From NCBI RefSeq assembly GCF_014279655.1, contig NZ_CP047946.1, positions 1,364,001 to 1,428,000 of the forward strand: 64,000 nt of DNA, in the 5' to 3' direction. Positions 1 through 64,000 of the stretch are shown one piece after another; within the stretch, counting starts at the first letter, position 1; every line of letters starts with the position of its first letter. The translations under genes were made by a program, and so were the position numbers. The notes beneath the pieces were generated by a model. It was given only the letters and a program-made list of their open reading frames with translations. It did not search any database and had not been told where the DNA came from. This DNA is from Synechococcus sp. ROS8604. Lineage in GTDB: Bacteria > Cyanobacteriota > Cyanobacteriia > PCC-6307 > Cyanobiaceae.

Positions 1-697
1 TCGGTCGCGCTTGTTGGACCTGAACGTTTCCGCCGCGACGCTTGACCTCTTTCTTGAACAGGGTTTCTAGGCGTCGATAGGGATCGCTTACGGCCCCTCC
101 CAGGGCGTTGCTGGTTAGGGCCAACCGCGTAATCGGCGCTCCATAGGCATAGGCGCGATCTGCAGGGTGCCAATCGTTCGGCCACCAGTTCTGACGGGGT
201 TCTTCTCGCACCATCAAGTTCACGGGCCCGGTGGTGGTTCCCCGCGCTCCTCCCTGGCCCATGGCTGCCATGGCAAACCGCTGTAGACCTGCAATTCCAA
301 GATCAGGATCCCCTTGACCTTTGAGTTCAAGGGTGCCGTCGGCACGTTGGACGAGTTGCGTACGCAGGCGGAAATCAGGACCCAACTGGTCGAGAGCGAA
401 GGCTGTACTGATCAGCTTTTGATTGGAGGCTGGAATGCGCGCCATCGCGCCATTCACGTCACCCAGCAGATCTCCATTGCTGTTGACCACTGACACGCTC
501 CATGCCCTGGCAACGGGGGCTAGCAAGCGATTCAAGGCATGCTGCATAGGAACACAGGAGCGCCCCCGTTGTTGAAGATCGGGAAGAGGCTGGTCAGAGG
601 GTGGTGCTGGAAGAGTCAGCAGCGCAGGCTCGGCCCGAGCAGGCATCGACGCTGTTGTGGTCGCCGCCAGCGTGAGGAAAAGGAGAGCTGCTTTCAT
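1..697 (-). CDS. dacB: D-alanyl-D-alanine carboxypeptidase/endopeptidase (PBP4, peptidase S13), partial
   Basis: The reading frame is open from the ATG at 697 to the window edge, so the C-terminus is missing. The product starts with a signal peptide (MKAALLFLTLAATTTASMPARA) and carries the SxxK active-site motif in PASNQKLIST at about residue 95, followed by family-typical text such as KGQGDPDLG. S13 enzymes trim or cleave peptidoglycan peptides in the periplasm. The ATG overlaps the stop of the upstream DUF4330 gene as ATGA, which suggests translational coupling. The SxN and KTG motifs would lie beyond the edge and cannot be checked. The family call is firm; substrate preference is not. Confidence 0.88.
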   Translation of the reverse strand, partial: MKAALLFLTLAATTTASMPARAEPALLTLPAPPSDQPLPDLQQRGRSCVPMQHALNRLLAPVARAWSVSVVNSNGDLLGDVNGAMARIPASNQKLISTAFALDQLGPDFRLRTQLVQRADGTLELKGQGDPDLGIAGLQRFAMAAMGQGGARGTTTGPVNLMVREEPRQNWWPNDWHPADRAYAYGAPITRLALTSNALGGAVSDPYRRLETLFKKEVKRRGGNVQVQQARP

Positions 698-1209
698 TGC
701 ACCTTGACACCGCTAACGGTCCCATTCAGGCGGTAAAGCGCACCTTCCAGTTCTACGGGTGTGCCGACTTTCAACTTGGTACCAGCAAGAACAACGCCAG
801 ATTTCGAGACGGTTGCATCGCCTTCCAACACAAAGCGAGCATTCAGCTTGTTAATGCTTGCCCGGTTGGGATCGGGGGCTGTCACGACGGACCCATCGGG
901 TTGAACCGCCACCAGGACGCGGTTGATGTCCTCAACGCGAATGAGCTTGACGCTTCCGGCGGGTTGATTGCGAATGATGATGCTCGTCCGTCCAGCCGCA
1001 AGAGCTTCCTGCACCAACGCTTCGGGGTCAGCTGCGCTCACATGACGCACGTCGACCATCACTTGCACGGGTTTGACCGACCCGTTGGCTTTGGCAAACG
1101 TGTTGGAGAGCTTTGGACTCCAAAGCACACCGCCAACCGCCAAGAGTGCGATCAGTCCAGCGGTGACATCCAGAGCAGGCACCCCGCGCGATCGGTCTTT
1201 TAAAGCCAT
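694..1209 (-). CDS. DUF4330 family membrane-anchored protein
   Basis: A 171-residue protein with one N-terminal hydrophobic segment (VTAGLIALLAVGGVLW, residues about 14-30) and a soluble remainder rich in beta-type segments. It resembles the DUF4330 family common in cyanobacteria, whose function is unknown. I chose the ATG at 1209 (MALKDRS) because a purine-rich stretch precedes it; a GTG at 1224 would add five residues. It overlaps dacB by 4 bp (ATGA), so the two are probably co-translated, which hints at an envelope role. That hint is inference. Confidence 0.75.
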   Translation of the reverse strand: MALKDRSRGVPALDVTAGLIALLAVGGVLWSPKLSNTFAKANGSVKPVQVMVDVRHVSAADPEALVQEALAAGRTSIIIRNQPAGSVKLIRVEDINRVLVAVQPDGSVVTAPDPNRASINKLNARFVLEGDATVSKSGVVLAGTKLKVGTPVELEGALYRLNGTVSGVKVQ

Positions 1210-1255
1210 TCCAATTCCGATCACCTGGCCACAGTAAAAGCGATGTCTGGGAACA

Positions 1256-1957
1256 TCAACTACGCAGATCTTCGATGAAGCGGTCGACCGCTCCTAATTG
1301 ACGTCCAAGACTGTCATCCTCGCCGTTTAGCGCCATGGCAATCGCCTCGGCGTCTGGTTTTGAGGGCATGGTGGCGAGGAACCGATAGCCATCAGGATCC
1401 GCTTGAAACAGATGCCACATCTCCTGTTCGGTTTGCAGGAGTGCCCCTTCCGCGAGCGGCTCTAGGTGGAAGGCAGACCGCCAAATGGAGAGAAACCCTT
1501 TGCGTCTACCCCTGGCAACACTGCCAATGCCCACACCGGCGTCCTCAAGTTTTCCGTTGAGAAGAACGACCGCTCCCTCCCAGTCGTTGCAGATCTGTTC
1601 AACCAAGCTGTAATCACTTGGCTGCGGTCCAATGGCCAAGAGCAATCGGCCCTTGAGCTCGGGGTCGCTGGAGAGCATCAGATCCTTGAGGGCAAGGCAG
1701 TGCGACGCGAGCTCTGGGCTTTCCCGTTGCGCTAGGGCTGCTGATCCCGCATCTGGCCAGCCCAAGACCACGTCATGTCCTTCAGCCTGCAAGGCCTGCG
1801 CTAGCCGTAACGCTGGATTGAGGAGCCTGAGTCCTTCGAAGCGCCAGGTCACGGTCCAGCGACGTTGCTGACGATCGCAAAGAGCTTGCTTGAGGGAGGC
1901 GAGGGTCATCGCCTCGGCCTCGACAAGATCGGCAGGAAGGGTGACGGACAAACTCAA
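1256..1957 (-). CDS. DUF1995 domain protein
   Basis: A 233-residue soluble protein with no signal peptide. The opening MSLSVTLPADLVEAEAMTLA and the central GRLLLAIGPQPSDYSLVEQI segment match my memory of the DUF1995 family, which occurs in cyanobacteria and chloroplasts. Plant members such as LPA3 have been linked to photosystem II assembly; nothing in this sequence proves that role here. It sits in a minus-strand run between DUF4330 and the cysteine desulfurase-like gene, with short gaps on both sides. Confidence 0.7.
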   Translation of the reverse strand: MSLSVTLPADLVEAEAMTLASLKQALCDRQQRRWTVTWRFEGLRLLNPALRLAQALQAEGHDVVLGWPDAGSAALAQRESPELASHCLALKDLMLSSDPELKGRLLLAIGPQPSDYSLVEQICNDWEGAVVLLNGKLEDAGVGIGSVARGRRKGFLSIWRSAFHLEPLAEGALLQTEQEMWHLFQADPDGYRFLATMPSKPDAEAIAMALNGEDDSLGRQLGAVDRFIEDLRS

Positions 1958-1992
1958 CTCGATGGATGGTGTGGGCGGAGAGTACCTAGACG

Positions 1993-3180
1993 TCAGACGC
2001 GTTGGTGGTTCATACGCGCGATGGCGTTTTGAATGCGATCGTTGATTTCAGGCAATGTTGCCGGATCAATCCAATGACCAAGACTGAGCCGAAGCCCCGA
2101 CCGTCGCCATCGGGGATCCACGCCCATCGCTGCCAAGACGGGACTGTCACTATCTCGGCCGGAGGAACAGGCACTCCCACTACTCGCTGCGATTCCTTCG
2201 CGATCTAGGGCTCGTACCAAGGCACGACCCGACATGGGCTGGCCGTGGCGATCGGAGACCAGCACGGAGAGATGGTGCGGCAGCCGATCCGTGGGATGAC
2301 CACTGACACGGATGGCAGCGTTCTGGCGAAGCAAAGCAAGCAAGGCATCGCGCAATGAAGCGATCCCGGATCCCGAGGTTTTGACTTGATTGGCCTGACA
2401 AGGAGCGATCTCACGGAATGCTGCTGCCATGCCCTGAGCGAGGACGGGGCATTCGGTCCCAGCGCGTAGCCCATTCTCTTGTTGACCGCCAGCCAACAGG
2501 GGCTGGATCCGTTCTGCGATCTCCGGTCTTAAGAGCAACAAACCGATCCCCCTGGGACCTCCGCATTTGTGTGCTGAGGCCGTTAACAGATCAACTGGAA
2601 GCTCGTTCCAGTTCGGGCAACCCTGGCTCAGAACTTGGGTGGCATCGGTATGGAAGGGAATGTGTTTCGAACGACAGGCTTCACCCACGGCCTGGATCGG
2701 TTGAAGCGTTCCCACTTCACTCTGACCCCAGATCAAGGACACGATTTTGGTTGGAGGTTCGAGCAATCGCTGGAGATGTTGCATCTCGATCTGTCCATCG
2801 GCATCGACCGGCCATCGCTCCACCGTCCATCCGCTCTCGGCCAATTGCTGCGCTGCAGCTGCAACGGCCGGGTGTTCCACAGCAGAGATCACCAATCGTC
2901 CTGGTGATTCGGTTTTGGCCAGTCCAAGCAGGGCGAGATGGGCAGACTCGGTGGCCCCTGAGCTGAACAGGATCTCTGACCGGTCCGCCCCCAGGCTCTC
3001 TCCAATGGAAAGGCGCGCCCGTTCCAGCGACTCAGCCGCATCACAGCCGATGCGATGCAGGCTCGAGGGATTGCCCCAGCTTTCCTGTTGCACCTTGCCC
3101 ATGCAAGCCATCACGCTCTCTCTCAGGGGAGCTGTGGCACACCCATCCAGGTAAAAGTAGGGGCCTTCAGGGCCTGTCAT
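1993..3180 (-). CDS. Cysteine desulfurase-like class V aminotransferase (NifS/IscS family)
   Basis: A 395-residue PLP enzyme. Visible features: N-terminal YLDGCATAPL (normally D-N-A-T), the FSSGATES substrate-binding loop, HTDATQ near residue 178, the PLP lysine in SAHKCGGPRG (K205), and the catalytic cysteine in SGSACSSG (C338). It would release sulfur from L-cysteine for Fe-S clusters or thiocofactors. The start ATG overlaps the end of dapF by 14 bp. Cyanobacteria usually encode several paralogues, including SufS, and this one is not next to suf genes, so I give no symbol. D-N is replaced by D-G in the N-terminal motif. Confidence 0.88.
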   Translation of the reverse strand: MTGPEGPYFYLDGCATAPLRESVMACMGKVQQESWGNPSSLHRIGCDAAESLERARLSIGESLGADRSEILFSSGATESAHLALLGLAKTESPGRLVISAVEHPAVAAAAQQLAESGWTVERWPVDADGQIEMQHLQRLLEPPTKIVSLIWGQSEVGTLQPIQAVGEACRSKHIPFHTDATQVLSQGCPNWNELPVDLLTASAHKCGGPRGIGLLLLRPEIAERIQPLLAGGQQENGLRAGTECPVLAQGMAAAFREIAPCQANQVKTSGSGIASLRDALLALLRQNAAIRVSGHPTDRLPHHLSVLVSDRHGQPMSGRALVRALDREGIAASSGSACSSGRDSDSPVLAAMGVDPRWRRSGLRLSLGHWIDPATLPEINDRIQNAIARMNHQRV

Positions 3181-4339
3181 CGCGATTCAATCGGGACAGG
3201 GTTCGCTCTTCGAGGGAATCTCCAGCGAGGTTGATCATCGCGTCGAGCGAAGTGGACGACAAAAATTGTTGAACGCGCGCCTGCGCCTCCTCCCGGAGGC
3301 AGTGGTCCGGTTGCTGGCAGGAGTCTTTGCAATCATTTGCGCAGTCCAAGCTGTTCGACACGGGCGCTGATGCTGGGGAGGCATCCCTGGACGATGGTGT
3401 TGGTTGTCCAACGGCTTTCCCTGGGATTGGCTGTTGTTGAGATGACCGTTGTTGGGAACCCTGTCCTTGGCCTGGCTGTGGGAGCAATTCAGGATTCAGA
3501 ACACCATCAAACACGGCGACGGCGGGGCCAGTCATAAACACGGAGCCTTGGGGATCAGGCCAGCTGATCTCAAGTGGCCCCCCTGGAAGTTTCACCGTGG
3601 CCTTTGAATTCGACAGGCCGAGCAGCGTGGCGGCAACGAGCGTGGCGCAGGCTCCGGTGCCACAAGCCAGGGTGGGACCTGCTCCGCGCTCCCACACACG
3701 GATCTCAAGGGTGTGCTGATCGATCACTTCCAGGAAGTGAACATTCGTTTTGGCTGGAAAAAAAGGATGGACCTCCAGCGCCGATCCCCATGCGTCGAAG
3801 GGGATGGTTTGCAGATCTTGCACGGGCACGACCACGTGGGGATTGCCCATTCCCACAGCGGCGAGTTGAAGGCTGCTGCCCTGGAGATCGATCTCTCCTT
3901 GCGGAAGTCCAGACGGTCCTGTTGTGAGGGTTGTTGGAATGGCGCCGGGATCTAGAAATGGCTGCCCCATATCGACCCGGATCTGTCCGTCCTCACAGAG
4001 TTCGGGGACGATGACGCCTGCCATCGTTTCGGTTCTCCACGTCCGTCCTGGCTGATCCCCATCGCTATCAGCAAGAAAACGGGCTAGACAGCGAATGCCG
4101 TTGCCGCACATCTCGGCCTCGCTTCCATCTGCATTGAAAATGCGCATCCGCAGTTCTTCGCCATGCTGTGGGGGCAGGGCCAAAATCAAGCCATCGCCTC
4201 CGATTCCAAATCGGCGATCACACAGCTGGCGCACCCAATGGGGATCTGGCTCCGTGATGTTGAGAGGAAGTTGCCCAGCACGGCCTTCCAACAGCACGAA
4301 GTCATTGCCTAAACCTTGATACTTGCTGAACTGCAGCAT
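3167..4339 (-). CDS. dapF: Diaminopimelate epimerase with a Cys-rich C-terminal extension
   Basis: Residues 1-285 form a complete DapF: N-terminal GLGNDFVLL, first catalytic cysteine in EMCGNGIRC (C78), second in LACGTGACAT (C226). The enzyme converts LL- to meso-diaminopimelate for lysine and peptidoglycan synthesis. The usual family length is about 275-290 residues, but this frame runs to 390. The extra part is a Q/P/S-rich linker (about 286-330), then four cysteines at 333, 337, 341 and 347 (C-x3-C-x3-C-x5-C), then a helical, charged tail. The extension could be a fused small domain. It overlaps the next gene start by 14 bp. Confidence 0.93.
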   Translation of the reverse strand: MLQFSKYQGLGNDFVLLEGRAGQLPLNITEPDPHWVRQLCDRRFGIGGDGLILALPPQHGEELRMRIFNADGSEAEMCGNGIRCLARFLADSDGDQPGRTWRTETMAGVIVPELCEDGQIRVDMGQPFLDPGAIPTTLTTGPSGLPQGEIDLQGSSLQLAAVGMGNPHVVVPVQDLQTIPFDAWGSALEVHPFFPAKTNVHFLEVIDQHTLEIRVWERGAGPTLACGTGACATLVAATLLGLSNSKATVKLPGGPLEISWPDPQGSVFMTGPAVAVFDGVLNPELLPQPGQGQGSQQRSSQQQPIPGKAVGQPTPSSRDASPASAPVSNSLDCANDCKDSCQQPDHCLREEAQARVQQFLSSTSLDAMINLAGDSLEERTLSRLNRDDRP

Positions 4340-4365
4340 GAAATGTCCGATCCCTCTCTGATCCT

Positions 4366-4596
4366 ATGGAGCCAAGTTCCTTCGATCCGAGCTTGCCCAG
4401 CATTCGCTTGCTGCAGACATGGATTCGTGAAGAAAAAATTCTCAGCCTTGAACTCAGCGACGGACGTCGGCTGATTGGAGTGCTGATCTGGCAAGACCAA
4501 CATTGTTTGGCCCTGCAGCCGTCGGATTCTGATGATCCCGTTTTGATCAGTCGTGCCGCGATGCTCCTGGTCCGTCCGCTGCCCCGGGGCCTTTAA
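4366..4596 (+). CDS. hfq: Cyanobacterial-type Hfq (Sm-like protein)
   Basis: A 76-residue protein whose pattern [41 protein letters not shown] resembles the divergent Hfq family of cyanobacteria: a short N-terminal helix, then Sm1-type strands. Classical enterobacterial RNA-contact residues (the YKH box) are absent, as is usual in cyanobacteria, where Hfq is linked to type IV pilus function and motility rather than broad sRNA pairing. It lies directly upstream of leuS with a gap of about 43 bp, so the two may be co-transcribed. It diverges from dapF. Confidence 0.82.
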
Positions 4597-4639
4597 GGAA
4601 CAGCATTTGTGTCACGATCTGTCCAAATGTTCCCCTGCC

Positions 4640-7243
4640 GTGACGGCTTCCTCGTCCCCATCCGCCAACGCAGCCTCTACGGCTACTGATCGGTATCAAC
4701 CCCTTGCGCTCGAAGAGCGATGGCAAGCCCTTTGGAAGGAGAAGCGTCTCTATGAAACGCAGGACCCGAAGCCTGGCCAGAGAGCTTTTTATGCGTTGTC
4801 GATGTTTCCCTATCCCTCGGGAACGCTTCACATGGGACATGTCCGTAATTACGTGATTACGGATGTGATTGCCCGGGTGCAACGCATGCGAGGGGATGCG
4901 GTGCTTCATCCGATGGGGTGGGATGCTTTTGGCTTACCAGCTGAAAATGCAGCGATCGAACGCCAGATCGAACCCGGCGTTTGGACGGACAGCAACATCG
5001 CCCAGATGCGAGGCCAGTTAGGACGCCTGGGCTTGTCGATTGACTGGAAACGTGAGCTGGCAACCTGCCACAACGATTACTACCGCTGGACGCAGTGGCT
5101 GTTCCTGGAACTGCATGCGGGCGGACTTGCCTATCAAAGGGATGCCACTGTCAACTGGGATCCGGTGGATCAAACGGTGCTCGCGAATGAGCAAGTGGAT
5201 GCGGATGGTCGCTCCTGGCGCTCAGGTGCGCTAGTGGAAAAGCGTGACTTGCGCCAATGGTTTTTACGCATCACTGATTACGCCGACGCCCTGCTTGATG
5301 ATCTCGATCAACTGCAGGGTTGGCCTGAGCGCGTCCGCACCATGCAGGCCAATTGGATTGGCCGTTCGATTGGGGCCGAGATCGATTTTCAAGTGGAGGG
5401 CCATTCAGGGACTTCCATCACCGTTTTCACAACGCGACCAGACACGTTGTTTGGAGTGAGCTATCTCGTTTTGGCTCCTGAGCATGCTCTCGTTGATCAA
5501 CTCACCACAAGCGATGAACGCATCTCGGTGACGGCATTTCGGGTTCTCATGGCCGAATTAAGTCAGGAGGAGCGGACCTCTGATGATCAACCAAAACGCG
5601 GTGTTCCCACCGGTGCGGTTGCCATTAATCCAGCCAATGGTGAATCAATTCCTATTTGGATTGCCGATTACGTGCTGGCTGATTACGGAACGGGCGCTGT
5701 GATGGGTGTCCCGGCCCATGACGTTCGCGATTTTTCATTCGCTCGCCAACATGAATTGCCCGTTCAACGGGTGATTGAAGTCTCAGGAACCAATGAGCAT
5801 GTCAATGACGGTGAAGCTTGGACAGGTCCAGGCACCCTGATTCATAGCGCTGGGTTTAGTGGTTTAACGAATGATGAGGCTAAAACTGCGATCACCAATC
5901 ATGGATCTGAGAACGGTTGGGCGCGAGCGAAACGTCAATACAGGCTTCGCGATTGGTTGATTTCCCGCCAAAGGTATTGGGGATGCCCCATTCCAATTAT
6001 TCATTGTGATGATTGTGGTGCTGTTCCGGTCCCTCGTGATCAGCTTCCTGTGGAATTACCAACTGGAATTGATCTCAATGGCGCGGGAGGATCTCCCCTC
6101 GCTCGCGTAGACGATTGGGTCAATGTGAGCTGTCCTAAATGTGGAAAACCAGCTCGGCGTGAAACCGACACTATGGACACATTCATGTGTTCGTCCTGGT
6201 ATTACTTGCGCTTTGCAGATCCGCATAATCAAGACCTCCCATTTGATGCAAGCGCGGTTAATCGCTGGTTGCCCGTTCAACAGTATGTGGGGGGAATTGA
6301 GCATGCCATTCTTCATTTGTTGTATGCGCGCTTTTTTACGAAGGCACTCAATGATCGCGATTTATTAAAAACAAAGGAACCCTTCGAACGCCTGCTAACC
6401 CAAGGCATGGTGCAGGGCACCACCTACCGCAATCCAAGAACAGGGCGCTATGTCTCCCCGGCGGCTGTGAAGGATGAATCCAATCCCCTTGATCCGGATG
6501 ACGGTGGACCGTTAGAGGTTTTGTTTGAAAAAATGTCCAAATCGAAACACAACGGGGTGGACCCTGCTGCTGTGATCGATCGCTATGGCGCCGATACGGC
6601 TCGGATGTTCATTCTCTTCAAAGCGCCCCCTGAAAAGGATTTGGAATGGGATGACGCTGATGTTGAGGGTCAATTTCGCTTCTTACAGCGTCTTTGGCGC
6701 CTTGTGGATGCGGAGGTCAACCACGACGCAGCCTCCTCGGCAACAGGTGAATCAGACAGTGACATGCGTCGGGCTGTGCACCAGGCCATCAAGGCTGTTG
6801 GCGAGGATCTCAGCGGGGACTTTCAGTTCAATACAGCGATTTCGGAGCTGATGAAGTTGAGCAATGCCCTCTCTTCTGGCTTGGTTCAAGCCTCTACTGG
6901 AGTGCGGCAAGAAGCAATGTCAGCGCTCGTTCGTTTGTTGGCGCCATTTGCACCTCATCTGGCCGAGGAGTTTTGGCAACGACTCGGCGGTGAAGACAGC
7001 GTTCACCTTCAGCCTTGGCCCGAGCATGACCCGGAGGCCTTGATCATGGATTCCATTGAAGTGGTGATCCAGGTCAAAGGAAAGGTACGGGGCTCGATGT
7101 CCGTAGCTGTTGATTGCAGCAAGGATGAACTCGAGCGCCTGGCTCTTGCCAGCGATGTGGCCCAACGCTGGCTGGAAGGCAAGCCGCCAAGGCGCGTCAT
7201 TGTGGTGCCAGGAAAGCTGGTTAATTTGGTGCCAAGCGCTTAA
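4640..7243 (+). CDS. leuS: Leucyl-tRNA synthetase
   Basis: A class I aminoacyl-tRNA synthetase that charges tRNA-Leu. The HIGH-type signature is in [12 protein letters not shown] and the KMSKS loop in [11 protein letters not shown]. The CP1 editing domain contains [19 protein letters not shown]. The anticodon-binding and C-terminal domains end with VNLVPSA. The frame is open back to a GTG at 4553 inside hfq, but the leader is unlike the family and is Cys-rich. The GTG at 4640 (MTASSSPS...) gives 867 residues and begins after hfq ends. The exact start remains uncertain. It converges on pgi with an 11-bp gap. Confidence 0.96.
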
Positions 7244-7254
7244 CCGATCAGCGA

Positions 7255-8853
7255 TCAGCCTTTGCTGAAGCGCAGGGAAGCAGGACTGTCCCAGCTTCCC
7301 TGTGCCACATATCCACGATCGTTTCCTGTGAGATGACGCAGGATCCAGAAAATGGCTTCTTCGCTGCCGGATCCAATCGCCTTTTGGATATCGACGGCAG
7401 ATCTCGACACTCCATCAGAGAGAACTTCTTCCACTTGCTTTTGCAAATTGAGAATGGCGGCTGCGGCTTTTTTGCCCGCTTCGACTCCTGGCTGGTGATA
7501 AGCATTCACATTTACCAATTCTCCGTAAAAACCAACGGCCCGCTCAAACAAGGCGATCAACGCTCCGAGTCGGCGCGCGTCAAAGCGCCGCATGCTGATG
7601 CTCAAGCTTTGCCGCCCTCCTTCCGTGAGTGCTGAACGCGTTCCTTGCAAGAACCCATCGAGGAAATCTCCAGGACGCTCCCCCTCGATCGAAGGGATGT
7701 CATCCACATCACGCAGGACTTCGATGAAGGTCACGAAAAAATTATCGATGCCATCCCGTAGTTGCTGCACGTAAGCGTGCTGGTCGGTGGATCCCTTATT
7801 TCCATACACGGCAATGCCCTGATGCACTTCCTTGCCATCGCGATCAAGACGTTTGCCAAGCGATTCCATGACCAGCTGTTGCAGGTAACGGCTGAAAACC
7901 TCTAAGCGATCTCGGTAGGGGAGCACGACCATGTCCCGTTTGCCTTTGCCTTCGCCCGCGGCATACCAGGCCGCTGCCATCAAAGCTGCTGGATTGCGGC
8001 GGACGTCTGGACAGCGAGTGGCTTCATCCATCTGGGCGGCACCCGCCAAGAAACCACGGATGTCGCACCCGATCAAAGCGCCTGGAAGTAACCCGACAGC
8101 ACTCGTGATGCTTGTGCGACCACCAATCCAGTCGAACATGTCAAAACGCTGGAGCCAGTTCTCTTTTTCCGCCTGCTGATCGAGCTTGCTGCCCGCCATG
8201 GTGACCACAACCGCTTGCCCTGGCCAAATGCCACCATGAGCTTCCAGACGGTGTCTGGCCTGCTCCATACCTAGGTGGGGTTCGGGTGTTCCCCCCGACT
8301 TGCTGACGGTGATCACCAGCGTTGTACGGAGACGTTCACCGAGCGCTGCAAGAACTCGGCTCATGCCATTGGGATCCACGTTGTCAAAAAAGTGGAACGG
8401 CAGGCCTACGCCATGGTCTTGAAGAGCACGAACCATAAGCAAAGGACCGAGGGCACTGCCGCCAATCCCGATCCAAAGAACATCCGTAAAAGGCTGGCCG
8501 TTGGGGGCCTGAATGGATCCCGCAATGATCGCCTTGCCGAATTGATCGATGGCATCGATTTCAGCGGAGATGCTCTCGCCAACCTGCTGTTCCGGCGCTA
8601 GCTGCGGCTGACGTAACCAATAGTGGCCCACCTGACGTTGTTCATCGACGTTGGCAATCGCACCTCCCTCCAACTCCTCCATCGCCTTGAAGGCTTGTTC
8701 CAGACGGGGGGTGAGCGTCTCGAGAGCAGAACTGTTGAGATGCATTCGACTGACATCGAGCCAGAGGCCGAGATCGTCGTGATACCAAAGCAAATCGCAA
8801 AAGCGTTGCCACTGGGTCTGGCTATCGATGGCGCTGAAATCCGGGAAGCTCAT
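7255..8853 (-). CDS. pgi: Glucose-6-phosphate isomerase
   Basis: A 532-residue PGI-family protein that interconverts glucose-6-phosphate and fructose-6-phosphate. Visible signatures: WIGIGGSALGP, the phosphate-binding VSKSGGTPEPH, FDWIGGRTSITSAVG and GNKGSTDQHAYVQQL, and a late NAYHQPGVEAGKKAA segment containing the catalytic lysine region. Length is as expected for the cyanobacterial type. It converges with leuS and diverges from the following plus-strand gene at about 8956. Confidence 0.97.
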   Translation of the reverse strand: MSFPDFSAIDSQTQWQRFCDLLWYHDDLGLWLDVSRMHLNSSALETLTPRLEQAFKAMEELEGGAIANVDEQRQVGHYWLRQPQLAPEQQVGESISAEIDAIDQFGKAIIAGSIQAPNGQPFTDVLWIGIGGSALGPLLMVRALQDHGVGLPFHFFDNVDPNGMSRVLAALGERLRTTLVITVSKSGGTPEPHLGMEQARHRLEAHGGIWPGQAVVVTMAGSKLDQQAEKENWLQRFDMFDWIGGRTSITSAVGLLPGALIGCDIRGFLAGAAQMDEATRCPDVRRNPAALMAAAWYAAGEGKGKRDMVVLPYRDRLEVFSRYLQQLVMESLGKRLDRDGKEVHQGIAVYGNKGSTDQHAYVQQLRDGIDNFFVTFIEVLRDVDDIPSIEGERPGDFLDGFLQGTRSALTEGGRQSLSISMRRFDARRLGALIALFERAVGFYGELVNVNAYHQPGVEAGKKAAAAILNLQKQVEEVLSDGVSRSAVDIQKAIGSGSEEAIFWILRHLTGNDRGYVAQGSWDSPASLRFSKG

Positions 8854-8955
8854 CTCTGGCGGAGAACCTTCATCCCTGAACCTATCCGTGATTGTCCGAG
8901 ATGCCCACGAATTGGAATATCGCGGTTATTCTCTCGTCAGAATTGTTGACGGTGT

Positions 8956-9735
8956 TTGGTGAGTCTTTTGGGACGACAGGTTGCTGCCATAGCGGGAGTT
9001 CTGGGCTTCATCTGTTTGTCCATTGCTCACCTTCGCAGCACGGCGAGCCTGCCATTGGTTGATGCTGAGATCCAGGCGCCGTTCATGCAGGAAGATCCCA
9101 GTGTCTTCAGCCCAGAAGAGTTGTTGCTGTTGCAGGGTCGTTTTGGTGTGCATGGCCCCCAGACCCGACTTGCTCAGTTGTTCACGCGGGGCATGGACCA
9201 ATTCCAGCCTCTGCGCACTCAAACGGTGAACCGGCTTCAAGCACTGAAGCCAGTCATTAAGAGGGAATCCCGCCACCATCGCGTGAATCCGATGCTGGTC
9301 ACGGCGATCTTGTTTGATGAAATTCAGCATTCCAAGCCAGGAGAGGATTTGCCTTTCGTTGTGCATTCCGGTTTTGTGTCAACGCACGGCCCTGCTCAAC
9401 TAGGAATCAGTGAGTTGATCCATCAAGGTCGGCTTCCCTTGCAACCATCCAAAGCCGAAATTGCTGAAGCTAGAAATTTATTAATGAATTCCGAAGCCAA
9501 TGTGGAATTGCTTGCAGCAAAAATAGCTCGTCTGAAAAAAAAACTAGGCCTTTCTCCTGATCAAGTTTTAATCGCGAGTCGTTCGTATGTTGATGCCAAG
9601 GCGATTGCCACTTTGGCCTACCTCCATAACGGCAAACTTGATTATCCCAGGCGTGTGTTGCGCTACATGCAAGATCCTGAGTTGCACGGCCTGATCTTTT
9701 CGGAGCAGCGGCCGGCGACTCAGCCTTTGATTTAG
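8956..9735 (+). CDS. Exported protein, possible lysozyme-fold (DUF1402-like)
   Basis: A 259-residue protein with an N-terminal membrane or signal segment (VAAIAGVLGFICLSIAHL). The core has KPVIKRESRHHRVNPMLVTAILFDEIQHS and HGPAQLGISELIHQG, which recall lytic transglycosylase or DUF1402-type folds, with a candidate acidic catalytic residue in FDEIQ. The start is TTG at 8956 or the adjacent GTG at 8959; no ATG is available upstream of the hydrophobic segment. A role in wall turnover is inference from the motif and from the amidase encoded downstream on the other strand. Confidence 0.6.
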   Translation: MVSLLGRQVAAIAGVLGFICLSIAHLRSTASLPLVDAEIQAPFMQEDPSVFSPEELLLLQGRFGVHGPQTRLAQLFTRGMDQFQPLRTQTVNRLQALKPVIKRESRHHRVNPMLVTAILFDEIQHSKPGEDLPFVVHSGFVSTHGPAQLGISELIHQGRLPLQPSKAEIAEARNLLMNSEANVELLAAKIARLKKKLGLSPDQVLIASRSYVDAKAIATLAYLHNGKLDYPRRVLRYMQDPELHGLIFSEQRPATQPLI

Positions 9736-9756
9736 GCATTGTTTTTAGAGTTATCT

Positions 9757-9798
9757 TTTATCGCATATTGCGTTTGGTTTATCGCGTATTGCGTTTGG
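9757..9798. repeat. Two tandem 21-bp repeats
   Basis: Two adjacent copies of TTTATCGCRTATTGCGTTTGG differ at one position (CATATT versus CGTATT). They fill most of the 100-bp gap between two convergent genes. They contain no clear hairpin plus T-run, so I do not call a terminator. Confidence 0.85.
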
Positions 9799-9835
9799 CG
9801 ATGAAGCTCCACCTTTCTGGATTTCTGCTGCGGTG

Positions 9836-10756
9836 CTAGGGGCAAAGAGCTTTTAATGCGGCTAGGCGAGTTTGCAGTTCCTGCCAATCAAAACTCCTTG
9901 GATCACCGCGTTCACCACCAAGATCAACATGGCGATGGGTCGTAATGGCTGCTGGAGTAAAGCCAAAACGATCGATCCAGTCTTTCAGGACAAGGGCTAG
10001 GGAGTCATATTGAGCTGAGGAGTATCCGCTATGGCTAGACCGGCTATTTCTGCCATCTTGAGGCGTTTCTAGGCTTAGGTGAAGCGCAAAGTTATTCACT
10101 GAGCCTCTGATTTTTGCATTGGTGACGGCCCATTCGCCCAGAAATGCTGAATATCCCGCTCCATAGGCGCGTTTGAGTGGATCAACGAGATCAACAATTT
10201 TTCCATCAAGACCAATCACTGTGTGATAACTCACTTGATCTGCATCTCTGGGATGGGGGGTAATAAAGGTATTCACAGCCGATTGCAGCGAGTACACCGT
10301 TTCATGGAGGACAACGACGCGGGGATCTGGATTGAGAGCGACTCCCCAGGGATTCACCCTGAAGCGTTCTCCGAAATTCGTGGGATCTGTTGCTACGGAC
10401 ACCCGCCGTTGTTTGAGTGTGTGCTGTTGTGCTTGCAGACGGTTTGTGACCTTGGAGTCAAAACCTGAACATTGTTTCGCTAAGGGTGAAGACCAGGAGA
10501 TCGCCCTGGGGGGTTGAGGTTGTCTTGTTTGCTCAGATTTTGTACCCTCTCGTTTCGCCTCGCTGCCGACTTCGTCAAGAAGATCGAGAAGGGACGGACT
10601 GCTGGCTTTCAAGGCACCACTTTGATCATTGCTCAACCAAGCCAGAGCACCCATCCCAAGAACCAGGGTGCCGCTACAAAGAATCAGAGTCGCACCACGA
10701 TGCTGGAGGTGAGACTGCAGACGCTTCCAGATTCCAGTCACACGATTGAAAACCAT
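9836..10756 (-). CDS. N-acetylmuramoyl-L-alanine amidase (Amidase_2/PGRP type)
   Basis: A 306-residue protein with an N-terminal membrane segment (TLILCSGTLVLGMGALAWL), a low-complexity spacer, then an Amidase_2 domain from about residue 145. Putative zinc ligands are the histidine in VVLHETV, the histidine in ALHLSLE or HSGYS, and the late TTHRHVDLG. The enzyme would cleave the amide between muramic acid and L-Ala in the periplasm. Its start overlaps the end of the M61 peptidase gene by 19 bp, so the two are probably co-transcribed. Confidence 0.82.
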   Translation of the reverse strand: MVFNRVTGIWKRLQSHLQHRGATLILCSGTLVLGMGALAWLSNDQSGALKASSPSLLDLLDEVGSEAKREGTKSEQTRQPQPPRAISWSSPLAKQCSGFDSKVTNRLQAQQHTLKQRRVSVATDPTNFGERFRVNPWGVALNPDPRVVVLHETVYSLQSAVNTFITPHPRDADQVSYHTVIGLDGKIVDLVDPLKRAYGAGYSAFLGEWAVTNAKIRGSVNNFALHLSLETPQDGRNSRSSHSGYSSAQYDSLALVLKDWIDRFGFTPAAITTHRHVDLGGERGDPRSFDWQELQTRLAALKALCP

Positions 10757-12435
10757 CGATCACGCAATTCTTTTTGTGATGACGAAGCACCAGAGTCCCA
10801 GCTGATCTCCCAGCGCTCCACGATTGGATCCTTTTTCTTCAGAATTGTGGAGCCAAGACGTCCGCGACGTGCGTACAGAACGGGGATCTGTTCTGGACCT
10901 TGAAGCAATGCTTGCCAATGCTCAAGCCCCCTTAAACGCCAATCATGCGCTCCGATCAGTTCGTCGCCTGGCACCAGCCCTGCTTGTTCGGCAGGACCAT
11001 CAGGATTCACTTTGTTGATCAACAGTCGACCTTTTTGTTTGGAAAGTTGCATGCCGACGTCGGCATGTTTCGAGTGAATCGCAACGGCCTGAAGTCCCAG
11101 GGCGTTCAGGCAGTCGTGAATTGGAACGGCCATCGTCTTTTCAAGCCAGGTTGGTAAAACTTTGGCTAGTGATTTGTTATGTGCTTCTACAGCCTCCAGT
11201 AGGTCGGTTGGCTCATAGCCCTTGCCATGACGTCCGAAGCGCTGCCACAGATCTCGAAGAACGAAGGCGAGAGCCGATCCCGACTGCCTTAGCTGAACAT
11301 CAAGGCAAAATGAGAGAACAGTTCCGAGGCGATAATAACTAATTTGGGAGAGAGAATTTGCAGGTGTTTGCTTATAAAGCCTCAGCCATGCTTCTCTTGA
11401 ACTATCAGCCAAAGATTGAATCTTGCATCCCGGATTCAGGAGCACATGAGAAATATCTTTTCCTAAATCATCGAGGAACGTCTGTCGATCAGATTTAGCT
11501 GCTAAAAGTGATAGGGTGAGATCAAAATAACTGGTAATCCCTTCACCAAACCAAAGCCCATCGCTGATTTCAGCTTTGTCGTATCGATAGGGAACATAGG
11601 CGCCTGGGCGAAGTCTGCGAACATTCCATTGGTGAAAGTATTCATGGCCAATCAATTGCAGGAGCTGCCGGTAGCCATCCTTTTTGGTTAACGCTTCCCA
11701 TGAAAATTGAAGCACTGAGGAATGATCATGCTCTAGTCCTCCGTAGCCTTGATCGAGTAGCTGAATGACGAATTGGTAGCGATCCCCAGCCGGTGGTGGG
11801 GTTCCCATCAACGTGCAAGCGGCTTCACAGACGGCCTCAATATCCGCTTCAAAAGTCGAAGGCCAACCCATCGGTGGCTCTCCAATCGTGAGCAATTCAT
11901 GCGGATGCCCACAGACTGCGAATGGGCGTGAATGAAAGGGGCCGGCGTGCACGGGTGCATCGACGAGCTGGTCGAAATCGTTTGCGTCGTAGCCATCGTC
12001 AACCTTTGCCAGGGGGACATGGCCGAACCAACCGCTGGGCAACGACAGCTGGAGATGATGAGGATTCCAGCGTTCTCCATCAATCAGCATCACCACTGCA
12101 GGAAGGCACAGGGATGCAAAATCTGGATCGAGGTGATTGGTGCGAACCGTGAGCTGACGCGCTTCCAGCGTGTAGGTCAAGCAAACGGGGTGAAGGGTCT
12201 GGAGCTCTGCCGTCCAGCGAGAAGGGGCCACTCGCTTGGTGCAAACCGCACGGCCTGATTGTTGAAACTGAAGACTGTGGAGATGCTGTGCGTGGTCGCG
12301 AACGGTGTAAGACCCTGGAGTCCATATCGGCATCAGCCAGGTTTGATGTCGTCCCCGAGGTGTCCACTCGAGTTTCACCCTGAGTTGCTGACGGGCAGGC
12401 TCGCAGAGATCGATTGAAATCCTGACACCACCCAT
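10738..12435 (-). CDS. M61 family metallopeptidase with PDZ domain
   Basis: A 565-residue protein with the HExxH zinc motif in LIGHEYFHQWNVRRLRP, followed by WFGEGITSYFD, which supplies the third ligand region. A PDZ-type segment is visible near the C-terminus (KVNPDGPAEQAGLVPGDEL). The N-terminal beta domain with MPIWTPGSYTVRDHAQHL is typical of the M61 glycyl-aminopeptidase group. No signal peptide is seen. It starts exactly where the Ycf35-like gene stops (TGATG overlap) and overlaps the amidase gene at its end. Confidence 0.88.
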   Translation of the reverse strand: MGGVRISIDLCEPARQQLRVKLEWTPRGRHQTWLMPIWTPGSYTVRDHAQHLHSLQFQQSGRAVCTKRVAPSRWTAELQTLHPVCLTYTLEARQLTVRTNHLDPDFASLCLPAVVMLIDGERWNPHHLQLSLPSGWFGHVPLAKVDDGYDANDFDQLVDAPVHAGPFHSRPFAVCGHPHELLTIGEPPMGWPSTFEADIEAVCEAACTLMGTPPPAGDRYQFVIQLLDQGYGGLEHDHSSVLQFSWEALTKKDGYRQLLQLIGHEYFHQWNVRRLRPGAYVPYRYDKAEISDGLWFGEGITSYFDLTLSLLAAKSDRQTFLDDLGKDISHVLLNPGCKIQSLADSSREAWLRLYKQTPANSLSQISYYRLGTVLSFCLDVQLRQSGSALAFVLRDLWQRFGRHGKGYEPTDLLEAVEAHNKSLAKVLPTWLEKTMAVPIHDCLNALGLQAVAIHSKHADVGMQLSKQKGRLLINKVNPDGPAEQAGLVPGDELIGAHDWRLRGLEHWQALLQGPEQIPVLYARRGRLGSTILKKKDPIVERWEISWDSGASSSQKELRDRWFSIV

Positions 12436-12806
12436 CAGCCCATGGCTCTCTCTGCTCCGATTGGGTCTGTCGTTTCGATGGAAGGAACGAAGCCGACTCC
12501 CTCTGCGGAGCGCAGGGCCGATCTAAGGGCGTAGGCCCGCAAGATGGTGTTGAGATGGGTTTTATGTCCTACGGAATCTTTGGTTTGACCAAGATCCAAC
12601 ATCAAAGCCAACGATCCATCGGCTTCCCACCTCCAGCCCATTTGCAGGCCGCTGCTGTCTGTGGCGACCAATTCAGCCGGATAGATGTCTTGTCCAAACG
12701 CTTTGATCAAGCCGGGACGCTGAACGAGGTAGTGCTCCGCTAACAGAGTTTCCTCAAGAAGCTCGAGGTCTTTGATGACGGTTGGCAGGATGGTCAGATG
12801 GGACAT
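12435..12806 (-). CDS. DUF1257 (Ycf35-like) protein
   Basis: A 123-residue protein starting MSHLTILPTVIKDLELLEETL, which resembles the Ycf35/DUF1257 family of cyanobacteria and algal plastids, of unknown function. I chose the ATG at 12806 because the MSH opening is the family pattern; the frame is open upstream to 12842. Its stop overlaps the M61 peptidase start (TGATG). Its first codons overlap the purN start region head to head. Confidence 0.72.
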   Translation of the reverse strand: MSHLTILPTVIKDLELLEETLLAEHYLVQRPGLIKAFGQDIYPAELVATDSSGLQMGWRWEADGSLALMLDLGQTKDSVGHKTHLNTILRAYALRSALRSAEGVGFVPSIETTDPIGAERAMG

Positions 12807-13520
12807 GAGCACATGATGCCCGCGCCTTTGAACCTTAGCCACTGTGTGGCTGATTCACTCGATTCAGGTCTTGCGTTGAACTCCCCTTCGATTCAGGAAT
12901 GGCCAACGTTTCAGCCAGCTCTCCGACTCGGAGTGATGGCATCAGGTAACGGCAGCAATTTTGAGGCGATTCAAGCGTCGATCGCAGCCAACGCTCTGCA
13001 TGCCGACATTCGCCTTTTAGTGGTCAACAATCAAGGCTGTGGCGCTGAACAGAGAGCCCAACGGCTCAACATTCCATGCCAGTTATTGGATCACCGACAG
13101 TTTGAGACAAGAGAGCGGCTTGATCACGCCCTTGTGAAGGCATTTCTTGAGGCAGACGTGGACTTGATTGTGATGGCTGGATGGATGAGGATTGTGACGC
13201 CAGTGCTGATTGAAGCCTTCCCCAACAGATTGCTCAATATCCACCCATCCCTTCTCCCCAGCTTTAAAGGCCTCGATGCGGTTGGGCAGGCGCTTGAAGC
13301 GTCGGTGCGGATTAGTGGTTGCACGGCCCATCTGGTTCAGGCTGATGTCGATACGGGCCCCGTGATCGCTCAGGCGGCTGTTCCAGTTCTTCCAGATGAC
13401 AGTCCGGAGTCCTTGGCCATGCGAATTCAAGCCCAGGAGCATCGCATTTTGCCCTGGGCGATCGCTCTTGCAGGAGTGAAGTGGCGCCAGAGGTCAGGGA
13501 TAAAAGGGAGTGAGTGGTAA
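12798..13520 (+). CDS. purN: Phosphoribosylglycinamide formyltransferase
   Basis: A 240-residue GART: LGVMASGNGSNFEAI is the N-terminal phosphate loop, and the catalytic region LLNIHPSLLPSFKGLDA follows the VMAGWMRIVTP segment. It transfers a formyl group from 10-formyl-THF to GAR in purine synthesis. The ATG at 12798 has an AGGA at good spacing; ATGs at 12813 and 12816 are alternatives, and the first 30-35 residues are not conserved family sequence. The 5' end overlaps ycf35 head to head. The 3' end overlaps argC by 27 bp. Confidence 0.95.
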   Translation: MGHEHMMPAPLNLSHCVADSLDSGLALNSPSIQEWPTFQPALRLGVMASGNGSNFEAIQASIAANALHADIRLLVVNNQGCGAEQRAQRLNIPCQLLDHRQFETRERLDHALVKAFLEADVDLIVMAGWMRIVTPVLIEAFPNRLLNIHPSLLPSFKGLDAVGQALEASVRISGCTAHLVQADVDTGPVIAQAAVPVLPDDSPESLAMRIQAQEHRILPWAIALAGVKWRQRSGIKGSEW

Positions 13521-14558
13521 TCCTGTCGCTTCAGGCAGTCCTGCCATGAGGTTGAGACATTGAATCGCTTGCGCAGCTTGTCCTTTCATCAAGTTGTCAA
13601 CAGCGCTCATCAGGACAAGTCGTCCCGTTCGGTTGTCTACCTGCACGGATAAAAAGGCACGGTTGGTGTGTTTTGCCCACTTTGTTGCTGGGTACGTTCC
13701 CACCGGTAACACTGTGACGCAGGCGTGATGGCGATAAAAACTGTCCAGAACTGTGGTGCAGTCTTCGGCCGTCAGTCCGGGATCGCGTAACCGGGCATAG
13801 ACGGTTGAGAGCAGTCCTCGCACCATCGGCACGAGATGAGGTGTGAACTGCAGCTGGATCGCACATCCGGCAATCTCACTAGCCATCTGCTCAATTTCTG
13901 AGGTGTGGCGATGGCCGACGACGCCGTAAGGACAGATCGATTCAGAGCCTTCTGCCAGGAGCAGATGTTCCTTTGCCGCGCGTCCTCCACCCGATGTGCC
14001 CGTTTTCGCATCAATGATCACCCCGTCCTGTTCGATCAATCCTTGTTTGAGGAAGGGCAGGAGTGGAAGCAGGCTCGTGGTGGGAAAGCAGCCCGGTGCT
14101 GCGACCAATCGAGCTGAAGCAATGGCAGGGGCATTCCACTCAGGCAACCCATACACCGCCTCAGAACAGAGTTCGCTATCCGTCCGCTTACAAGAGCGAG
14201 CTTCCTGGGCGTAGACCTCCGACCACTGGTCGAGCGAGCGGTAGCGGTAATCGGCGGAGAGATCCACGACCCGAACGCCTCGTTCCAGAAGCTCAGGAAC
14301 CAGGCCACTTGCCAGTCCATTGGGAAGGCTGAGCAAGGCCACATCAGCACGTTCGGCAATTCTTGCGGGCTCAGGCGTCTCCACCAGGGGATCATCCGGC
14401 AAGGGCAAAAACGGGCAAAGCTCGCTCCAACGCTTGCCAGCACTGCGTTCTCCGCCGAGAAAGCCGACGACAAAATCAGGATGGCCCTGCAACAGCCTCA
14501 GGCTTTGCAAGCCCCCATAACCGGATGCTCCGATGACCGCAACTCGATTGATCGCCAT
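13494..14558 (-). CDS. argC: N-acetyl-gamma-glutamyl-phosphate reductase
   Basis: A 354-residue enzyme of arginine synthesis that reduces N-acetylglutamyl phosphate to the semialdehyde with NADPH. The N-terminal Rossmann motif is VAVIGASGYGGLQSLRLL, the catalytic cysteine sits in VAAPGCFPTTSLL, and GTSGGGRAAKEHLL and HRHTSEIEQM are typical. It converges on purN with a 27-bp tail overlap and diverges from ribBA. No other arg genes are in the window. Confidence 0.97.
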   Translation of the reverse strand: MAINRVAVIGASGYGGLQSLRLLQGHPDFVVGFLGGERSAGKRWSELCPFLPLPDDPLVETPEPARIAERADVALLSLPNGLASGLVPELLERGVRVVDLSADYRYRSLDQWSEVYAQEARSCKRTDSELCSEAVYGLPEWNAPAIASARLVAAPGCFPTTSLLPLLPFLKQGLIEQDGVIIDAKTGTSGGGRAAKEHLLLAEGSESICPYGVVGHRHTSEIEQMASEIAGCAIQLQFTPHLVPMVRGLLSTVYARLRDPGLTAEDCTTVLDSFYRHHACVTVLPVGTYPATKWAKHTNRAFLSVQVDNRTGRLVLMSAVDNLMKGQAAQAIQCLNLMAGLPEATGLPLTPFYP

Positions 14559-14659
14559 GAACGGAGCAGATTGATCGGCTGATCGTACTGGCGTCGATCA
14601 TGATGAGAGCTTGTTGGATACCTAGAACGCTGAGCCATTCAGCCGAAGCTGCCGAGGGC

Positions 14660-16270
14660 ATGGATCCGATCTTTGACTCCATCCCTGACGCCCTCAACGC
14701 CATCCGTAATGGCGAGTGCGTTGTTGTGGTCGATGACGAACGCCGCGAAAACGAAGGAGATTTGATTTGTGCGTCGCAGTTTGCGACGCCAGAGCAGATC
14801 AATTTCATGGCCAAAGAGGCCCGGGGCTTGATCTGTCTCGCGATCGAAGGAGATCGTCTCGATGCCCTCGACCTCCCCTTGATGGTCGATCGGAACACCG
14901 ATGAAAATCAGACGGCGTTCACGGTGAGTATCGATGCCGGGCCAGAGCATGGCGTCTCGACCGGAATTTCTGCGGAGGACCGCTCTCGCACGATTCAAGT
15001 TGTGCTTCGGGCTGATGCGAAACCATCCGATCTCAGGCGTCCAGGTCATGTGTTTCCGCTGAGGGCCCGTTCTGGAGGGGTGCTTAAGCGGGCAGGACAT
15101 ACGGAAGCTGCTGTTGATCTTGCCCAGCTCGCTGGACTGATTCCATCGGGGGTGATTTGTGAAATTCAGAATTCCGATGGGTCGATGGCCCGTCTGCCAG
15201 AACTTCAGGACTACGCGAAACAATTTGGATTGCGGCTGATCAGCATTGCTGACCTCATCAGCTACAGGCTGCAGAACGAACGTTTCGTGCGTCGACATGC
15301 TCAGGCTGTGATGCCCAGTCAGTTCGGACAGTTCCAGGCGATCGGATTTCGCAATGAACTGGACAACAGTGAGCATGTTGCTCTGGTGAAAGGAGTCCCT
15401 GGGCAATTGCAAGAACCTGTTTTGGTTCGTATGCACTCGGAGTGCCTCACGGGTGATGCCTTTGGTTCTCTGCGTTGTGACTGCAGACCACAACTTGAGG
15501 CCGCGTTATCGCAAATCGAGCAGGAGGGTGAAGGCGTTGTTGTGTATTTAAGGCAAGAAGGCCGTGGGATTGGCCTGATCAATAAGTTGAAGGCCTATAG
15601 CCTCCAAGACGGAGGTCTCGACACCGTCGAAGCGAACGAGAAGCTTGGATTTGGAGCAGATCTGCGCAATTACGGAGTGGGTGCTCAAATTCTGGGTGAT
15701 CTGGGGATTCATCGCCTGAGGCTCCTGACCAACAATCCACGAAAAATTGCAGGACTTGGTGGCTATGGGCTGGAAGTGGTCAGTCGAATTCCTCTAATCA
15801 TTAATCCGGGCGATTATAATGCGAATTATTTAGCCACAAAGCGCGACAAATTGGGGCACCTGTTTAATGAAAAAAACGCAACAAATGTTGTAACTCTAGC
15901 CTGGGATTGTGGTGAAGATCTGATCGCTGAGTTGCCGGATCTTCTGTATAGAGCTGAGATGTTGGCTTCAAAATTAAGCTTTAGCCTCCTTCCAGAACAA
16001 ACACCAAGGCTGCTTGCGCTCTGGGAACGACCTCAATTTGTTTGGGCTGTTTCAGGCGAAACAGCGGCGATTGAGCAGTTTCTGAATACCTTGGCGTCTT
16101 GGCCGGAAACAAAGAGACTCGGACTCTTAAAAACGGCCAAAGCCGAACAGCGCCTCCATCCGTCTTTGCAACTCAATCGCGAAGAAATGGACTTGGCTTC
16201 GTTGCGGAACAACAAAAAAAATGGCTGGTCAGACGTCTCTGACCAGCCGATTTTGATTCATTGGTCCTAA
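14660..16270 (+). CDS. ribBA: Bifunctional DHBP synthase / GTP cyclohydrolase II
   Basis: A 536-residue riboflavin enzyme. The RibB half has [15 protein letters not shown] and [14 protein letters not shown]. The RibA half has the zinc cysteines in [17 protein letters not shown] and the catalytic [11 protein letters not shown]-terminal tail of about 130 residues beyond the cyclohydrolase domain is usual for cyanobacterial members. I chose the ATG at 14660 ([15 protein letters not shown]); the frame is open to 14600, with unrelated sequence. The last codons encode a strong hairpin that serves as terminator for the convergent cyclophilin gene. Confidence 0.96.
16214..16248 (-). terminator. Intrinsic terminator for the cyclophilin gene, inside ribBA
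   Basis: A perfect 10-bp inverted repeat (GGCTGGTCAG / CTGACCAGCC, 6-nt loop) is followed on the minus strand by eight T residues. It lies within the last 19 codons of the convergent ribBA, 27 bp beyond the cyclophilin stop. Confidence 0.85.
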
Positions 16271-16274
16271 CGGA

Positions 16275-16715
16275 TCAGTCGGTCACCGTCACACTTTCAA
16301 TGCGACTGCCGTTTTTCAAGGCAAGAACCACATCCATGTCTCCGGTTTGTCCAAACACGGTGTGAACGCCGTCGAGGTGGGGCTGTGCCTCATGGACGAT
16401 GAAGAACTGACTTCCGCCCGTGTTCTTACCGGCGTGGGCCATGGAAAGAATGCCTGGAGCATGCTTCCGGCTGTTGATTTCGCAATTGATGGTGTAACCA
16501 GGACCACCCGTTCCAGGCATCCCTTTGGCGCCCTCACGGCTATTGGGGCATCCACCCTGGGCCATAAAACCATCAATGACGCGGTGGAAGGCAAGACCGT
16601 CGTAGAAACCTTCGCGCGCGAGCTTCACAAAATTGGCGACGGTGTTCGGCGCATCTTGATCGAACATTTCCAGCTTGATCTGGCCGGCATCCGTTTTCAT
16701 CAGGACTGTCGTCAA
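16275..16715 (-). CDS. Peptidyl-prolyl cis-trans isomerase, cyclophilin type
   Basis: A short bacterial cyclophilin. Active-site segments visible are [38 protein letters not shown] and AHAGKNTGG. It accelerates proline isomerisation. The frame extends upstream to a TTG at 16766 and would add a hydrophobic N-terminus. The TTG at 16715 gives [11 protein letters not shown], which fits the usual cytosolic opening of picocyanobacterial homologues; an ATG at 16700 is also possible. Whether it is cytosolic or exported depends on that choice and is unresolved. Confidence 0.9.
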
Positions 16716-16785
16716 GGCACCAAAGGCAAAAACGAATCCTAAGCAAGCGAGCAAGATGAGTGACAATGTGCGCCTTCCCTAAAGC

Positions 16786-17703
16786 ATGTCCACACTCCAT
16801 TCCTCTCTCCAAGACGCTCGAGTGGGTGTCATCGGTGGCAGTGGTTTGTATGCGATTGATGGGCTCGAATCGGTTGAAGAGGTCACGTTGGACACCCCAT
16901 TCGGTGTTCCTTCTGATTGTTTGCGCGTCGGTCAACTGAATGGCGTTGAGGTGGTTTTTCTTGCCCGCCATGGGCGCTCGCATCACCTGCTTCCAAGCGA
17001 AGTTCCCTATCGAGCCAATATCTGGGCGATGCGCTCCTTAGGGGTGCGTTGGTTGATCTCGGTATCTGCCGTGGGATCTCTTCAGGAGCATCTGCGCCCT
17101 CGCGACATGGTTGTTCCCAATCAGTTCATCGACAGAACGAGGCAGAGGCCGCAATCGTTCTTTGGCGATGGCTGTGTGGCCCATGTCAGCCTGGCGCAAC
17201 CGTTTTGTGAGCGCCTCAGTGATCTGCTTGCAGCAGCAGCAACGAACGAGATGCCGTCCGGACACAAGCTGCATCGCGGTGGAACCTACCTGTGCATGGA
17301 GGGTCCGGCTTTCTCGACCAAAGCGGAAAGTGAGCTCTATCGCAATTGGGGTTGTGATGTGATCGGCATGACGAACCACACCGAAGCCCGTTTGGCACGC
17401 GAAGCTGAAATTGCCTATGCCTCTCTCAGCATGGTGACCGATTTCGATTGCTGGCATACCGAGCACGACGCTGTGACCGTTGAAATGATCATTGACAACC
17501 TCAAGGCCAATGCCACTGCAACAGGGCCGATCCTCTTCGCTCTCATGGAGAAATTAGGGCGTGAACGTCCTTCTTCTCCTGCCCATCACGCCCTCAAAGA
17601 TGCCTTGATGACACCTCCTGAAGCGGTTCCGGTGGAGACCAGGCAACGGCTTGATTTATTCACAAGTGCCTATTGGGGGCCTGTCAGCACGCAAGCTCAA
17701 TGA
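16786..17703 (+). CDS. mtnP: S-methyl-5'-thioadenosine phosphorylase
   Basis: A 305-residue purine nucleoside phosphorylase family member. GVIGGSGLYAIDGL binds phosphate, RHGRSHHLLPSEVPYRAN and YLCMEGPAFSTKAESELYR follow, and GMTNHTEARLAREAEIAYAS is the MTAP signature. It splits methylthioadenosine into adenine and methylthioribose-1-phosphate. The tail overlaps the convergent murQ gene by 7 bp. It diverges from the cyclophilin gene. Confidence 0.95.
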   Translation: MSTLHSSLQDARVGVIGGSGLYAIDGLESVEEVTLDTPFGVPSDCLRVGQLNGVEVVFLARHGRSHHLLPSEVPYRANIWAMRSLGVRWLISVSAVGSLQEHLRPRDMVVPNQFIDRTRQRPQSFFGDGCVAHVSLAQPFCERLSDLLAAAATNEMPSGHKLHRGGTYLCMEGPAFSTKAESELYRNWGCDVIGMTNHTEARLAREAEIAYASLSMVTDFDCWHTEHDAVTVEMIIDNLKANATATGPILFALMEKLGRERPSSPAHHALKDALMTPPEAVPVETRQRLDLFTSAYWGPVSTQAQ

Positions 17704-18632
17704 GTTGTTGAATTCAGTGTGATTCCAATGGAACCAAGGGCTATGCGCAGGTTTCCGTTGTGATTAGCGAGCAGGGTTTGAGCATCTTCAAGACCCATGG
17801 ACCCAGCCGCCATAACGAGAGCCCGCTTGACCGATCCTTTGGCTTCCTCCAACAGCGGAAGCCCTTGCTCGCGCGACAAGCCCACGAGATCAGTCAAAAT
17901 TCTCAGAGAGCGGTCGACCAGCTTGCTGTTGCTCGCTGCGACATCGACCATGCGGTTTCCATACACCTTTCCCAACTTCACCATCACCCCGGTGGAAAGG
18001 ATGTTGAGTGCCATTTTTGTGGCGGTTCCCGCCTTCAAACGCGTTGATCCAGTCAGCAGCTCTGGTCCGGTGATTAAGCGGATATCCAGGTGGCAAGGCA
18101 TGGGTGCTTGTTCTGCAGGAACGCAGGCCATGGCAATGGCCAGGGCATCTAACTCCAAGGCGTATTGGAGTGCACCACGGACATAGGGCGTGGTGCCACC
18201 AGCGGCAATGCCGACCAGGCAGTCATCCGATCCGAATTGATGGCTTTTGAGGTCGTCAACCCCCGCTGTCTCAAGATCCTCAAGGCCCTCTGAACTACGA
18301 AGAAGGGCCGGAGCACCCCCCGCCAAGACCCCCTGTACCAGCTCGGGTGGACTGCAAAAGGTGGGAGGACATTCAGCGGCATCCAACACGCCAAGGCGGC
18401 CCGATGTTCCTGCTCCGAGGTAAAACAGCCGTCCGCCTTTGCTTAAGCGCATGGCCACAGCATCGACGGCAGCACTGAGAGCTTCAGACGCCCCTTCAAC
18501 CGCCAATTGAGGTTTGCGATCTTCGTCGATGAACAGCTTGACTAGCTCATTGGTGGACAACACGTCCAAATCAGTGCTGCGGGGGTTCGACTGCTCTGTT
18601 GTGAGATAACCCCGATTTTCAGAAGGCTTCAC
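17697..18632 (-). CDS. murQ: N-acetylmuramic acid 6-phosphate etherase
   Basis: A 311-residue SIS-domain protein with LFYLGAGTSGRLGVLDAAECPPTF, the family signature, and VGIAAGGTTPYVRGAL. MurQ converts MurNAc-6-P to GlcNAc-6-P and D-lactate during recycling of wall fragments. Its start overlaps the DUF3110 gene stop by 4 bp (ATGA), so the two are probably translated together. AnmK and a MurNAc transporter are not in this window. Confidence 0.95.
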   Translation of the reverse strand: MKPSENRGYLTTEQSNPRSTDLDVLSTNELVKLFIDEDRKPQLAVEGASEALSAAVDAVAMRLSKGGRLFYLGAGTSGRLGVLDAAECPPTFCSPPELVQGVLAGGAPALLRSSEGLEDLETAGVDDLKSHQFGSDDCLVGIAAGGTTPYVRGALQYALELDALAIAMACVPAEQAPMPCHLDIRLITGPELLTGSTRLKAGTATKMALNILSTGVMVKLGKVYGNRMVDVAASNSKLVDRSLRILTDLVGLSREQGLPLLEEAKGSVKRALVMAAGSMGLEDAQTLLANHNGNLRIALGSIGITLNSTTH

Positions 18633-19066
18633 AACAAACCCTCCAGACGCCGCCGGACATCATCCAGTCCATCATTCGCGCTGGATGACGGAACGCTATC
18701 GCTGGATGAATTGACAGATGGATCGACAGATGAATCGACAGATGGATCTTCAGATTGCCAATTACTGACGTCTCGATTGGAGCTCGGAGGAGCCAGCATC
18801 AAGCGCTCATCGTCCGATGTGGGGACGAAGCCAGTTTCAACCAGTCGCGCCTCATACCCAGCCTCTGTGCAGAAGAGTTCCACCTCGTGTTGATCGAGGG
18901 CTTCGACCGTGGGAGTTGGGAAGTCCTGGGCCTCTAGCAGGCCTGCATAGCGTTCGGCATCGTCGCAGTTTTCAAACATCAAAACCACGGTCTGACCAGA
19001 CAACTCAAGGGAATGAATGCCCTCACTGTCCTGACCGGCGTCGTAAAGAAGGACGTGAACGAGCAT
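18629..19066 (-). CDS. DUF3110 domain protein with repetitive acidic tail
   Basis: A 145-residue protein. Residues 1-85 (MLVHVLLYDAGQDSEGIHSL through CTEAGYEARLVETGF) match the cyanobacterial DUF3110 pattern, of unknown function. The remainder is low-complexity Ser/Asp/Pro-Val, encoded in part by four 12-bp repeats, and ends in a short helix (LDDVRRRLEGLL). It overlaps murQ by 4 bp and follows the J-protein gene with a 45-bp gap. Confidence 0.75.
   Translation of the reverse strand: MLVHVLLYDAGQDSEGIHSLELSGQTVVLMFENCDDAERYAGLLEAQDFPTPTVEALDQHEVELFCTEAGYEARLVETGFVPTSDDERLMLAPPSSNRDVSNWQSEDPSVDSSVDPSVNSSSDSVPSSSANDGLDDVRRRLEGLL
18708..18755. repeat. Four tandem 12-bp coding repeats
   Basis: Four head-to-tail copies of GRATYGACAGAT (last copy with TTC for GAC) lie within the DUF3110 gene. 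They encode a repeated Pro/Ser-Ser-Val-Asp pattern in the acidic tail. Because the unit is a multiple of three, copy-number change would keep the frame. Confidence 0.9.
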
Positions 19067-19110
19067 GAGCTGTTTGAGGTCACCTTCAGTCTCTCATCGA
19101 AAGTCCTGGA

Positions 19111-20019
19111 TCAGATCCGCCCTTGATCCAAGCTCAGTTCCTGAAGCCTCTGGTAGAGGGCTTGTTCGTCATCATTCAGATGGGCAGGAATCACGATGAC
19201 CACCTCCACCAGCTGATCTCCTTGGCGGTCATTCCAGACGAGGCCACGTTCGCGAAGTCGCAGCAGGCGACCGCTCGATGAACCTGGAGGGACTTGAAGG
19301 GTTACGGATCCGGACAGCGTTGGAACATCCACCGCGCATCCAAGGGCTGCATCGGGTGGAAACAGTTCCAAGCGGTACAGCACGCGCAATCCATCAATGC
19401 GTAGGCCCTCCTCGGTGACCACTTGCAACTGCAAAAAATGATCCCGTCCACCCGGTGCCACGCCTTCTAGGCGGAGACGCCAGCCATCCCCCGCAAAAGG
19501 AGGTGTATCCACCTCGATCACCGTTCCGTCGGAGAGCTCCAGGTTCACAGCCGTGCCGTGAAGGGCCTGGTCAGGGGTCAGCACAACCGTTGTTTCGAGA
19601 TTGTCCTGCGAGCGAACAGGTGGGGGAGGTTGGGGAGATGGGGTTGGTCTGTGCTCCGCTTGCTGTTGATCAGCGTTGTGTGTGGATTCGGCACGATCGG
19701 GCTCTGGAGGATCACCGATGCCCAAAACAACGGCGAGATACTCCTCGAAATCAGGAAATCCTGAAGCAAATGGGTCTTGGCTGGGACTTCGACCGTTGCG
19801 TTGACGCTCCCAGGCGACGCGCCTGTCGTGATCACTGAGGACGGCATAGGCCTCATTGACGAGTTTGAAGCGCTCTTCCGCCTGGCGATCGTTCCCGTTG
19901 AGATCCGGGTGCCAACGCCTTGCTTCGCGCCTGAAGGCTCTCTTCAGCGAGTCTCCGTCACTGCCTGGATCAAGACCAAGGAGGGCCCAATAATCGGGCT
20001 CAGCGATAGAAGTCATCAT
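19111..20019 (-). CDS. DnaJ-type co-chaperone (J domain plus C-terminal substrate domains)
   Basis: A protein of about 302 residues. The J domain comes first, with the HPD motif in RRWHPDLNGND. A Pro/Gln-rich spacer follows (SPQPPPPVRSQ), then CbpA-type C-terminal domains (LTPDQALHGTAVNLELSDG through LRLRERGLVW). There is no zinc-finger Cys repeat, so it is a class B J-protein. The start overlaps the dnaK end; I use the ATG at 20019, with 20046 as an alternative. Direct coupling to dnaK suggests that they work as a pair. Confidence 0.88.
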   Translation of the reverse strand: MMTSIAEPDYWALLGLDPGSDGDSLKRAFRREARRWHPDLNGNDRQAEERFKLVNEAYAVLSDHDRRVAWERQRNGRSPSQDPFASGFPDFEEYLAVVLGIGDPPEPDRAESTHNADQQQAEHRPTPSPQPPPPVRSQDNLETTVVLTPDQALHGTAVNLELSDGTVIEVDTPPFAGDGWRLRLEGVAPGGRDHFLQLQVVTEEGLRIDGLRVLYRLELFPPDAALGCAVDVPTLSGSVTLQVPPGSSSGRLLRLRERGLVWNDRQGDQLVEVVIVIPAHLNDDEQALYQRLQELSLDQGRI

Positions 20020-21994
20020 CCCAGGGGTCGATTCCGCGACGTCCACTTCTCATGCGTTCATCGGAACGGGTGTTGCCCGTGGACCAAGGGTCATCATCCC
20101 AATCATCGTCTGCGAAGAGTTCGTCTTTGAGCGTTCCGAGAGTGCTGCGAATGCCCTGCAAGGGCCCCGCCTCGCTGCTTCGTTCTGCAGAGAGACGGCG
20201 GTTTAACCCGAAGAGAGCTTCTTGCAGGCCACTCACGCCCATTTCCAACTGTTGAGGATCATCCTGCTCGAGCAGATCCTGAACATCACGCATCGCCATT
20301 TCTACGCTCCTCTGTTGCCGTTCGGCGCCATAGGGACCAAGCTCAAGGGCTGCATCACGCAAACGTCGCTCTGCTTGCGCCACCAACGTCAGGGCTGAAT
20401 TGCGGCGCTCAATCGCAGCACGCTTGCGGCGATCTTCATCGGAGCGAGCTTCCGCCTCGGCGAGGAGTGCTTGCAATTCGTCTTCATTGAGATTCGAGCC
20501 ACCATGAATCGTGACGGATTGCTTTCGACCCGTGGTGCGATCTGTTGCACTCACTTGAAGAATTCCGTTGGCATCGATGTCAAACGCAACTTGGATTTGA
20601 GGGACACCACGGGGGGCAGGTGGAATCCCTGATAAGCGGAAACGGCCTAAGGACTTGTTGTCTTGCGCCATTTGACGCTCACCTTGCCAAACATGAATTT
20701 CCACAGACGATTGATTGGCACCAGAGGTGCTGAACACGTCGGATTGACGCACTGGAATTGGCGTATTTCGAGGAATCAGGACCTTCATGAGTCCCCCCAC
20801 GGTTTCCAGGCCAAGGGACAGAGGTGTGACGTCGTTGAGAAGCAGATCTCTCAGCTCACCGGTGATGATTCCGGCTTGAACGGCGGCACCCACAGCAACC
20901 ACCTCATCAGGGTTGACGGATTGACAGGGGTCATGGGGGATCAGCGTTCTCACGAGCTGCATCACCATGGGCATCCGTGTGCTGCCACCCACAAGCACCA
21001 CGTCATCAATGTCTTCTGCGAGCCAGCCTGAGTCGCGAAGCGCTGCCTGAACGGGGGTTAGCAGTCGATCAAGCAGATCAGGACAGAGTCCTTCAAACGT
21101 TTTGCGATCGAGAGTGGTCTCGATATGAAGGGGGCCTTCCTGACCGGTGGCAATAAAGGGCAGGGAGATCGGCGTGGTCGAAATGCCTGAGAGTTCTTGC
21201 TTGGCTTTTTCGGCCGCTTCAGTGAGACGTTGAAGCGCTTGCCGATCCCTGCGCAGATCAATTTGATGTTGTTGGAGGAAGGCATCAGCAAGCCAATCAA
21301 CGATGAGTTGATCAAAGTCATTGCCACCCAATTGGGTGTCGCCGTTGGTGGCCTTTACATCGAAAACACCATTGGCGATCCGAAGGAGCGACACATCAAA
21401 GGTCCCTCCACCCAGGTCGAAGACAAGAACACGACGAACAGCACTGCGATCAAAGCCGTAGGCCAGGGCTGCAGCCGTGGGCTCATTGAGAATCCGTTCC
21501 ACCGATAGGCCGGCGAGGCGTCCCGCATCCCGCGTCGCCTGACGCTGGGCATCATTGAAATAGGCCGGAACGGTGAGAACGGCGGCGTCAACCGTTTCGC
21601 CTAGGTAAGTGCTGGCATCGTCAACAAGCTTGCGCAAGATGCTCGAGACAAGCTCTTCCGGTGCATATTCCCGTTCGGTCTGAGGACAGGCCACACGAAC
21701 GTTGCCCTGGTTGTTGGCACTCACGGTGTAAGGAACGGTGAGTGTGTTGTCGTCGAGTTCATCCCAGGCGCGTCCAACAAAACGCTTGAGATTGGAAAAA
21801 GTGTTGCGAGGATTGAGAACGAGTTGACGCCTAGCGGGCTGCCCTACCAGCAGCTCATCCTCTTTGGTGTATCCAACAACCGATGGAGTGGTCCTCGTGC
21901 CTTCCGCGTTGGCAATCACCACGGGTCGACCCGCCTCAAGCACGGCGACGACGGAATTCGTGGTTCCCAGGTCGATTCCGACGATCCGGCCCAT
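20000..21994 (-). CDS. dnaK: DnaK-type chaperone (Hsp70 paralogue)
   Basis: A 664-residue Hsp70: GIDLGTTNSVVAVLEAG, VFDLGGGTFDVSLLRI and VLVGGSTRMPMV are the three signature regions of the ATPase domain; the substrate domain starts at DVTPLSLGLET. The C-terminus is not EEVD-like but strongly acidic and aromatic, with two DPW motifs (WDDDPWSTGN and GIDPWDDDFYR). Cyanobacteria carry several DnaK paralogues, and this one is linked to its own J-protein gene with a short overlap. Divergent from pstC. Confidence 0.95.
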   Translation of the reverse strand: MGRIVGIDLGTTNSVVAVLEAGRPVVIANAEGTRTTPSVVGYTKEDELLVGQPARRQLVLNPRNTFSNLKRFVGRAWDELDDNTLTVPYTVSANNQGNVRVACPQTEREYAPEELVSSILRKLVDDASTYLGETVDAAVLTVPAYFNDAQRQATRDAGRLAGLSVERILNEPTAAALAYGFDRSAVRRVLVFDLGGGTFDVSLLRIANGVFDVKATNGDTQLGGNDFDQLIVDWLADAFLQQHQIDLRRDRQALQRLTEAAEKAKQELSGISTTPISLPFIATGQEGPLHIETTLDRKTFEGLCPDLLDRLLTPVQAALRDSGWLAEDIDDVVLVGGSTRMPMVMQLVRTLIPHDPCQSVNPDEVVAVGAAVQAGIITGELRDLLLNDVTPLSLGLETVGGLMKVLIPRNTPIPVRQSDVFSTSGANQSSVEIHVWQGERQMAQDNKSLGRFRLSGIPPAPRGVPQIQVAFDIDANGILQVSATDRTTGRKQSVTIHGGSNLNEDELQALLAEAEARSDEDRRKRAAIERRNSALTLVAQAERRLRDAALELGPYGAERQQRSVEMAMRDVQDLLEQDDPQQLEMGVSGLQEALFGLNRRLSAERSSEAGPLQGIRSTLGTLKDELFADDDWDDDPWSTGNTRSDERMRSGRRGIDPWDDDFYR

Positions 21995-22136
21995 AACCGC
22001 GCGTTTGGTGTCTCCAAGTTAACGGTCCAAACTCCAATCACCAAGCTCTTGTGAGGGGGAATTCTGTGGTGTTCTTTCGCTTACCTGCAAAACAGCCGGC
22101 GCGCGGGTACGGTTCCGCAATCTGTCTGCCAGCAGA

Positions 22137-23084
22137 GTGAAGCAATTCAAGGCTCAATATCTGCTTCGAAGCAGACCACCGGCTGAAAAGTTGGTGGATG
22201 GCAGTTTCAAGAAGCTCGTCGTCGTCATGGCCTCCATGGTTGCGCTGATCCTCATCTCCATCCTTGTGGTGGTGTTCTGGGGATCGTTGGAGTCGATGGG
22301 GCGCTACGGACTGTCGTTTTTGGTCACGTCCAACTGGAATCCTGTTGATGACGAATACGGTGCTTTCACGGCAATTTATGGAACGCTCGTTACTTCTCTT
22401 TTGGCACTAGTGATTGCTATCCCTTTAGGTGTAGGCACGGCAATATTCATTACTGAAAATATTATTCCGCTTAAAATCAGAAATATTATTGGCTTGATGG
22501 TTGAGCTCCTGGCGGCCATCCCTTCAGTGGTGTTGGGGTTATGGGCGATCTTTATTTTAGAGCCATTTATTCACCCATTTCTCATGTTTCTACATGAGGA
22601 TTTTGGCTGGATTCCCTTCTTTAGTACGGAGCCATTAGGACCAGGGATTGCTCCGGCAATTTTGATTCTTGTTGTGATGATTTTACCGATTATTACTGCT
22701 ATTGCCCGCGATTCATTAAATCAAGTGCCGATGAGATTGCGCCAAGCTGCCTATGGCGTTGGTGCGACGCGATGGGGAGCCATTTTGAACGTGATACTCC
22801 CTGCGGCTGTATCAGGAATCGTTGGTGGAGTGATGCTCGCTCTCGGCAGAGCCATGGGAGAAACCATGGCCGTCACAATGATCATTGGAAACTCCAATGT
22901 TTTTAGTTGGTCATTGTTGGCTCCCGGAAATACCATTTCAGCCATGCTTGCGAACCAGTTTGGGGAGGCAGATGTAGGACAGCTCTCTTCCCTTATGTAC
23001 GCAGCTTTCGTCTTGATGGTTATGACTTTAATTGTCAACATCATGGCTCAATGGCTTGTGAAACGTCTGAGTCTTAAGTATTAA
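22137..23084 (+). CDS. pstC: Phosphate ABC transporter permease PstC
   Basis: A 315-residue inner-membrane protein with about six hydrophobic segments and the permease loop RLRQAAYGVGATRWGAILNVILPAA. It forms the translocation channel with PstA in high-affinity phosphate uptake. The start is GTG at 22137 with AGCAGAG just upstream. pstA follows after 3 bp. No pstS or phoU is in this window. The 140-bp region shared with dnaK contains no clear tandem Pho box that I can identify. Confidence 0.95.
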   Translation: MKQFKAQYLLRSRPPAEKLVDGSFKKLVVVMASMVALILISILVVVFWGSLESMGRYGLSFLVTSNWNPVDDEYGAFTAIYGTLVTSLLALVIAIPLGVGTAIFITENIIPLKIRNIIGLMVELLAAIPSVVLGLWAIFILEPFIHPFLMFLHEDFGWIPFFSTEPLGPGIAPAILILVVMILPIITAIARDSLNQVPMRLRQAAYGVGATRWGAILNVILPAAVSGIVGGVMLALGRAMGETMAVTMIIGNSNVFSWSLLAPGNTISAMLANQFGEADVGQLSSLMYAAFVLMVMTLIVNIMAQWLVKRLSLKY

Positions 23085-23087
23085 AAT

Positions 23088-23990
23088 ATGAGATATTCCT
23101 CCATCGAAAGGTCTGCAGAAGGCATTCCCGATCTGAGCTACAAAAGCTGGAGAAAGCGCAATATCAGCAGCAGACTGTTGTCGTTCTTGGCGGGAGTTTT
23201 TGCATGTTTGGCTGTCTTACCCCTGATCGCCGTTCTTATTTATATTCTGATCAAGGGAGTGGCAAGTTTAAACATTGATCTTTTTACCCAACTTCCTCCG
23301 CCTCCAGGGGGATCAGGTGGCGGTGTTGGCAATGCAATTCTTGGCAGTATTGTTGTGACAGCTATTGCCACAATGCTCGCCATTCCCATTGGCGTTGGAG
23401 GTGGTATTTACTTGGCTGAATACTCCACTGGCAAGGGATTTTCTCAATTTATTCGATTTGGCACCAATGTTCTTGCTGGCGTGCCATCAATAATTGCCGG
23501 TGTTTTCATTTATGGAGTGATTGTTTCTACGCGAATCCTTTTTGGCCATACTTTCAGCGCAATTGCAGGAGGAGCAGCCCTTTCTGTCCTGATGCTTCCC
23601 ACAGTGGTCAAAACAACGGATGAAGGCTTGAAACTTGTCTCTAACGACCTTAGGCGTGCTGCTTTTGGCGTCGGGGCATCTCACTTCGTGACCGTGAGCC
23701 AAATCACTCTCCCCAAGGCTTTTACCCCCATTGCAACAGGAGTGGTGTTGTCGATTGCTAGAGCGGCTGGTGAAACAGCACCGTTGATTTTTACAGCGCT
23801 TTTTTCACCTTTTTGGCCGAATGGGATCTTCGAGCCAATTGCAACTCTATCTGTCTTAATTTATAATTTTTCAGCTCAGCCTTACGATGTTCAAAATCAA
23901 CTCGCTTGGGCTGCTTCCTTTATCCTTGTGGTGTTCATACTTGCACTGAACCTGCTGGCTCGTTGGCTCGGGAGGATAGCCAATCAATGA
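23088..23990 (+). CDS. pstA: Phosphate ABC transporter permease PstA
   Basis: A 300-residue protein with six predicted membrane segments, a Pro/Gly-rich loop ([14 protein letters not shown]) and the permease motif [24 protein letters not shown]. It is the second channel subunit for phosphate import. It starts 3 bp after the pstC stop, so the genes are probably one operon. A small hairpin with four T residues follows its stop codon. Confidence 0.95.
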
Positions 23991-24012
23991 AACGCCCGCT
24001 CAACGGCGTTTT
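23990..24012 (+). promoter_or_regulatory. Hairpin between pstA and pstB
   Basis: A 7-bp stem (AAACGCC / GGCGTTT) with an 8-nt loop lies at the pstA stop codon and is followed by only four T residues. It could be a weak terminator or a processing/stability element that adjusts the pstB level. The T-run is too short for a firm terminator call. Confidence 0.45.
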
Positions 24013-24048
24013 AGCAACTCACTTGCAGACTCAACGTTCTTTCCATTC

Positions 24049-24867
24049 ATGACCGCTTCATCTTCTCCAGAGTTACCCCATCCGAATTCTGACGTTTGCA
24101 TATCAATTCAGAATGCAACCATTAGCTATGGTGATTTTGAAGCCTTAAAGAATGTATTTTGTGATATCCCGAGAGGACAGGTAACGGCCTTTATTGGACC
24201 TTCAGGTTGTGGTAAGTCTACATTATTACGTGCCCTTAATCGTATGAATGATTTGATTGAGGGATGTTCTCTTCATGGAAGAATACTTTTTGATGGAGCT
24301 GATCTGTACGCTCCCGATGTTGACCCTGTGGAAGTACGGCGGCGAATCGGAATGGTTTTTCAGCAACCTAATCCTTTTCCGAAAAGCATTTATGAAAACA
24401 TAGCCTTTGGTGCACGTATTAACGGATATAACGGTGATATGGATGAATTAGTAGAAAAATCACTACGCCAAGCAGCCATATGGGATGAATGCAAGGACAA
24501 GCTCAAAGAGAGTGGAAATTCACTTTCAGGTGGTCAACAGCAGCGTCTTTGCATTGCACGCACCATCGCGATAGAGCCTGAGGTTATTTTGATGGATGAA
24601 CCCTGTTCTGCACTTGATCCCATCTCAACCTTGAAGATTGAGGAAACCATCCATGAGCTCAAGAAGAGTTTCACGATTGTGATTGTGACTCATAACATGC
24701 AGCAAGCTGTTCGTGTGAGTGATATGACAGCTTTCTTTAATGCTGAGGCTCTTGAAGGGGGCACAGGGAAAGTAGGCTATCTCGTTGAATTCAATGACAC
24801 AGACAAAATTTTTAATGCTCCAGCGCAGCAGGCCACCCAAGATTATGTTTCTGGACGCTTTGGTTGA
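24049..24867 (+). CDS. pstB: Phosphate ABC transporter ATP-binding protein PstB
   Basis: A 272-residue ATPase: Walker [11 protein letters not shown]-loop [18 protein letters not shown] (typical of PstB), signature [16 protein letters not shown], Walker [14 protein letters not shown], and the switch histidine in [10 protein letters not shown]. It powers phosphate import by PstC/PstA. It follows pstA by 58 bp, with a hairpin in the gap, and converges with the linker gene after 78 bp. Confidence 0.96.
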
Positions 24868-24945
24868 TGATGGTTTGGTGGCCCCTCGGAGAATCTCCAG
24901 ATTTAACTTTTGAAAGACAGCGAAGGGCCCTTGATTAACGACTAT

Positions 24946-25758
24946 TTACCAGTACACTCTTTTGCTGGTTGTAGGCACTTCCCAGAATCTTGTAGTCTTT
25001 GACATCGATGAATTCGATCCTTTGAATAGGGAGATGTTGCTTCTTTTTAGCAAAATTGGCTGAGTAAGGGCTCTTGTTCCTAATGCGCTATCACTTGATG
25101 CCTCTCGGTTATGCATTTCTAAGGAGGATTTAAAGACAATCGTTCTCATACCAGCTTCTGACTTGAAGGCCCTTTTGTGAGGAACAATCGAATCTCCAAA
25201 GACTTCTATATATTCTGCGGAATCGACAAAGCTGTCCACGAGTGACTCATAGCCGAAGTCATGCAGATGTTTTGTTTTTGTAGCAACTTCTTCTCTGCAG
25301 ATGGGTGATCTCCCTAGGAGGTGCTTAAAAAGCAGTTCAATAGATCGCCATGGTGAGACTTGATAAAAATAAACTTGTTTGTAGACTTCTGTTTTGGCTA
25401 AGGCCTTCACCATCGTCCTTACAGTGATGCGACCATCCAATAGCTGCGCATCCAGTTCTGGCATCCTTTGTGATTGTGTAAGTCCTAAATTCCCGAATAT
25501 TTGCTTATAAGTAGCTGCAATAGCTATTTCATGTGCTTCAGGATTAGATGGATGGAATTCCTGAAATGTCACTCCAAATGGACAATTTTCGTGGGATCTA
25601 GGACCGATGCTGACCTTCATGTTTAGGCAATGTTTTTTTCTATACTCTGCGTTCGTTAATGCTGTCCCATTCTTGGTGCCAGAATTGCTTGCAAAGGAAA
25701 TTTGAGTTTTCCTATTTGATGCTTCGTTTACAAGTAGCCCAGAGGAGTGATTTGGCAT
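24946..25758 (-). CDS. Orphan phycobilisome linker-domain protein
   Basis: A protein of about 270 residues. A phycobilisome linker (PBS_linker_poly) domain is visible in the middle: EIAIAATYKQIFGN, RMPELDAQLLDGRITVRTMV, TEVYKQVYF, RSIELLFKHLLGRSP, YESLVDSFVDSAEYIEVFGD and VPHKRAF. Such domains join phycobiliprotein discs in rods or at the core. The N-terminal 60 residues and the Ser-rich basic C-terminus match nothing I recognise. I chose the ATG at 25758; a GTG at 25797 would sit almost on the predicted transcription start. It is far from any phycobilisome cluster, and the region is AT-richer than its neighbours. Confidence 0.82.
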   Translation of the reverse strand: MPNHSSGLLVNEASNRKTQISFASNSGTKNGTALTNAEYRKKHCLNMKVSIGPRSHENCPFGVTFQEFHPSNPEAHEIAIAATYKQIFGNLGLTQSQRMPELDAQLLDGRITVRTMVKALAKTEVYKQVYFYQVSPWRSIELLFKHLLGRSPICREEVATKTKHLHDFGYESLVDSFVDSAEYIEVFGDSIVPHKRAFKSEAGMRTIVFKSSLEMHNREASSDSALGTRALTQPILLKRSNISLFKGSNSSMSKTTRFWEVPTTSKRVYW

Positions 25759-25807
25759 GAGTGATTTAGGCGAGAAAAGAGTACTTACCCAGTGCACGTT
25801 GAACTAG

Positions 25808-25836
25808 AATTTAAAACTAGAACTTGACTTTTGCAA
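25808..25836 (-). promoter_or_regulatory. Sigma70-type promoter for the linker gene
   Basis: On the minus strand a -35-like TTGCAA (25831-25836) and a -10-like TAAATT (25808-25813) are separated by exactly 17 bp. Transcription would start near 25800 and give a leader of about 40 nt before the ATG at 25758. The spacing supports that start over the GTG at 25797. Confidence 0.5.
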
Positions 25837-26148
25837 GTCTGTAGATGTGCGTGGGTGAGCGATCTTACGGTGTTTAATTGTTGTGCTTGATTTGCTTAGG
25901 AAAAATAAATACCTTGTGAGTTGATGCCTGTATTTCTATGTTTTTTGCATTTGTGTGTCTTGCGTAAAGTTGTGAGTACTTTTTATACATTTTTCAATAA
26001 ATATTTTCTCGTTCTTGAAATGTTGGATTGCCGACTGTATGTTGCTGTTATTTTGCCTGAAAGTAATTCCTAGTCCTTGGATGTGTTGACGACAATGAAT
26101 GCTTCGATTTTGTTGTTTTAGTTTTCTCGGTCTTAAGCCGGTTTTGGT
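25837..26148. other. AT-rich gene-free stretch
   Basis: About 310 bp with no supportable gene. The sequence is T-rich and lower in GC than its surroundings. A long minus-strand frame (25936-26595) crosses it but also crosses the tRNA and the ferredoxin gene, so it is not credible. I see no clear RNA fold in it. Confidence 0.6.
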
Positions 26149-26213
26149 GGCACGTCCTTCATGGTCATTCCTTGATGGAACGTCCTTCATGACCATTTCT
26201 TGGTGGAACGTCC
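26149..26213. repeat. 2.3 tandem copies of a 28-bp repeat with internal inverted repeat
   Basis: Two full copies (26149-26176 and 26177-26204) and a third truncated after nine bases. The unit reads GGMACGTCCTTCATGRYCAT then TYCTTGRT. The copies differ so that ATGGTCAT (26161-26168) in the first is the exact reverse complement of ATGACCAT (26189-26196) in the second, allowing a hairpin. Function unknown. Confidence 0.85.
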
Positions 26214-26237
26214 CCCTTTGCAGAAGGGAGTTCCCAT

Positions 26238-26261
26238 AAAAAAACCCTTGCGAAGCAAGGG
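26238..26261 (-). terminator. Intrinsic terminator of tRNA-Ser
   Basis: On the minus strand CCCTTGC-TTC-GCAAGGG forms a perfect 7-bp stem with a 3-nt loop, followed by seven T residues. It lies 16 bp beyond the tRNA 3' end. Confidence 0.88.
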
Positions 26262-26276
26262 AGTGAGGAGCTTGAA

Positions 26277-26363
26277 CGGAGAGGGAGGGATTCGAACCCT
26301 CGATAGAGTTGCCCCTATACAGCATTTCCAGTGCTGCGCCTTCGACCACTCGGCCACCTCTCC
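26277..26363 (-). tRNA. tRNA-Ser (anticodon GGA)
   Basis: A class II tRNA with a long variable arm, 87 nt without CCA. The acceptor stem GGAGAGG pairs with CCTCTCC and the discriminator base is G. The anticodon loop CTGGAAA contains GGA, reading UCC and UCU serine codons. The T-arm has GGTTCGAATCC. CCA is not encoded. An intrinsic terminator follows directly. Confidence 0.96.
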
Positions 26364-26409
26364 AGTGGCTGAGATGAGAATGTAGCAGGGCGTTTCCTGA
26401 GGGCCTGAT

Positions 26410-26778
26410 ATGAGACCAAATCACACAGTCACAATTCACTGGCCCCAGGCTGGACGGACGATTACCCATCAGGTTCCTGAGGGGGAGTACATCCTCCAAA
26501 GCTTCGAGCAGCAGGGTGATCCGCTTCCTTTCTCGTGTCGGAATGGCTGCTGTACGTCCTGCGCGGTGAAGGTGCAAAAGGGATGTCTGGATCAAACAGA
26601 GGCCATGGGACTCTCAAAAGAGCTCAGGCAACAGGGATATGGCTTGCTTTGCGTGGCAAGAGCCATGGGTCCCCTTGAAGCGATCACGCAAGATGAGGAT
26701 GAGGTCTATGAGCTTCAGTTTGGACGTCATTTCGGACGTGGTCAGGTTCGCCCTGGCCTTCCTTTGGAGGATGAGTGA
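26410..26778 (+). CDS. 2Fe-2S ferredoxin (plant type)
   Basis: A 122-residue protein with the [2Fe-2S] pattern C-x4-C-x2-C in SCRNGCCTSC and the fourth ligand in LLCVARA. There is an extra cysteine in the first loop. It is longer than photosynthetic PetF (about 97 residues) owing to a C-terminal tail (FGRHFGRGQVRPG), so it is more likely a specialised ferredoxin than the main photosystem I acceptor. Its stop overlaps the next start (TGATG). Confidence 0.9.
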   Translation: MRPNHTVTIHWPQAGRTITHQVPEGEYILQSFEQQGDPLPFSCRNGCCTSCAVKVQKGCLDQTEAMGLSKELRQQGYGLLCVARAMGPLEAITQDEDEVYELQFGRHFGRGQVRPGLPLEDE

Positions 26779-27644
26779 TGACTCCCATGCTTGATTGCCG
26801 ACAGGTTGCCCTCGATGCAGAACTCGATGATTCCACGCAGCAAACGCTTGCTGAGGTAGCCCGCGCTGCATCCAACCTGGGAGCAGCGGTGCTGATGCAG
26901 CATTACGGACGCCTCAGCAGCATCGAAAGCAAGGGTCGTGTGGGTGATTTGGTCACCAACGCCGATGTGGCTGCTGAAAAAGTGGTTCTCGACTACTTAA
27001 GAGAACACACTCCAACCATTTCGATCCTTGCGGAAGAATCGGGATCCAGTGGCACGCCGGGATCGTTGTGTTGGTGCGTGGATCCTCTCGATGGAACGAC
27101 AAACTTTGCCCACGGTTATCCATTCTTCGCCACGTCTGTGGGCTTGATCTGGAAGGGGAAGCCCCTGCTGGGTTCCGTGGCCGTTCCATTCCTCAACGAA
27201 ACCTATTGGTGTTCTCCCAATCAAGGGAGCTTTGTCAACGATGCTCCGATTCAGGTCAGTGACTGCAGCTCTTTGCAAGACAGTCTTCTTGTCACGGGAT
27301 TCGCTTACGACAGGCATGAGCGAATTGACAACAATTACGCCGAGTTTTGTTGGCTAACCCATCGTTGTCGCGGTGTTCGTCGGGGTGGTGCCGCTGCTGT
27401 TGACCTGGCTTTTGTGGCAACTGGACGCCTGGACGGCTATTGGGAGCGGGGTTTGGCTCCCTGGGATCTTGCGGCAGGTGCCGCATTGGTGGCCTGTGCT
27501 GGTGGTTGTGTTGGTGATTACAAAGATTCCGCCTTTGATGTGCAGGAAGGCAGGATTCTTGCGACATCACCAGGGCTGCATCTCCCCCTCAAGCAAGAAC
27601 TCTCACGGGTGACCGCCTTGGAACCCAAGCTTTATGGAGCTTGA
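26778..27644 (+). CDS. Inositol monophosphatase family protein (SuhB-like)
   Basis: A 288-residue metal-dependent phosphatase. Metal ligands are visible in LAEESGSSG, VDPLDGTTNFAHGYPFF and the C-terminal APWDLAAGAALV. The substrate could be inositol phosphate or another sugar phosphate; sequence alone does not decide it. The ATG at 26778 overlaps the ferredoxin stop, so translation is probably coupled. Confidence 0.88.
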   Translation: MTPMLDCRQVALDAELDDSTQQTLAEVARAASNLGAAVLMQHYGRLSSIESKGRVGDLVTNADVAAEKVVLDYLREHTPTISILAEESGSSGTPGSLCWCVDPLDGTTNFAHGYPFFATSVGLIWKGKPLLGSVAVPFLNETYWCSPNQGSFVNDAPIQVSDCSSLQDSLLVTGFAYDRHERIDNNYAEFCWLTHRCRGVRRGGAAAVDLAFVATGRLDGYWERGLAPWDLAAGAALVACAGGCVGDYKDSAFDVQEGRILATSPGLHLPLKQELSRVTALEPKLYGA

Positions 27645-27691
27645 GGATCGGCAGTCATAGGATCACTGTTCGTGATTTGTTGACTAGCTGG

Positions 27692-28870
27692 ATGGCCCTG
27701 CAACCCGCCACGGGCGCTCGAGATCTGAATCCGAAGCAGGTCCAACAGAATCAGCATTTGAGAGAACAGTTGACGATGGTCTATCGCCATTGGGGATACG
27801 ACGAGGTGTCGCCCCCGCAGGTGGAACGGCTCGACACACTGATGGCCGGGGGTGCGATTGCCAGTCATGACGTCGTTCGACTTGTGGCCGATGACCCCCT
27901 GGGTCTTCGACCAGAGATGACAGCTTCCATTGCTAGAGCTGCCTGCACAAGACTCAAAGATCGACCGAGACCTCTACGGCTCTGTGCTTGCGGAACGATT
28001 TTCGAGAGTCGAACGGCTGAAGAGGGAGGACTGTGCATCGAGGAAAAACTGCACAGTGGTGTAGAGCTCTTTGGCGTTAAGGATCTGGCAGCAGAACTCG
28101 AACTTCTCACCTTGCTTCTAGAAGCGATGAATGCTCTCTCGCTGCTTGGCGAGCATCAACCCCAACTCTTGATTGGTCACACGTCCTTGATGGAATTGGT
28201 GTTGGCTCCTTTTGAACCTCCGATACGGGAAGAGATTCGCACTTGCTTAATTCAATACGACCGACTCGGACTCGAAGCCATGGGGCTGGAGGCGTCGGAT
28301 CTCAAACGGTTGCTGAACTTACTGGACTGTCGAGGTACACCCCAGACCATTCTTGATCTTTTGGGAGAAAGTTTCGGGTCACAGCCAGTGCTCAATGACT
28401 TGAAACGATTGTTTCTGCATCTCAGTCCTCTCGCCGAACAACAATCGTTGACCCTTCAATTGGACCCAACCTTTCATCCGCATCATGAGCTGTATGACGG
28501 TTTGGTGTTTCAGTTGGTTTGCCAGGGGGTGTCTGCTCCCGTTGTGATTGCCCGCGGCGGGCGCTATGACGGCCTCGTGCAACGTTGTGGCGAAGGCGAG
28601 CTGAATGCTGGAGGAGTGGGCTTCAGTTTTTGCCTTGACGATATTCGTGATCTTCCTGGCTCTAGCCCCGAACATGTCAAGAGGCAATCCAGCATTTTAG
28701 TTTGCTGGAGCGATGATTCAACACTTGAAAAAGCTCTGTTGAAACAGACCAGCTGGCATGCCCAAGGACAAGTCGCCCAATGTGATCTCAGGCCTTGTCG
28801 AAATCGTGAAGAAGCCGATCAGCGTCTGCAACCCTCGGGGTGCAACACCATCGACTGGTTGTCTGATTAG
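27692..28870 (+). CDS. hisZ: ATP phosphoribosyltransferase regulatory subunit
   Basis: A 392-residue histidyl-tRNA-synthetase-like protein lacking the anticodon domain. The class II core is visible in DEVSPPQVERLDTL, GLRPEMTASIARAACTRL, PLRLCACGTIF and ARGGRYDGLVQRCG. HisZ pairs with short-form HisG at the first step of histidine synthesis. I chose the ATG at 27692 (MALQPATGARDLNP); the frame is open to 27641. The 4Fe-4S ferredoxin gene follows after 27 bp. Confidence 0.9.
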   Translation: MALQPATGARDLNPKQVQQNQHLREQLTMVYRHWGYDEVSPPQVERLDTLMAGGAIASHDVVRLVADDPLGLRPEMTASIARAACTRLKDRPRPLRLCACGTIFESRTAEEGGLCIEEKLHSGVELFGVKDLAAELELLTLLLEAMNALSLLGEHQPQLLIGHTSLMELVLAPFEPPIREEIRTCLIQYDRLGLEAMGLEASDLKRLLNLLDCRGTPQTILDLLGESFGSQPVLNDLKRLFLHLSPLAEQQSLTLQLDPTFHPHHELYDGLVFQLVCQGVSAPVVIARGGRYDGLVQRCGEGELNAGGVGFSFCLDDIRDLPGSSPEHVKRQSSILVCWSDDSTLEKALLKQTSWHAQGQVAQCDLRPCRNREEADQRLQPSGCNTIDWLSD

Positions 28871-28897
28871 ATTGCCCAGGCAAGACAACCAACAGCT

Positions 28898-29122
28898 ATG
28901 GCACACACGATCGTCACCGATATCTGCGAGGGCGTTGCTGACTGTGTTGATGCTTGTCCTGTTGCCTGCATCAATCCAGGAGCTGGGAAAAATAAAAAAG
29001 GGACAGATTTTTATTGGATTGATTTTGATACGTGTATTGATTGCGGCATTTGCCTGCAGGTTTGCCCTGTAGCCAATGCCATCCTTCCTGAGGAGCGAGC
29101 GGATCTACAAACACCTGGTTGA
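28898..29122 (+). CDS. 4Fe-4S ferredoxin (probably 7Fe or 2[4Fe-4S] type)
   Basis: A 74-residue protein with two cysteine clusters: ICEGVADCVDACPVACI and TCIDCGICLQVCPV. The second has the full CxxCxxCxxxCP pattern. The first has C-x5-C-x3-C-P, as in 3Fe/4Fe bacterial ferredoxins of the FdxA/FdxB kind. It is a small soluble electron carrier. The 224-bp gap to htpG has no other gene that I can see. Confidence 0.9.
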   Translation: MAHTIVTDICEGVADCVDACPVACINPGAGKNKKGTDFYWIDFDTCIDCGICLQVCPVANAILPEERADLQTPG

Positions 29123-29346
29123 TTTCATCTTCTCATTGGATCAACGCTGAGGAGTACATGCTCCATTCCTGATTGTCTTGTTGAGCGTGGGAGTGTTTTT
29201 GTAAAAAGCCTTTTGGAAGAGTGTTGCTGGTTTTTTTTATGCCATTGAGGATCATCCTGGATTATGAGGTTCGGAGAACCACCCTCTACTAGCTGTTGTG
29301 CCTTGACAGGGTGCATCTCTAAACTTCAGTTTTACAAGTTGTTGGT

Positions 29347-31251
29347 ATGGCGGTGATGGACGAACAGGGTCAAATTCAGATCCACACCGAGAATATTTTC
29401 CCGATCATCAAAAAGGCGGTTTACTCCGGCCATGAGGTGTTTTTGCGCGAGCTTGTCAGCAACGGCGTTGATGCGATCAGCAAACGGCGAATGGCAGCAA
29501 TGGCAGGGGATTGCAGCGAGGGGGATGATGGCGCGATAAAAATTCATATAGACCGTGAGGCCAAAACTTTGACCATTTCCGACAACGGAATTGGTATGAC
29601 GGCAGATGAGGTGAAGCGCTATATCAACCAAGTTGCTTTTTCAAGCGCTGAAGATTTTCTAGAGAAATACAAGCAGGAAGATGATGCGATCATTGGTCAT
29701 TTTGGCTTGGGTTTTTACTCGAGCTTTATGGTGGCAGAGCGGGTTGAACTGCTTACGAAGTCTGCAAAGCCTGACCAAGAAGCCGTGCGTTGGTCTTGCG
29801 ACGGTTCTCCTAATTTTAATTTGACCGCAGCTGAACGATCCGACGCTGGAACAGATGTCATCCTCCATCTCATGGAGGAGGAAATGGAATATATAGAGCC
29901 AGCCAGAATAAAAACGCTGATTAATACGTACTGCGACTTTATGTCAGTACCAGTACAGCTTGAAGGAGAAACGATTAATAAAATGGTGGCACCTTGGCGT
30001 AAAAGTGCTCGGGAGCTTTCTGATCAAGATTATATTGACCTTTATAATTACCTTTATCCATTCCAGGGTGACCCCTTGCTGTGGGTTCATCTAAATACCG
30101 ATTATCCATACAATCTGCAGGGCATTCTATTTTTCCCCAAGCAAACCGGTAGAGCTGACTGGGAGAAGGGAGAAATTAAGCTTTACTGCAATCAAGTGTT
30201 TGTTAGCGATTCCATCAAAGAGGTGGTTCCTCGTTACCTTCTTCCGCTAAGGGGTGCTATTGACTCTCCCGACATTCCTTTAAATGTGAGCAGAAGTGCT
30301 CTGCAGACCGATCGTCGCGTTCGTTCCATTGGTAATTTTGTTGCCAAGAAGGTTTCTGATCGACTGCGCAGCCTTAAAAAAGACGATCCGCAGGCCTATG
30401 CAGAAGCTTGGGAGTCATTAGCACCGTTTGTAAAAATTGGAGCGATGGAAGATGATAAGTTTGCTGATCAGGTAGAAGAACTGGTGATGTTCGCGACCAG
30501 TACCTCCGCTTCTTCAAGCGAACATTGCGACCCCATTAAAGGGAATGAACGCAACTTCACCACGCTTGAGGGTTATCGCGGAAGGCTGCCTGCCGATGAG
30601 AAAATCATTTTATATTGTACTGACGAAGTCTCACAATCAGCAGCATTGAACTTATGGACTTCGCAGGATCGTGAGGTTTTGTTCGCAGATACAATCATTG
30701 ATAGTCAGTTTATTCCATGGCTTGAATCTCGGCATGAAGAATTAAAATTCCAGCGCGTTGACGCTGAGTTGGATTCATCCCTTAAAGAGGATACGCCAGA
30801 GTTGAGTGATGGAGATGGAGAAACGAAAAGTGAAAGCTTGAGGAAGTTGATCAAAGATGCCCTTGATAACGATAAAGTGACGATCCAGGTTCAAGCTCTT
30901 AAATCTGGGTCTGAAGGGCCTGCCGCTTTGATTTTGCTTCCTGAGCAGATGCGCCGCATGAACGACATTGGTGCGCTCATGGATCAGCGGTTACCGGGAT
31001 TGCCCGACTATCACGTTCTGCTCGTCAATCAAAAACATCCCCTTGTTGAAGGCTTACTTAAACTTCAATCAGGCGGTTTCATTGTTGGCGATGCCGGCCA
31101 ATCGCCTAGCGAAATGCTTGCCCGTGATCTGGCCCAACACTTGTACGAAACAGCCAAGCTGTCTGTAGGAGGACTGGATCCGAAAGAGCTTGCAAATTTC
31201 CAAACCAAAAATTTGCAGCTGATGTCCCGTCTGATGGAGAGAGGTTTCTAA
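29347..31251 (+). CDS. htpG: Chaperone HtpG (Hsp90)
   Basis: A 634-residue GHKL-type Hsp90. The ATP-binding domain includes FLRELVSNGVDAISKRR (D in place of the usual SNAxDA alanine context), ISDNGIGMTADEV, and HFGLGFYSSFMVAERV; the middle domain has LNVSRSALQTDRRV. It is a cytosolic stress chaperone. A TTGACA at 29303-29308 could be the -35 of its promoter, but I do not see a convincing -10 at normal spacing and no CIRCE repeat. Confidence 0.96.
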   Translation: MAVMDEQGQIQIHTENIFPIIKKAVYSGHEVFLRELVSNGVDAISKRRMAAMAGDCSEGDDGAIKIHIDREAKTLTISDNGIGMTADEVKRYINQVAFSSAEDFLEKYKQEDDAIIGHFGLGFYSSFMVAERVELLTKSAKPDQEAVRWSCDGSPNFNLTAAERSDAGTDVILHLMEEEMEYIEPARIKTLINTYCDFMSVPVQLEGETINKMVAPWRKSARELSDQDYIDLYNYLYPFQGDPLLWVHLNTDYPYNLQGILFFPKQTGRADWEKGEIKLYCNQVFVSDSIKEVVPRYLLPLRGAIDSPDIPLNVSRSALQTDRRVRSIGNFVAKKVSDRLRSLKKDDPQAYAEAWESLAPFVKIGAMEDDKFADQVEELVMFATSTSASSSEHCDPIKGNERNFTTLEGYRGRLPADEKIILYCTDEVSQSAALNLWTSQDREVLFADTIIDSQFIPWLESRHEELKFQRVDAELDSSLKEDTPELSDGDGETKSESLRKLIKDALDNDKVTIQVQALKSGSEGPAALILLPEQMRRMNDIGALMDQRLPGLPDYHVLLVNQKHPLVEGLLKLQSGGFIVGDAGQSPSEMLARDLAQHLYETAKLSVGGLDPKELANFQTKNLQLMSRLMERGF

Positions 31252-31312
31252 GCAGACACTTTGCTAAAGTATCGATTCGGCCATTGGCCATCGCTTTCTC
31301 AAGGACGCCGTT

Positions 31313-31549
31313 ATGTCACGGGTGTGTCAGCTCACAGGTACTCGCGCCAACAACGGCATGGCTGTGAGCCACTCGCATATACGCACCAAAAAGCTGCAAC
31401 AGGCAAACCTGCAGCAGCGTCGTCTCTGGTGGGCAGAGGGCAAGCGTTGGATCAACCTGCGTATCACCACCAGAGCTCTTAAGACCATCCAGAAAAAAGG
31501 TTTGGGCGCCTACGCCCGCTCCCTGGGAATCAACCTCGCAAAACTCTGA
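31313..31549 (+). CDS. rpmB: 50S ribosomal protein L28
   Basis: A 78-residue basic protein with the L28 opening [22 protein letters not shown] and the [20 protein letters not shown] core. It is a structural component of the large ribosomal subunit. It stands alone between htpG and a peroxiredoxin gene. Confidence 0.97.
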
Positions 31550-31583
31550 ATCTCTCTAGAATTCGGTCACTGACAACGGTTTC

Positions 31584-32135
31584 ATGAATAGACGATCCCT
31601 CCTCCAGACTGCAGTTCTGGGGGCAGGGGTTTTTTTATTGGCTCCCGGCCGAGTCAGTGCATTGGGCGGTCAAGCTCCTGAGATCGGAATCAAAGCTCCC
31701 GATTTTGATCTTCCTGGTTTCAGCAGTGTTCATCCAGAGCAAACACGTTGGAGTTTGACCAACCTCCAAGGACGTTGGTTGGTGGTTTACTTCTATCCGA
31801 GGGATTTCACTTCTGGTTGCACCATCGAAGCTCATGGCTTTCAGGATGCGTTGCCTGCCTTTCAAAAGAAAGGGGCAGAGGTGGTTGCGATCAGTGCTGA
31901 CTCCGTCAGCGATCACGAGTCGTTTTGTAGCTCTGAGGAGTTGAAATTTCCGTTGCTCTCCGATCCAGATGGCCTCGTGAGCAAAGCCTATGGGTCGTGG
32001 ATGGCCCCATACTCGATGAGGCATACGTTTCTCATTGATCCTGAGTCTGTTCTTCGAGCTGTATGGACAGGAGTCCGTCCCGTCGGTCATGCCAAGGAGG
32101 TGCTAACGCGTCTCAATGAGTTACAGACTGGTTGA
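31584..32135 (+). CDS. PrxQ/BCP-type peroxiredoxin with Tat-like signal
   Basis: A 183-residue thioredoxin-fold peroxidase. The N-terminus MNRRSLLQTAVLGAGVFLLAP has twin arginines and a hydrophobic core, suggesting Tat export to the lumen or periplasm. The peroxidatic cysteine is in YPRDFTSGCTIEAHGF. The resolving cysteine usually five residues later is absent (EAHGF), but a cysteine in SFCSSEEL could serve. It would reduce peroxides with a thiol donor. Confidence 0.9.
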   Translation: MNRRSLLQTAVLGAGVFLLAPGRVSALGGQAPEIGIKAPDFDLPGFSSVHPEQTRWSLTNLQGRWLVVYFYPRDFTSGCTIEAHGFQDALPAFQKKGAEVVAISADSVSDHESFCSSEELKFPLLSDPDGLVSKAYGSWMAPYSMRHTFLIDPESVLRAVWTGVRPVGHAKEVLTRLNELQTG

Positions 32136-32203
32136 GTTATCTGTGCGTGTTAGAGATGGAGGGTTGACCATGGCTCTATAGAGCCAAAAACGAGAGGTGA
32201 AGC

Positions 32204-33700
32204 ATGGCGGTCACAAAGGGACAAAGTCCTTTCATTCTTCTGTACCATCGCACGCCATTTGATGAAGGAAGAGATGAAAATGGCAAGAGAATTTGGTGCG
32301 ATCAGAAAAGTCCCAATGGGATTATTCCTACATTAAGGAATTTATTCCGCACAAGAGAAAATGGCACTTGGATCGCCTGGAGGAAGGTTGACAATGTTGA
32401 AGATTCGAATGATGAAAGAATTTCGATGTCGGATCCCAGCCCCTTTACGTTGTGCAGAATTCCCCTAGAAGAGAATCAGATATCAAGCTTTTATCACGTC
32501 ACATCGAAAGAATCCTTTTGGCCAATTCTGCATACATTCCCAACCCATTTTAATGTCAACAATGCAGATTGGGGTATTTTCGAAGAAGTCAATCTGAGAT
32601 TTGCTAAAGCTGCCTGTCGGCAGGCAGCTGAATCAGCCACTGTATGGGTTCATGACTACAATTTATGGCTTGTTCCTGGCTACATCAGAGAATTAAGGCC
32701 TGATTTAAAGATTGCTTTCTTCCATCATACGCCGTTCCCCGGTAATGATGTTTTTGCCATTTTGCCATGGCGTGAGCAAATCCTTGAAAGCCTACTAAGT
32801 TGTGATGTGGTGGGATTCCATATTCCCCGTTATACCGAAAACTTTGCCCGTGCGGCCAACTGCTTACTCGGTGCCAAGAAGGGAGCGAAGCAACCTGTCA
32901 ATCCTCGATTCGTTTCAACTGGCTCCGCTTTAACAGAACCCTCGGAGACCCCTTGCTTACATTACAAGGGCCGTAAGATTCAGCTCTTGTCTTCTCCTGT
33001 TGGAACATCTCCGGATGTTATTCAGGAGCTTGCAGGTCGTGATGATGTTCAAGAATTGGCTGATAAAATTGATGACGACACCAAAAAAGGTAGAAAGCTC
33101 ATTCTTTCTGCTAGCCGAGTTGACTACACCAAAGGCAATGAAGAGCTGTTGCTTGCGTTCGAACGTTTACTGGAACGGCGACCTGATTGGCATGGGAAGG
33201 TTGTGCTCATGCTCGCTTGTGTTGCCGCTGCAAGCGGCATGAAAATCTACGAAGATACCCAACGTACGATCGAAGAAACGGCAGGTCGCATCAATGGTCG
33301 ATTTAGTTTGATTGATTGGGTTCCTATCCGGTTCTCCACAAGGCGCATACCCTATGAGGAAATGGTTGCATGGTTTACGCGTTCAGATATCTGTTGGATT
33401 ACCCCCCTGCGTGATGGTTTAAATCTCGTCGCAAAGGAATATGCGGCAGCACGTAAGGATCGGGGCGGTGTCTTAGTTCTGTCAGAATTTACGGGTGCTT
33501 CTGTCGTTCTTGATGGAGCAATCTTGACCAATCCCTATTCCCATCGACAGATGGACGAGACGATTGAACGCGCTCTAGAAATGCCCAAAGATGAACAGAT
33601 TAAACGTATGAGCAGAATGAGCAGTGCTGTCGAGAGTTTTACAGTGAGTGACTGGGTTAGTGAGCAAATGAATGCTCTTGAAGGTCAGAAAGGTATTTGA
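32204..33700 (+). CDS. ggpS: Glucosylglycerol-phosphate synthase
   Basis: A 498-residue GT20 family protein related to trehalose-phosphate synthase, with WVHDYNLWLVPGYIRELRPD, FFHHTPFPGNDVFAILPWR, SASRVDYTKGNEELLLAFERLL and PLRDGLNLVAKEY. GgpS joins ADP-glucose and glycerol-3-phosphate, the first step to the osmolyte glucosylglycerol. GAGAGGTGA provides a ribosome site before the ATG. The four transporter genes follow directly. The phosphatase gene (ggpP) is not in this window. Confidence 0.93.
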   Translation: MAVTKGQSPFILLYHRTPFDEGRDENGKRIWCDQKSPNGIIPTLRNLFRTRENGTWIAWRKVDNVEDSNDERISMSDPSPFTLCRIPLEENQISSFYHVTSKESFWPILHTFPTHFNVNNADWGIFEEVNLRFAKAACRQAAESATVWVHDYNLWLVPGYIRELRPDLKIAFFHHTPFPGNDVFAILPWREQILESLLSCDVVGFHIPRYTENFARAANCLLGAKKGAKQPVNPRFVSTGSALTEPSETPCLHYKGRKIQLLSSPVGTSPDVIQELAGRDDVQELADKIDDDTKKGRKLILSASRVDYTKGNEELLLAFERLLERRPDWHGKVVLMLACVAAASGMKIYEDTQRTIEETAGRINGRFSLIDWVPIRFSTRRIPYEEMVAWFTRSDICWITPLRDGLNLVAKEYAAARKDRGGVLVLSEFTGASVVLDGAILTNPYSHRQMDETIERALEMPKDEQIKRMSRMSSAVESFTVSDWVSEQMNALEGQKGI

Positions 33701-33702
33701 AG

Positions 33703-34974
33703 ATGAATTTGAATATGTTCCTGCGCAGGGTTCTCGTTTCTCTCTCTGTTGTATTGGTTTGTACTGCCTTTATTGGGCTCGTCCAAGCAAGATCGATTGA
33801 ATCAGTTTCTTTTTTGATGGCTGCTCCCTTCGCCGATGCGACTCAGGATTTGGTCAAGCAATTCAATAAGGAGCATCGCGGGGAAATTCATCTAAACGTT
33901 ATTAGGGGCCCGTTAGAAACAGAAGCTATTTCAGATTTAGCTATTAGTAGTCTGCTTTTAGGCAAAGCACCTTTTGATGGCTTGCTTATGGATGTGACCT
34001 GGCTACCTAAGTATGCAGCAGCTGGCTGGATGGAACCTCTTGAGGGGTTTTTCAATCAAAATGATTTGGATTCATTAGCGATCGGTGCTCGCGAGGGAAA
34101 CTCCTATGACGGTCATCTTTATCGCTGGCCTATGACCTCAGATATGGGATTGCTTTATTACAGAACGGATCTGATGGACAAACCACCAGAAACACCTGAT
34201 GAATTGGTCTTAATCAGTCAAACTCTTCAGAAAAATAATAAAATTGATTGGGGTTATGTCTGGCAAGGCCGACAATATGAGGGGCTTAGTTGTGTATATT
34301 TGGAAATGATTGATGGCTTTGGTGGTGATTGGTTGGATCCTACTGACAATCAAATTGGCTTAGATATGAAACCAGGTGTACAAGCTGCAGCTTGGTTGCA
34401 AGGGCTTATTGATCGTGGCGTCAGCCCAGAGGCCGTTACCAATTATGCGGAACCTGAGGCTCTACAGAGTTTCAAAGTTGGTGATGCAGCTTTTATGCGG
34501 AATTGGCCCTACGCCTGGGCTGAGCTGCAAAAATCCGACAGCGCTGTGAAGGGCAATGTTGGCATCACAACGATGGTGGCCATGCCTGGCCATGCGACTT
34601 CAACCCTTGGGAGCTGGGGACTGACAGTTTTGAAGGGTTCTAAACATGTGAATGCTTCGATTGAAGCGATCCGTTTTCTAACGACTGATGCTGCTCAAAA
34701 GCAGCTGTATATCCAGTATGGATATACACCAACACAACAAGCTGTTTTTGATGATCCACAATTGCTAACCGAATCTCCAATACTCGAAGATTTTCAGAAG
34801 GCCTTGAAAGTTGTTAAGCCAAGACCGGAAACTCCTCTGTATGCTCAAATTAGTGATGTTTTGCAACGCCAACTCAGCAGTATTCTCACGCATGAACAGA
34901 CACCCAAGGCAGGGATGGATGTGGCAACAGAGAACACCCGGCAAATCCTAATCTCAGCAGGTGATCAGCCATGA
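33703..34974 (+). CDS. ggtB: Glucosylglycerol ABC transporter, substrate-binding protein
   Basis: A 423-residue periplasmic solute-binding protein of the sugar family with a signal peptide (RRVLVSLSVVLVCTAFIGLVQA). Typical segments are APFADATQDLVKQFNKEH, GWMEPLEGF, YRWPMTSDMGLLYYRTDL and NWPYAWAEL. GgtB captures glucosylglycerol (and in some species sucrose or trehalose). I chose the ATG at 33703 because AAAGG lies about 9 bp upstream; a TTG at 33697 would overlap the ggpS stop. It overlaps ggtC by 4 bp. Confidence 0.88.
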   Translation: MNLNMFLRRVLVSLSVVLVCTAFIGLVQARSIESVSFLMAAPFADATQDLVKQFNKEHRGEIHLNVIRGPLETEAISDLAISSLLLGKAPFDGLLMDVTWLPKYAAAGWMEPLEGFFNQNDLDSLAIGAREGNSYDGHLYRWPMTSDMGLLYYRTDLMDKPPETPDELVLISQTLQKNNKIDWGYVWQGRQYEGLSCVYLEMIDGFGGDWLDPTDNQIGLDMKPGVQAAAWLQGLIDRGVSPEAVTNYAEPEALQSFKVGDAAFMRNWPYAWAELQKSDSAVKGNVGITTMVAMPGHATSTLGSWGLTVLKGSKHVNASIEAIRFLTTDAAQKQLYIQYGYTPTQQAVFDDPQLLTESPILEDFQKALKVVKPRPETPLYAQISDVLQRQLSSILTHEQTPKAGMDVATENTRQILISAGDQP

Positions 34975-35852
34975 TCTCTTTTTTGTTAATTCCAGCACTT
35001 CTGCTGCTTGTTGTTGTCTTTGTTGGTCCCTTACTGCGTTATGCATGGCTTAGTTTTCATGCCGACTCTGTTATTACCGGGCTAATCGCGATCCCCAATG
35101 GTGGAGCGAATTGGCTGCGATTGCTACAAGATCAACGCTTTTGGCAGGATCTTGGGCAAACACTGCGTTTTTCCGGAGTGTCTGTAGGTCTTGAGCTCGT
35201 TCTTGCCCTCATGATTGCCCTCCTACTGGATCAGCGCTGGCGAGGACGAGATGTTGTGAGAACCCTTGCCCTGATTCCTTGGGCACTCCCAACCACTGTG
35301 ATGGCACTTGGATGGCGCTGGATTTTTAATACTCCTTATGGACCGGTTGATCACTTAACTAGAATCATCGGATTGGGATCACTGAATATTCTCGGTGACC
35401 CAAGACTCACATGGATGGCAACCGTATGGGCTGATGTTTGGAAAACAACGCCCTTTGCTGCATTGATTTTGTTGGCTGGATTGCAGACGATTCCAGTGGA
35501 CCTTTATGAAGCCGTGCGTCTCGAGGGCGGCAATGCGTCTATTTGCTTACGACGTATCACTCTTCCCTTGCTTCGTCCGTACATCCTTCTTGCCTTACTT
35601 TTTAGACTTGCACAAGCCTTTGGTGTGTTTGATCTGATCCAAGTTCTTACAGGAGGTGGACCTGCTAGTAGTACTGAAAGTGTTGCCTTATATGCTTATT
35701 TGAATGCCCTTAGGTTTTTAGACTTTGGCTATAGTGCAACGATTATAATGGCTAGTTTTATACTTATCAGTCTTCTTTGTATTCTCGCTTGGATTGTTTT
35801 GCAAATTCTTATTCCTACGCATTCAAAGTCACAGGAGGTCGTTGAGTCATGA
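34971..35852 (+). CDS. ggtC: Glucosylglycerol ABC transporter, permease GgtC
   Basis: A 293-residue MalF-type permease with about six membrane segments and the EAA loop [25 protein letters not shown]. It forms half of the import channel. Its start overlaps the ggtB stop as ATGA and its stop overlaps ggtD the same way. Assignment to glucosylglycerol rests on the operon with ggpS. Confidence 0.88.
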   Translation: MISFLLIPALLLLVVVFVGPLLRYAWLSFHADSVITGLIAIPNGGANWLRLLQDQRFWQDLGQTLRFSGVSVGLELVLALMIALLLDQRWRGRDVVRTLALIPWALPTTVMALGWRWIFNTPYGPVDHLTRIIGLGSLNILGDPRLTWMATVWADVWKTTPFAALILLAGLQTIPVDLYEAVRLEGGNASICLRRITLPLLRPYILLALLFRLAQAFGVFDLIQVLTGGGPASSTESVALYAYLNALRFLDFGYSATIIMASFILISLLCILAWIVLQILIPTHSKSQEVVES

Positions 35853-36661
35853 ACCGTCGTTTTCTTGTTGGACTGCTCTTGTTTTGGTCGTTAGGCCCCT
35901 TGCTCTGGCAGGTTTACACTTCCCTCTGTAGTGATCAAGCTCTTACGCAACCATTTGCTTCCATCGACCACCGCTGGACTCTTGTTCATTATCAGAATAT
36001 TTTAACATCTAATCCACCGTTTTGGCGTTATCTCGTTAACAGTTTGATTGTGGGCGTATCTAGTACATTTCTTTGTTTACTGCTCGCTCTCCCTGCTGCC
36101 TATGCATTAAATCGGGTTCCAAGAAAGGTATCCATGTTGAGTCGATTGGCACTTGTTGGGGCTGCTCTGTTTCCTTACGTGCTGTTGTTCTTGGCCTTGC
36201 TTGAATTAGCGCGTGTTTTGAATCTGGGTAACCAGCTCCTAGCTTTAAGCCTCCCCTACGTTGCACTTTCTCAACCTCTTGCCATTCTTCTATTGAATAG
36301 TGCGTTCAGTGATCTGCCACCGGAATTAGAGGATGCGGCAAAGCTCGAAGGCCTTTCATTATTTCAAAGATTCCGTTGGATCTTGATCCCTTTGATTTCC
36401 CCTGCAACCGCGAGTACAGCCATTCTGGTGTTTCTTTTCTCTTGGAATGAGTATCCTATTGCTTTAACTTGGATTAGTGATTCTAATAAATTAACTTTGC
36501 CCGTTGCCATGGCTAGAATTGCAGGATCTTCCATTTATTCTGTTCCTTATGGTGCTTATGCAGCAGCAACTGTGCTCGGCTCCATCCCCTTGGTCCTACT
36601 TGTTCTGATCTTTCAAAAACCGATTGTTTCTGGTCTAACTAGCGGAGCTGTAAAAGGATGA
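35849..36661 (+). CDS. ggtD: Glucosylglycerol ABC transporter, permease GgtD
   Basis: A 270-residue MalG-type permease. The EAA loop is in LEDAAKLEGLSLFQRFRWILIPLISP, and about six hydrophobic segments are seen. It pairs with GgtC. Both ends overlap neighbouring genes by 4 bp (ATGA), indicating strong translational coupling through the whole transporter. Confidence 0.88.
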   Translation: MNRRFLVGLLLFWSLGPLLWQVYTSLCSDQALTQPFASIDHRWTLVHYQNILTSNPPFWRYLVNSLIVGVSSTFLCLLLALPAAYALNRVPRKVSMLSRLALVGAALFPYVLLFLALLELARVLNLGNQLLALSLPYVALSQPLAILLLNSAFSDLPPELEDAAKLEGLSLFQRFRWILIPLISPATASTAILVFLFSWNEYPIALTWISDSNKLTLPVAMARIAGSSIYSVPYGAYAAATVLGSIPLVLLVLIFQKPIVSGLTSGAVKG

Positions 36662-37629
36662 CTCTTCAAATTCAAAATTTAGGACGTCGTGTTGGTCAAC
36701 AATGGATTGTACGTCATCTCAATCTTCATGTTGATAATGGTGAATGTGTTGCCTTAGTTGGTCCATCTGGATGTGGTAAAAGCACAACCCTGCGCCTCAT
36801 TGCTGGCCTTGATCCTGTTTCTGAAGGCGAGATCATTCTTGATCAAGCTAACGTTACATATGCTTCAGCTGCTCAGAGAGCTGTGGGAATGGTTTTTCAA
36901 AGTTATGCCTTGCTTCCACATTTGACTGTGATGGCAAACTTGGAACTAGGTCTTCGCGTACGAGGGGTCCGTCCTGCTGAACGGCTGCAACGGATTCAAG
37001 ACATGCTTGATCTTGTTCAACTGCAACAGCATGCAGATGTGTTGCCCGCTCAGTTGTCTGGAGGTCAAAGGCAACGGGTGGCGCTAGCGAGAGCTTTGTT
37101 ACGCGATCCAGATGTGTATCTGCTCGATGAGCCTATGAGCAATTTGGATGCTCAACTTCGCGAAGAGTTACGTCCAGAACTTCGTCGTCTAGTGCTTAAC
37201 CGACAAAAACCAGTGATCCATGTCACGCATGATCAGCATGAAGCGATGGCCATTGCTGATCGTATTGCTGTTCTCCACTCTGGGCGCATTCAACAGGTTG
37301 CTACTCCTGCAGATCTTTATCATCGTCCTGAAACTTTGTTCATTGCCAAATTTATTGGTCGTCCTCAAATCAATTGTCTTTCGCCCAAAAATGGTGTTGT
37401 CTGTGCTGTGAGACCGGAGGCTCTTTTCTTTTCCAAGGAGGGGCTTCCTTGCAAATTAATTTCCCGTGAATGGCTCGGAAGTTCTCAGCTTGTCTACCTT
37501 GAATCTCCTCAAGGTCAGTTGAGATTATCCTGCTCAACGTCTGTTGAAATTCCTGAGACACCCTTCGTTTCTTGGAACTCTTCAGATGAGCATCATTTTG
37601 ATGAAGAGAGCGGGTCTCGTCTTTCTTAG
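36658..37629 (+). CDS. ggtA: Glucosylglycerol ABC transporter, ATPase GgtA
   Basis: A 323-residue MalK-family ATPase: Walker [11 protein letters not shown]-loop FQSYALLPHLTVMANLELG, signature LSGGQRQRVALARALL, Walker B VYLLDEPMSNLDAQLR, and a switch histidine in HVTHDQHEAM. The regulatory TOBE-type C-terminus is shorter than in many MalK proteins (usually 350-370 residues). In Synechocystis ggtA is separate from ggtBCD; here all four are in one overlapping run behind ggpS. Confidence 0.9.
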   Translation: MTLQIQNLGRRVGQQWIVRHLNLHVDNGECVALVGPSGCGKSTTLRLIAGLDPVSEGEIILDQANVTYASAAQRAVGMVFQSYALLPHLTVMANLELGLRVRGVRPAERLQRIQDMLDLVQLQQHADVLPAQLSGGQRQRVALARALLRDPDVYLLDEPMSNLDAQLREELRPELRRLVLNRQKPVIHVTHDQHEAMAIADRIAVLHSGRIQQVATPADLYHRPETLFIAKFIGRPQINCLSPKNGVVCAVRPEALFFSKEGLPCKLISREWLGSSQLVYLESPQGQLRLSCSTSVEIPETPFVSWNSSDEHHFDEESGSRLS

Positions 37630-37665
37630 CATTGATATCACTTCGTTAATATTGGCTTATCTTAA

Positions 37666-38760
37666 TTACTCTTTGTGTTCTTTTTCTACTCGACTTAACG
37701 TTGACCTGAGTATCTTTTCGTGTTCGTAGGATTGTGTCCTGATGCTCTGTAGACGGCGCTTGGACGGAGGAGTTTCCATGCATGTTTGCCATTGTTCCAG
37801 CAGAATCTCTAGGCTTGGCAGGTGTGATAAATCAAACCAAGGCACATCAGCCGTACGTGCTGCTGCTTCTACTTTTGGGTCATAGCTGAGTCCTGCCGTT
37901 GGGCATTGATTGACAATTGCTAAAATTAGAGCATGCAATCGCATGGCAATGACGAGACTTGCCTCGCTAAATATTTGTTCTGCATGCTTGATGTTTTCTG
38001 CGACAACAGTTTCTGATTTTGCCGCCAAGCTATTGGGTATCAAGCCATTCTCTGTCAGGGTTTGCAGCAAGTTGACATCTTGATTGGCGTGAAAGGCCAA
38101 CCATGTGACCGATCGATCGCTGCTTTTGCTCAAATAATCGACGCCTTGCAGCAGGACTGACCATCCAGCGTCTGTTAACAATTGGCTTGGTCGCCAACAC
38201 AGCACAATATTCCCCCCCCCTTTGTGTTCATTCATGTGATGGGTCCAGACCGGATCGGGAGCCACTGACATCGTCGTTTTGATTCCCAGTCGCTTGGCCA
38301 GTTGTATGGATGCTGTGTCTCTCCAGGTAATCGAGGTAGCACCATTGAGAACAACGCCCACGAGAAAGCGGCTCCATGGATGCTTGAGCGGTCCGAGACC
38401 TTGCCCCCATAGCAAGACGGGCTTGCGTTTTGCTCGTGCCACCACAATCAAAACGATGTAATAAAGAAGGCTTCGAAAACTTGTGCTGTCTTGGAGCAGG
38501 CTTCCACCTCCCAGCACCACCACCTGGACGTGTTTAATGCTCTTCAAGACGTCTTTTAATGACCTCCTGTTCACGACAGTTGCATTCGGAACAAGCGTTT
38601 GAACCGCCGATGCATCGTGGGCTGTAATCAAGGGTTGCCAGCTCTCGGGCAACTGCTTGTTCAACACCTCAAGCAGGGCGTCATCTCCAAGGTTGTGTTC
38701 TCCGTAATAGCCACAGAGGAGAATGCGCCTAGGCGAAAAAGACGGAGCCAGCCCAGACAT
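37666..38760 (-). CDS. csaB: Polysaccharide pyruvyl transferase CsaB
   Basis: A 364-residue protein of the polysaccharide pyruvyl transferase family: ILLCGYYGEHNLGDDALLEVL at the N-terminus, VVLGGGSLLQDSTSF, GQGLGPLKHPWSR and VIAMRLHALILAIVNQCP. CsaB adds ketal pyruvate to a secondary cell wall polymer, which can anchor SLH-domain outer proteins. A run of nine G residues (coding strand) encodes three glycines at residue positions around 180. It converges with ggtA. Confidence 0.88.
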   Translation of the reverse strand: MSGLAPSFSPRRILLCGYYGEHNLGDDALLEVLNKQLPESWQPLITAHDASAVQTLVPNATVVNRRSLKDVLKSIKHVQVVVLGGGSLLQDSTSFRSLLYYIVLIVVARAKRKPVLLWGQGLGPLKHPWSRFLVGVVLNGATSITWRDTASIQLAKRLGIKTTMSVAPDPVWTHHMNEHKGGGNIVLCWRPSQLLTDAGWSVLLQGVDYLSKSSDRSVTWLAFHANQDVNLLQTLTENGLIPNSLAAKSETVVAENIKHAEQIFSEASLVIAMRLHALILAIVNQCPTAGLSYDPKVEAAARTADVPWFDLSHLPSLEILLEQWQTCMETPPSKRRLQSIRTQSYEHEKILRSTLSRVEKEHKE

Positions 38761-38832
38761 TCACAACACCATGCTTACCCTCATTATCAGCGCTTAGGGC
38801 GTCTACGTTGGTGAATCGCTCGGTTGTACTGC

Positions 38833-39147
38833 ATGCATGCCCTTTCGCTTGGCACATGGTGGATTCATGTGGCTTCTGTCTTTGAGTGGCTGTTGGCGAT
38901 GGTGTTGATCGCTCAGCGTGGATCTCGCGGCTCTCAGATGAGCATGATCTGGCTCTCTGCAGCCATGATTCCGGCTCTGATCAGCGCCATGGCTGCATGC
39001 ACTTGGCACCTCTATGACAATGCTGAGAGTCTTCGTTGGCTCGTTACTTTGCAGGCCAGTACAACCCTCCTTGGAAACGTCACCCTTGCGATTGCTGCCT
39101 GGAATCTGCAACGCAACGCACCGGTGGATATGAAGGTGAAGGGATGA
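38833..39147 (+). CDS. DUF2499 membrane protein
   Basis: A 104-residue protein with three or more hydrophobic segments (SLGTWWIHVASVFEWLLAMVL, MIWLSAAMIPALISAMAACTWHLYDN). It fits the DUF2499 family of cyanobacteria and chloroplasts, of unknown function. I chose the ATG at 38833 (MHALSLGTWW) over a TTG three codons earlier. Its stop overlaps the DUF3593 start as ATGA, and psaK follows 9 bp after that gene. Confidence 0.78.
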   Translation: MHALSLGTWWIHVASVFEWLLAMVLIAQRGSRGSQMSMIWLSAAMIPALISAMAACTWHLYDNAESLRWLVTLQASTTLLGNVTLAIAAWNLQRNAPVDMKVKG

Positions 39148-39473
39148 CGTCGAACTTTGATCCAGGCCCCCTGTTTGCCCTGTCCCTGCTTCCTTATTTG
39201 GTGTTTCTTTTTCACCTTGGGCGCAGCCAGCAACTCCCTAAATTGACCGTTCTTGGTTTTCAGCTCACCCTGTTGTTCGTTGCTGTCACGATTGCGGCGG
39301 CGGTGTTTGCTCTTGTTCGTTACGACTCTGAATTGGTCGCTGTGGATTGGCTTCATGGTGGTGCGGAAGCCTTCCTCACGTTGAGTAATGCCTGCATTGT
39401 TGCCGGTTTGCTTCGCACAAAATCCAAAGAGCCAGTGAATAACTCTTACGAGGAGGAGATCTTGGGGCGTTGA
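39144..39473 (+). CDS. DUF3593 membrane protein
   Basis: A 109-residue protein with about three membrane segments (FALSLLPYLVFLFHLGRS, LGFQLTLLFVAVTIAAAVFAL) and DWLHGGAEAFLTLSNACIVAGLL. It resembles the DUF3593 family found with DUF2499 in oxygenic phototrophs; function unknown. I chose the ATG at 39144, which overlaps the DUF2499 stop by 4 bp. The upstream gene and downstream psaK suggest a thylakoid role, by inference. Confidence 0.78.
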   Translation: MTSNFDPGPLFALSLLPYLVFLFHLGRSQQLPKLTVLGFQLTLLFVAVTIAAAVFALVRYDSELVAVDWLHGGAEAFLTLSNACIVAGLLRTKSKEPVNNSYEEEILGR

Positions 39474-39506
39474 AATCGGAAGATGAGGTGTCGCTTGTTG
39501 CGCTGC

Positions 39507-39764
39507 ATGTTCACTCCTCTTCTGGCTATAGCTCCCGCCACTCTTTCCTGGTCACCCAAGGTTGCCCTTGTGATGGTGGTCTGCAATGTCATCGCCATCG
39601 GGATTGGCAAAGCCACAATTAAGCATCAAAACGTGGGTCTCAAACTGCCCGGCGCCAATTTCTTTGGGGGTATGAGTCACGGAAGCATGCTTGCTACCAC
39701 AAGCCTTGGCCACATCATTGGCATTGGTGCGATCCAGGGACTTGCAGCCCGAGGTGTTCTTTAA
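39507..39764 (+). CDS. psaK: Photosystem I subunit X (PsaK)
   Basis: An 85-residue two-helix membrane protein: PKVALVMVVCNVIAIGIGKATI, then LKLPGANFFGGMSHGSMLATTSLGHIIGIGAI, which is the PsaK pattern. PsaK sits at the periphery of photosystem I and affects energy transfer from antennae. I chose the ATG at 39507 to match family length; an ATG at 39483 would add eight residues. A strong terminator follows, overlapping the dxs end. Confidence 0.92.
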   Translation: MFTPLLAIAPATLSWSPKVALVMVVCNVIAIGIGKATIKHQNVGLKLPGANFFGGMSHGSMLATTSLGHIIGIGAIQGLAARGVL

Positions 39765-39820
39765 ATTTCCTTGATAATCCGCTGAGCAAAGGCAGTAGCG
39801 CTGCCTTCGCTCACCACACT

Positions 39821-41764
39821 TCAGCCAGCTGACGTCATCTCAGCTGGCTTTTTTTCTTCGAGCTTGAGCGAGCCCGTTGTTTGCATCTGGAAATGCTGCT
39901 TAATCCGGACGGCCATTTGATCCGGGGTTAAACCCAAGGCTTCAAAACTCTGCTGGGGAGTTGCATGATCCACCAATTGGTCAGGAATGCCAATGCGGAG
40001 CATGGGGATCGCTAACCCCTTCTCCTGGAGAGATTCGAGAACAGCTGAGCCAAAACCGCCTGGTAATGCAGCCTCTTCCATCGTGACGATCTTGCCAATC
40101 TTCATGGCCATGGGATGAATGAGTGCTTCATCCAGCGGGCGTAGATAACGCGCGTTGATTACCGCAACCTCAACACCTACAGCGGACAAGCATTTCGCGG
40201 TGGCTACTGCCTTCGGAACCATGGCTCCATAGGCCACCACCAACACATCATGGCCTTCACGTACCACCTCACCACAGCCAATCGGAAGAGCCTCCCAGCC
40301 TTCTTCCATGAGGGGTACCCCTTCACCAGGGCCACGAGGAATTCTCAGAGCAGTGGGCCCGTCATGATTGAGACACGTCACCAGCATCCTCTGAAGCTCA
40401 GCTTCATCCTTGGGTGCCATCACGGTGAAATTTGGAATCGCCCGCATGTAGCTGATGTCGTACTGCCCTTGGTGGGTCGGACCATCGGCCCCAACAATTC
40501 CTGCCCTATCTAAAACAAAGGTCACCGGCAGTTTTTGAATCCCCACATCGTGAATGAGCTGGTCGAAGGCTCTCTGTAAAAACGTGCTGTAGATCGCCAC
40601 AACAGGCCTGAGTCCGTCGCAAGCCATGCCAGCCGAGAGTGTCACGGCATGCTGCTCAGCGATGCCGACGTCGATGTATTGCTCGGGTAGCGCTTTTTGA
40701 AGGATGTCTAAGCCTGTTCCCGTTGCCATGGCAGCTGTGATCCCAACCACCTTTGGGTTCTGTTCGCAGAGTTTGACAAGTGTTTGTCCAAACACCTTGC
40801 TGTAACTCGGTGGTTTGGGGGTTTTGCTCGGCCTTGCTTTGCCTGTACTGAGGTTGAAGGCTGACTGGGCGTGATACCCAACTTGATCGGCTTCTGCGTA
40901 GGGGTAGCCCTTGCCTTTTTTTGTAACAACATGAACCATCACCGGACCACCGACGCGATGTGCGGCCTGGAACGTTCGCGTCATTTCGCCAATGTCGTGA
41001 CCATCGATCGGACCCATGTAGGTGAAACCAAGTTCCTCAAACACAGCGCCAACTTTGGGAACCGCCAGCCGGCGCATGCTCTCTTTGAGACGATTAAGTT
41101 CCGGTGGAATTTCTCCGCCCATGAAGGGGAGATGCCGCACGCTCTCTTCGACGCTTCCAGACAAGAATTGAAGAGGCGGGCTTAAGCGCATCCGGTTGAG
41201 ATACGTCGATAGCGCACCAACAGGTGGAGAGATCGACATGTCGTTGTCATTCAGAACAACGAGCAGTGGAGTGGATGGCAGATGACCGGCATGGTTAATC
41301 GCCTCCAGGGCCATGCCACCGGTGAGGGCCCCATCGCCAATCACAGCAACGCATTTGTAATCAAGACCTTGCCGGTCACGAGCCATGGCCATTCCGAGGG
41401 CTGCCGAGATGGATGTGCTCGCGTGCCCAGCACCGAAATGATCAAAACGACTTTCCGTTCTCTTCAGATAACCGGCCACTCCTCCCTGTTGACGCAGGGA
41501 GTCGAAGTTTCCATATCGACCTGTAATCAATTTGTGCGGATAGGCCTGATGCCCCACATCCCACACCACCTTGTCTTCGTCAAGGTCAAGCGTTTGGTAT
41601 AGCGCCAGGGTTAGTTCAACAACGCCTAATCCAGGCCCAAGATGCCCGCCGCTGTTGGACACCACCTCTAAATGGCGTTCACGAATCTGTTTGGCCACAT
41701 CCTCAAGCTGCGCCTCAGACAGCCCGTGCAGCTGATTGGGATGGGTCAATTCGCTCAGTTGCAT
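39821..41764 (-). CDS. dxs: 1-deoxy-D-xylulose-5-phosphate synthase
   Basis: A 647-residue thiamine-diphosphate enzyme that condenses pyruvate and glyceraldehyde-3-phosphate, the entry step of the MEP isoprenoid pathway. Motifs: [32 protein letters not shown], the ThDP motif [18 protein letters not shown], and the transketolase core [22 protein letters not shown] chose the ATG at 41764 ([11 protein letters not shown]); an ATG two codons upstream is possible. Its last codons double as the psaK terminator. Confidence 0.97.
39823..39855 (+). terminator. Intrinsic terminator of psaK, inside the dxs 3' end
   Basis: A perfect 10-bp stem (AGCCAGCTGA / TCAGCTGGCT) with a 7-nt loop, followed by a run of seven T residues on the plus strand. 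The hairpin is made of the last codons and stop codon of the convergent dxs. On the minus strand there is no T-run, so it acts for psaK. Confidence 0.9.
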
Positions 41765-41843
41765 ACCCATCCCCAGACCTATCCATTCAATCTACGGGCC
41801 GTACCGACTCTTCGCGTTGTTGAGCAGTTGTCAGACTGCAGGG

Positions 41844-43370
41844 ATGGATCATTATTTGCCGAGGATCCTGCGCGCCCGTGTCTATGACGTGGCCCGGGAA
41901 ACTCCCTTAGAACTCGCCACCAATCTGAGCCGAAGGCTGAGCAACAGCATTTGGTTGAAACGGGAAGACCTGCAACCCGTTTTTTCCTTCAAGTTGCGTG
42001 GTGCCTACAACCGCATGGCTCAGCTCTCTGAGGCTGAGCTGAAACTCGGAGTCATCGCCTCTAGTGCTGGAAATCACGCACAAGGGGTAGCCCTCAGCGC
42101 ATCCCACCTCGGCTGCAGAGCCGTGATCGTGATGCCCGTGACAACTCCTGGCGTCAAGGTCGATGCTGTACGCCAACTGGGAGCCGAGGTGGTGCTCCAT
42201 GGCGAGACCTACGACGAGGCCTATGCCGAAGCCAGGTCACGCAGCGAAGCGGAACACCTCTGTTTTATCCATCCGTTTGACGATCCGGAGGTGATTGCTG
42301 GCCAGGGAACGGTGGGCATGGAAATCCTGCGTCAGTGCCACCAACCACCCGATGCGATTTATGTGGCTGTGGGGGGTGGTGGTTTGATCGGCGGGATCGC
42401 CGTGTATGTGAAAAGTCTCTGGCCTGACGTTCAAATCATCGGCGTTGAACCCCATGATGCCGCCGCCATGACCCTGTCCTTAGAGGCTGGTGAACGCATC
42501 CGACTGCCCCAGGTGGGACTGTTTGCAGATGGTGTGGCTGTTCGCGAGGTGGGGGAGCACACCTTTGCTTTGGCCCAACAGTACGTGGATGACATCGTCA
42601 CCGTGAGCACCGATGAAATCTGTGCGGCCATCAAAGATGTTTTTGAAGACACCCGCTCCATTCTTGAACCCGCAGGTGCCCTTGCTGTTGCCGGTCTCAA
42701 GGCTGATGTGAGCCGAAGGTCACTGCAAAACCAAAATCTTGTGGCTGTTGCCTGTGGAGCGAACATCAATTTCGCGCGTCTGCGCTTTGTGGCTGAACGG
42801 GCCGAACTGGGTGAAGAACGCGAAGCGATGCTCGCCGTAGAAATCCCAGAGCGGCCAGGGAGTCTTCGCTGTCTCTGTGAATTGCTTGCAGATCGCAGCC
42901 TCACTGAATTTTCTTATCGCATGGGAGCTGGTGAACAGGCCCACATTTTTATGGGCGTTCAGGTGAGCGGACCCGATGACCGATCGTCCTTGATCGGCCA
43001 TCTCCAGACCCATGGCTATGCCTGCCTCGATCTCAGTGACGATGAACTGTCCAAGGTGCATCTCCGGCACATGGTCGGAGGCCGATTGCCGGCAACGTCG
43101 ACGGCCAGCAATGTGCAGGAGCTGCTTTATCGCTTTGAGTTCCCAGAGCGGCCAGGGGCCTTAATGCGTTTCGTCACGGCCTTGCATCGCGACTGGAGCA
43201 TCAGCATTTTTCATTACCGAAACCATGGAGCTGATGTGGGTCGGATCGTGGTGGGTGTTCTTGTCAATACAGATGATCGGGAGGCCTGGCAGGCCTTCCT
43301 GCGCGACCTTGGTTACATCAGTTGGGAAGAAACGAGTAACCCGGCTTATCAACTCTTTCTGGGTGGATGA
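41844..43370 (+). CDS. ilvA: Threonine dehydratase, biosynthetic
   Basis: A 508-residue PLP enzyme: the lysine is in VFSFKLRGAYNRM, the glycine-rich loop is VAVGGGGLIGGIA, and SSAGNHAQGVALSA is the substrate loop. Two C-terminal ACT-like regulatory domains (starting MLAVEIPERPGSLR and YRFEFPERPGALMR) suggest feedback control by isoleucine. It makes 2-oxobutanoate for isoleucine. I chose the ATG at 41844 (MDHYLPRILRARVYDV); the frame is open to 41736. Confidence 0.95.
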   Translation: MDHYLPRILRARVYDVARETPLELATNLSRRLSNSIWLKREDLQPVFSFKLRGAYNRMAQLSEAELKLGVIASSAGNHAQGVALSASHLGCRAVIVMPVTTPGVKVDAVRQLGAEVVLHGETYDEAYAEARSRSEAEHLCFIHPFDDPEVIAGQGTVGMEILRQCHQPPDAIYVAVGGGGLIGGIAVYVKSLWPDVQIIGVEPHDAAAMTLSLEAGERIRLPQVGLFADGVAVREVGEHTFALAQQYVDDIVTVSTDEICAAIKDVFEDTRSILEPAGALAVAGLKADVSRRSLQNQNLVAVACGANINFARLRFVAERAELGEEREAMLAVEIPERPGSLRCLCELLADRSLTEFSYRMGAGEQAHIFMGVQVSGPDDRSSLIGHLQTHGYACLDLSDDELSKVHLRHMVGGRLPATSTASNVQELLYRFEFPERPGALMRFVTALHRDWSISIFHYRNHGADVGRIVVGVLVNTDDREAWQAFLRDLGYISWEETSNPAYQLFLGG

Positions 43371-43434
43371 GGAGGAATGCATGGCCAAACCATGCACCAG
43401 CGTTACTTTGAATGCCCGTGCCTAGGGGGAGGTC

Positions 43435-43965
43435 ATGGCACAAGAATTAGAGCGAAGCAACATGCAGGAATTCAATCTCTCCCTTCCAGCTCGCTTGGAG
43501 GCGATTCTTTACCTGAAAGGCAAAGCCCTTTCCACTGCGGAGCTGGCCGAGTTGGCCGACGCCAGTGAACAAGAGACGGAACAGGGTCTGCTCGCGTTGG
43601 TTGCTGGTTATGCCCAGCGGGATACGGCCCTGGAAATCCATGAAAACAGCGGTCGGTACAGCCTTCAGCTGCGTGCTGGTCTTGGGGAACTGGTGCGCAA
43701 TCTCTTACCGGTGAACCTCTCAACGGCAACGCTGAGAACGCTGGCAACGATTGCTTTGAAACGACGGATCCTTCAGTCGGAACTGGTTGAGTTAAGGGGA
43801 TCAGGCGCCTACGACCACATCAAGGAGCTGCTCAGTCAGAACTTTATTGAACGCAAACGCCAAAGCGAAGGACGTTCCTATTGGCTCAGCCTTTCTGAAA
43901 AGTTTCACCGCACATTTTCTGTGCTTCCTGATAGAGGGATCTCAGAACCTGATCAGGCTGCATAA
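43435..43965 (+). CDS. scpB: Segregation and condensation protein B
   Basis: A 176-residue protein of two winged-helix units: LPARLEAILYLKGKALSTAELAEL, then LATIALKRRILQSELVELRGSGAYDHIKELL, which is typical ScpB text. ScpB works with ScpA and SMC in chromosome organisation. A GGGGGAGGT ribosome site precedes the ATG at 43435. A short hairpin (GCATGG/CCATGC, 43379-43395) lies between ilvA and scpB. scpA is not here. Confidence 0.9.
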   Translation: MAQELERSNMQEFNLSLPARLEAILYLKGKALSTAELAELADASEQETEQGLLALVAGYAQRDTALEIHENSGRYSLQLRAGLGELVRNLLPVNLSTATLRTLATIALKRRILQSELVELRGSGAYDHIKELLSQNFIERKRQSEGRSYWLSLSEKFHRTFSVLPDRGISEPDQAA

Positions 43966-43998
43966 AGTTCATTCAGTATTCACGCTTGAAAGGCACCG

Positions 43999-44301
43999 AT
44001 GGATTTGAGTTTTGTTTCCACCTTTCTGCAGATCATTGCCCAGACCCTGCAGATTTATTCCTTCGTCTTGATCGTTCGCGTCCTTCTCACCTGGTTTCCG
44101 AACGTGGATATGGGGAATCCAGTGCTCAGCACTGTGAGCTCGATCACTGATCCTTACCTCAATGCCTTTCGTGGCCTGATCCCCCCGCTGGGAGGTTTGG
44201 ACCTCTCCGCGATTCTGGCGTTCGTGGCCCTGAGCTTGATGCAGCAGCTCTTGGTGTCAGCCAGCTATGCGTTCGCCGGTGGATTTGGCAACTACGGCTA
44301 A
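43999..44301 (+). CDS. YggT family (Ycf19-like) membrane protein
   Basis: A 100-residue protein with two membrane segments (FLQIIAQTLQIYSFVLIVRVLLTWF and LSAILAFVALSLMQQLLV) and the family motif SITDPYLNAFRGLIPPLGGLDLS. YggT/Ycf19 proteins are linked to cell division or nucleoid and thylakoid organisation; the role here is not proven. It lies 33 bp after scpB, consistent with a chromosome or division context. It converges on the MazG-like gene. Confidence 0.85.
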   Translation: MDLSFVSTFLQIIAQTLQIYSFVLIVRVLLTWFPNVDMGNPVLSTVSSITDPYLNAFRGLIPPLGGLDLSAILAFVALSLMQQLLVSASYAFAGGFGNYG

Positions 44302-44322
44302 GGGTGACGGCCAGCGATCAGC

Positions 44323-44652
44323 TCAGCGGTGATCGCCACTGCCTTGCAATTGCCCCCGCGCAGAGCGATCACGAAGTTTGCTGAGGTTTTTGTTGGCCAC
44401 ATCCTCCAGGTCGTAGCCCATTTCGCTGGCCAGTTGAGCCACGTACCAGAGCACATCGCCGAGCTCCAAAGCGATCTCGGCTCGGACTTCATCATCAAAG
44501 TGCCCATGGCGATCGCGCAGCACTTTTTTGACTTTGTCCGCGACTTCCCCCGCCTCACCACTCAAGCCCAGGGTTGGGTAGATGGGATTGCTTCCAGCAT
44601 CTGGATAGAGAGCTGTCTCCCGAGCAGCAGCCTGATAGGCGTTCAGGTCCAT
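44323..44652 (-). CDS. MazG-like nucleotide pyrophosphohydrolase
   Basis: A 109-residue all-alpha NTP-PPase domain. The metal-binding ExxE pattern is in GLSGEAGEVADKVKK, and the second acidic motif is ELGDVLWYVAQLASEMG (E-x2-D). It probably hydrolyses a (d)NTP to clean the pool. I chose the ATG at 44652 (MDLNAYQAAARETAL); in-frame ATGs at 44661 and 44676 are alternatives. The start lies about 90 bp from the divergent pyk start. Confidence 0.85.
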   Translation of the reverse strand: MDLNAYQAAARETALYPDAGSNPIYPTLGLSGEAGEVADKVKKVLRDRHGHFDDEVRAEIALELGDVLWYVAQLASEMGYDLEDVANKNLSKLRDRSARGQLQGSGDHR

Positions 44653-44741
44653 ACGAATCATGTGGAAGAGAGTCATCATCCAACAAGTTTTCGAGTCCAA
44701 AAGGGCAGGACGGTAGATTCCGCAAGCTTCAAGACCTGTGG

Positions 44742-46526
44742 ATGGCCCAGATCGATCTAACCCGTAGAACCAAGATCGTGGCCACCATCGGGCCCGCAAC
44801 GGAGAGTCCTGAAGGCATTCGTCAATTAATTCAAGCTGGAGCGACCACGTTCCGACTGAACTTCTCCCATGGGGATCACAGCGAGCACGCTGAGAGGATT
44901 GCCACGATTCGTCAGGTGGCCCATGAATTGGGAGCCCACATCGGCATTCTTCAAGATCTTCAGGGTCCGAAAATTCGCTTAGGCCGCTTCGAAGACGGTC
45001 CGATCACGCTCGCGAAAGGTGATCAATTTGCCCTGACGGCGAAGCAAGTGCGTTGCAATCAGACGGTGGCCACCGTCACCTACGACAAGCTGGCCGAAGA
45101 AGTCACCGCTGGAAGTCGCATCCTTCTCGATGATGGTCGCGTCGAGATGAAAGTTGAGAGGGTGGATTCTGTCGACCAGACCCTCCACTGCTCGGTCACA
45201 GTTCCTGGTGTGCTCTCCAACAACAAGGGGGTGAACTTCCCGGATGTGCAGCTCTCGGTCCGTGCGCTCACCACAAAAGACCGTCAAGATCTCGCCTTTG
45301 GTCTTCAGCAGGGTGTGGATTGGGTCGCGCTCAGCTTCGTGCGCAACCCCTCTGACATGCAGGAGATCAGAGAACTGATTCGTAAGCATGGTTACACCAC
45401 TCCAGTGGTCGCAAAAATCGAGAAGTTCGAGGCGATTGATCAGATTGACGCGATCTTGCCTCTATGCGATGGCGTGATGGTGGCCCGCGGTGACCTGGGG
45501 GTTGAGATGCCTGCAGAGGAAGTTCCGCTTCTTCAAAAGGATCTGATCCACAAGGCCAACAGCCTTGGGATTCCGATCATCACGGCGACCCAGATGCTCG
45601 ATTCGATGGCCTCCAGCCCTAGGCCCACGCGCGCTGAGGTCAGTGACGTCGCCAACGCCATTTTGGATGGCACGGATGCGGTGATGCTCTCGAATGAGAC
45701 TGCGGTAGGAGACTTTCCCGTGGAGGCTGTTGAGACGATGGCGACGATCGCCAGAAGGATCGAGCGCGATTACCCCCAACGGCCCATTGATACCCATCTG
45801 CCGAGCACGATCCCAAACGCGATTAGTGGGGCCGTGAGCAGCATTGCTCGCCAGCTCAACGCAGCAGCGATTTTGCCTCTCACCAAAAGCGGGGCCACCG
45901 CCCATAACGTGAGCAAATTCAGGCCTTCAACGCCGATCCTTGCGATCACCAGCGAAGTCAATGTGGCGCGCAAACTTCAACTGGTTTGGGGCGTGACGCC
46001 TCTGCTGATCGAAACCCAGAAGAGCACCACGGCGACCTTCACCTTGGCGATGGCTTACGCCCAAGAGCTCGGCGTGGTGAAAGACGGTGATCTTTGCGTG
46101 CAAACAGCAGGAACCCTTGCTGGAATTAGTGGCTCCACCGATCTGATCAAGGTGGGAATCGTGAGTGCTGTGCTTGGTCGTGGCACGGGCTTCGGCAGTG
46201 GATCTGTGAGTGGAAAAGTTCGGATTGCGATGTCTGCCAGTGATTGCGCCCGGCTCGAACCTGGTGACATCCTCGTGGCTCAAGACACCTCTGCCGACTA
46301 CCTCGATGGCATCCGTGACGCTGCAGCAGTGATCACAGAAAAACCGGGCGAAGACTCCCACGCAGCGGTCATCGCCAAACGTTTAGGTGTTCCTGTGATT
46401 ACGGGGGTGGCCAATGCCACGCGAGATCTCAGAGAAGGCGAAGTCGTGACCTTGCACGTGAAAGATGGAGTGGTCCATCGCGGTACCGGCAGCAACATGG
46501 CGATGAAATTAGACACCATGTTCTGA
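44742..46526 (+). CDS. pyk: Pyruvate kinase
   Basis: A 594-residue enzyme transferring phosphate from PEP to ADP. Motifs: RRTKIVATIGPATES, RLNFSHGDHSEH, LQDLQGPKIRLG, the active-site lysine in VVAKIEKFEAIDQID, and ATQMLDSM. A C-terminal PEP-utiliser-like domain (GDILVAQDTSADYLDGI, KPGEDSHAAVIAKRLGVPVI) extends it beyond the E. coli length, as in many cyanobacteria and Gram-positives. I chose the ATG at 44742 (MAQIDLTRRTK); upstream sequence is not family-like. Confidence 0.97.
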   Translation: MAQIDLTRRTKIVATIGPATESPEGIRQLIQAGATTFRLNFSHGDHSEHAERIATIRQVAHELGAHIGILQDLQGPKIRLGRFEDGPITLAKGDQFALTAKQVRCNQTVATVTYDKLAEEVTAGSRILLDDGRVEMKVERVDSVDQTLHCSVTVPGVLSNNKGVNFPDVQLSVRALTTKDRQDLAFGLQQGVDWVALSFVRNPSDMQEIRELIRKHGYTTPVVAKIEKFEAIDQIDAILPLCDGVMVARGDLGVEMPAEEVPLLQKDLIHKANSLGIPIITATQMLDSMASSPRPTRAEVSDVANAILDGTDAVMLSNETAVGDFPVEAVETMATIARRIERDYPQRPIDTHLPSTIPNAISGAVSSIARQLNAAAILPLTKSGATAHNVSKFRPSTPILAITSEVNVARKLQLVWGVTPLLIETQKSTTATFTLAMAYAQELGVVKDGDLCVQTAGTLAGISGSTDLIKVGIVSAVLGRGTGFGSGSVSGKVRIAMSASDCARLEPGDILVAQDTSADYLDGIRDAAAVITEKPGEDSHAAVIAKRLGVPVITGVANATRDLREGEVVTLHVKDGVVHRGTGSNMAMKLDTMF

Positions 46527-46544
46527 GTTTGGTCTTAAACGTTC

Positions 46545-47774
46545 ATGGCCAGCAAGCTGCCTCTTGCCGACACCGTCGGCATGGCTCTCACCACCCTTAA
46601 GGCAAATCGGTTACGCAGTTTGCTCACGATGCTGGGCATCGTGATCGGTAATGCCTCAGTGATCACCCTGGTTGGTGTGGGTCGAGGTGCCCAGAACTTG
46701 GCGGAGGACCAGCTCAGCAGCCTTGGTGCCAACGTGTTGTTTGTGGTTCCTGGGAGCAATGACACACGACGGCAAGGGGTGGCCTTTCCCCGCACCTTGG
46801 TGCTGGACGACGCCACGGCCATTGCCGCACAAGTGCCAAGCGTGAAACGCGTTGCCCCACAAATCTCAGCCAATGAAGTGGTTCAGGCAGGAGCGAGGAG
46901 TACGAGTGCCTCAATCTCAGGAGTCACACCGGCCTTTTTACCGGTGCGAAGTTTTGAGGTTGCCCGGGGTCGATTCATCAGTGCTGAGGATGAGCAGAGC
47001 GCCAAGACCGTAGTGGTGATTGGTCCAGATTTGCGGGACAAACTTTTCCCCTCCGGTGCAGCGGTTGGACAAACCATCCGGATCAGAGATCAGAGTTTCA
47101 GTGTGATCGGCGTGATGGAGCCCAAGGGAGCGGTCTTCGGTTCAAACCAGGACGAAAACGCCTACATCCCTCTTACGACGATGGTGAGTCGCCTGACAGG
47201 ACGTGATCCAACCTATGGAGTCAGCCTCAGCTTCATCAGTGTTGAAGCGAAGGACGAGCAAAGCACTGGGCCAGCAAAGTTTCAAATCACCAATTTGCTG
47301 AGGCAGCGGCATCGCATTTTGCGCAAAGACGACTTTGCGGTTCGATCTCAAAAAGATGCCCTCGCCATCGTTGGCACGATTACAGGCGGTCTCACGCTGA
47401 TGCTCGGTGCGATCGGAGGCGTTTCGCTGCTCGTTGGAGGCATCGGAATCATGAACATCATGTTGGTATCGGTGAGTGAACGCACAGAAGAAATTGGCCT
47501 ACGCAAAGCTTTGGGTGCGCGAAGTTCCGATGTTCTTCGACAGTTTTTGGTTGAGAGTCTTGTGTTGGCGAGCCTCGGCGGCGTGATTGGAACCGCAGTA
47601 GGACTTGGCACCGTGACCGCTGTTGCCTTGTTTTCTCCTCTGCCGGCAGCCATTGGTGCTTCGACCATTTTGGTCACCGTTGGACTGTCTGGATCGATTG
47701 GACTCTTTTTTGGCGTCGTGCCTGCCAAGCGTGCGGCGATGCTCGATCCGATCGTTGCGTTAAGAAGCCTTTAA
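46545..47774 (+). CDS. MacB/FtsX-type ABC transporter permease
   Basis: A 409-residue protein with an N-terminal membrane segment (RLRSLLTMLGIVIGNASVITLVGVG), a MacB-type periplasmic domain, and a C-terminal FtsX domain with three segments, including GGIGIMNIMLVSVSERTEEIGLRKALGAR, the family signature. Such permeases export peptides, lipids or drugs, or act as mechanotransducers with an ATPase and a membrane-fusion protein. No ATPase or fusion protein gene is adjacent. It follows pyk by 18 bp. Confidence 0.88.
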   Translation: MASKLPLADTVGMALTTLKANRLRSLLTMLGIVIGNASVITLVGVGRGAQNLAEDQLSSLGANVLFVVPGSNDTRRQGVAFPRTLVLDDATAIAAQVPSVKRVAPQISANEVVQAGARSTSASISGVTPAFLPVRSFEVARGRFISAEDEQSAKTVVVIGPDLRDKLFPSGAAVGQTIRIRDQSFSVIGVMEPKGAVFGSNQDENAYIPLTTMVSRLTGRDPTYGVSLSFISVEAKDEQSTGPAKFQITNLLRQRHRILRKDDFAVRSQKDALAIVGTITGGLTLMLGAIGGVSLLVGGIGIMNIMLVSVSERTEEIGLRKALGARSSDVLRQFLVESLVLASLGGVIGTAVGLGTVTAVALFSPLPAAIGASTILVTVGLSGSIGLFFGVVPAKRAAMLDPIVALRSL

Positions 47775-47842
47775 ATCACCTTGCTCTAAAACAGCGGTTT
47801 AGGTAATGAAACTCTTACAGTCGTGAGACTCACGATCAATCC

Positions 47843-49774
47843 ATGAATCAACGCTGGCGTCAGATAGCCCTCTGGATTCTTCCCATAGGCGTCGCGTTGC
47901 TGCTTGTTTGGCAGCTGGTTGGCAGCGGAGCTCTGAATAACCTGCGCAGTAGTAGCCCCGCCACCAGCGAAGGCACCACTGTTGCTCCCCGCAATGCTGC
48001 TGTAGCTCGGATGAGTTACGGCCGTTTCTTGGATTACGTCGAAGCTGGTCGTGTCACGGCTGTTGATATTTACGACGGTGGTCGCAACGCGGTTGTGGAG
48101 GCGGTGGATCCCGATCTTGATAACCGGGTCCAAAGGCTCCGCGTTGACCTCCCTGGGCTGGCTCCCGAACTGATTAACACCCTCAAGGAAGAAGGCATCA
48201 GCTTCGATATTCATCCACCGAAGACGGCTCCTCCTGCCCTTGGCATCCTCGGCAATCTTCTCTTCCCCCTGTTGCTGATCGGATCTTTGATCTTTTTGGC
48301 TCGTCGTGGCAACTCCATGCCTGGTGGTCCAGGACAAGCCATGCAGTTCGGCAAAACAAAAGCTCGTTTTGCCATGGAGGCCGATACAGGCGTCAAATTT
48401 GACGATGTGGCTGGTGTGAGTGAGGCCAAGCAAGACCTGCAAGAAGTGGTCACTTTCTTGAAACAGCCTGAGCGCTTCACTTCCGTTGGTGCACAAATCC
48501 CTAAGGGTGTGTTGTTGGTAGGCCCCCCTGGCACAGGTAAAACCCTGCTTGCAAAGGCCATTGCTGGTGAAGCTGGTGTTCCTTTCTTCTCGCTTTCAGG
48601 TTCTGAATTCGTAGAAATGTTTGTGGGTGTTGGCGCAAGCCGTGTCCGCGATCTGTTCAAACGAGCGAAAGAAAACAGCCCGTGTCTGATCTTTATTGAT
48701 GAAATTGACGCGGTTGGTCGTCAGCGTGGTGCTGGAATTGGTGGTGGCAACGATGAGCGAGAACAAACGCTGAATCAGTTGCTCACCGAGATGGATGGTT
48801 TTGAAGGAAATAGCGGAATCATCATTCTTGCAGCAACGAACAGGCCTGATGTTCTTGACTCTGCCTTGATGCGTCCAGGTCGTTTTGATCGACAAGTCAC
48901 TGTGGATGCGCCTGATATCAAAGGACGTCTTTCCATCCTCGAAGTTCATTCCAGAAACAAAAAACTTGACGATCAGCTCACGCTGGACAGCATTGCCCGG
49001 AGAACTCCTGGATTTACAGGAGCAGACCTCGCCAACTTGTTGAATGAAGCGGCGATCCTGACAGCGAGACGTCGCAAAGACAGCATTGGAATTTCAGAAA
49101 TTGATGATGCTGTCGATCGCATCATTGCTGGAATGGAAGGTCATCCCCTCACTGATGGCCGTAGCAAGCGCTTGATCGCTTATCACGAAGTTGGACATGC
49201 CTTGGTTGGCACTCTTGTGAAGGATCACGATCCTGTTCAGAAAGTCACCTTGATTCCACGGGGACAGGCTCAAGGCTTGACCTGGTTCTCACCCGATGAA
49301 GAGCAGATGCTCGTCTCGCGTGCCCAACTAAAAGCCCGCATCATGGGAGCGCTCGGCGGTCGCGCCGCGGAAGACGTGGTGTTTGGCCATTCCGAAGTCA
49401 CCACCGGTGCCGGTGGCGATATCCAAATGGTGGCCTCGATGGCCCGTCAGATGGTGACGCAATTTGGAATGAGCCAGTTGGGTCCCATGGCCCTAGAGGG
49501 TGGTAGTCAGGAAGTGTTCCTCGGCCGTGATCTGATGACCCGGAGCGATGTATCCGATGCCATCTCCAAGCAGATTGATGAGCAGGTGCGTTTGATCGTG
49601 ATGAAGTGCTACGAAGAAACCGTTGCCCTGGTTGGTCAGCATCGGCAAGCCATGGACAAATTGGTTGAGCAATTGATCGAGCAGGAAACCATGGATGGTG
49701 ATGAATTCCGTGTCGTTGTCGCTGAATTCGCTGAGATTCCTGAAAAGGAACGTTTCTCCCCCTTGCTTGCCTAA
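47843..49774 (+). CDS. ftsH: ATP-dependent zinc metalloprotease FtsH
   Basis: A 643-residue thylakoid or plasma membrane AAA protease. Two membrane segments ([19 protein letters not shown] and [21 protein letters not shown]) flank a periplasmic/lumenal domain. Then Walker [14 protein letters not shown], Walker [16 protein letters not shown], the SRH arginines in RPGRFDRQ, and the zinc motif [11 protein letters not shown]. Cyanobacterial FtsH proteins degrade damaged D1 in photosystem II repair. Which paralogue this is I cannot tell. Two terminators lie between it and clpP. Confidence 0.95.
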
Positions 49775-49807
49775 AGAAAAAGACCAGGCTTTGGGAAGTC
49801 TGATCTT
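49772..49807 (-). terminator. Probable intrinsic terminator of clpP
   Basis: On the minus strand AAGATCAG pairs with CTGGTCTT (8 bp, one G-T pair) around a 12-nt loop and is followed by TTTTTCTTT. It reaches the ftsH stop codon. Confidence 0.65.
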
Positions 49808-49832
49808 TAAATAATGGATTGAAATGTTTCAA

Positions 49833-49858
49833 GACCCTCATCATGAGGGTCTTTTTTT
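49833..49858 (+). terminator. Intrinsic terminator of ftsH
   Basis: A perfect stem GACCCTCAT / ATGAGGGTC around a single C, with the inner pairs opening to form the loop, is followed by seven T residues. The T-run overlaps the clpP stop codon on the other strand. Confidence 0.9.
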
Positions 49859-50447
49859 ATAAGGAGCGGACAGGACTCTTATCAATCACGTTATCAATCA
49901 AGCCATATTCCATCGCCTGTTGTGGAGACATAAAGAAATCACGGTCCGTATCGGCTTGGATTTTGTCTAGGGGTTGGCCAGTGCGGTCCGAGAGTTCGTG
50001 ATTCAGGCGATCTTTCAGAAACAAAATCTCATCAGCTTGGATTCGGATATCACTTGCCTGGCCACTCGCACCACCTAAGGGCTGGTGAATCATGATCCGT
50101 GAGTGCTGCAAGCTGCTGCGCTTTCCTTTTGCACCGGCGCACAGCAGGAAGGCGCCCATGCTTGCAGCAAGGCCAACACAGACGGTGTGCACATCTGGCT
50201 TGATGTGCTGCATCGTGTCAAAAATCCCCAGGCCGTCGTAAACCGAGCCACCTGGAGAATTGACATATAGGAAGATCTCTTTTTCTGGGTCTTCCGCTTC
50301 AAGAAATAGCAGCTGTGCAACGATTCGATTGGCGGAATCACTGGTGACAGGCTCACCTAAGAAAATGATTCGCTCCCTTAAGAGACGAGAATAAATATCA
50401 AAAGCTCTTTCTCCTCGTCCAGACTCCTCGATCACGATCGGGATCAT
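49857..50447 (-). CDS. clpP: ATP-dependent Clp protease proteolytic subunit
   Basis: A 196-residue serine protease with the catalytic triad: serine in [11 protein letters not shown], histidine in [10 protein letters not shown] and aspartate in [10 protein letters not shown]. It forms the barrel that degrades proteins delivered by ClpC or ClpX. I chose the ATG at 50447 ([19 protein letters not shown]), which matches family openings; the frame is open to 50486. Cyanobacteria have several ClpP/ClpR paralogues; this one keeps the active triad. Confidence 0.95.
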
Positions 50448-50528
50448 GTTGCATAGCACCAGTTGGAACAATCCTAACGGCGGCATCAGCGGCGCTATGG
50501 TCTTAATTCAAAGTGGGGTGGAAGGACC

Positions 50529-51272
50529 TTGACGGATCAACGGACGATCGCTGACAGCAAGCGTGCCTTTCACACAGCCTTCCCTTACGTGATTCCGTCC
50601 CTGTACAGGAGAACGGCTGACGAGCTCTTGGTTGAGTTGCATCTTCTAAGTCACCAGCAGCATTTCAAGAGCGATGCCCTGTTTGCTGTTGGCTTGCGTC
50701 AGGTGTTTCAGGCGTTCACACAGGGCTACAAACCGGAAGCACACCTCGACGAGCTGTATGCGGCCATTTGCACCAGCAATGGTTTTGATCCGGAGGATTT
50801 GAAACAGCTGGCAGAGGGGTCAACCTCGGCTGTTTCTGGTCACTCCATCAGCGAAGTGCATGAATGGCTCTCCAATCGCGGAGCTGGGGCTCCAGAGCCT
50901 TTAGCGTCGGGTATCTCGAGTGTGGGCGGTGATTCATTTCACTACTCGCGTTTGATGGCTGTGGGCTTGTTGAGTTTGCTCTCATCCGCTCAAGGTGGTG
51001 AGCCCTCAAATCCTGACGAACTCAAAACCCTTGCCCATGAAATTGGTGAGCAACTAGGTCTCTCCAAGCCACGCTTGGACAAGGACCTCAGCTTGTACAC
51101 GTCCAATCTTGAAAAGATGGCTCAAGCGGTGGAACTCATTGAAGAAACCTTGGCCGCAGAGCGTCGCAAACGAGACCGTCAGGCGGCTGATTCTCAAGCG
51201 ATTGACTCAAAGACAGAGGAGGCTCAATCTGAGTCTTCCGATGGGTCAGCTGCGGACGAGAGCACTAACTGA
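50529..51272 (+). CDS. thf1: Photosystem II biogenesis protein Psb29 / Thf1
   Basis: A 247-residue protein opening TIADSKRAFHTAFPYVIPSLYRRTADELLVELHLLSHQ in the typical Thf1 pattern, with a C-terminal coiled coil (AQAVELIEETLAAERRKRDR). THF1 binds and stabilises FtsH in thylakoids and supports photosystem II repair. The start is TTG at 50529, preceded by GGAAGGACC. The tail overlaps the convergent unknown gene by 49 bp. Confidence 0.93.
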   Translation: MTDQRTIADSKRAFHTAFPYVIPSLYRRTADELLVELHLLSHQQHFKSDALFAVGLRQVFQAFTQGYKPEAHLDELYAAICTSNGFDPEDLKQLAEGSTSAVSGHSISEVHEWLSNRGAGAPEPLASGISSVGGDSFHYSRLMAVGLLSLLSSAQGGEPSNPDELKTLAHEIGEQLGLSKPRLDKDLSLYTSNLEKMAQAVELIEETLAAERRKRDRQAADSQAIDSKTEEAQSESSDGSAADESTN

Positions 51273-52711
51273 CCACTGATCTCCCACCATGCTTGCTGGC
51301 CTGATGTTTTCAGGTTGGCTGAGACAATCGCCGGTTTGATTTGAAGGTGGAGAGAATCGGCCTGCTTCAGAAGCACAGGCCAAGCTCCATTCATCAGTCC
51401 CAATGCCACGAGATTGCGTGGTCGGGCATGGAGCTTCAGGGCTGAATCCGTGGCAACTGGAAGTGTTTGATAGAACGGTTTTGAGTCTGGAAGACTTGCG
51501 AGTCCGGCACTCAGAAGGGGCAGCGTGCCGGGCTTTTGCAACCAACGCCAACCCCCCACGATTTTGTTTTGTCCTCCGCGCTGATCTTTCCAAATCACAG
51601 CATCCGTTTTTTTGTCTTTGTCTTGCTTTGAGGTTGGCGTTTGCGATGGAGATGGAGATGGAGATGGCTTTGGCGTGGAGCGTTGAAAGCCGCGTTCTTC
51701 TAAACGGCTACTCACGCGATCAAAGACTGATGTCCAGGCGTCAGCACCTCCAGGCAAGGGTGCCTGAAATTGGAGTCCCGCTCGATAGGCCCCTTTTGTT
51801 TGCTGCTGTAATCGCAGTGAAAACGGGGAAAGCGCAAGTCTCGATCGGATTGCTTGATTCACTCCATACTGAGATTCCAAGGGCTCTTGGATGATTTGGC
51901 GACTCAACAGTGTGCCCAGGATCAAATCAGCACGGGCTCCATGCACTTCAAGAAGGCTGGCATTATCAAAGTCAGGTGGCTTTTGACGATCAGACACTGA
52001 AAAATTCCAACCCTGTTTGGGTTGGGATGCTGCAAGTGTGATCGAGCGATTGCCAACGACGCCACCCCAATGAAGTGTGTTGCCATAAAGGCGAAGGGCA
52101 AGGCAGCCGTGACTTCCTTGCTGTAGCAAGGGAGCTGTTGTTCCGCTGATCGCAGCTAGAGCATCACTGGTCCAAAACACTGCTGGACCCTGTGCAAGCT
52201 GCCGCATACAGCGTTTTTGAAGCGATTTCGGCTGAGCAGGCAACTCGGATTGGCGTTCAAGTCTTTGGATGAGTTGTTGACGATGCAGCTCATCGGAGCC
52301 AAGCAACGTCAATCCCGACACTTGGTGTTTGCGCAGATTTTTCGTATCAGTGCCGAGCAGTTCATCCGGAAGAATTAAATAGGCATCGCCGTCTTCTGAC
52401 CAACCCTGCCACCAAATCGACCGTCCTTGCCGTTTCCATAGGTTGCCAGCACGGAGGAGACCCAGTCTTTGGTTCCAAAGCTTGGGGACGGGTCGTTTTG
52501 AATCCCCATGAAACGACTGCATCAAACTGAACGCCCCTGAGATGCGGCTCAGTGATGCAGGGGGACCATCGTCTTGACGTGATGGCTGAGTCAGAATCAC
52601 GCCAGTCAAACCTGCCAATAAAACAGTCCCTAAACCCGATGCAGTGACGGGTAGGGACTGAGCGATGGATCGGTATATGGAGATTTTCAGGAATGCATCA
52701 GTTGCGGTCAC
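51224..52711 (-). CDS. Conserved cyanobacterial membrane-anchored protein, unknown function
   Basis: A 495-residue protein I do not firmly recognise; it is reminiscent of DUF3352-type proteins. There is one N-terminal hydrophobic segment (VTASGLGTVLLAGLTGVILT, residues 21-40), then a large soluble part, broken near residues 345-370 by a low-complexity hinge (TPKPSPSPSPSQTPTSKQDK) followed by a lysine-rich patch. It would be anchored with most of the chain in the lumen or periplasm. The GTG start overlaps the 3' end of the microprotein gene by 14 bp, and the tail overlaps thf1 by 49 bp. Confidence 0.72.
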   Translation of the reverse strand: MTATDAFLKISIYRSIAQSLPVTASGLGTVLLAGLTGVILTQPSRQDDGPPASLSRISGAFSLMQSFHGDSKRPVPKLWNQRLGLLRAGNLWKRQGRSIWWQGWSEDGDAYLILPDELLGTDTKNLRKHQVSGLTLLGSDELHRQQLIQRLERQSELPAQPKSLQKRCMRQLAQGPAVFWTSDALAAISGTTAPLLQQGSHGCLALRLYGNTLHWGGVVGNRSITLAASQPKQGWNFSVSDRQKPPDFDNASLLEVHGARADLILGTLLSRQIIQEPLESQYGVNQAIRSRLALSPFSLRLQQQTKGAYRAGLQFQAPLPGGADAWTSVFDRVSSRLEERGFQRSTPKPSPSPSPSQTPTSKQDKDKKTDAVIWKDQRGGQNKIVGGWRWLQKPGTLPLLSAGLASLPDSKPFYQTLPVATDSALKLHARPRNLVALGLMNGAWPVLLKQADSLHLQIKPAIVSANLKTSGQQAWWEISGQLVLSSAADPSEDSD

Positions 52712-52850
52712 GAGAACGCCTGCGACGACGACGATCTTTCCACTCGATGGTGGAGAGGTAAGCGACTATGACGCTGACAAAGACCAACAGGACTGCAGCG
52801 GTCATCGCCAATCCCTGACTGACGATGGGAGCTTGCAGTGCTTCGTTCAC
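52698..52850 (-). CDS. 50-residue single-membrane-span microprotein with Arg-rich tail
   Basis: A frame starting GTG at 52850, one base after the petN stop. The product opens VNEALQAPIVSQGLAM, continues with a hydrophobic segment (AVLLVFVSVIVAYLS), and ends in a basic tail with six consecutive arginines (KDRRRRRRSRDRN). The positive tail predicts a cytoplasmic (stromal) C-terminus. I do not recognise the family. Tight packing between petN and the next gene, with overlaps at both ends, argues that it is real and translated with petN. Confidence 0.68.
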   Translation of the reverse strand: MNEALQAPIVSQGLAMTAAVLLVFVSVIVAYLSTIEWKDRRRRRRSRDRN

Positions 52851-52851
52851 T

Positions 52852-52953
52852 TCAGAAATTCAGAGTGCCATCACCGTTGCGGCCCCAGACCACCATCGCG
52901 ATCGAGAAACTGAAGACAGCAGCGAGGGATGCCCAGGCAATCGTGAACAGCAT
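52852..52953 (-). CDS. petN: Cytochrome b6-f complex subunit PetN
   Basis: A 33-residue single-helix protein: [20 protein letters not shown] followed by [13 protein letters not shown]. The SLAMVVWGRxG pattern is the PetN hallmark. PetN is the smallest subunit of the b6-f complex and is needed for its stability and electron transfer. It is followed at once by the microprotein gene. The 73-bp gap to clpS holds the divergent promoters. Confidence 0.88.
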
Positions 52954-53026
52954 TGAAATAACGCTTGAATGCAATCAGTTTAACTAGGTTCCCCCTCGGA
53001 ACTGACTGATTGATTCATTACTTCTT

Positions 53027-53323
53027 ATGACTATGGCAATCCCTGGAACCGCAAGCGTCCTTCAACCGGAACGCACAACCCTGCGCTATCCCAATGCCAG
53101 AGTCATCGTTCTCAACGATGACGTCAATACGTTTGAACACGTGGTTGAGTGTTTATGCAAAATCATCCCTGGGATGAACAGCGATAAGGCTTGGACGCTT
53201 GCCCATCAAATCAATGGTGAAGGGTCTGCTGAAGTGTGGGCAGGCCCCCTTGAACCCGCCGAGCTTTACCACCAACAACTCAGCAGCGAGGGGCTCACGA
53301 TGGCTCCGTTGGAACGCAATTAG
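53027..53323 (+). CDS. clpS: Clp protease adaptor ClpS
   Basis: A 98-residue adaptor with VIVLNDDVNTFEHVVECL, the ND-D-NT-F-x-V motif that binds N-degrons and the ClpC/ClpA N-domain, then the conserved AHQINGEGSAEVWAG. It hands N-end-rule substrates to the Clp protease. It lies 5 bp before the PucC-type MFS start; ATGs at 53027 and 53033 are both possible. Cyanobacteria often carry two ClpS proteins. Confidence 0.92.
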   Translation: MTMAIPGTASVLQPERTTLRYPNARVIVLNDDVNTFEHVVECLCKIIPGMNSDKAWTLAHQINGEGSAEVWAGPLEPAELYHQQLSSEGLTMAPLERN

Positions 53324-53328
53324 TGCCC

Positions 53329-54729
53329 ATGGCCGCTTCCATTGAATTCAACGACTTTCAAGGTCTCCGTTGGCCAACCCTGTTTCGATTAAGTCTGTTT
53401 CAGGCTTGTCTTGGAACCCTTGCGGTGTTGTTCACTGGGACCTTCAATCGGATTCTGATCACAGAGTTGGCCTTTCCTGCCTTGCTGGCGGGTGGAGGGT
53501 TGGGATTTGAGCAACTGGTTGCTCCAGCACGGGTGCTGTTCGGACATCTCAGTGATTCCCATCCCTTAATGGGAAAACATCGGACGCCCTATGTCCTGCT
53601 TGGAACCATTGCCATCTGTTTGTTGGCGATTCTGAGTGTTCCAGTCAGTTTCATGGTGAGGGAAGCCCTCGATAGTGGATCCCCGTTGGTGGCCGCTGCA
53701 GGAATTGCAGCATTTTGTGGCTTATTTGCTCTCTACGGATTAGGGACGTCAATGGCAAGTACCTCCTATTTAGCCCTTGTGATTGACCGCACAACAGAAG
53801 AACAAAGGCCGCGATGCATCGGTGTGATTTGGGCGATGCTCACGGTGGGAATCATCGTGGGAGCGATTGCTATCAGTCTTGCTGTCCGCTCGATCGACGG
53901 CATTTCAGATCCCGTGATTCTTCAGAGCTGGCTGCAGAAGTTCATGATTGCGATTACGTCGATCGTGATGCTGCTGGCCATTGTTTCGACCTGGGGAGTG
54001 GAGAAACCAATCACGCCTGGCGCTGTGCGTCCAGTTCAGGATTTGATCACACTTCAGGATGCCTGGAAGGTGGTGACTTCAAGTCGACAAATCGTGATCT
54101 TCTTTGGATTCTTAGTTCTATTCACGATGGGGCTCTTTCTTCAGGATCCAATTCTGGAAAGTTTTGGTGCTGAAGTGTTTGGTATGCCTGTGTCTAAGAC
54201 CACGTTGCTGAATGCTTGGTGGGGATCAGGAACCCTTGTTGGCTTACTGGTTGCTGGCTGGTTTATTACCCCAAAACTCGGAAAGTTGGCCACTGCCCGT
54301 CTGGGTTGCTGGATGGTGATGGGCTCCTTATTTCTGTTGTTAATCAGTGGCTGGCAGCAAGCATCCGGACTTCTTCCTGTGGTGATGGTGCTGTTTGGTT
54401 TAGCTGCAGGCGTTGGTACCAACAGCGCACTCACCTTGATGCTGGATCTCACCTTGCCCGCCATGGCAGGAACCTTCGTGGGCATTTGGGGTTTAGCGCA
54501 AGCCCTCTCTCGGGGCTTTGGCAAGGTTGTCGGCGGTGGGTTGCTCGATCTTGGTCGACAGATTCTTCCCAATGCTGGACCAATGGCTGGTTATGGCTTG
54601 GTGTTTTCGATTGAAATTCTGGTGATGGCGAGCGCTTTGATTGTGCTGAATCAGCTCAGCGTCGGTCAATTCAGAGAATCCACCACACAACGCCTCGACA
54701 TGGTGTTGATGGCCGAAATCGACGGTTAA
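53329..54729 (+). CDS. PucC/BCD-family MFS transporter
   Basis: A 466-residue protein with about twelve membrane segments. Early text LRWPTLFRLSLFQACLG and EQLVAPARVLFGHLSDSHPLMGKHRTPYVLLG fits the bacteriochlorophyll-delivery (PucC) MFS family found in all phototrophs. Members help assemble light-harvesting or chlorophyll proteins. I chose the ATG at 53329 (MAASIEFNDF); a GTG two codons upstream overlaps the clpS stop. It converges with a small gene with 1 bp between stops. Confidence 0.9.
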   Translation: MAASIEFNDFQGLRWPTLFRLSLFQACLGTLAVLFTGTFNRILITELAFPALLAGGGLGFEQLVAPARVLFGHLSDSHPLMGKHRTPYVLLGTIAICLLAILSVPVSFMVREALDSGSPLVAAAGIAAFCGLFALYGLGTSMASTSYLALVIDRTTEEQRPRCIGVIWAMLTVGIIVGAIAISLAVRSIDGISDPVILQSWLQKFMIAITSIVMLLAIVSTWGVEKPITPGAVRPVQDLITLQDAWKVVTSSRQIVIFFGFLVLFTMGLFLQDPILESFGAEVFGMPVSKTTLLNAWWGSGTLVGLLVAGWFITPKLGKLATARLGCWMVMGSLFLLLISGWQQASGLLPVVMVLFGLAAGVGTNSALTLMLDLTLPAMAGTFVGIWGLAQALSRGFGKVVGGGLLDLGRQILPNAGPMAGYGLVFSIEILVMASALIVLNQLSVGQFRESTTQRLDMVLMAEIDG

Positions 54730-54730
54730 A

Positions 54731-54958
54731 TCAAGCGGCAGGTTTGCGAGTGGAGAGGGTTAGGGATAACAGGGCTTTTGTGCGCAGACGTTGGGTTTGA
54801 GCGGCAAACACATACCGAATCACTTTTCCAGGGCAAAGAGCCAGGCCGCGCACTTCGTCTCCGTGGACCTCTGCTGTAAGAATCTTGGTTTGAGGGCCCA
54901 TTCGAGATGTCAAAGGAGCTGAGATCTCAGTTCTGAGGGAATCGACAGATCGGAGCAT
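54731..54958 (-). CDS. Small conserved hypothetical protein
   Basis: A 75-residue soluble protein (MLRSVDSLRTEISAPLTSRM through TKALLSLTLSTRKPAA) that I do not recognise. Codon use looks like coding sequence. The segment TKILTAEVHGDEVRGLALCPGKVIRYVF could be a small beta domain. I chose the ATG at 54958; a TTG at 54967 is possible. It diverges from the DUF2103 gene with about 70 bp between starts. Confidence 0.6.
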   Translation of the reverse strand: MLRSVDSLRTEISAPLTSRMGPQTKILTAEVHGDEVRGLALCPGKVIRYVFAAQTQRLRTKALLSLTLSTRKPAA

Positions 54959-55031
54959 GGCTTGCAAGGAACGCTTACCTGATCTCTAGCCAGAGTGGTT
55001 AACTTAAACAAGCTTTACTTTTGAACCTGGA

Positions 55032-55316
55032 GTGGGCCGTCTTGTTGTTACCCATAGCACCTACGTGAAGGGTCTAATCCCTTGGCTCAAGGTGTTGGCG
55101 AATGACCCACAGATCCAGACCATTACCCCAGGCGTGATTGCAAGGGTGAAGGGGCGTTGCCAAGACTTAACGCTGAGACCATCTGTTCCGATCCGAGGTG
55201 GTTTCAAGCTGATGGCACGCCGTGGCCGGACTGCTCAAGAGGTCTTTGTGATTACAAGCTTGGACAAATCAGACTTAATCGATCGATTGGCCAGCTCTAG
55301 GTCTTCGATTCTCTAA
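55032..55316 (+). CDS. DUF2103 family protein
   Basis: A 94-residue basic protein starting with GTG: MGRLVVTHSTYVKGLIPWLKVL, then IQTITPGVIARVKGRC and GFKLMARRGRTAQEVFVIT. It fits the DUF2103 family (predicted metal-binding, cyanobacterial) and resembles small RNA-binding folds. Function is unknown. The GTG is chosen because the following sequence matches the family opening. Confidence 0.72.
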   Translation: MGRLVVTHSTYVKGLIPWLKVLANDPQIQTITPGVIARVKGRCQDLTLRPSVPIRGGFKLMARRGRTAQEVFVITSLDKSDLIDRLASSRSSIL

Positions 55317-55398
55317 TCGAATGGGGCAGCGATGCCTTGCTTGTTCCAGCTATCGAATCTGATCGTGGAATCTGATCTTCCTAAGCCAATAGGATGGT

Positions 55399-55713
55399 TC
55401 AGGATTGAGCTAACGCAAAGTTTTTAACAACTTTCCATCTGGATCTGATCTCTCGGTCCTCTTTGCTGTTTCCAGTTTCATAATCACCCTCGTACCCCAA
55501 AATCATTGTTTTAGCCTGATTCAGCTTGCATGCACGGTTAAACAGGGAGTAGTTCATTCCAAACCGTGTGGTTTCTTTTCTGGTTGCTTCTTGCCAGTTA
55601 TTGCAACGCTCCTCTGCTTCAACACCTTCTGCCATGTTGTCAGGCGACATGAAGTCGTTGCACGCAACAAGGCCTAGGCCTAACGCGATAGAGACCAATG
55701 CAAGGACTTTCAT
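55399..55713 (-). CDS. Putative small lipoprotein
   Basis: A 104-residue protein with a signal peptide and lipobox (LGLGLVACNDF, cysteine at about 18). The mature part has two more cysteines (ERCNNWQEA and RACKLNQA) that could form a disulfide, and a GYEGDYETGN loop. I do not recognise the family. It is bordered by gene-poor sequence upstream. Confidence 0.6.
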   Translation of the reverse strand: MKVLALVSIALGLGLVACNDFMSPDNMAEGVEAEERCNNWQEATRKETTRFGMNYSLFNRACKLNQAKTMILGYEGDYETGNSKEDREIRSRWKVVKNFALAQS

Positions 55714-56344
55714 CTATGAAGCTTCATTGACACTATTTTAACCTCTTGACTGTGGCAGGTTCAACGATTGCAACCGTTGCTCCTTTGTTCCAGAACCACG
55801 ATTGGATCACCTCTAATCGAGGCCTTTAAAGACTGCTCTTCGTAAGAGATGCTGAATTATATTGCAAGCGGCTAGTTGGTTATTGTTCTGTTTCCAGGCT
55901 CTCTAAAAGAATGGCCGTTCCAAGGATGACAAGGGCAGCTGGAAGAATAGTTGCCAACCTGTTGACTTTAGATTTGCGCTTGAAAATGTACGTATCATCG
56001 TTCTTTTGTGTACATTTTTTAATCTAGAGGGATGAATGCTTTGTGGTGTGAGTTTTCGGTTGGCGTTGCCTTAGAGAGGCCTGAGATCCAGGCGGAAGAC
56101 CATTTTAAGTGCAATATATGAGTGCAAAATAAATTCGGTGGTTGTTGATTCCTGAATTGAATAGAAGCCTCCTGTAAGATTTTTGTTGATTGTGTTTAAG
56201 CTAAACACAAAGATACTATTAGAAGAAAAGATATCTAAGTTCTTATTGCTTACCAGGAGAAGCGTCGGATTTGTTTTTGCTGCTTTCAAGTGATGTGTAG
56301 GCGACTCTCTTTGCTGGTTTGGTCGCTTTCAACCAGTCAAATAA
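55714..56344. other. Gene-poor stretch
   Basis: About 630 bp with no well-supported gene. It contains a minus-strand frame with a membrane-protein character but no normal start (listed separately), a minus-strand 72-codon frame (56071-56289) with poor coding character, and several weak hairpins. The part from 56090 to 56260 is AT-rich. Confidence 0.6.
55880..56023 (-). other. Possible remnant or frameshifted small membrane protein
   Basis: A 47-codon open stretch ends in a TAA at 55880. It encodes a basic stretch (YIFKRKSKVNR), then a convincing membrane segment (LATILPAALVILGTAILLES), then an acidic tail (LETEQ). No ATG or GTG opens the frame; a TAG precedes it. An ATG one frame away opens MYTKER and then stops, so a one-base change could have split a small gene. 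Could also be chance. Confidence 0.22.
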
Positions 56345-56530
56345 CGACTCAAAGGTCCTGATCGTGAGATGGGTCTAATTTTGGTGAACCGCTGTGCCGT
56401 GCGAGCCCCAGTGTTCGACCTGGAGTTACCAGAAGGGGCGAAAGATTTCGAGAGGATTCGTTTCCGGTTACAAGACCGGTTTACGGCACCAACACGACAG
56501 TCACCCCATGTCGAAAAAGAGTCAGATCAG
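56345..56530 (+). ncRNA. Structured RNA candidate, possibly 6S RNA
   Basis: Nested complementary segments: ATGG/CCAT (56369-56372 with 56506-56509), GGTGA/TCACC (56383-56387 with 56501-56505), GTGCCGT/ACGGCAC (56394-56400 with 56483-56489). They enclose a GCCCC/GGGGC hairpin (56405-56439) with an inner CTGG/CCAG stem, and a CCGGT/ACCGG hairpin (56464-56479). The length and the position beside purK recall the cyanobacterial 6S RNA gene as I remember it. Strand and ends are uncertain. Confidence 0.3.
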
Positions 56531-56564
56531 AGCACTAGAGAAAGGCTGTCACCAACACAGCAGT

Positions 56565-57770
56565 TCATGACCAATTTAGAGGAAGAGGCCAGATTTCACG
56601 AATGCGTTGCAGCATTTGCTGTCCTCTCTCTGCTCGTTCATCAGCGGTACGGCCATTGAGCAAGGTGGTGACATGTCCCACTTTGCGTCCAGGGATTTCA
56701 TTTTTTCCGTACCAATGCAGATGCAAGCCTTCGATCGAGCGTAGTTTTGAAAGGCGTTCCTCAAGCGGCTCAGCCTGGTCTGCGCCGAGTCCAAGCAGAT
56801 TGACCATCAAGGAACCATCGGCAATAAATTCTGGATTGGGAACATCCAGCCCTGCTGCAATGCACAGTTGTTGATCAAATTGACTGCTGGAACAAGCCTC
56901 AATTGAAAAATGACCTGAATTATGCGTCCGAGGAGCTATTTCATTGACAAATAATCCTTCTGATCCATAGAAAAACTCCAAGGTCATCACACCCACGTAG
57001 CTGAGCTTTGTGAGCAGCGAGGCCGCAATGTTGTAGGCCGTAGCCTCAACGATTTGACTCACGGATGCGGGGGCAATCACCCAGTCGCAAACTTGATTTT
57101 TTTGATGCGTTTCGGCCAAAGGAAGACTGCGAATACGCCCCTTTGCATCTCGGCTGACGACGAGGGCAAGCTCCTGCTCATAGGAAACCCACGCTTCGAT
57201 TAACCACTCATTGGCATCGACATTTCGAAGCAACTGAGCCAAGCCGTTGAGATCTTCCACAACCCGTGTGCCCTTGCCGTCGTAACCGCCGTAGGCAGCC
57301 TTGGCCATCACAGGAAAAGTCCATCCGTTCGGCAACGATGGCGAACCAGGATTGAGTTCAGCCAATGAAATCCAATCTGGACTTGGAATTAAAAGATCAT
57401 CGAGAAGGCGTCGCTGGGACAACTTATTAACGAGCGGCACCAAACTCGCTAATGAGGGAGTGAATTGCACGCCCTGTCGCTCGAGAGGCATCAGAGCGTC
57501 CACAGCGATCCATTCGTTTTCGAACGTGATACCTAGGCAGTGCGTGGAGAGCTCCCTCGTTGCAAGGGCATCGGTGGATCCAGCGATCACTAAATCCTTC
57601 GCCATGGAGGCAGCAGGGTCTTCAGCTTTTGACGCCTGTACGGCCAGCGTCAAACCCCGTGTTTTGGCAGCTTCACCAAGCATGAGGGCCAGTTGCCCGC
57701 CACCGATTACCCCAATTGTGTTGTCAGCGCTGGGCATCCGTTGCAGCTCGGTCTGAGTGAAGCTTTGCAT
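56565..57770 (-). CDS. purK: N5-carboxyaminoimidazole ribonucleotide synthetase
   Basis: A 401-residue ATP-grasp enzyme of purine synthesis. The N-terminal loop is IGVIGGGQLALMLGEAA, the ATP-grasp core FPVMAKAAYGGYDGKGTRVV, and the catalytic region VNEIAPRTHNSGHFSIEAC. It carboxylates AIR with bicarbonate and ATP. It follows the sugar-type permease gene after 27 bp on the same strand. purE is not in the window. Confidence 0.95.
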   Translation of the reverse strand: MQSFTQTELQRMPSADNTIGVIGGGQLALMLGEAAKTRGLTLAVQASKAEDPAASMAKDLVIAGSTDALATRELSTHCLGITFENEWIAVDALMPLERQGVQFTPSLASLVPLVNKLSQRRLLDDLLIPSPDWISLAELNPGSPSLPNGWTFPVMAKAAYGGYDGKGTRVVEDLNGLAQLLRNVDANEWLIEAWVSYEQELALVVSRDAKGRIRSLPLAETHQKNQVCDWVIAPASVSQIVEATAYNIAASLLTKLSYVGVMTLEFFYGSEGLFVNEIAPRTHNSGHFSIEACSSSQFDQQLCIAAGLDVPNPEFIADGSLMVNLLGLGADQAEPLEERLSKLRSIEGLHLHWYGKNEIPGRKVGHVTTLLNGRTADERAERGQQMLQRIREIWPLPLNWS

Positions 57771-57797
57771 TCTCTCCTTTTAGCAACGATGGCAGAC

Positions 57798-58694
57798 CTA
57801 AATAAGGCTTCGTTCTCCTCCGAACGCAAGTCGAATGGCTGTTAACAATAAAACCAGTAAGAACAGAGCAAGGCCAACCGTGCAGGCATAACTGATTTCT
57901 AGTTCTGCAAAGGCCTGGTCATAGACGTAATAAACCAGGGTCCTTGTGGAGTCTGCAGGACCTCCCTGGGTCATGAGAAACACCTCTTCAAACACCTTGG
58001 TTGCAGCAATGGCGGAGATCACGGCCACCAGGGTGACGTACGGCCTTAGCAATGGAAGGGTGATGTCGACGTGCTTGCGCCAGCCTTCACTTCCATCCAG
58101 CTCAGCGGCCTCGTACAGCTCCTTTGGGATGCCCTGAAGTCCCCCCAGGAAAATCACCATGTAGTAGCCCAGCCCCTTCCAGAGGGTGACGAGCATCACG
58201 GAAGGAAGGGCCAATAATGGATTGGTTAAAAAATCAATGGGGATGAATCCTTGACCAAACAAGGTGTCAAGCCAACCGTTGATGAGACCGTTTTCGGCAT
58301 AGAGCCATCGAAAAGCAATGGCAGCCACCACGATCGACACCAACACCGGCGTATAAAAAGCAGCGCGGAGGATGTGCACACCTGGGAGGATTCGATTCAC
58401 AAGAACCGCCAGCGTTAAGGAGCCGATCACAATGGGAGGAACGACTCCGAATAAATAAATCAACGTGGTGCCGAGCACCTGATAAAACATTGGATCGCCA
58501 AGAAGTCGCTGAAAATTGGTTAAGCCGATGAATTTCAGGGGCTCGGTGACATCTAAACCTGTTTGCGTGAAACTGATCACCAGCGCCATCAATGCCGGAA
58601 TCAAAACGGACAGGCTTAGGAGAATCAGTGCAGGAGCTAAGAATCCCCAAGCAATAAGCGTGGAACGCTGTTTGGACGTTGAGGGCAGGGCCAT
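57798..58694 (-). CDS. Sugar-type ABC transporter permease (MalF/UgpA family), orphan
   Basis: A 298-residue protein with six membrane segments ([30 protein letters not shown] first) and the EAA loop [25 protein letters not shown]. It belongs to the carbohydrate-uptake-1 permease family. No partner permease, binding protein or ATPase gene is adjacent, so the substrate is unknown; partners may be encoded elsewhere. Start ATG at 58694 (GTG at 58697 also possible), 50 bp from the divergent aroB start. Confidence 0.88.
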
Positions 58695-58744
58695 CACCAG
58701 CGCAAGATGGTTTGAAGGAGAATAGGTCTGTCACAGCGGGCGGC

Positions 58745-59878
58745 ATGACCCAATCCCAACCATCCAGAACCTCAGCGGCAGGTGTGAGACGTCTCAGCGT
58801 TGCGCTCGAACAGAATCCTTACGACGTCGTGATTCGCTCCGGCGGTGTGGATCAGCTCGGCGCTGAATTGCTTCGAATCGGGATTCGGCCCAACACCAAA
58901 ATTCTGGTGGTTAGCAATCCAGATGTTGCTACGCCCTATGGAGCTCGTTGTCTTTCCAGTCTTGAACAGGCAGGATTTCAAGCCAGCTTGCTAACGATTC
59001 CCGCGGGTGAAGAGCAAAAAACCTTGGACACCTTGAGCACAATTCTTGATGCTGCCAAAGAGAAAGGATTAGAGCGTCAGTCGCTGATGCTCGCTTTGGG
59101 TGGTGGGGTTGTTGGTGACATGACTGGGTTTGCGGCCGCTTGCTGGCTGCGTGGAATCGGTGTGGTGCAAGTTCCTACAACGCTTTTGGCGATGGTGGAT
59201 GCCGCAATTGGCGGAAAAACTGGTGTGAATCATCCAGGCGGAAAGAACCTGATTGGCGCCTTTCATCAGCCCCGACTGGTGATGATTGATCCAGACACGC
59301 TTCAAACGCTTCCCGTGCGGGAATTTAGAGCCGGTCTCGCGGAGGTGATCAAATACGGCGTGATCGGAGATTCAGACCTATTTGCCTTGCTTGAGGGCTC
59401 CTCCGGCTTTGACAGTCCTCAGTCGATTACGACCGAGCTGCTGGAAACGCTGCTCGAACGTTCTGCGCAAGCCAAAGCACTCGTTGTGGTTGCCGATGAA
59501 AAAGAAGGTGGTCAGAGAGCCATCCTTAATTACGGCCACACGTTTGGACATGTGGTTGAAACACTCACTGGGTATGGCACCTGGCTGCATGGCGAAGCTG
59601 TGGCGATTGGCATGGTGGCAGTGGCGTCCCTCGCCGTGCAGCGCGGGTTTTTCCCCCAATCCGATGCTGACCGGCAGAAACGTTTAATTGAACGTGCTGG
59701 ATTGCCCATTGACTGGCCTGACCTTGATCCAGATTCGGTTTTAAACACGTTGCAGGGAGATAAGAAGGTCCGAAACGGTCGTCTTCGCTTTGTGTTGCCC
59801 TCCCGCATTGGCGCTGTGTCGATCGTGGATGACGTCAGCAGTGATGAAATCACAGCTTGCCTGGCTTCGATGCGTTGA
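58745..59878 (+). CDS. aroB: 3-dehydroquinate synthase
   Basis: A 377-residue enzyme of the shikimate pathway. NAD-binding [21 protein letters not shown] and [25 protein letters not shown], and the metal histidines in [12 protein letters not shown] and [10 protein letters not shown], are all present. It converts DAHP to 3-dehydroquinate. I chose the ATG at 58745 ([16 protein letters not shown]). The tail overlaps the convergent MidA gene by 29 bp. Confidence 0.97.
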
Positions 59879-61112
59879 GGCCTAAGGGCTCTTGAAGGAA
59901 TTGGCTCCGCTCACCCATCCTTTCGTTGGGAAGCAATGGGTTGATACGCAGGAATGACAGCCAGCGAAAGTCTCCAAGGCAAGCAGGATCAACAAGACGC
60001 AGCAGCGCTTCTCGACGTTGCAGACCCTCAGCGAGTTGATGTCCAGGAAGCTGTTGAAGACTGCTGAAGCGCTCAGCCAGCCCTAAGGCGAGCAAGGCCT
60101 CACCCTGTCGGCATTGACCCTCCAGGGACCAACCATTGTTGGTGGCTTGATGGACGAGGGTCTCAAGACAGAGATGGGCCGTGATGTCGTTCTTTCCTGC
60201 ATCCGCCAAGACGTTTTCACTGGCTCTTTGGTTTCGATAGGCGATGAGGGTCCCCTGGCTGCGCTGAGAGGAGTAGTAGCGATGCGCTTCTAAGGCATAG
60301 TCGACGACGAGGAGATGGCCAGTGATCAACGCCTCAGACGCCTCAGCAAACCAACGGGCGCATTGGTCATGCCATTCCGTTGTCCATCCATCTTCAGCAT
60401 TGTCAAGAGGCAAAGCAATCTGCGCTGCTGCCAATGTTGCATTCAAGCGTTCTTGAAGGGGCTGAGGAATGGGCTCATGGCCCCAGTGCAAACCGAGATC
60501 ACCATCGTCGTCTTGTTGCAGTTGAACGGTTTGCCGACGAAGCTGACCGTCAATCAGTTCCAGGCGCTCCACTGGAAGGGCATCGAGCAGCTCGTGAGCA
60601 ATCAAGACCCCTATCACCGGCTTGGTCATGAGATCGGACAAGGACGCCCAGCGTTGTGAAAGCCGTTGCTGGGGTTCGCAAGAACGCTGGTGCTGCTCCA
60701 GGCGGTTGCGTTGACGCTGTTCCATTCCTGGATTGGCTTCCACCAAAACGAGCTCCAGTCGATGCCTCAGCTCTGGAAGCTGTTCGGCTAGGTGAGTGAT
60801 CAGTTCACAGCTCATCTCCGCCTCGCCAGGGCCAACTTCAACGATCGAGAGAGTTTCTGTTGGGTGGTCTTGAGCGAGCGTCCGAATCCACTGGACCAGT
60901 TGGCCAGCCATCAAGGCTGCAAAATCAGGGCCCAGAGTGGCTGAAGTTACAAAATCCCCTGCTTGTCCAATCTTCAGTTGGCCACTGCCATAGGCGCCAT
61001 GCTCAGGGTCATGCAAGGCCCAATCCATGAATTGGGAGAAAGGAACGGAACCTCCTACCTCTTCAAAACGCTGTTGAAGCCATAAAGGGCAGGGCGCAGC
61101 AGGGCCTGTCAT
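59850..61112 (-). CDS. MidA/NDUFAF7-like SAM-dependent methyltransferase
   Basis: A 420-residue class I methyltransferase (DUF185 family). Early text [20 protein letters not shown], a SAM motif in [16 protein letters not shown], and [18 protein letters not shown] are the family signatures. The mitochondrial homologue methylates an arginine of complex I; a role with cyanobacterial NDH-1 is inference. I chose the ATG at 61112 ([16 protein letters not shown]). It diverges from the Psb32-like gene. Confidence 0.88.
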
Positions 61113-61142
61113 TGGGGAGAATGCCTGTAATGCGACAGAGCT

Positions 61143-61952
61143 ATGGGAACACATCCGCGCTTCAAACGATTTCTGTTCCCTTTGTTCAGCCTATGTCTGA
61201 TGCTCCTGGTCGCAAGCCCGGCCCAGGCAATCGATAACCCAGAGCTATTACCCGACCATCCAACACCGGTGATTGACCTGGCTCGGGCCTTTAGTGACAA
61301 CCAACTCAAAGAACTGGAAACATCGCTGGATGCTTTTGAAGAACGAAGTGGCTGGAAACTGCGTGTTCTCACCCAATATGAAAAAACACCTGGACTCGCT
61401 GTTAAAGAATTTTGGGGGCTTGATGAACGAAGTTTGTTGATTGTCGGAGATCCCCGTGGTGGAAATCTGCTCAATTTCAACGTGGGCGATGCTTTTTTTG
61501 CCTTGATGCCCCGCACCTGGTGGGTGGAACTCCAAACGCGCTACGGCAATCAGTATTACGTCCGAGACAATGGTGAGGACGGTTCGCTCTTGGCGACGAT
61601 CGGAGCGGTAGAACTTTGCCTGGATCGAGGTGGTTGTCAGTTTGTTCCAGGCTTGCCCCAGGAACAATGGCTCCTAACCCTGGCTACATCCGTTCTCGGT
61701 GGATTAATCGCCGGTTTTGCTGCCTATCCAAGGAAGGAAGGTGAACGGATCGCCTGGGCTTGGGTGCTTCTGTTATCTCCTCTTTGGGTGATGTTATTTG
61801 GTGTGTTTGGAATAGCACCGGTTGTCACACGCACCAGCGATCTCCTTCCGCTTGTGCGAAACGGCATGGGATTCGTTGGTGGCATGGTGGGCGCTTATCT
61901 GATCGCCCAAGCAACGGTTGGTCGGAAATTAGCCGAAGAGTCTGAGGATTAA
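61143..61952 (+). CDS. TPM-domain protein, Psb32-like (photosystem II repair)
   Basis: A 269-residue protein. Signal peptide (FPLFSLCLMLLVASPAQA), then a TPM domain (VIDLARAFSDNQLKELETSLDAFEERSGWKLRVLTQ, and DERSLLIVGDPRGG), then three C-terminal membrane segments (TLATSVLGGLIAGFAAY onward). The order matches Psb32/TLP18.3, a thylakoid lumen-facing protein tied to photosystem II repair. The frame overlaps the longest possible MidA frame by 12 bp but not the chosen start. Confidence 0.85.
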   Translation: MGTHPRFKRFLFPLFSLCLMLLVASPAQAIDNPELLPDHPTPVIDLARAFSDNQLKELETSLDAFEERSGWKLRVLTQYEKTPGLAVKEFWGLDERSLLIVGDPRGGNLLNFNVGDAFFALMPRTWWVELQTRYGNQYYVRDNGEDGSLLATIGAVELCLDRGGCQFVPGLPQEQWLLTLATSVLGGLIAGFAAYPRKEGERIAWAWVLLLSPLWVMLFGVFGIAPVVTRTSDLLPLVRNGMGFVGGMVGAYLIAQATVGRKLAEESED

Positions 61953-61978
61953 TTCAGATCGATCGATCAAGACCCGGT

Positions 61979-62722
61979 TCAGGGCATGCCACAAAGAATC
62001 TTTGGACCGGTGCACTCGGGGGCTTGGAGTCCTTTGCTACCCGACTTTCCGCTAAGAGCTTGCTGACGCTGATCTCTGATCTGACGAAGTTGACTCAGAT
62101 TGACCTTGTAAAACGATTGAAGATTGGCGAAACGCTTCACAGGCTGGCCGTAGTAGCTGCTGCCACGAAGGGTTGGGAACGAAGCCCACTCAGGGGCCAA
62201 CTTGGCCGCCAGCAAGGGAGTCATCACACCAACATCAGTGAGGCGTAAGGCTTTTCGTCTTTGGACGAGAAACAGGGCGCCCTGGTCTTGGACTTCAGGT
62301 CCAAACCCTCTAACCCCCAAACTGCGCTTGACCAGGTCCCATGTGAAGGGCATGAACTGATAGGCACCGGCCGCAGCACTCGCGTAGCGAGAAGAATAAA
62401 TGACGCGATCGGGATGGCGATCCATCGAGCCCATCAGACTGCCGCCAAACATGACGCGATAACCCACGTCGTGTCCGTTTTTCCAAGTTCCTTCAGCGAA
62501 CCTGATCGTATTAAGAAGGGCGCGACGCTCTGGGGTGATGATATAGGGCAGAGCACTCGTTTGAGACTCTTCAGTGGAAGTAATCAGTCCCGAACGTGAG
62601 CTTTGAAGCGTGGGCAGTGCAGCAACAGCAGCTTGAGCTGACTGAGACGACACCAACAATGTGACCACACTTGCGAGAGCCGCTGGAAGGAGACGACAGA
62701 CGTTTTTCGCAAGGAAAGTCAT
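61979..62722 (-). CDS. Secreted muramidase-like glycoside hydrolase (GH104/lambda-lysozyme type)
   Basis: A 247-residue protein with a signal peptide (LLPAALASVVTLLVSSQSAQA) and a catalytic domain with NTIRFAEGTWKNGHDVGYRVMFGG and ASAAAGAYQFMPFTWDLVKRSLGV. The glutamate in FAEGT is the likely catalytic acid, and GAYQFMP is the family loop. It would cut peptidoglycan glycan strands. I chose the ATG at 62722; a TTG at 62761 would lie 13 codons earlier. The C-terminus ends KILCGMP after a short basic linker. Confidence 0.85.
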   Translation of the reverse strand: MTFLAKNVCRLLPAALASVVTLLVSSQSAQAAVAALPTLQSSRSGLITSTEESQTSALPYIITPERRALLNTIRFAEGTWKNGHDVGYRVMFGGSLMGSMDRHPDRVIYSSRYASAAAGAYQFMPFTWDLVKRSLGVRGFGPEVQDQGALFLVQRRKALRLTDVGVMTPLLAAKLAPEWASFPTLRGSSYYGQPVKRFANLQSFYKVNLSQLRQIRDQRQQALSGKSGSKGLQAPECTGPKILCGMP

Positions 62723-62761
62723 ACGTGGAAGAAAAGTTTGACCGGAGGAGGAGATCAACAA

Positions 62762-62993
62762 ACCGCAGAGGAGGCGGCGTTCGAGATATCAGACAAAAAC
62801 GAAATTGAACACATCAGGCTCAAAGGATGGAACTTTGACGAACGGTTCCAGGCGACCCAAGAGCAGGTGTGCCAGATGGGTAAATGTCCTCAGGCCATGG
62901 CAAGATTCAGATGGGACCCAAATTGCGCCAAAGCCAGAAGGGGTGGAGCGTCTCGGTTGAGATAACAAAAAGTAATTGCAGTGATCAGCCGTC
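62762..62993. other. Intergenic gap
   Basis: 232 bp between two minus-strand genes. Frames on either strand lack coding character and a ribosome site. I see no strong hairpin with a T-run. Confidence 0.5.
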
Positions 62994-64000
62994 TTAAACA
63001 GTGCTCGTTGCCACCATCGCCAAAGCGTTGGCCGCCTCTTCAGCACCTTGTTTGGAAGCGACCGGACGGACTGCATCGACAAGTTTTTGATCAAGCTCCC
63101 ATTCCCCTTTGTTCAAGGCATCACGACTGAGAACTCTGTGGTGTCCGTACAGGCGAAGGCCATCCATGAGTACGGACGCTTCGGCGAAGCCATCGCGCTC
63201 CACAACGTGCATTCCTAAGTTTTGGCTGAGAGCCTCACAAAACGTGCTGTAACCAGGCTTGCCTAAAAGTCGATCACAAAAAGGCATCACATCAAAAGGA
63301 CGCACGTTGTCAGGCAAAAGAGTGAGGTTGGCCAACGCCTCAAAATCAGCAAAAAGGTGAGGAGCCACAGGGGCTGACATCAAAAAATGATGATTGGGCC
63401 AGAGACGAAACAAGGCAGGGTCGATGGCAACACCTAAGCCCCCAAAGCCAACAAGGATCAGAGGCTCTTGAATCTGTTCCAAATGAAGTCGCCATGGCTC
63501 AGGAAGATCACGCAGGGGGGACACGGTGACCCCTAGCTGCTGCTCACTTAAACCCCACTCCATTGGGAGTGAAAAAGGACAACGCAAAAGCAGATCACCC
63601 TGCTGATAGTTCGCTTTTGCAGCAGCTGCATACTCGCTAAACAGCCCACCGAGGGGTTTATAAATGTCATCCCAACCGAAATTACCCATCCAAACCAACG
63701 GCGCGTTGAGTCGCTTAGCGAGAACGGCTGCCGCCGGTGGGATGTCAGCAACAACCAGGACTGGAGTGTTCTGCTCGGCAAGCCAGGCCATCTCCTGATC
63801 AAGATGCTGAGGGAGCTGCGTCTCCAGAGCCTTGAGAGCCTCCAGGGTTCTCTCCTCATCAACTCCGAGTGCATCGGCCTGGATCATTCCCACATCCCAG
63901 CCGACAAAGCGGTGCTCAATGGGGATTGACCCACAGACAAGCTTGAGAAACTCTGCTGAGACCCGAGAGCTGACGACGAGCCTCCAGGACGGCTGAAGGC
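62994..64000 (-). CDS. Glycosyltransferase-like protein, N-terminus beyond window
   Basis: An open frame continues through the window edge, so at least 335 residues are visible and the start is missing. The text begins LQPSWRLVVSSRVSAEFLK, continues RFVGWDVGMIQADALGVD, and has VLVVADIPPAAAVLAKRLNAP and LVGFGGLGVAIDP. This resembles the GT28-like (MurG-fold) domain found in L-arabinokinase-type proteins and related sugar transferases. The C-terminal region includes MPFCDRLLGKPGYSTFCEAL, a nucleotide-sugar site pattern. Substrate unknown. Confidence 0.72.
   Translation of the reverse strand, partial: LQPSWRLVVSSRVSAEFLKLVCGSIPIEHRFVGWDVGMIQADALGVDEERTLEALKALETQLPQHLDQEMAWLAEQNTPVLVVADIPPAAAVLAKRLNAPLVWMGNFGWDDIYKPLGGLFSEYAAAAKANYQQGDLLLRCPFSLPMEWGLSEQQLGVTVSPLRDLPEPWRLHLEQIQEPLILVGFGGLGVAIDPALFRLWPNHHFLMSAPVAPHLFADFEALANLTLLPDNVRPFDVMPFCDRLLGKPGYSTFCEALSQNLGMHVVERDGFAEASVLMDGLRLYGHHRVLSRDALNKGEWELDQKLVDAVRPVASKQGAEEAANALAMVATSTV

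Follow-up and report, generated by a model that had tools for sequence, protein, structure and literature searches.

The end of purK in Synechococcus sp. ROS8604 raises the question of whether a structured RNA is encoded there, on which strand, and whether it is 6S RNA, a mimic of an open promoter that holds RNA polymerase carrying the housekeeping sigma factor until the synthesis of a short product RNA releases it. The original prediction, made from the window (i.e. the whole stretch of 64,000 nucleotides analysed), had drawn a branched fold on the plus strand at 56345-56530, next to purK and in a region with no credible gene, for which 6S RNA (ssaA/yfr7) was offered as an unsure identity. 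We find that the locus is almost certainly a picocyanobacterial 6S RNA gene present in one copy, that it lies on the minus strand, and that it has a putative -10-type promoter of its own at the purK end. The host itself would be, judging by its nearest relatives, of the marine Synechococcus type.

Identity, strand and extent of the gene

When the whole window was compared with Rfam 15 using cmscan, two matches scored above the gathering score, one to a tRNA and the other to RF00013 (Table 1). Membership of the 6S family was judged by a full-length match above the curated cut-off, and the RF00013 match has both since it runs through positions 1-187 of the 187 in the model and scores 87.2 bits (E 7.4e-16) against a gathering score of 46.4. 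Together with the publication of 6S RNA at the same site in sister strains (Axmann 2005, PMC1242208), this bears out the proposed identity. The significant match that had been expected on the plus strand is missing, as RF00013 matched the minus strand only in the whole window, and a permissive scan of 54700-57900 found no Rfam small RNA besides RF00013 at E up to 1. The gene was thus present where the fold had been drawn (149 of the 186 bases overlap), while the strand and both ends had been misplaced. Similarly, the 3' strand had seemed longer than in classic 6S, whereas on the minus strand the match spans every position of the model, and the apparent excess is probably a product of the wrong strand and ends.

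Table 1. Coordinates of the features discussed, numbered from the first letter of the window.
Feature	Position	Strand	Basis or remark
6S RNA gene (RF00013; ssaA / 6Sa / yfr7)	56382-56569	minus	cmscan, covariation, 3' similarity edge
Putative -10-type box (TAAATT) for 6S	56573-56578	minus	inside last purK codons; consensus evidence
purK	56565-57770	minus	Pfam ATP-grasp E 3e-46, PurK_C E 3.5e-14
Spurious 96-aa open frame	56369-56659	plus	antisense to 6S gene and purK end; not taken as gene
DUF2103 frame	55032-55316	plus	between PUCC-family gene and 6S
Possible lipoprotein-like frame, 104 aa	55399-55713	minus	read from sequence; no Pfam match
tRNA gene, long variable arm	26277-26363	minus	cmscan

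The purK end, promoter and transcript

As originally proposed, the gene adjoins purK. It begins at the end of purK and on the same strand, the last five bases of purK (stop codon included) overlapping the start of the 6S model. This arrangement is general in the family, since all 51 loci compared have purK directly upstream in the same orientation, with gaps ranging from -5 to 56. Besides the own genome, these loci represent the 30 relatives with the highest scores and 20 more picked from the rest of the 109 genomes with matches, a choice that favours the best-scoring relatives and under-represents weak-scoring genomes. Overlap with purK is seen in the four same-genus loci (gaps of -5, -2, -2 and -2), with the other 47 loci showing gaps of +2 to +56. 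Beyond these genomes, a PurK similarity search returned at least 80 loci, 46 of which are cyanobacterial and were scanned for 6S. Among the matches listed, 6S lies behind purK and on its strand in all 18 of the closest, which include Synechococcus WH7803 and bear the titles Prochlorococcus, Synechococcus, Cyanobium or uncultured cyanobacterium, and in 8/14 and 3/14 of the remaining cyanobacterial loci; the 17 loci where 6S was not found were scanned behind purK only, some with less than 2 kb of sequence there. The linkage of purK and 6S is therefore firm in the family and patchy beyond it.

A -10-type sequence conforming to TANNNT ends three bases ahead of the Rfam start in 40 of the 51 loci and four bases ahead in 5 more, and in the window it takes the form of the box listed in Table 1. 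From the usual spacing of such boxes, transcription is predicted to start probably near 56566, and the box together with the Rfam 3' end would probably give a transcript of ~180 nt. A sigma-70 scan of 56100-57000 in which a -35 box was required found no promoter. Likewise, a simple scan of the same interval found no terminator downstream of the 6S gene; two terminator-like sites were returned, one inside 6S and one inside purK, with 0.9 expected by chance. Blastn similarity (E 1e-3) with three same-genus genomes breaks off precisely at 56382, the 3' edge of 6S, and nothing more was matched in the 0.7 kb compared downstream. Some 1.65 kb (54730-56381) separate a PUCC-family gene from 6S.

The proximity of the two genes invites two further readings. 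The structure could merely be the tail of the purK mRNA rather than a separate gene, in keeping with its contact with the purK stop codon, the shared strand and the possibility of read-through. Yet the RF00013 match is full length, a conserved -10-type box belongs to the gene itself, and a separate RNA was seen on Northern blots in sister strains, with its 5' end mapped in MED4 and SS120 (PMC1242208), which makes this reading very improbable and leaves the independent 6S gene. For that gene, the location of the -10 box and predicted start inside the purK end, a peculiarity of this genus, might bring translation of the last purK codons into conflict with 6S initiation, and conversely, and tie 6S output to the expression of purine synthesis, an idea that we regard as very unlikely.

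Fold of the single sequence

As drawn on the plus strand, the fold of 56345-56530 is no better than that of shuffled sequences (-54.3 kcal/mol vs -52.8 on average for the shuffles, z -0.34; 77 of the 200 did as well), and the minus strand of this interval, which truncates the closing stem, fares likewise (z -0.95, 36/200 as good). With the ends of the Rfam match, the minus strand reaches -71.9 kcal/mol (z -4.44) and the plus strand -61.5 kcal/mol (z -3.29), one shuffle in 200 being as good in either case. A stem-rich RNA is expected to leave a mirror fold on the other strand, which is probably why stems were first seen on the plus strand. Single-sequence energy separates the strands poorly, and it is the comparative evidence that separates them.

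Counting against a literal reading of the Rfam structure, 9 of its 50 pairs are non-standard when it is mapped on the window, with an energy of -31.8 kcal/mol vs -71.9 for the best fold, and the Rfam drawing thus does not fit this RNA exactly. The large bubble expected in 6S between closing stem and apical arm comes out differently in two folds. The minimum-energy fold of the minus strand closes it by pairing GAUCUG with CAGGUC; in the consensus fold it stays partly open and CUGG pairs with CCAG in a local hairpin within the 3' strand. The invariant CCAGGUC strand thus has two possible partners, GAUCUG across the bubble and CUGG close by. These core bases are invariant in the 45 aligned rows, and covariation therefore cannot decide between the two pairings. 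Two conformations have been proposed for Prochlorococcus 6S, as cited in a review (PMC6202907), so switching of 6S is not a new idea.

Comparative evidence for fold and strand

The alignment used (A1) holds 45 of the 51 fetched loci, i.e. the own genome and its 50 relatives less six loci omitted by hand (L018, L019, L021, L022, L025 and L026) whose genera were already represented, several other genera retaining more than one row. For these 45 sequences, RNAalifold gives a consensus energy of -46.1 kcal/mol on the minus strand vs -20.1 on the plus, and the minus-strand consensus fold keeps double changes in 20 of its 44 pairs. When the Rfam structure is laid on the alignment, there are 336 G-U cells vs 84 A-C cells on the minus strand, the opposite of what an RNA read from the plus strand would show. 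With this structure, 81.3% of the cells are paired (shuffles 75.0%, slid versions 36-49%), both-sided changes occur in 24 of the 50 pairs, and 0 of 500 shuffles reached any of five measures; because the shuffles keep relatedness and a structure fitted to the window sequence, the Rfam score is relied on as well.

Compensatory change is seen in the closing stem (helix 1), where 11 of 17 pairs show both-sided change, 86.4% of the cells are paired and, at one of the 17 mapped pairs, none of the 45 rows has a standard combination. It is seen again, for the apical arm, in the terminal hairpin (helix 6), where 3 of 5 pairs show both-sided change and pairing reaches 98.7% of the cells. Helix 3 has 72.6% of its cells paired. 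Helix 4, in the apical arm, has only 45.9%, and the apical arm of this group thus departs from the Rfam drawing. Taken together, the 45 sequences support a 6S fold on the minus strand and not on the plus.

A structured RNA on the plus strand, 6S or another small RNA, is accordingly a reading that we consider exceedingly improbable: the better-than-shuffle fold that the plus strand shows at the Rfam ends is usual for the complement of a stem-rich RNA, whereas the Rfam match, the lower consensus energy, the G-U compatible changes, purK and the -10 box are all found on the minus strand.

The open frame on the opposite strand

An open frame of 96 aa runs on the plus strand against the 6S gene and the purK end, and the conserved entity might be a small protein gene of which the RNA fold is a by-product. 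This would fit with tblastn pieces that are 67-93% identical in three same-genus genomes, with a frame that is uninterrupted over the 92 aa matched in one of them (L033), and with a phase that stays open across the complement of 6S in 24 of the 45 rows. Such similarity is nevertheless expected from 6S and purK read backwards, and the phase is closed in the other 21 rows while another phase is open about as often (23/45). Moreover, the frame has no Pfam match, L032 carries a stop within it, L034 has it split between frames, and coding does not explain the paired changes in the stems. In addition, opposite-strand open frames were annotated in two of the four strains studied by Axmann 2005, WH 8102 and MIT 9313, where expression of these counterparts (SYNW1307 and PMT0670, to which the present frame is comparable) went undetected in the report while the RNA was detected (PMC1242208). 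A protein gene here is exceedingly improbable, and the earlier view that this region holds no credible gene is right for the plus strand.

Distribution in the family

A 6S gene elsewhere in the genome would have weakened the assignment. 6S was found once in the own genome (RF00013, 45 of 45 candidates scored). With the family model R1, for which 150 of the 539 first-look candidates were scored, no second copy turned up. The invariant 5' motif recurs with one mismatch at G000:C1:1849848-1849868, at the start of an ORF that, read from its sequence, looks like a GNAT acetyltransferase; this recurrence is taken as chance rather than as a second 6S.

In the family, 6S was found in 109 of 121 genomes; with completeness of 90% or more and contamination of 5% or less required, the count is 75 of 76. 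A second, partial match of 54 bits lies near a contig end (G119:C4:12-126) in one genome, for which 4% contamination is listed. Among the 12 genomes where no match was found, 11 are at 53-88% completeness and one, G025, is at 95%. A strong purK match is present in only two of them, G025 and G022. Six others (G007, G020, G033, G038, G042 and G079) have purK-query matches at 22-26% identity, which we take to be the paralogue PurT, and four (G014, G019, G036 and G043) have no purK match. In these ten genomes purK and 6S thus seem absent together, as would be expected if that piece were unassembled. In G022, the 6S gene is cut by the contig end and scores 40.9 bits, below the cut-off; the 5' motif pattern missed this copy owing to a length difference, and the pattern is therefore too strict for its failure to be evidence of absence. 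Weak R1 matches were seen in G036 (E 0.05) and G007 (E 0.65).

G025 is alone among the 12 in having an intact purK (60% identity, on a 1.58 Mb contig) without detectable 6S. No RF00013 match was found at E up to 1 in ~2 kb behind this purK and none genome-wide, and the best match to R1 has an E of 9.5 (150 of 244 candidates scored). A true loss of 6S is possible in this genome, and if its absence were confirmed, it would represent a cyanobacterium living without the 6S regulator. The surroundings of its purK (L062, i.e. G025:C1:1324300-1326500, and L052) contain only two ORFs of at least 120 aa in 4.2 kb, and this sparseness may reflect a decaying genome. At a guess, G025 could be one of the symbionts of dinoflagellates, like OmCyn or CregCyn; the term '6S RNA' does not appear in the main text of PMC11150560.

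Relation to known 6S RNAs and proposed role

The closest known counterparts are the Yfr7 RNAs of marine strains (WH 8102, WH 7803, MIT 9313, SS120 and MED4), which resemble the RNA of the window in family, strand, place behind purK and length class. In all four strains studied by Axmann 2005, yfr7 lies downstream of purK, and Northern signals were reported in eleven strains, with a single signal of ~175-185 nt in four strains each of marine Synechococcus and low-light Prochlorococcus (PMC1242208). The 6S of WH7803 (L073) aligns with the window copy through its length. The 6S locus of the window differs by the overlap of the purK end with the 6S start and by a 4-base insertion in the apical arm, which is found in all four genomes of the genus and in Synechococcus AG-679-C18 (L071) and is absent from WH7803 and the 41 other rows of A1.

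More distant members of the family are the 6S RNAs (ssaA / 6Sa) of the freshwater strains Synechocystis PCC 6803 and Synechococcus PCC 6301, described as encoded directly downstream of purK, and the authors of PMC1242208 assumed homology of yfr7 with 6Sa and 6S. Further away, E. coli 6S (ssrS) and B. subtilis 6S belong to the same Rfam family and share the promoter-mimic plan in spite of distant sequence, and both genomes scored above the RF00013 cut-off in a control search. Their gene neighbourhood differs from the cyanobacterial one.

Function has been tested in the freshwater strains. The 6S RNA of Synechocystis binds E. coli polymerase in vitro, inhibits it and templates a product RNA, and deletion of the gene in PCC 6803 slows recruitment of SigA and recovery from nitrogen starvation; the authors stated that direct tests with the native polymerase were still required (PMC5721685). 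By homology, the RNA of the window would act in the same way, and its transcription in ROS8604, its binding of polymerase, its product RNA and its physiological role would parallel those of its homologues. In such a model, minus-strand transcription of the gene would start at a -10-type promoter belonging to the gene itself, read-through from purK also being possible, and its RNA would form a long rod in which a closing stem is followed by an internal bubble and then by an apical arm, resembling the strand-separated DNA of an open promoter. Polymerase carrying the housekeeping sigma factor would bind this rod in place of promoters, and when nucleotides return it would use the bubble as template for a short product RNA and be released.

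The 6S gene described here is already known, being the same gene as published in another strain, and the value of the present analysis lies in an annotation fix, that of the strand and ends of a 6S gene easily masked by the false frame on the opposite strand. In cyanobacteria, the outcome of its action would be to aid the replacement of group 2 sigma factors by SigA as cells recover from nitrogen starvation.
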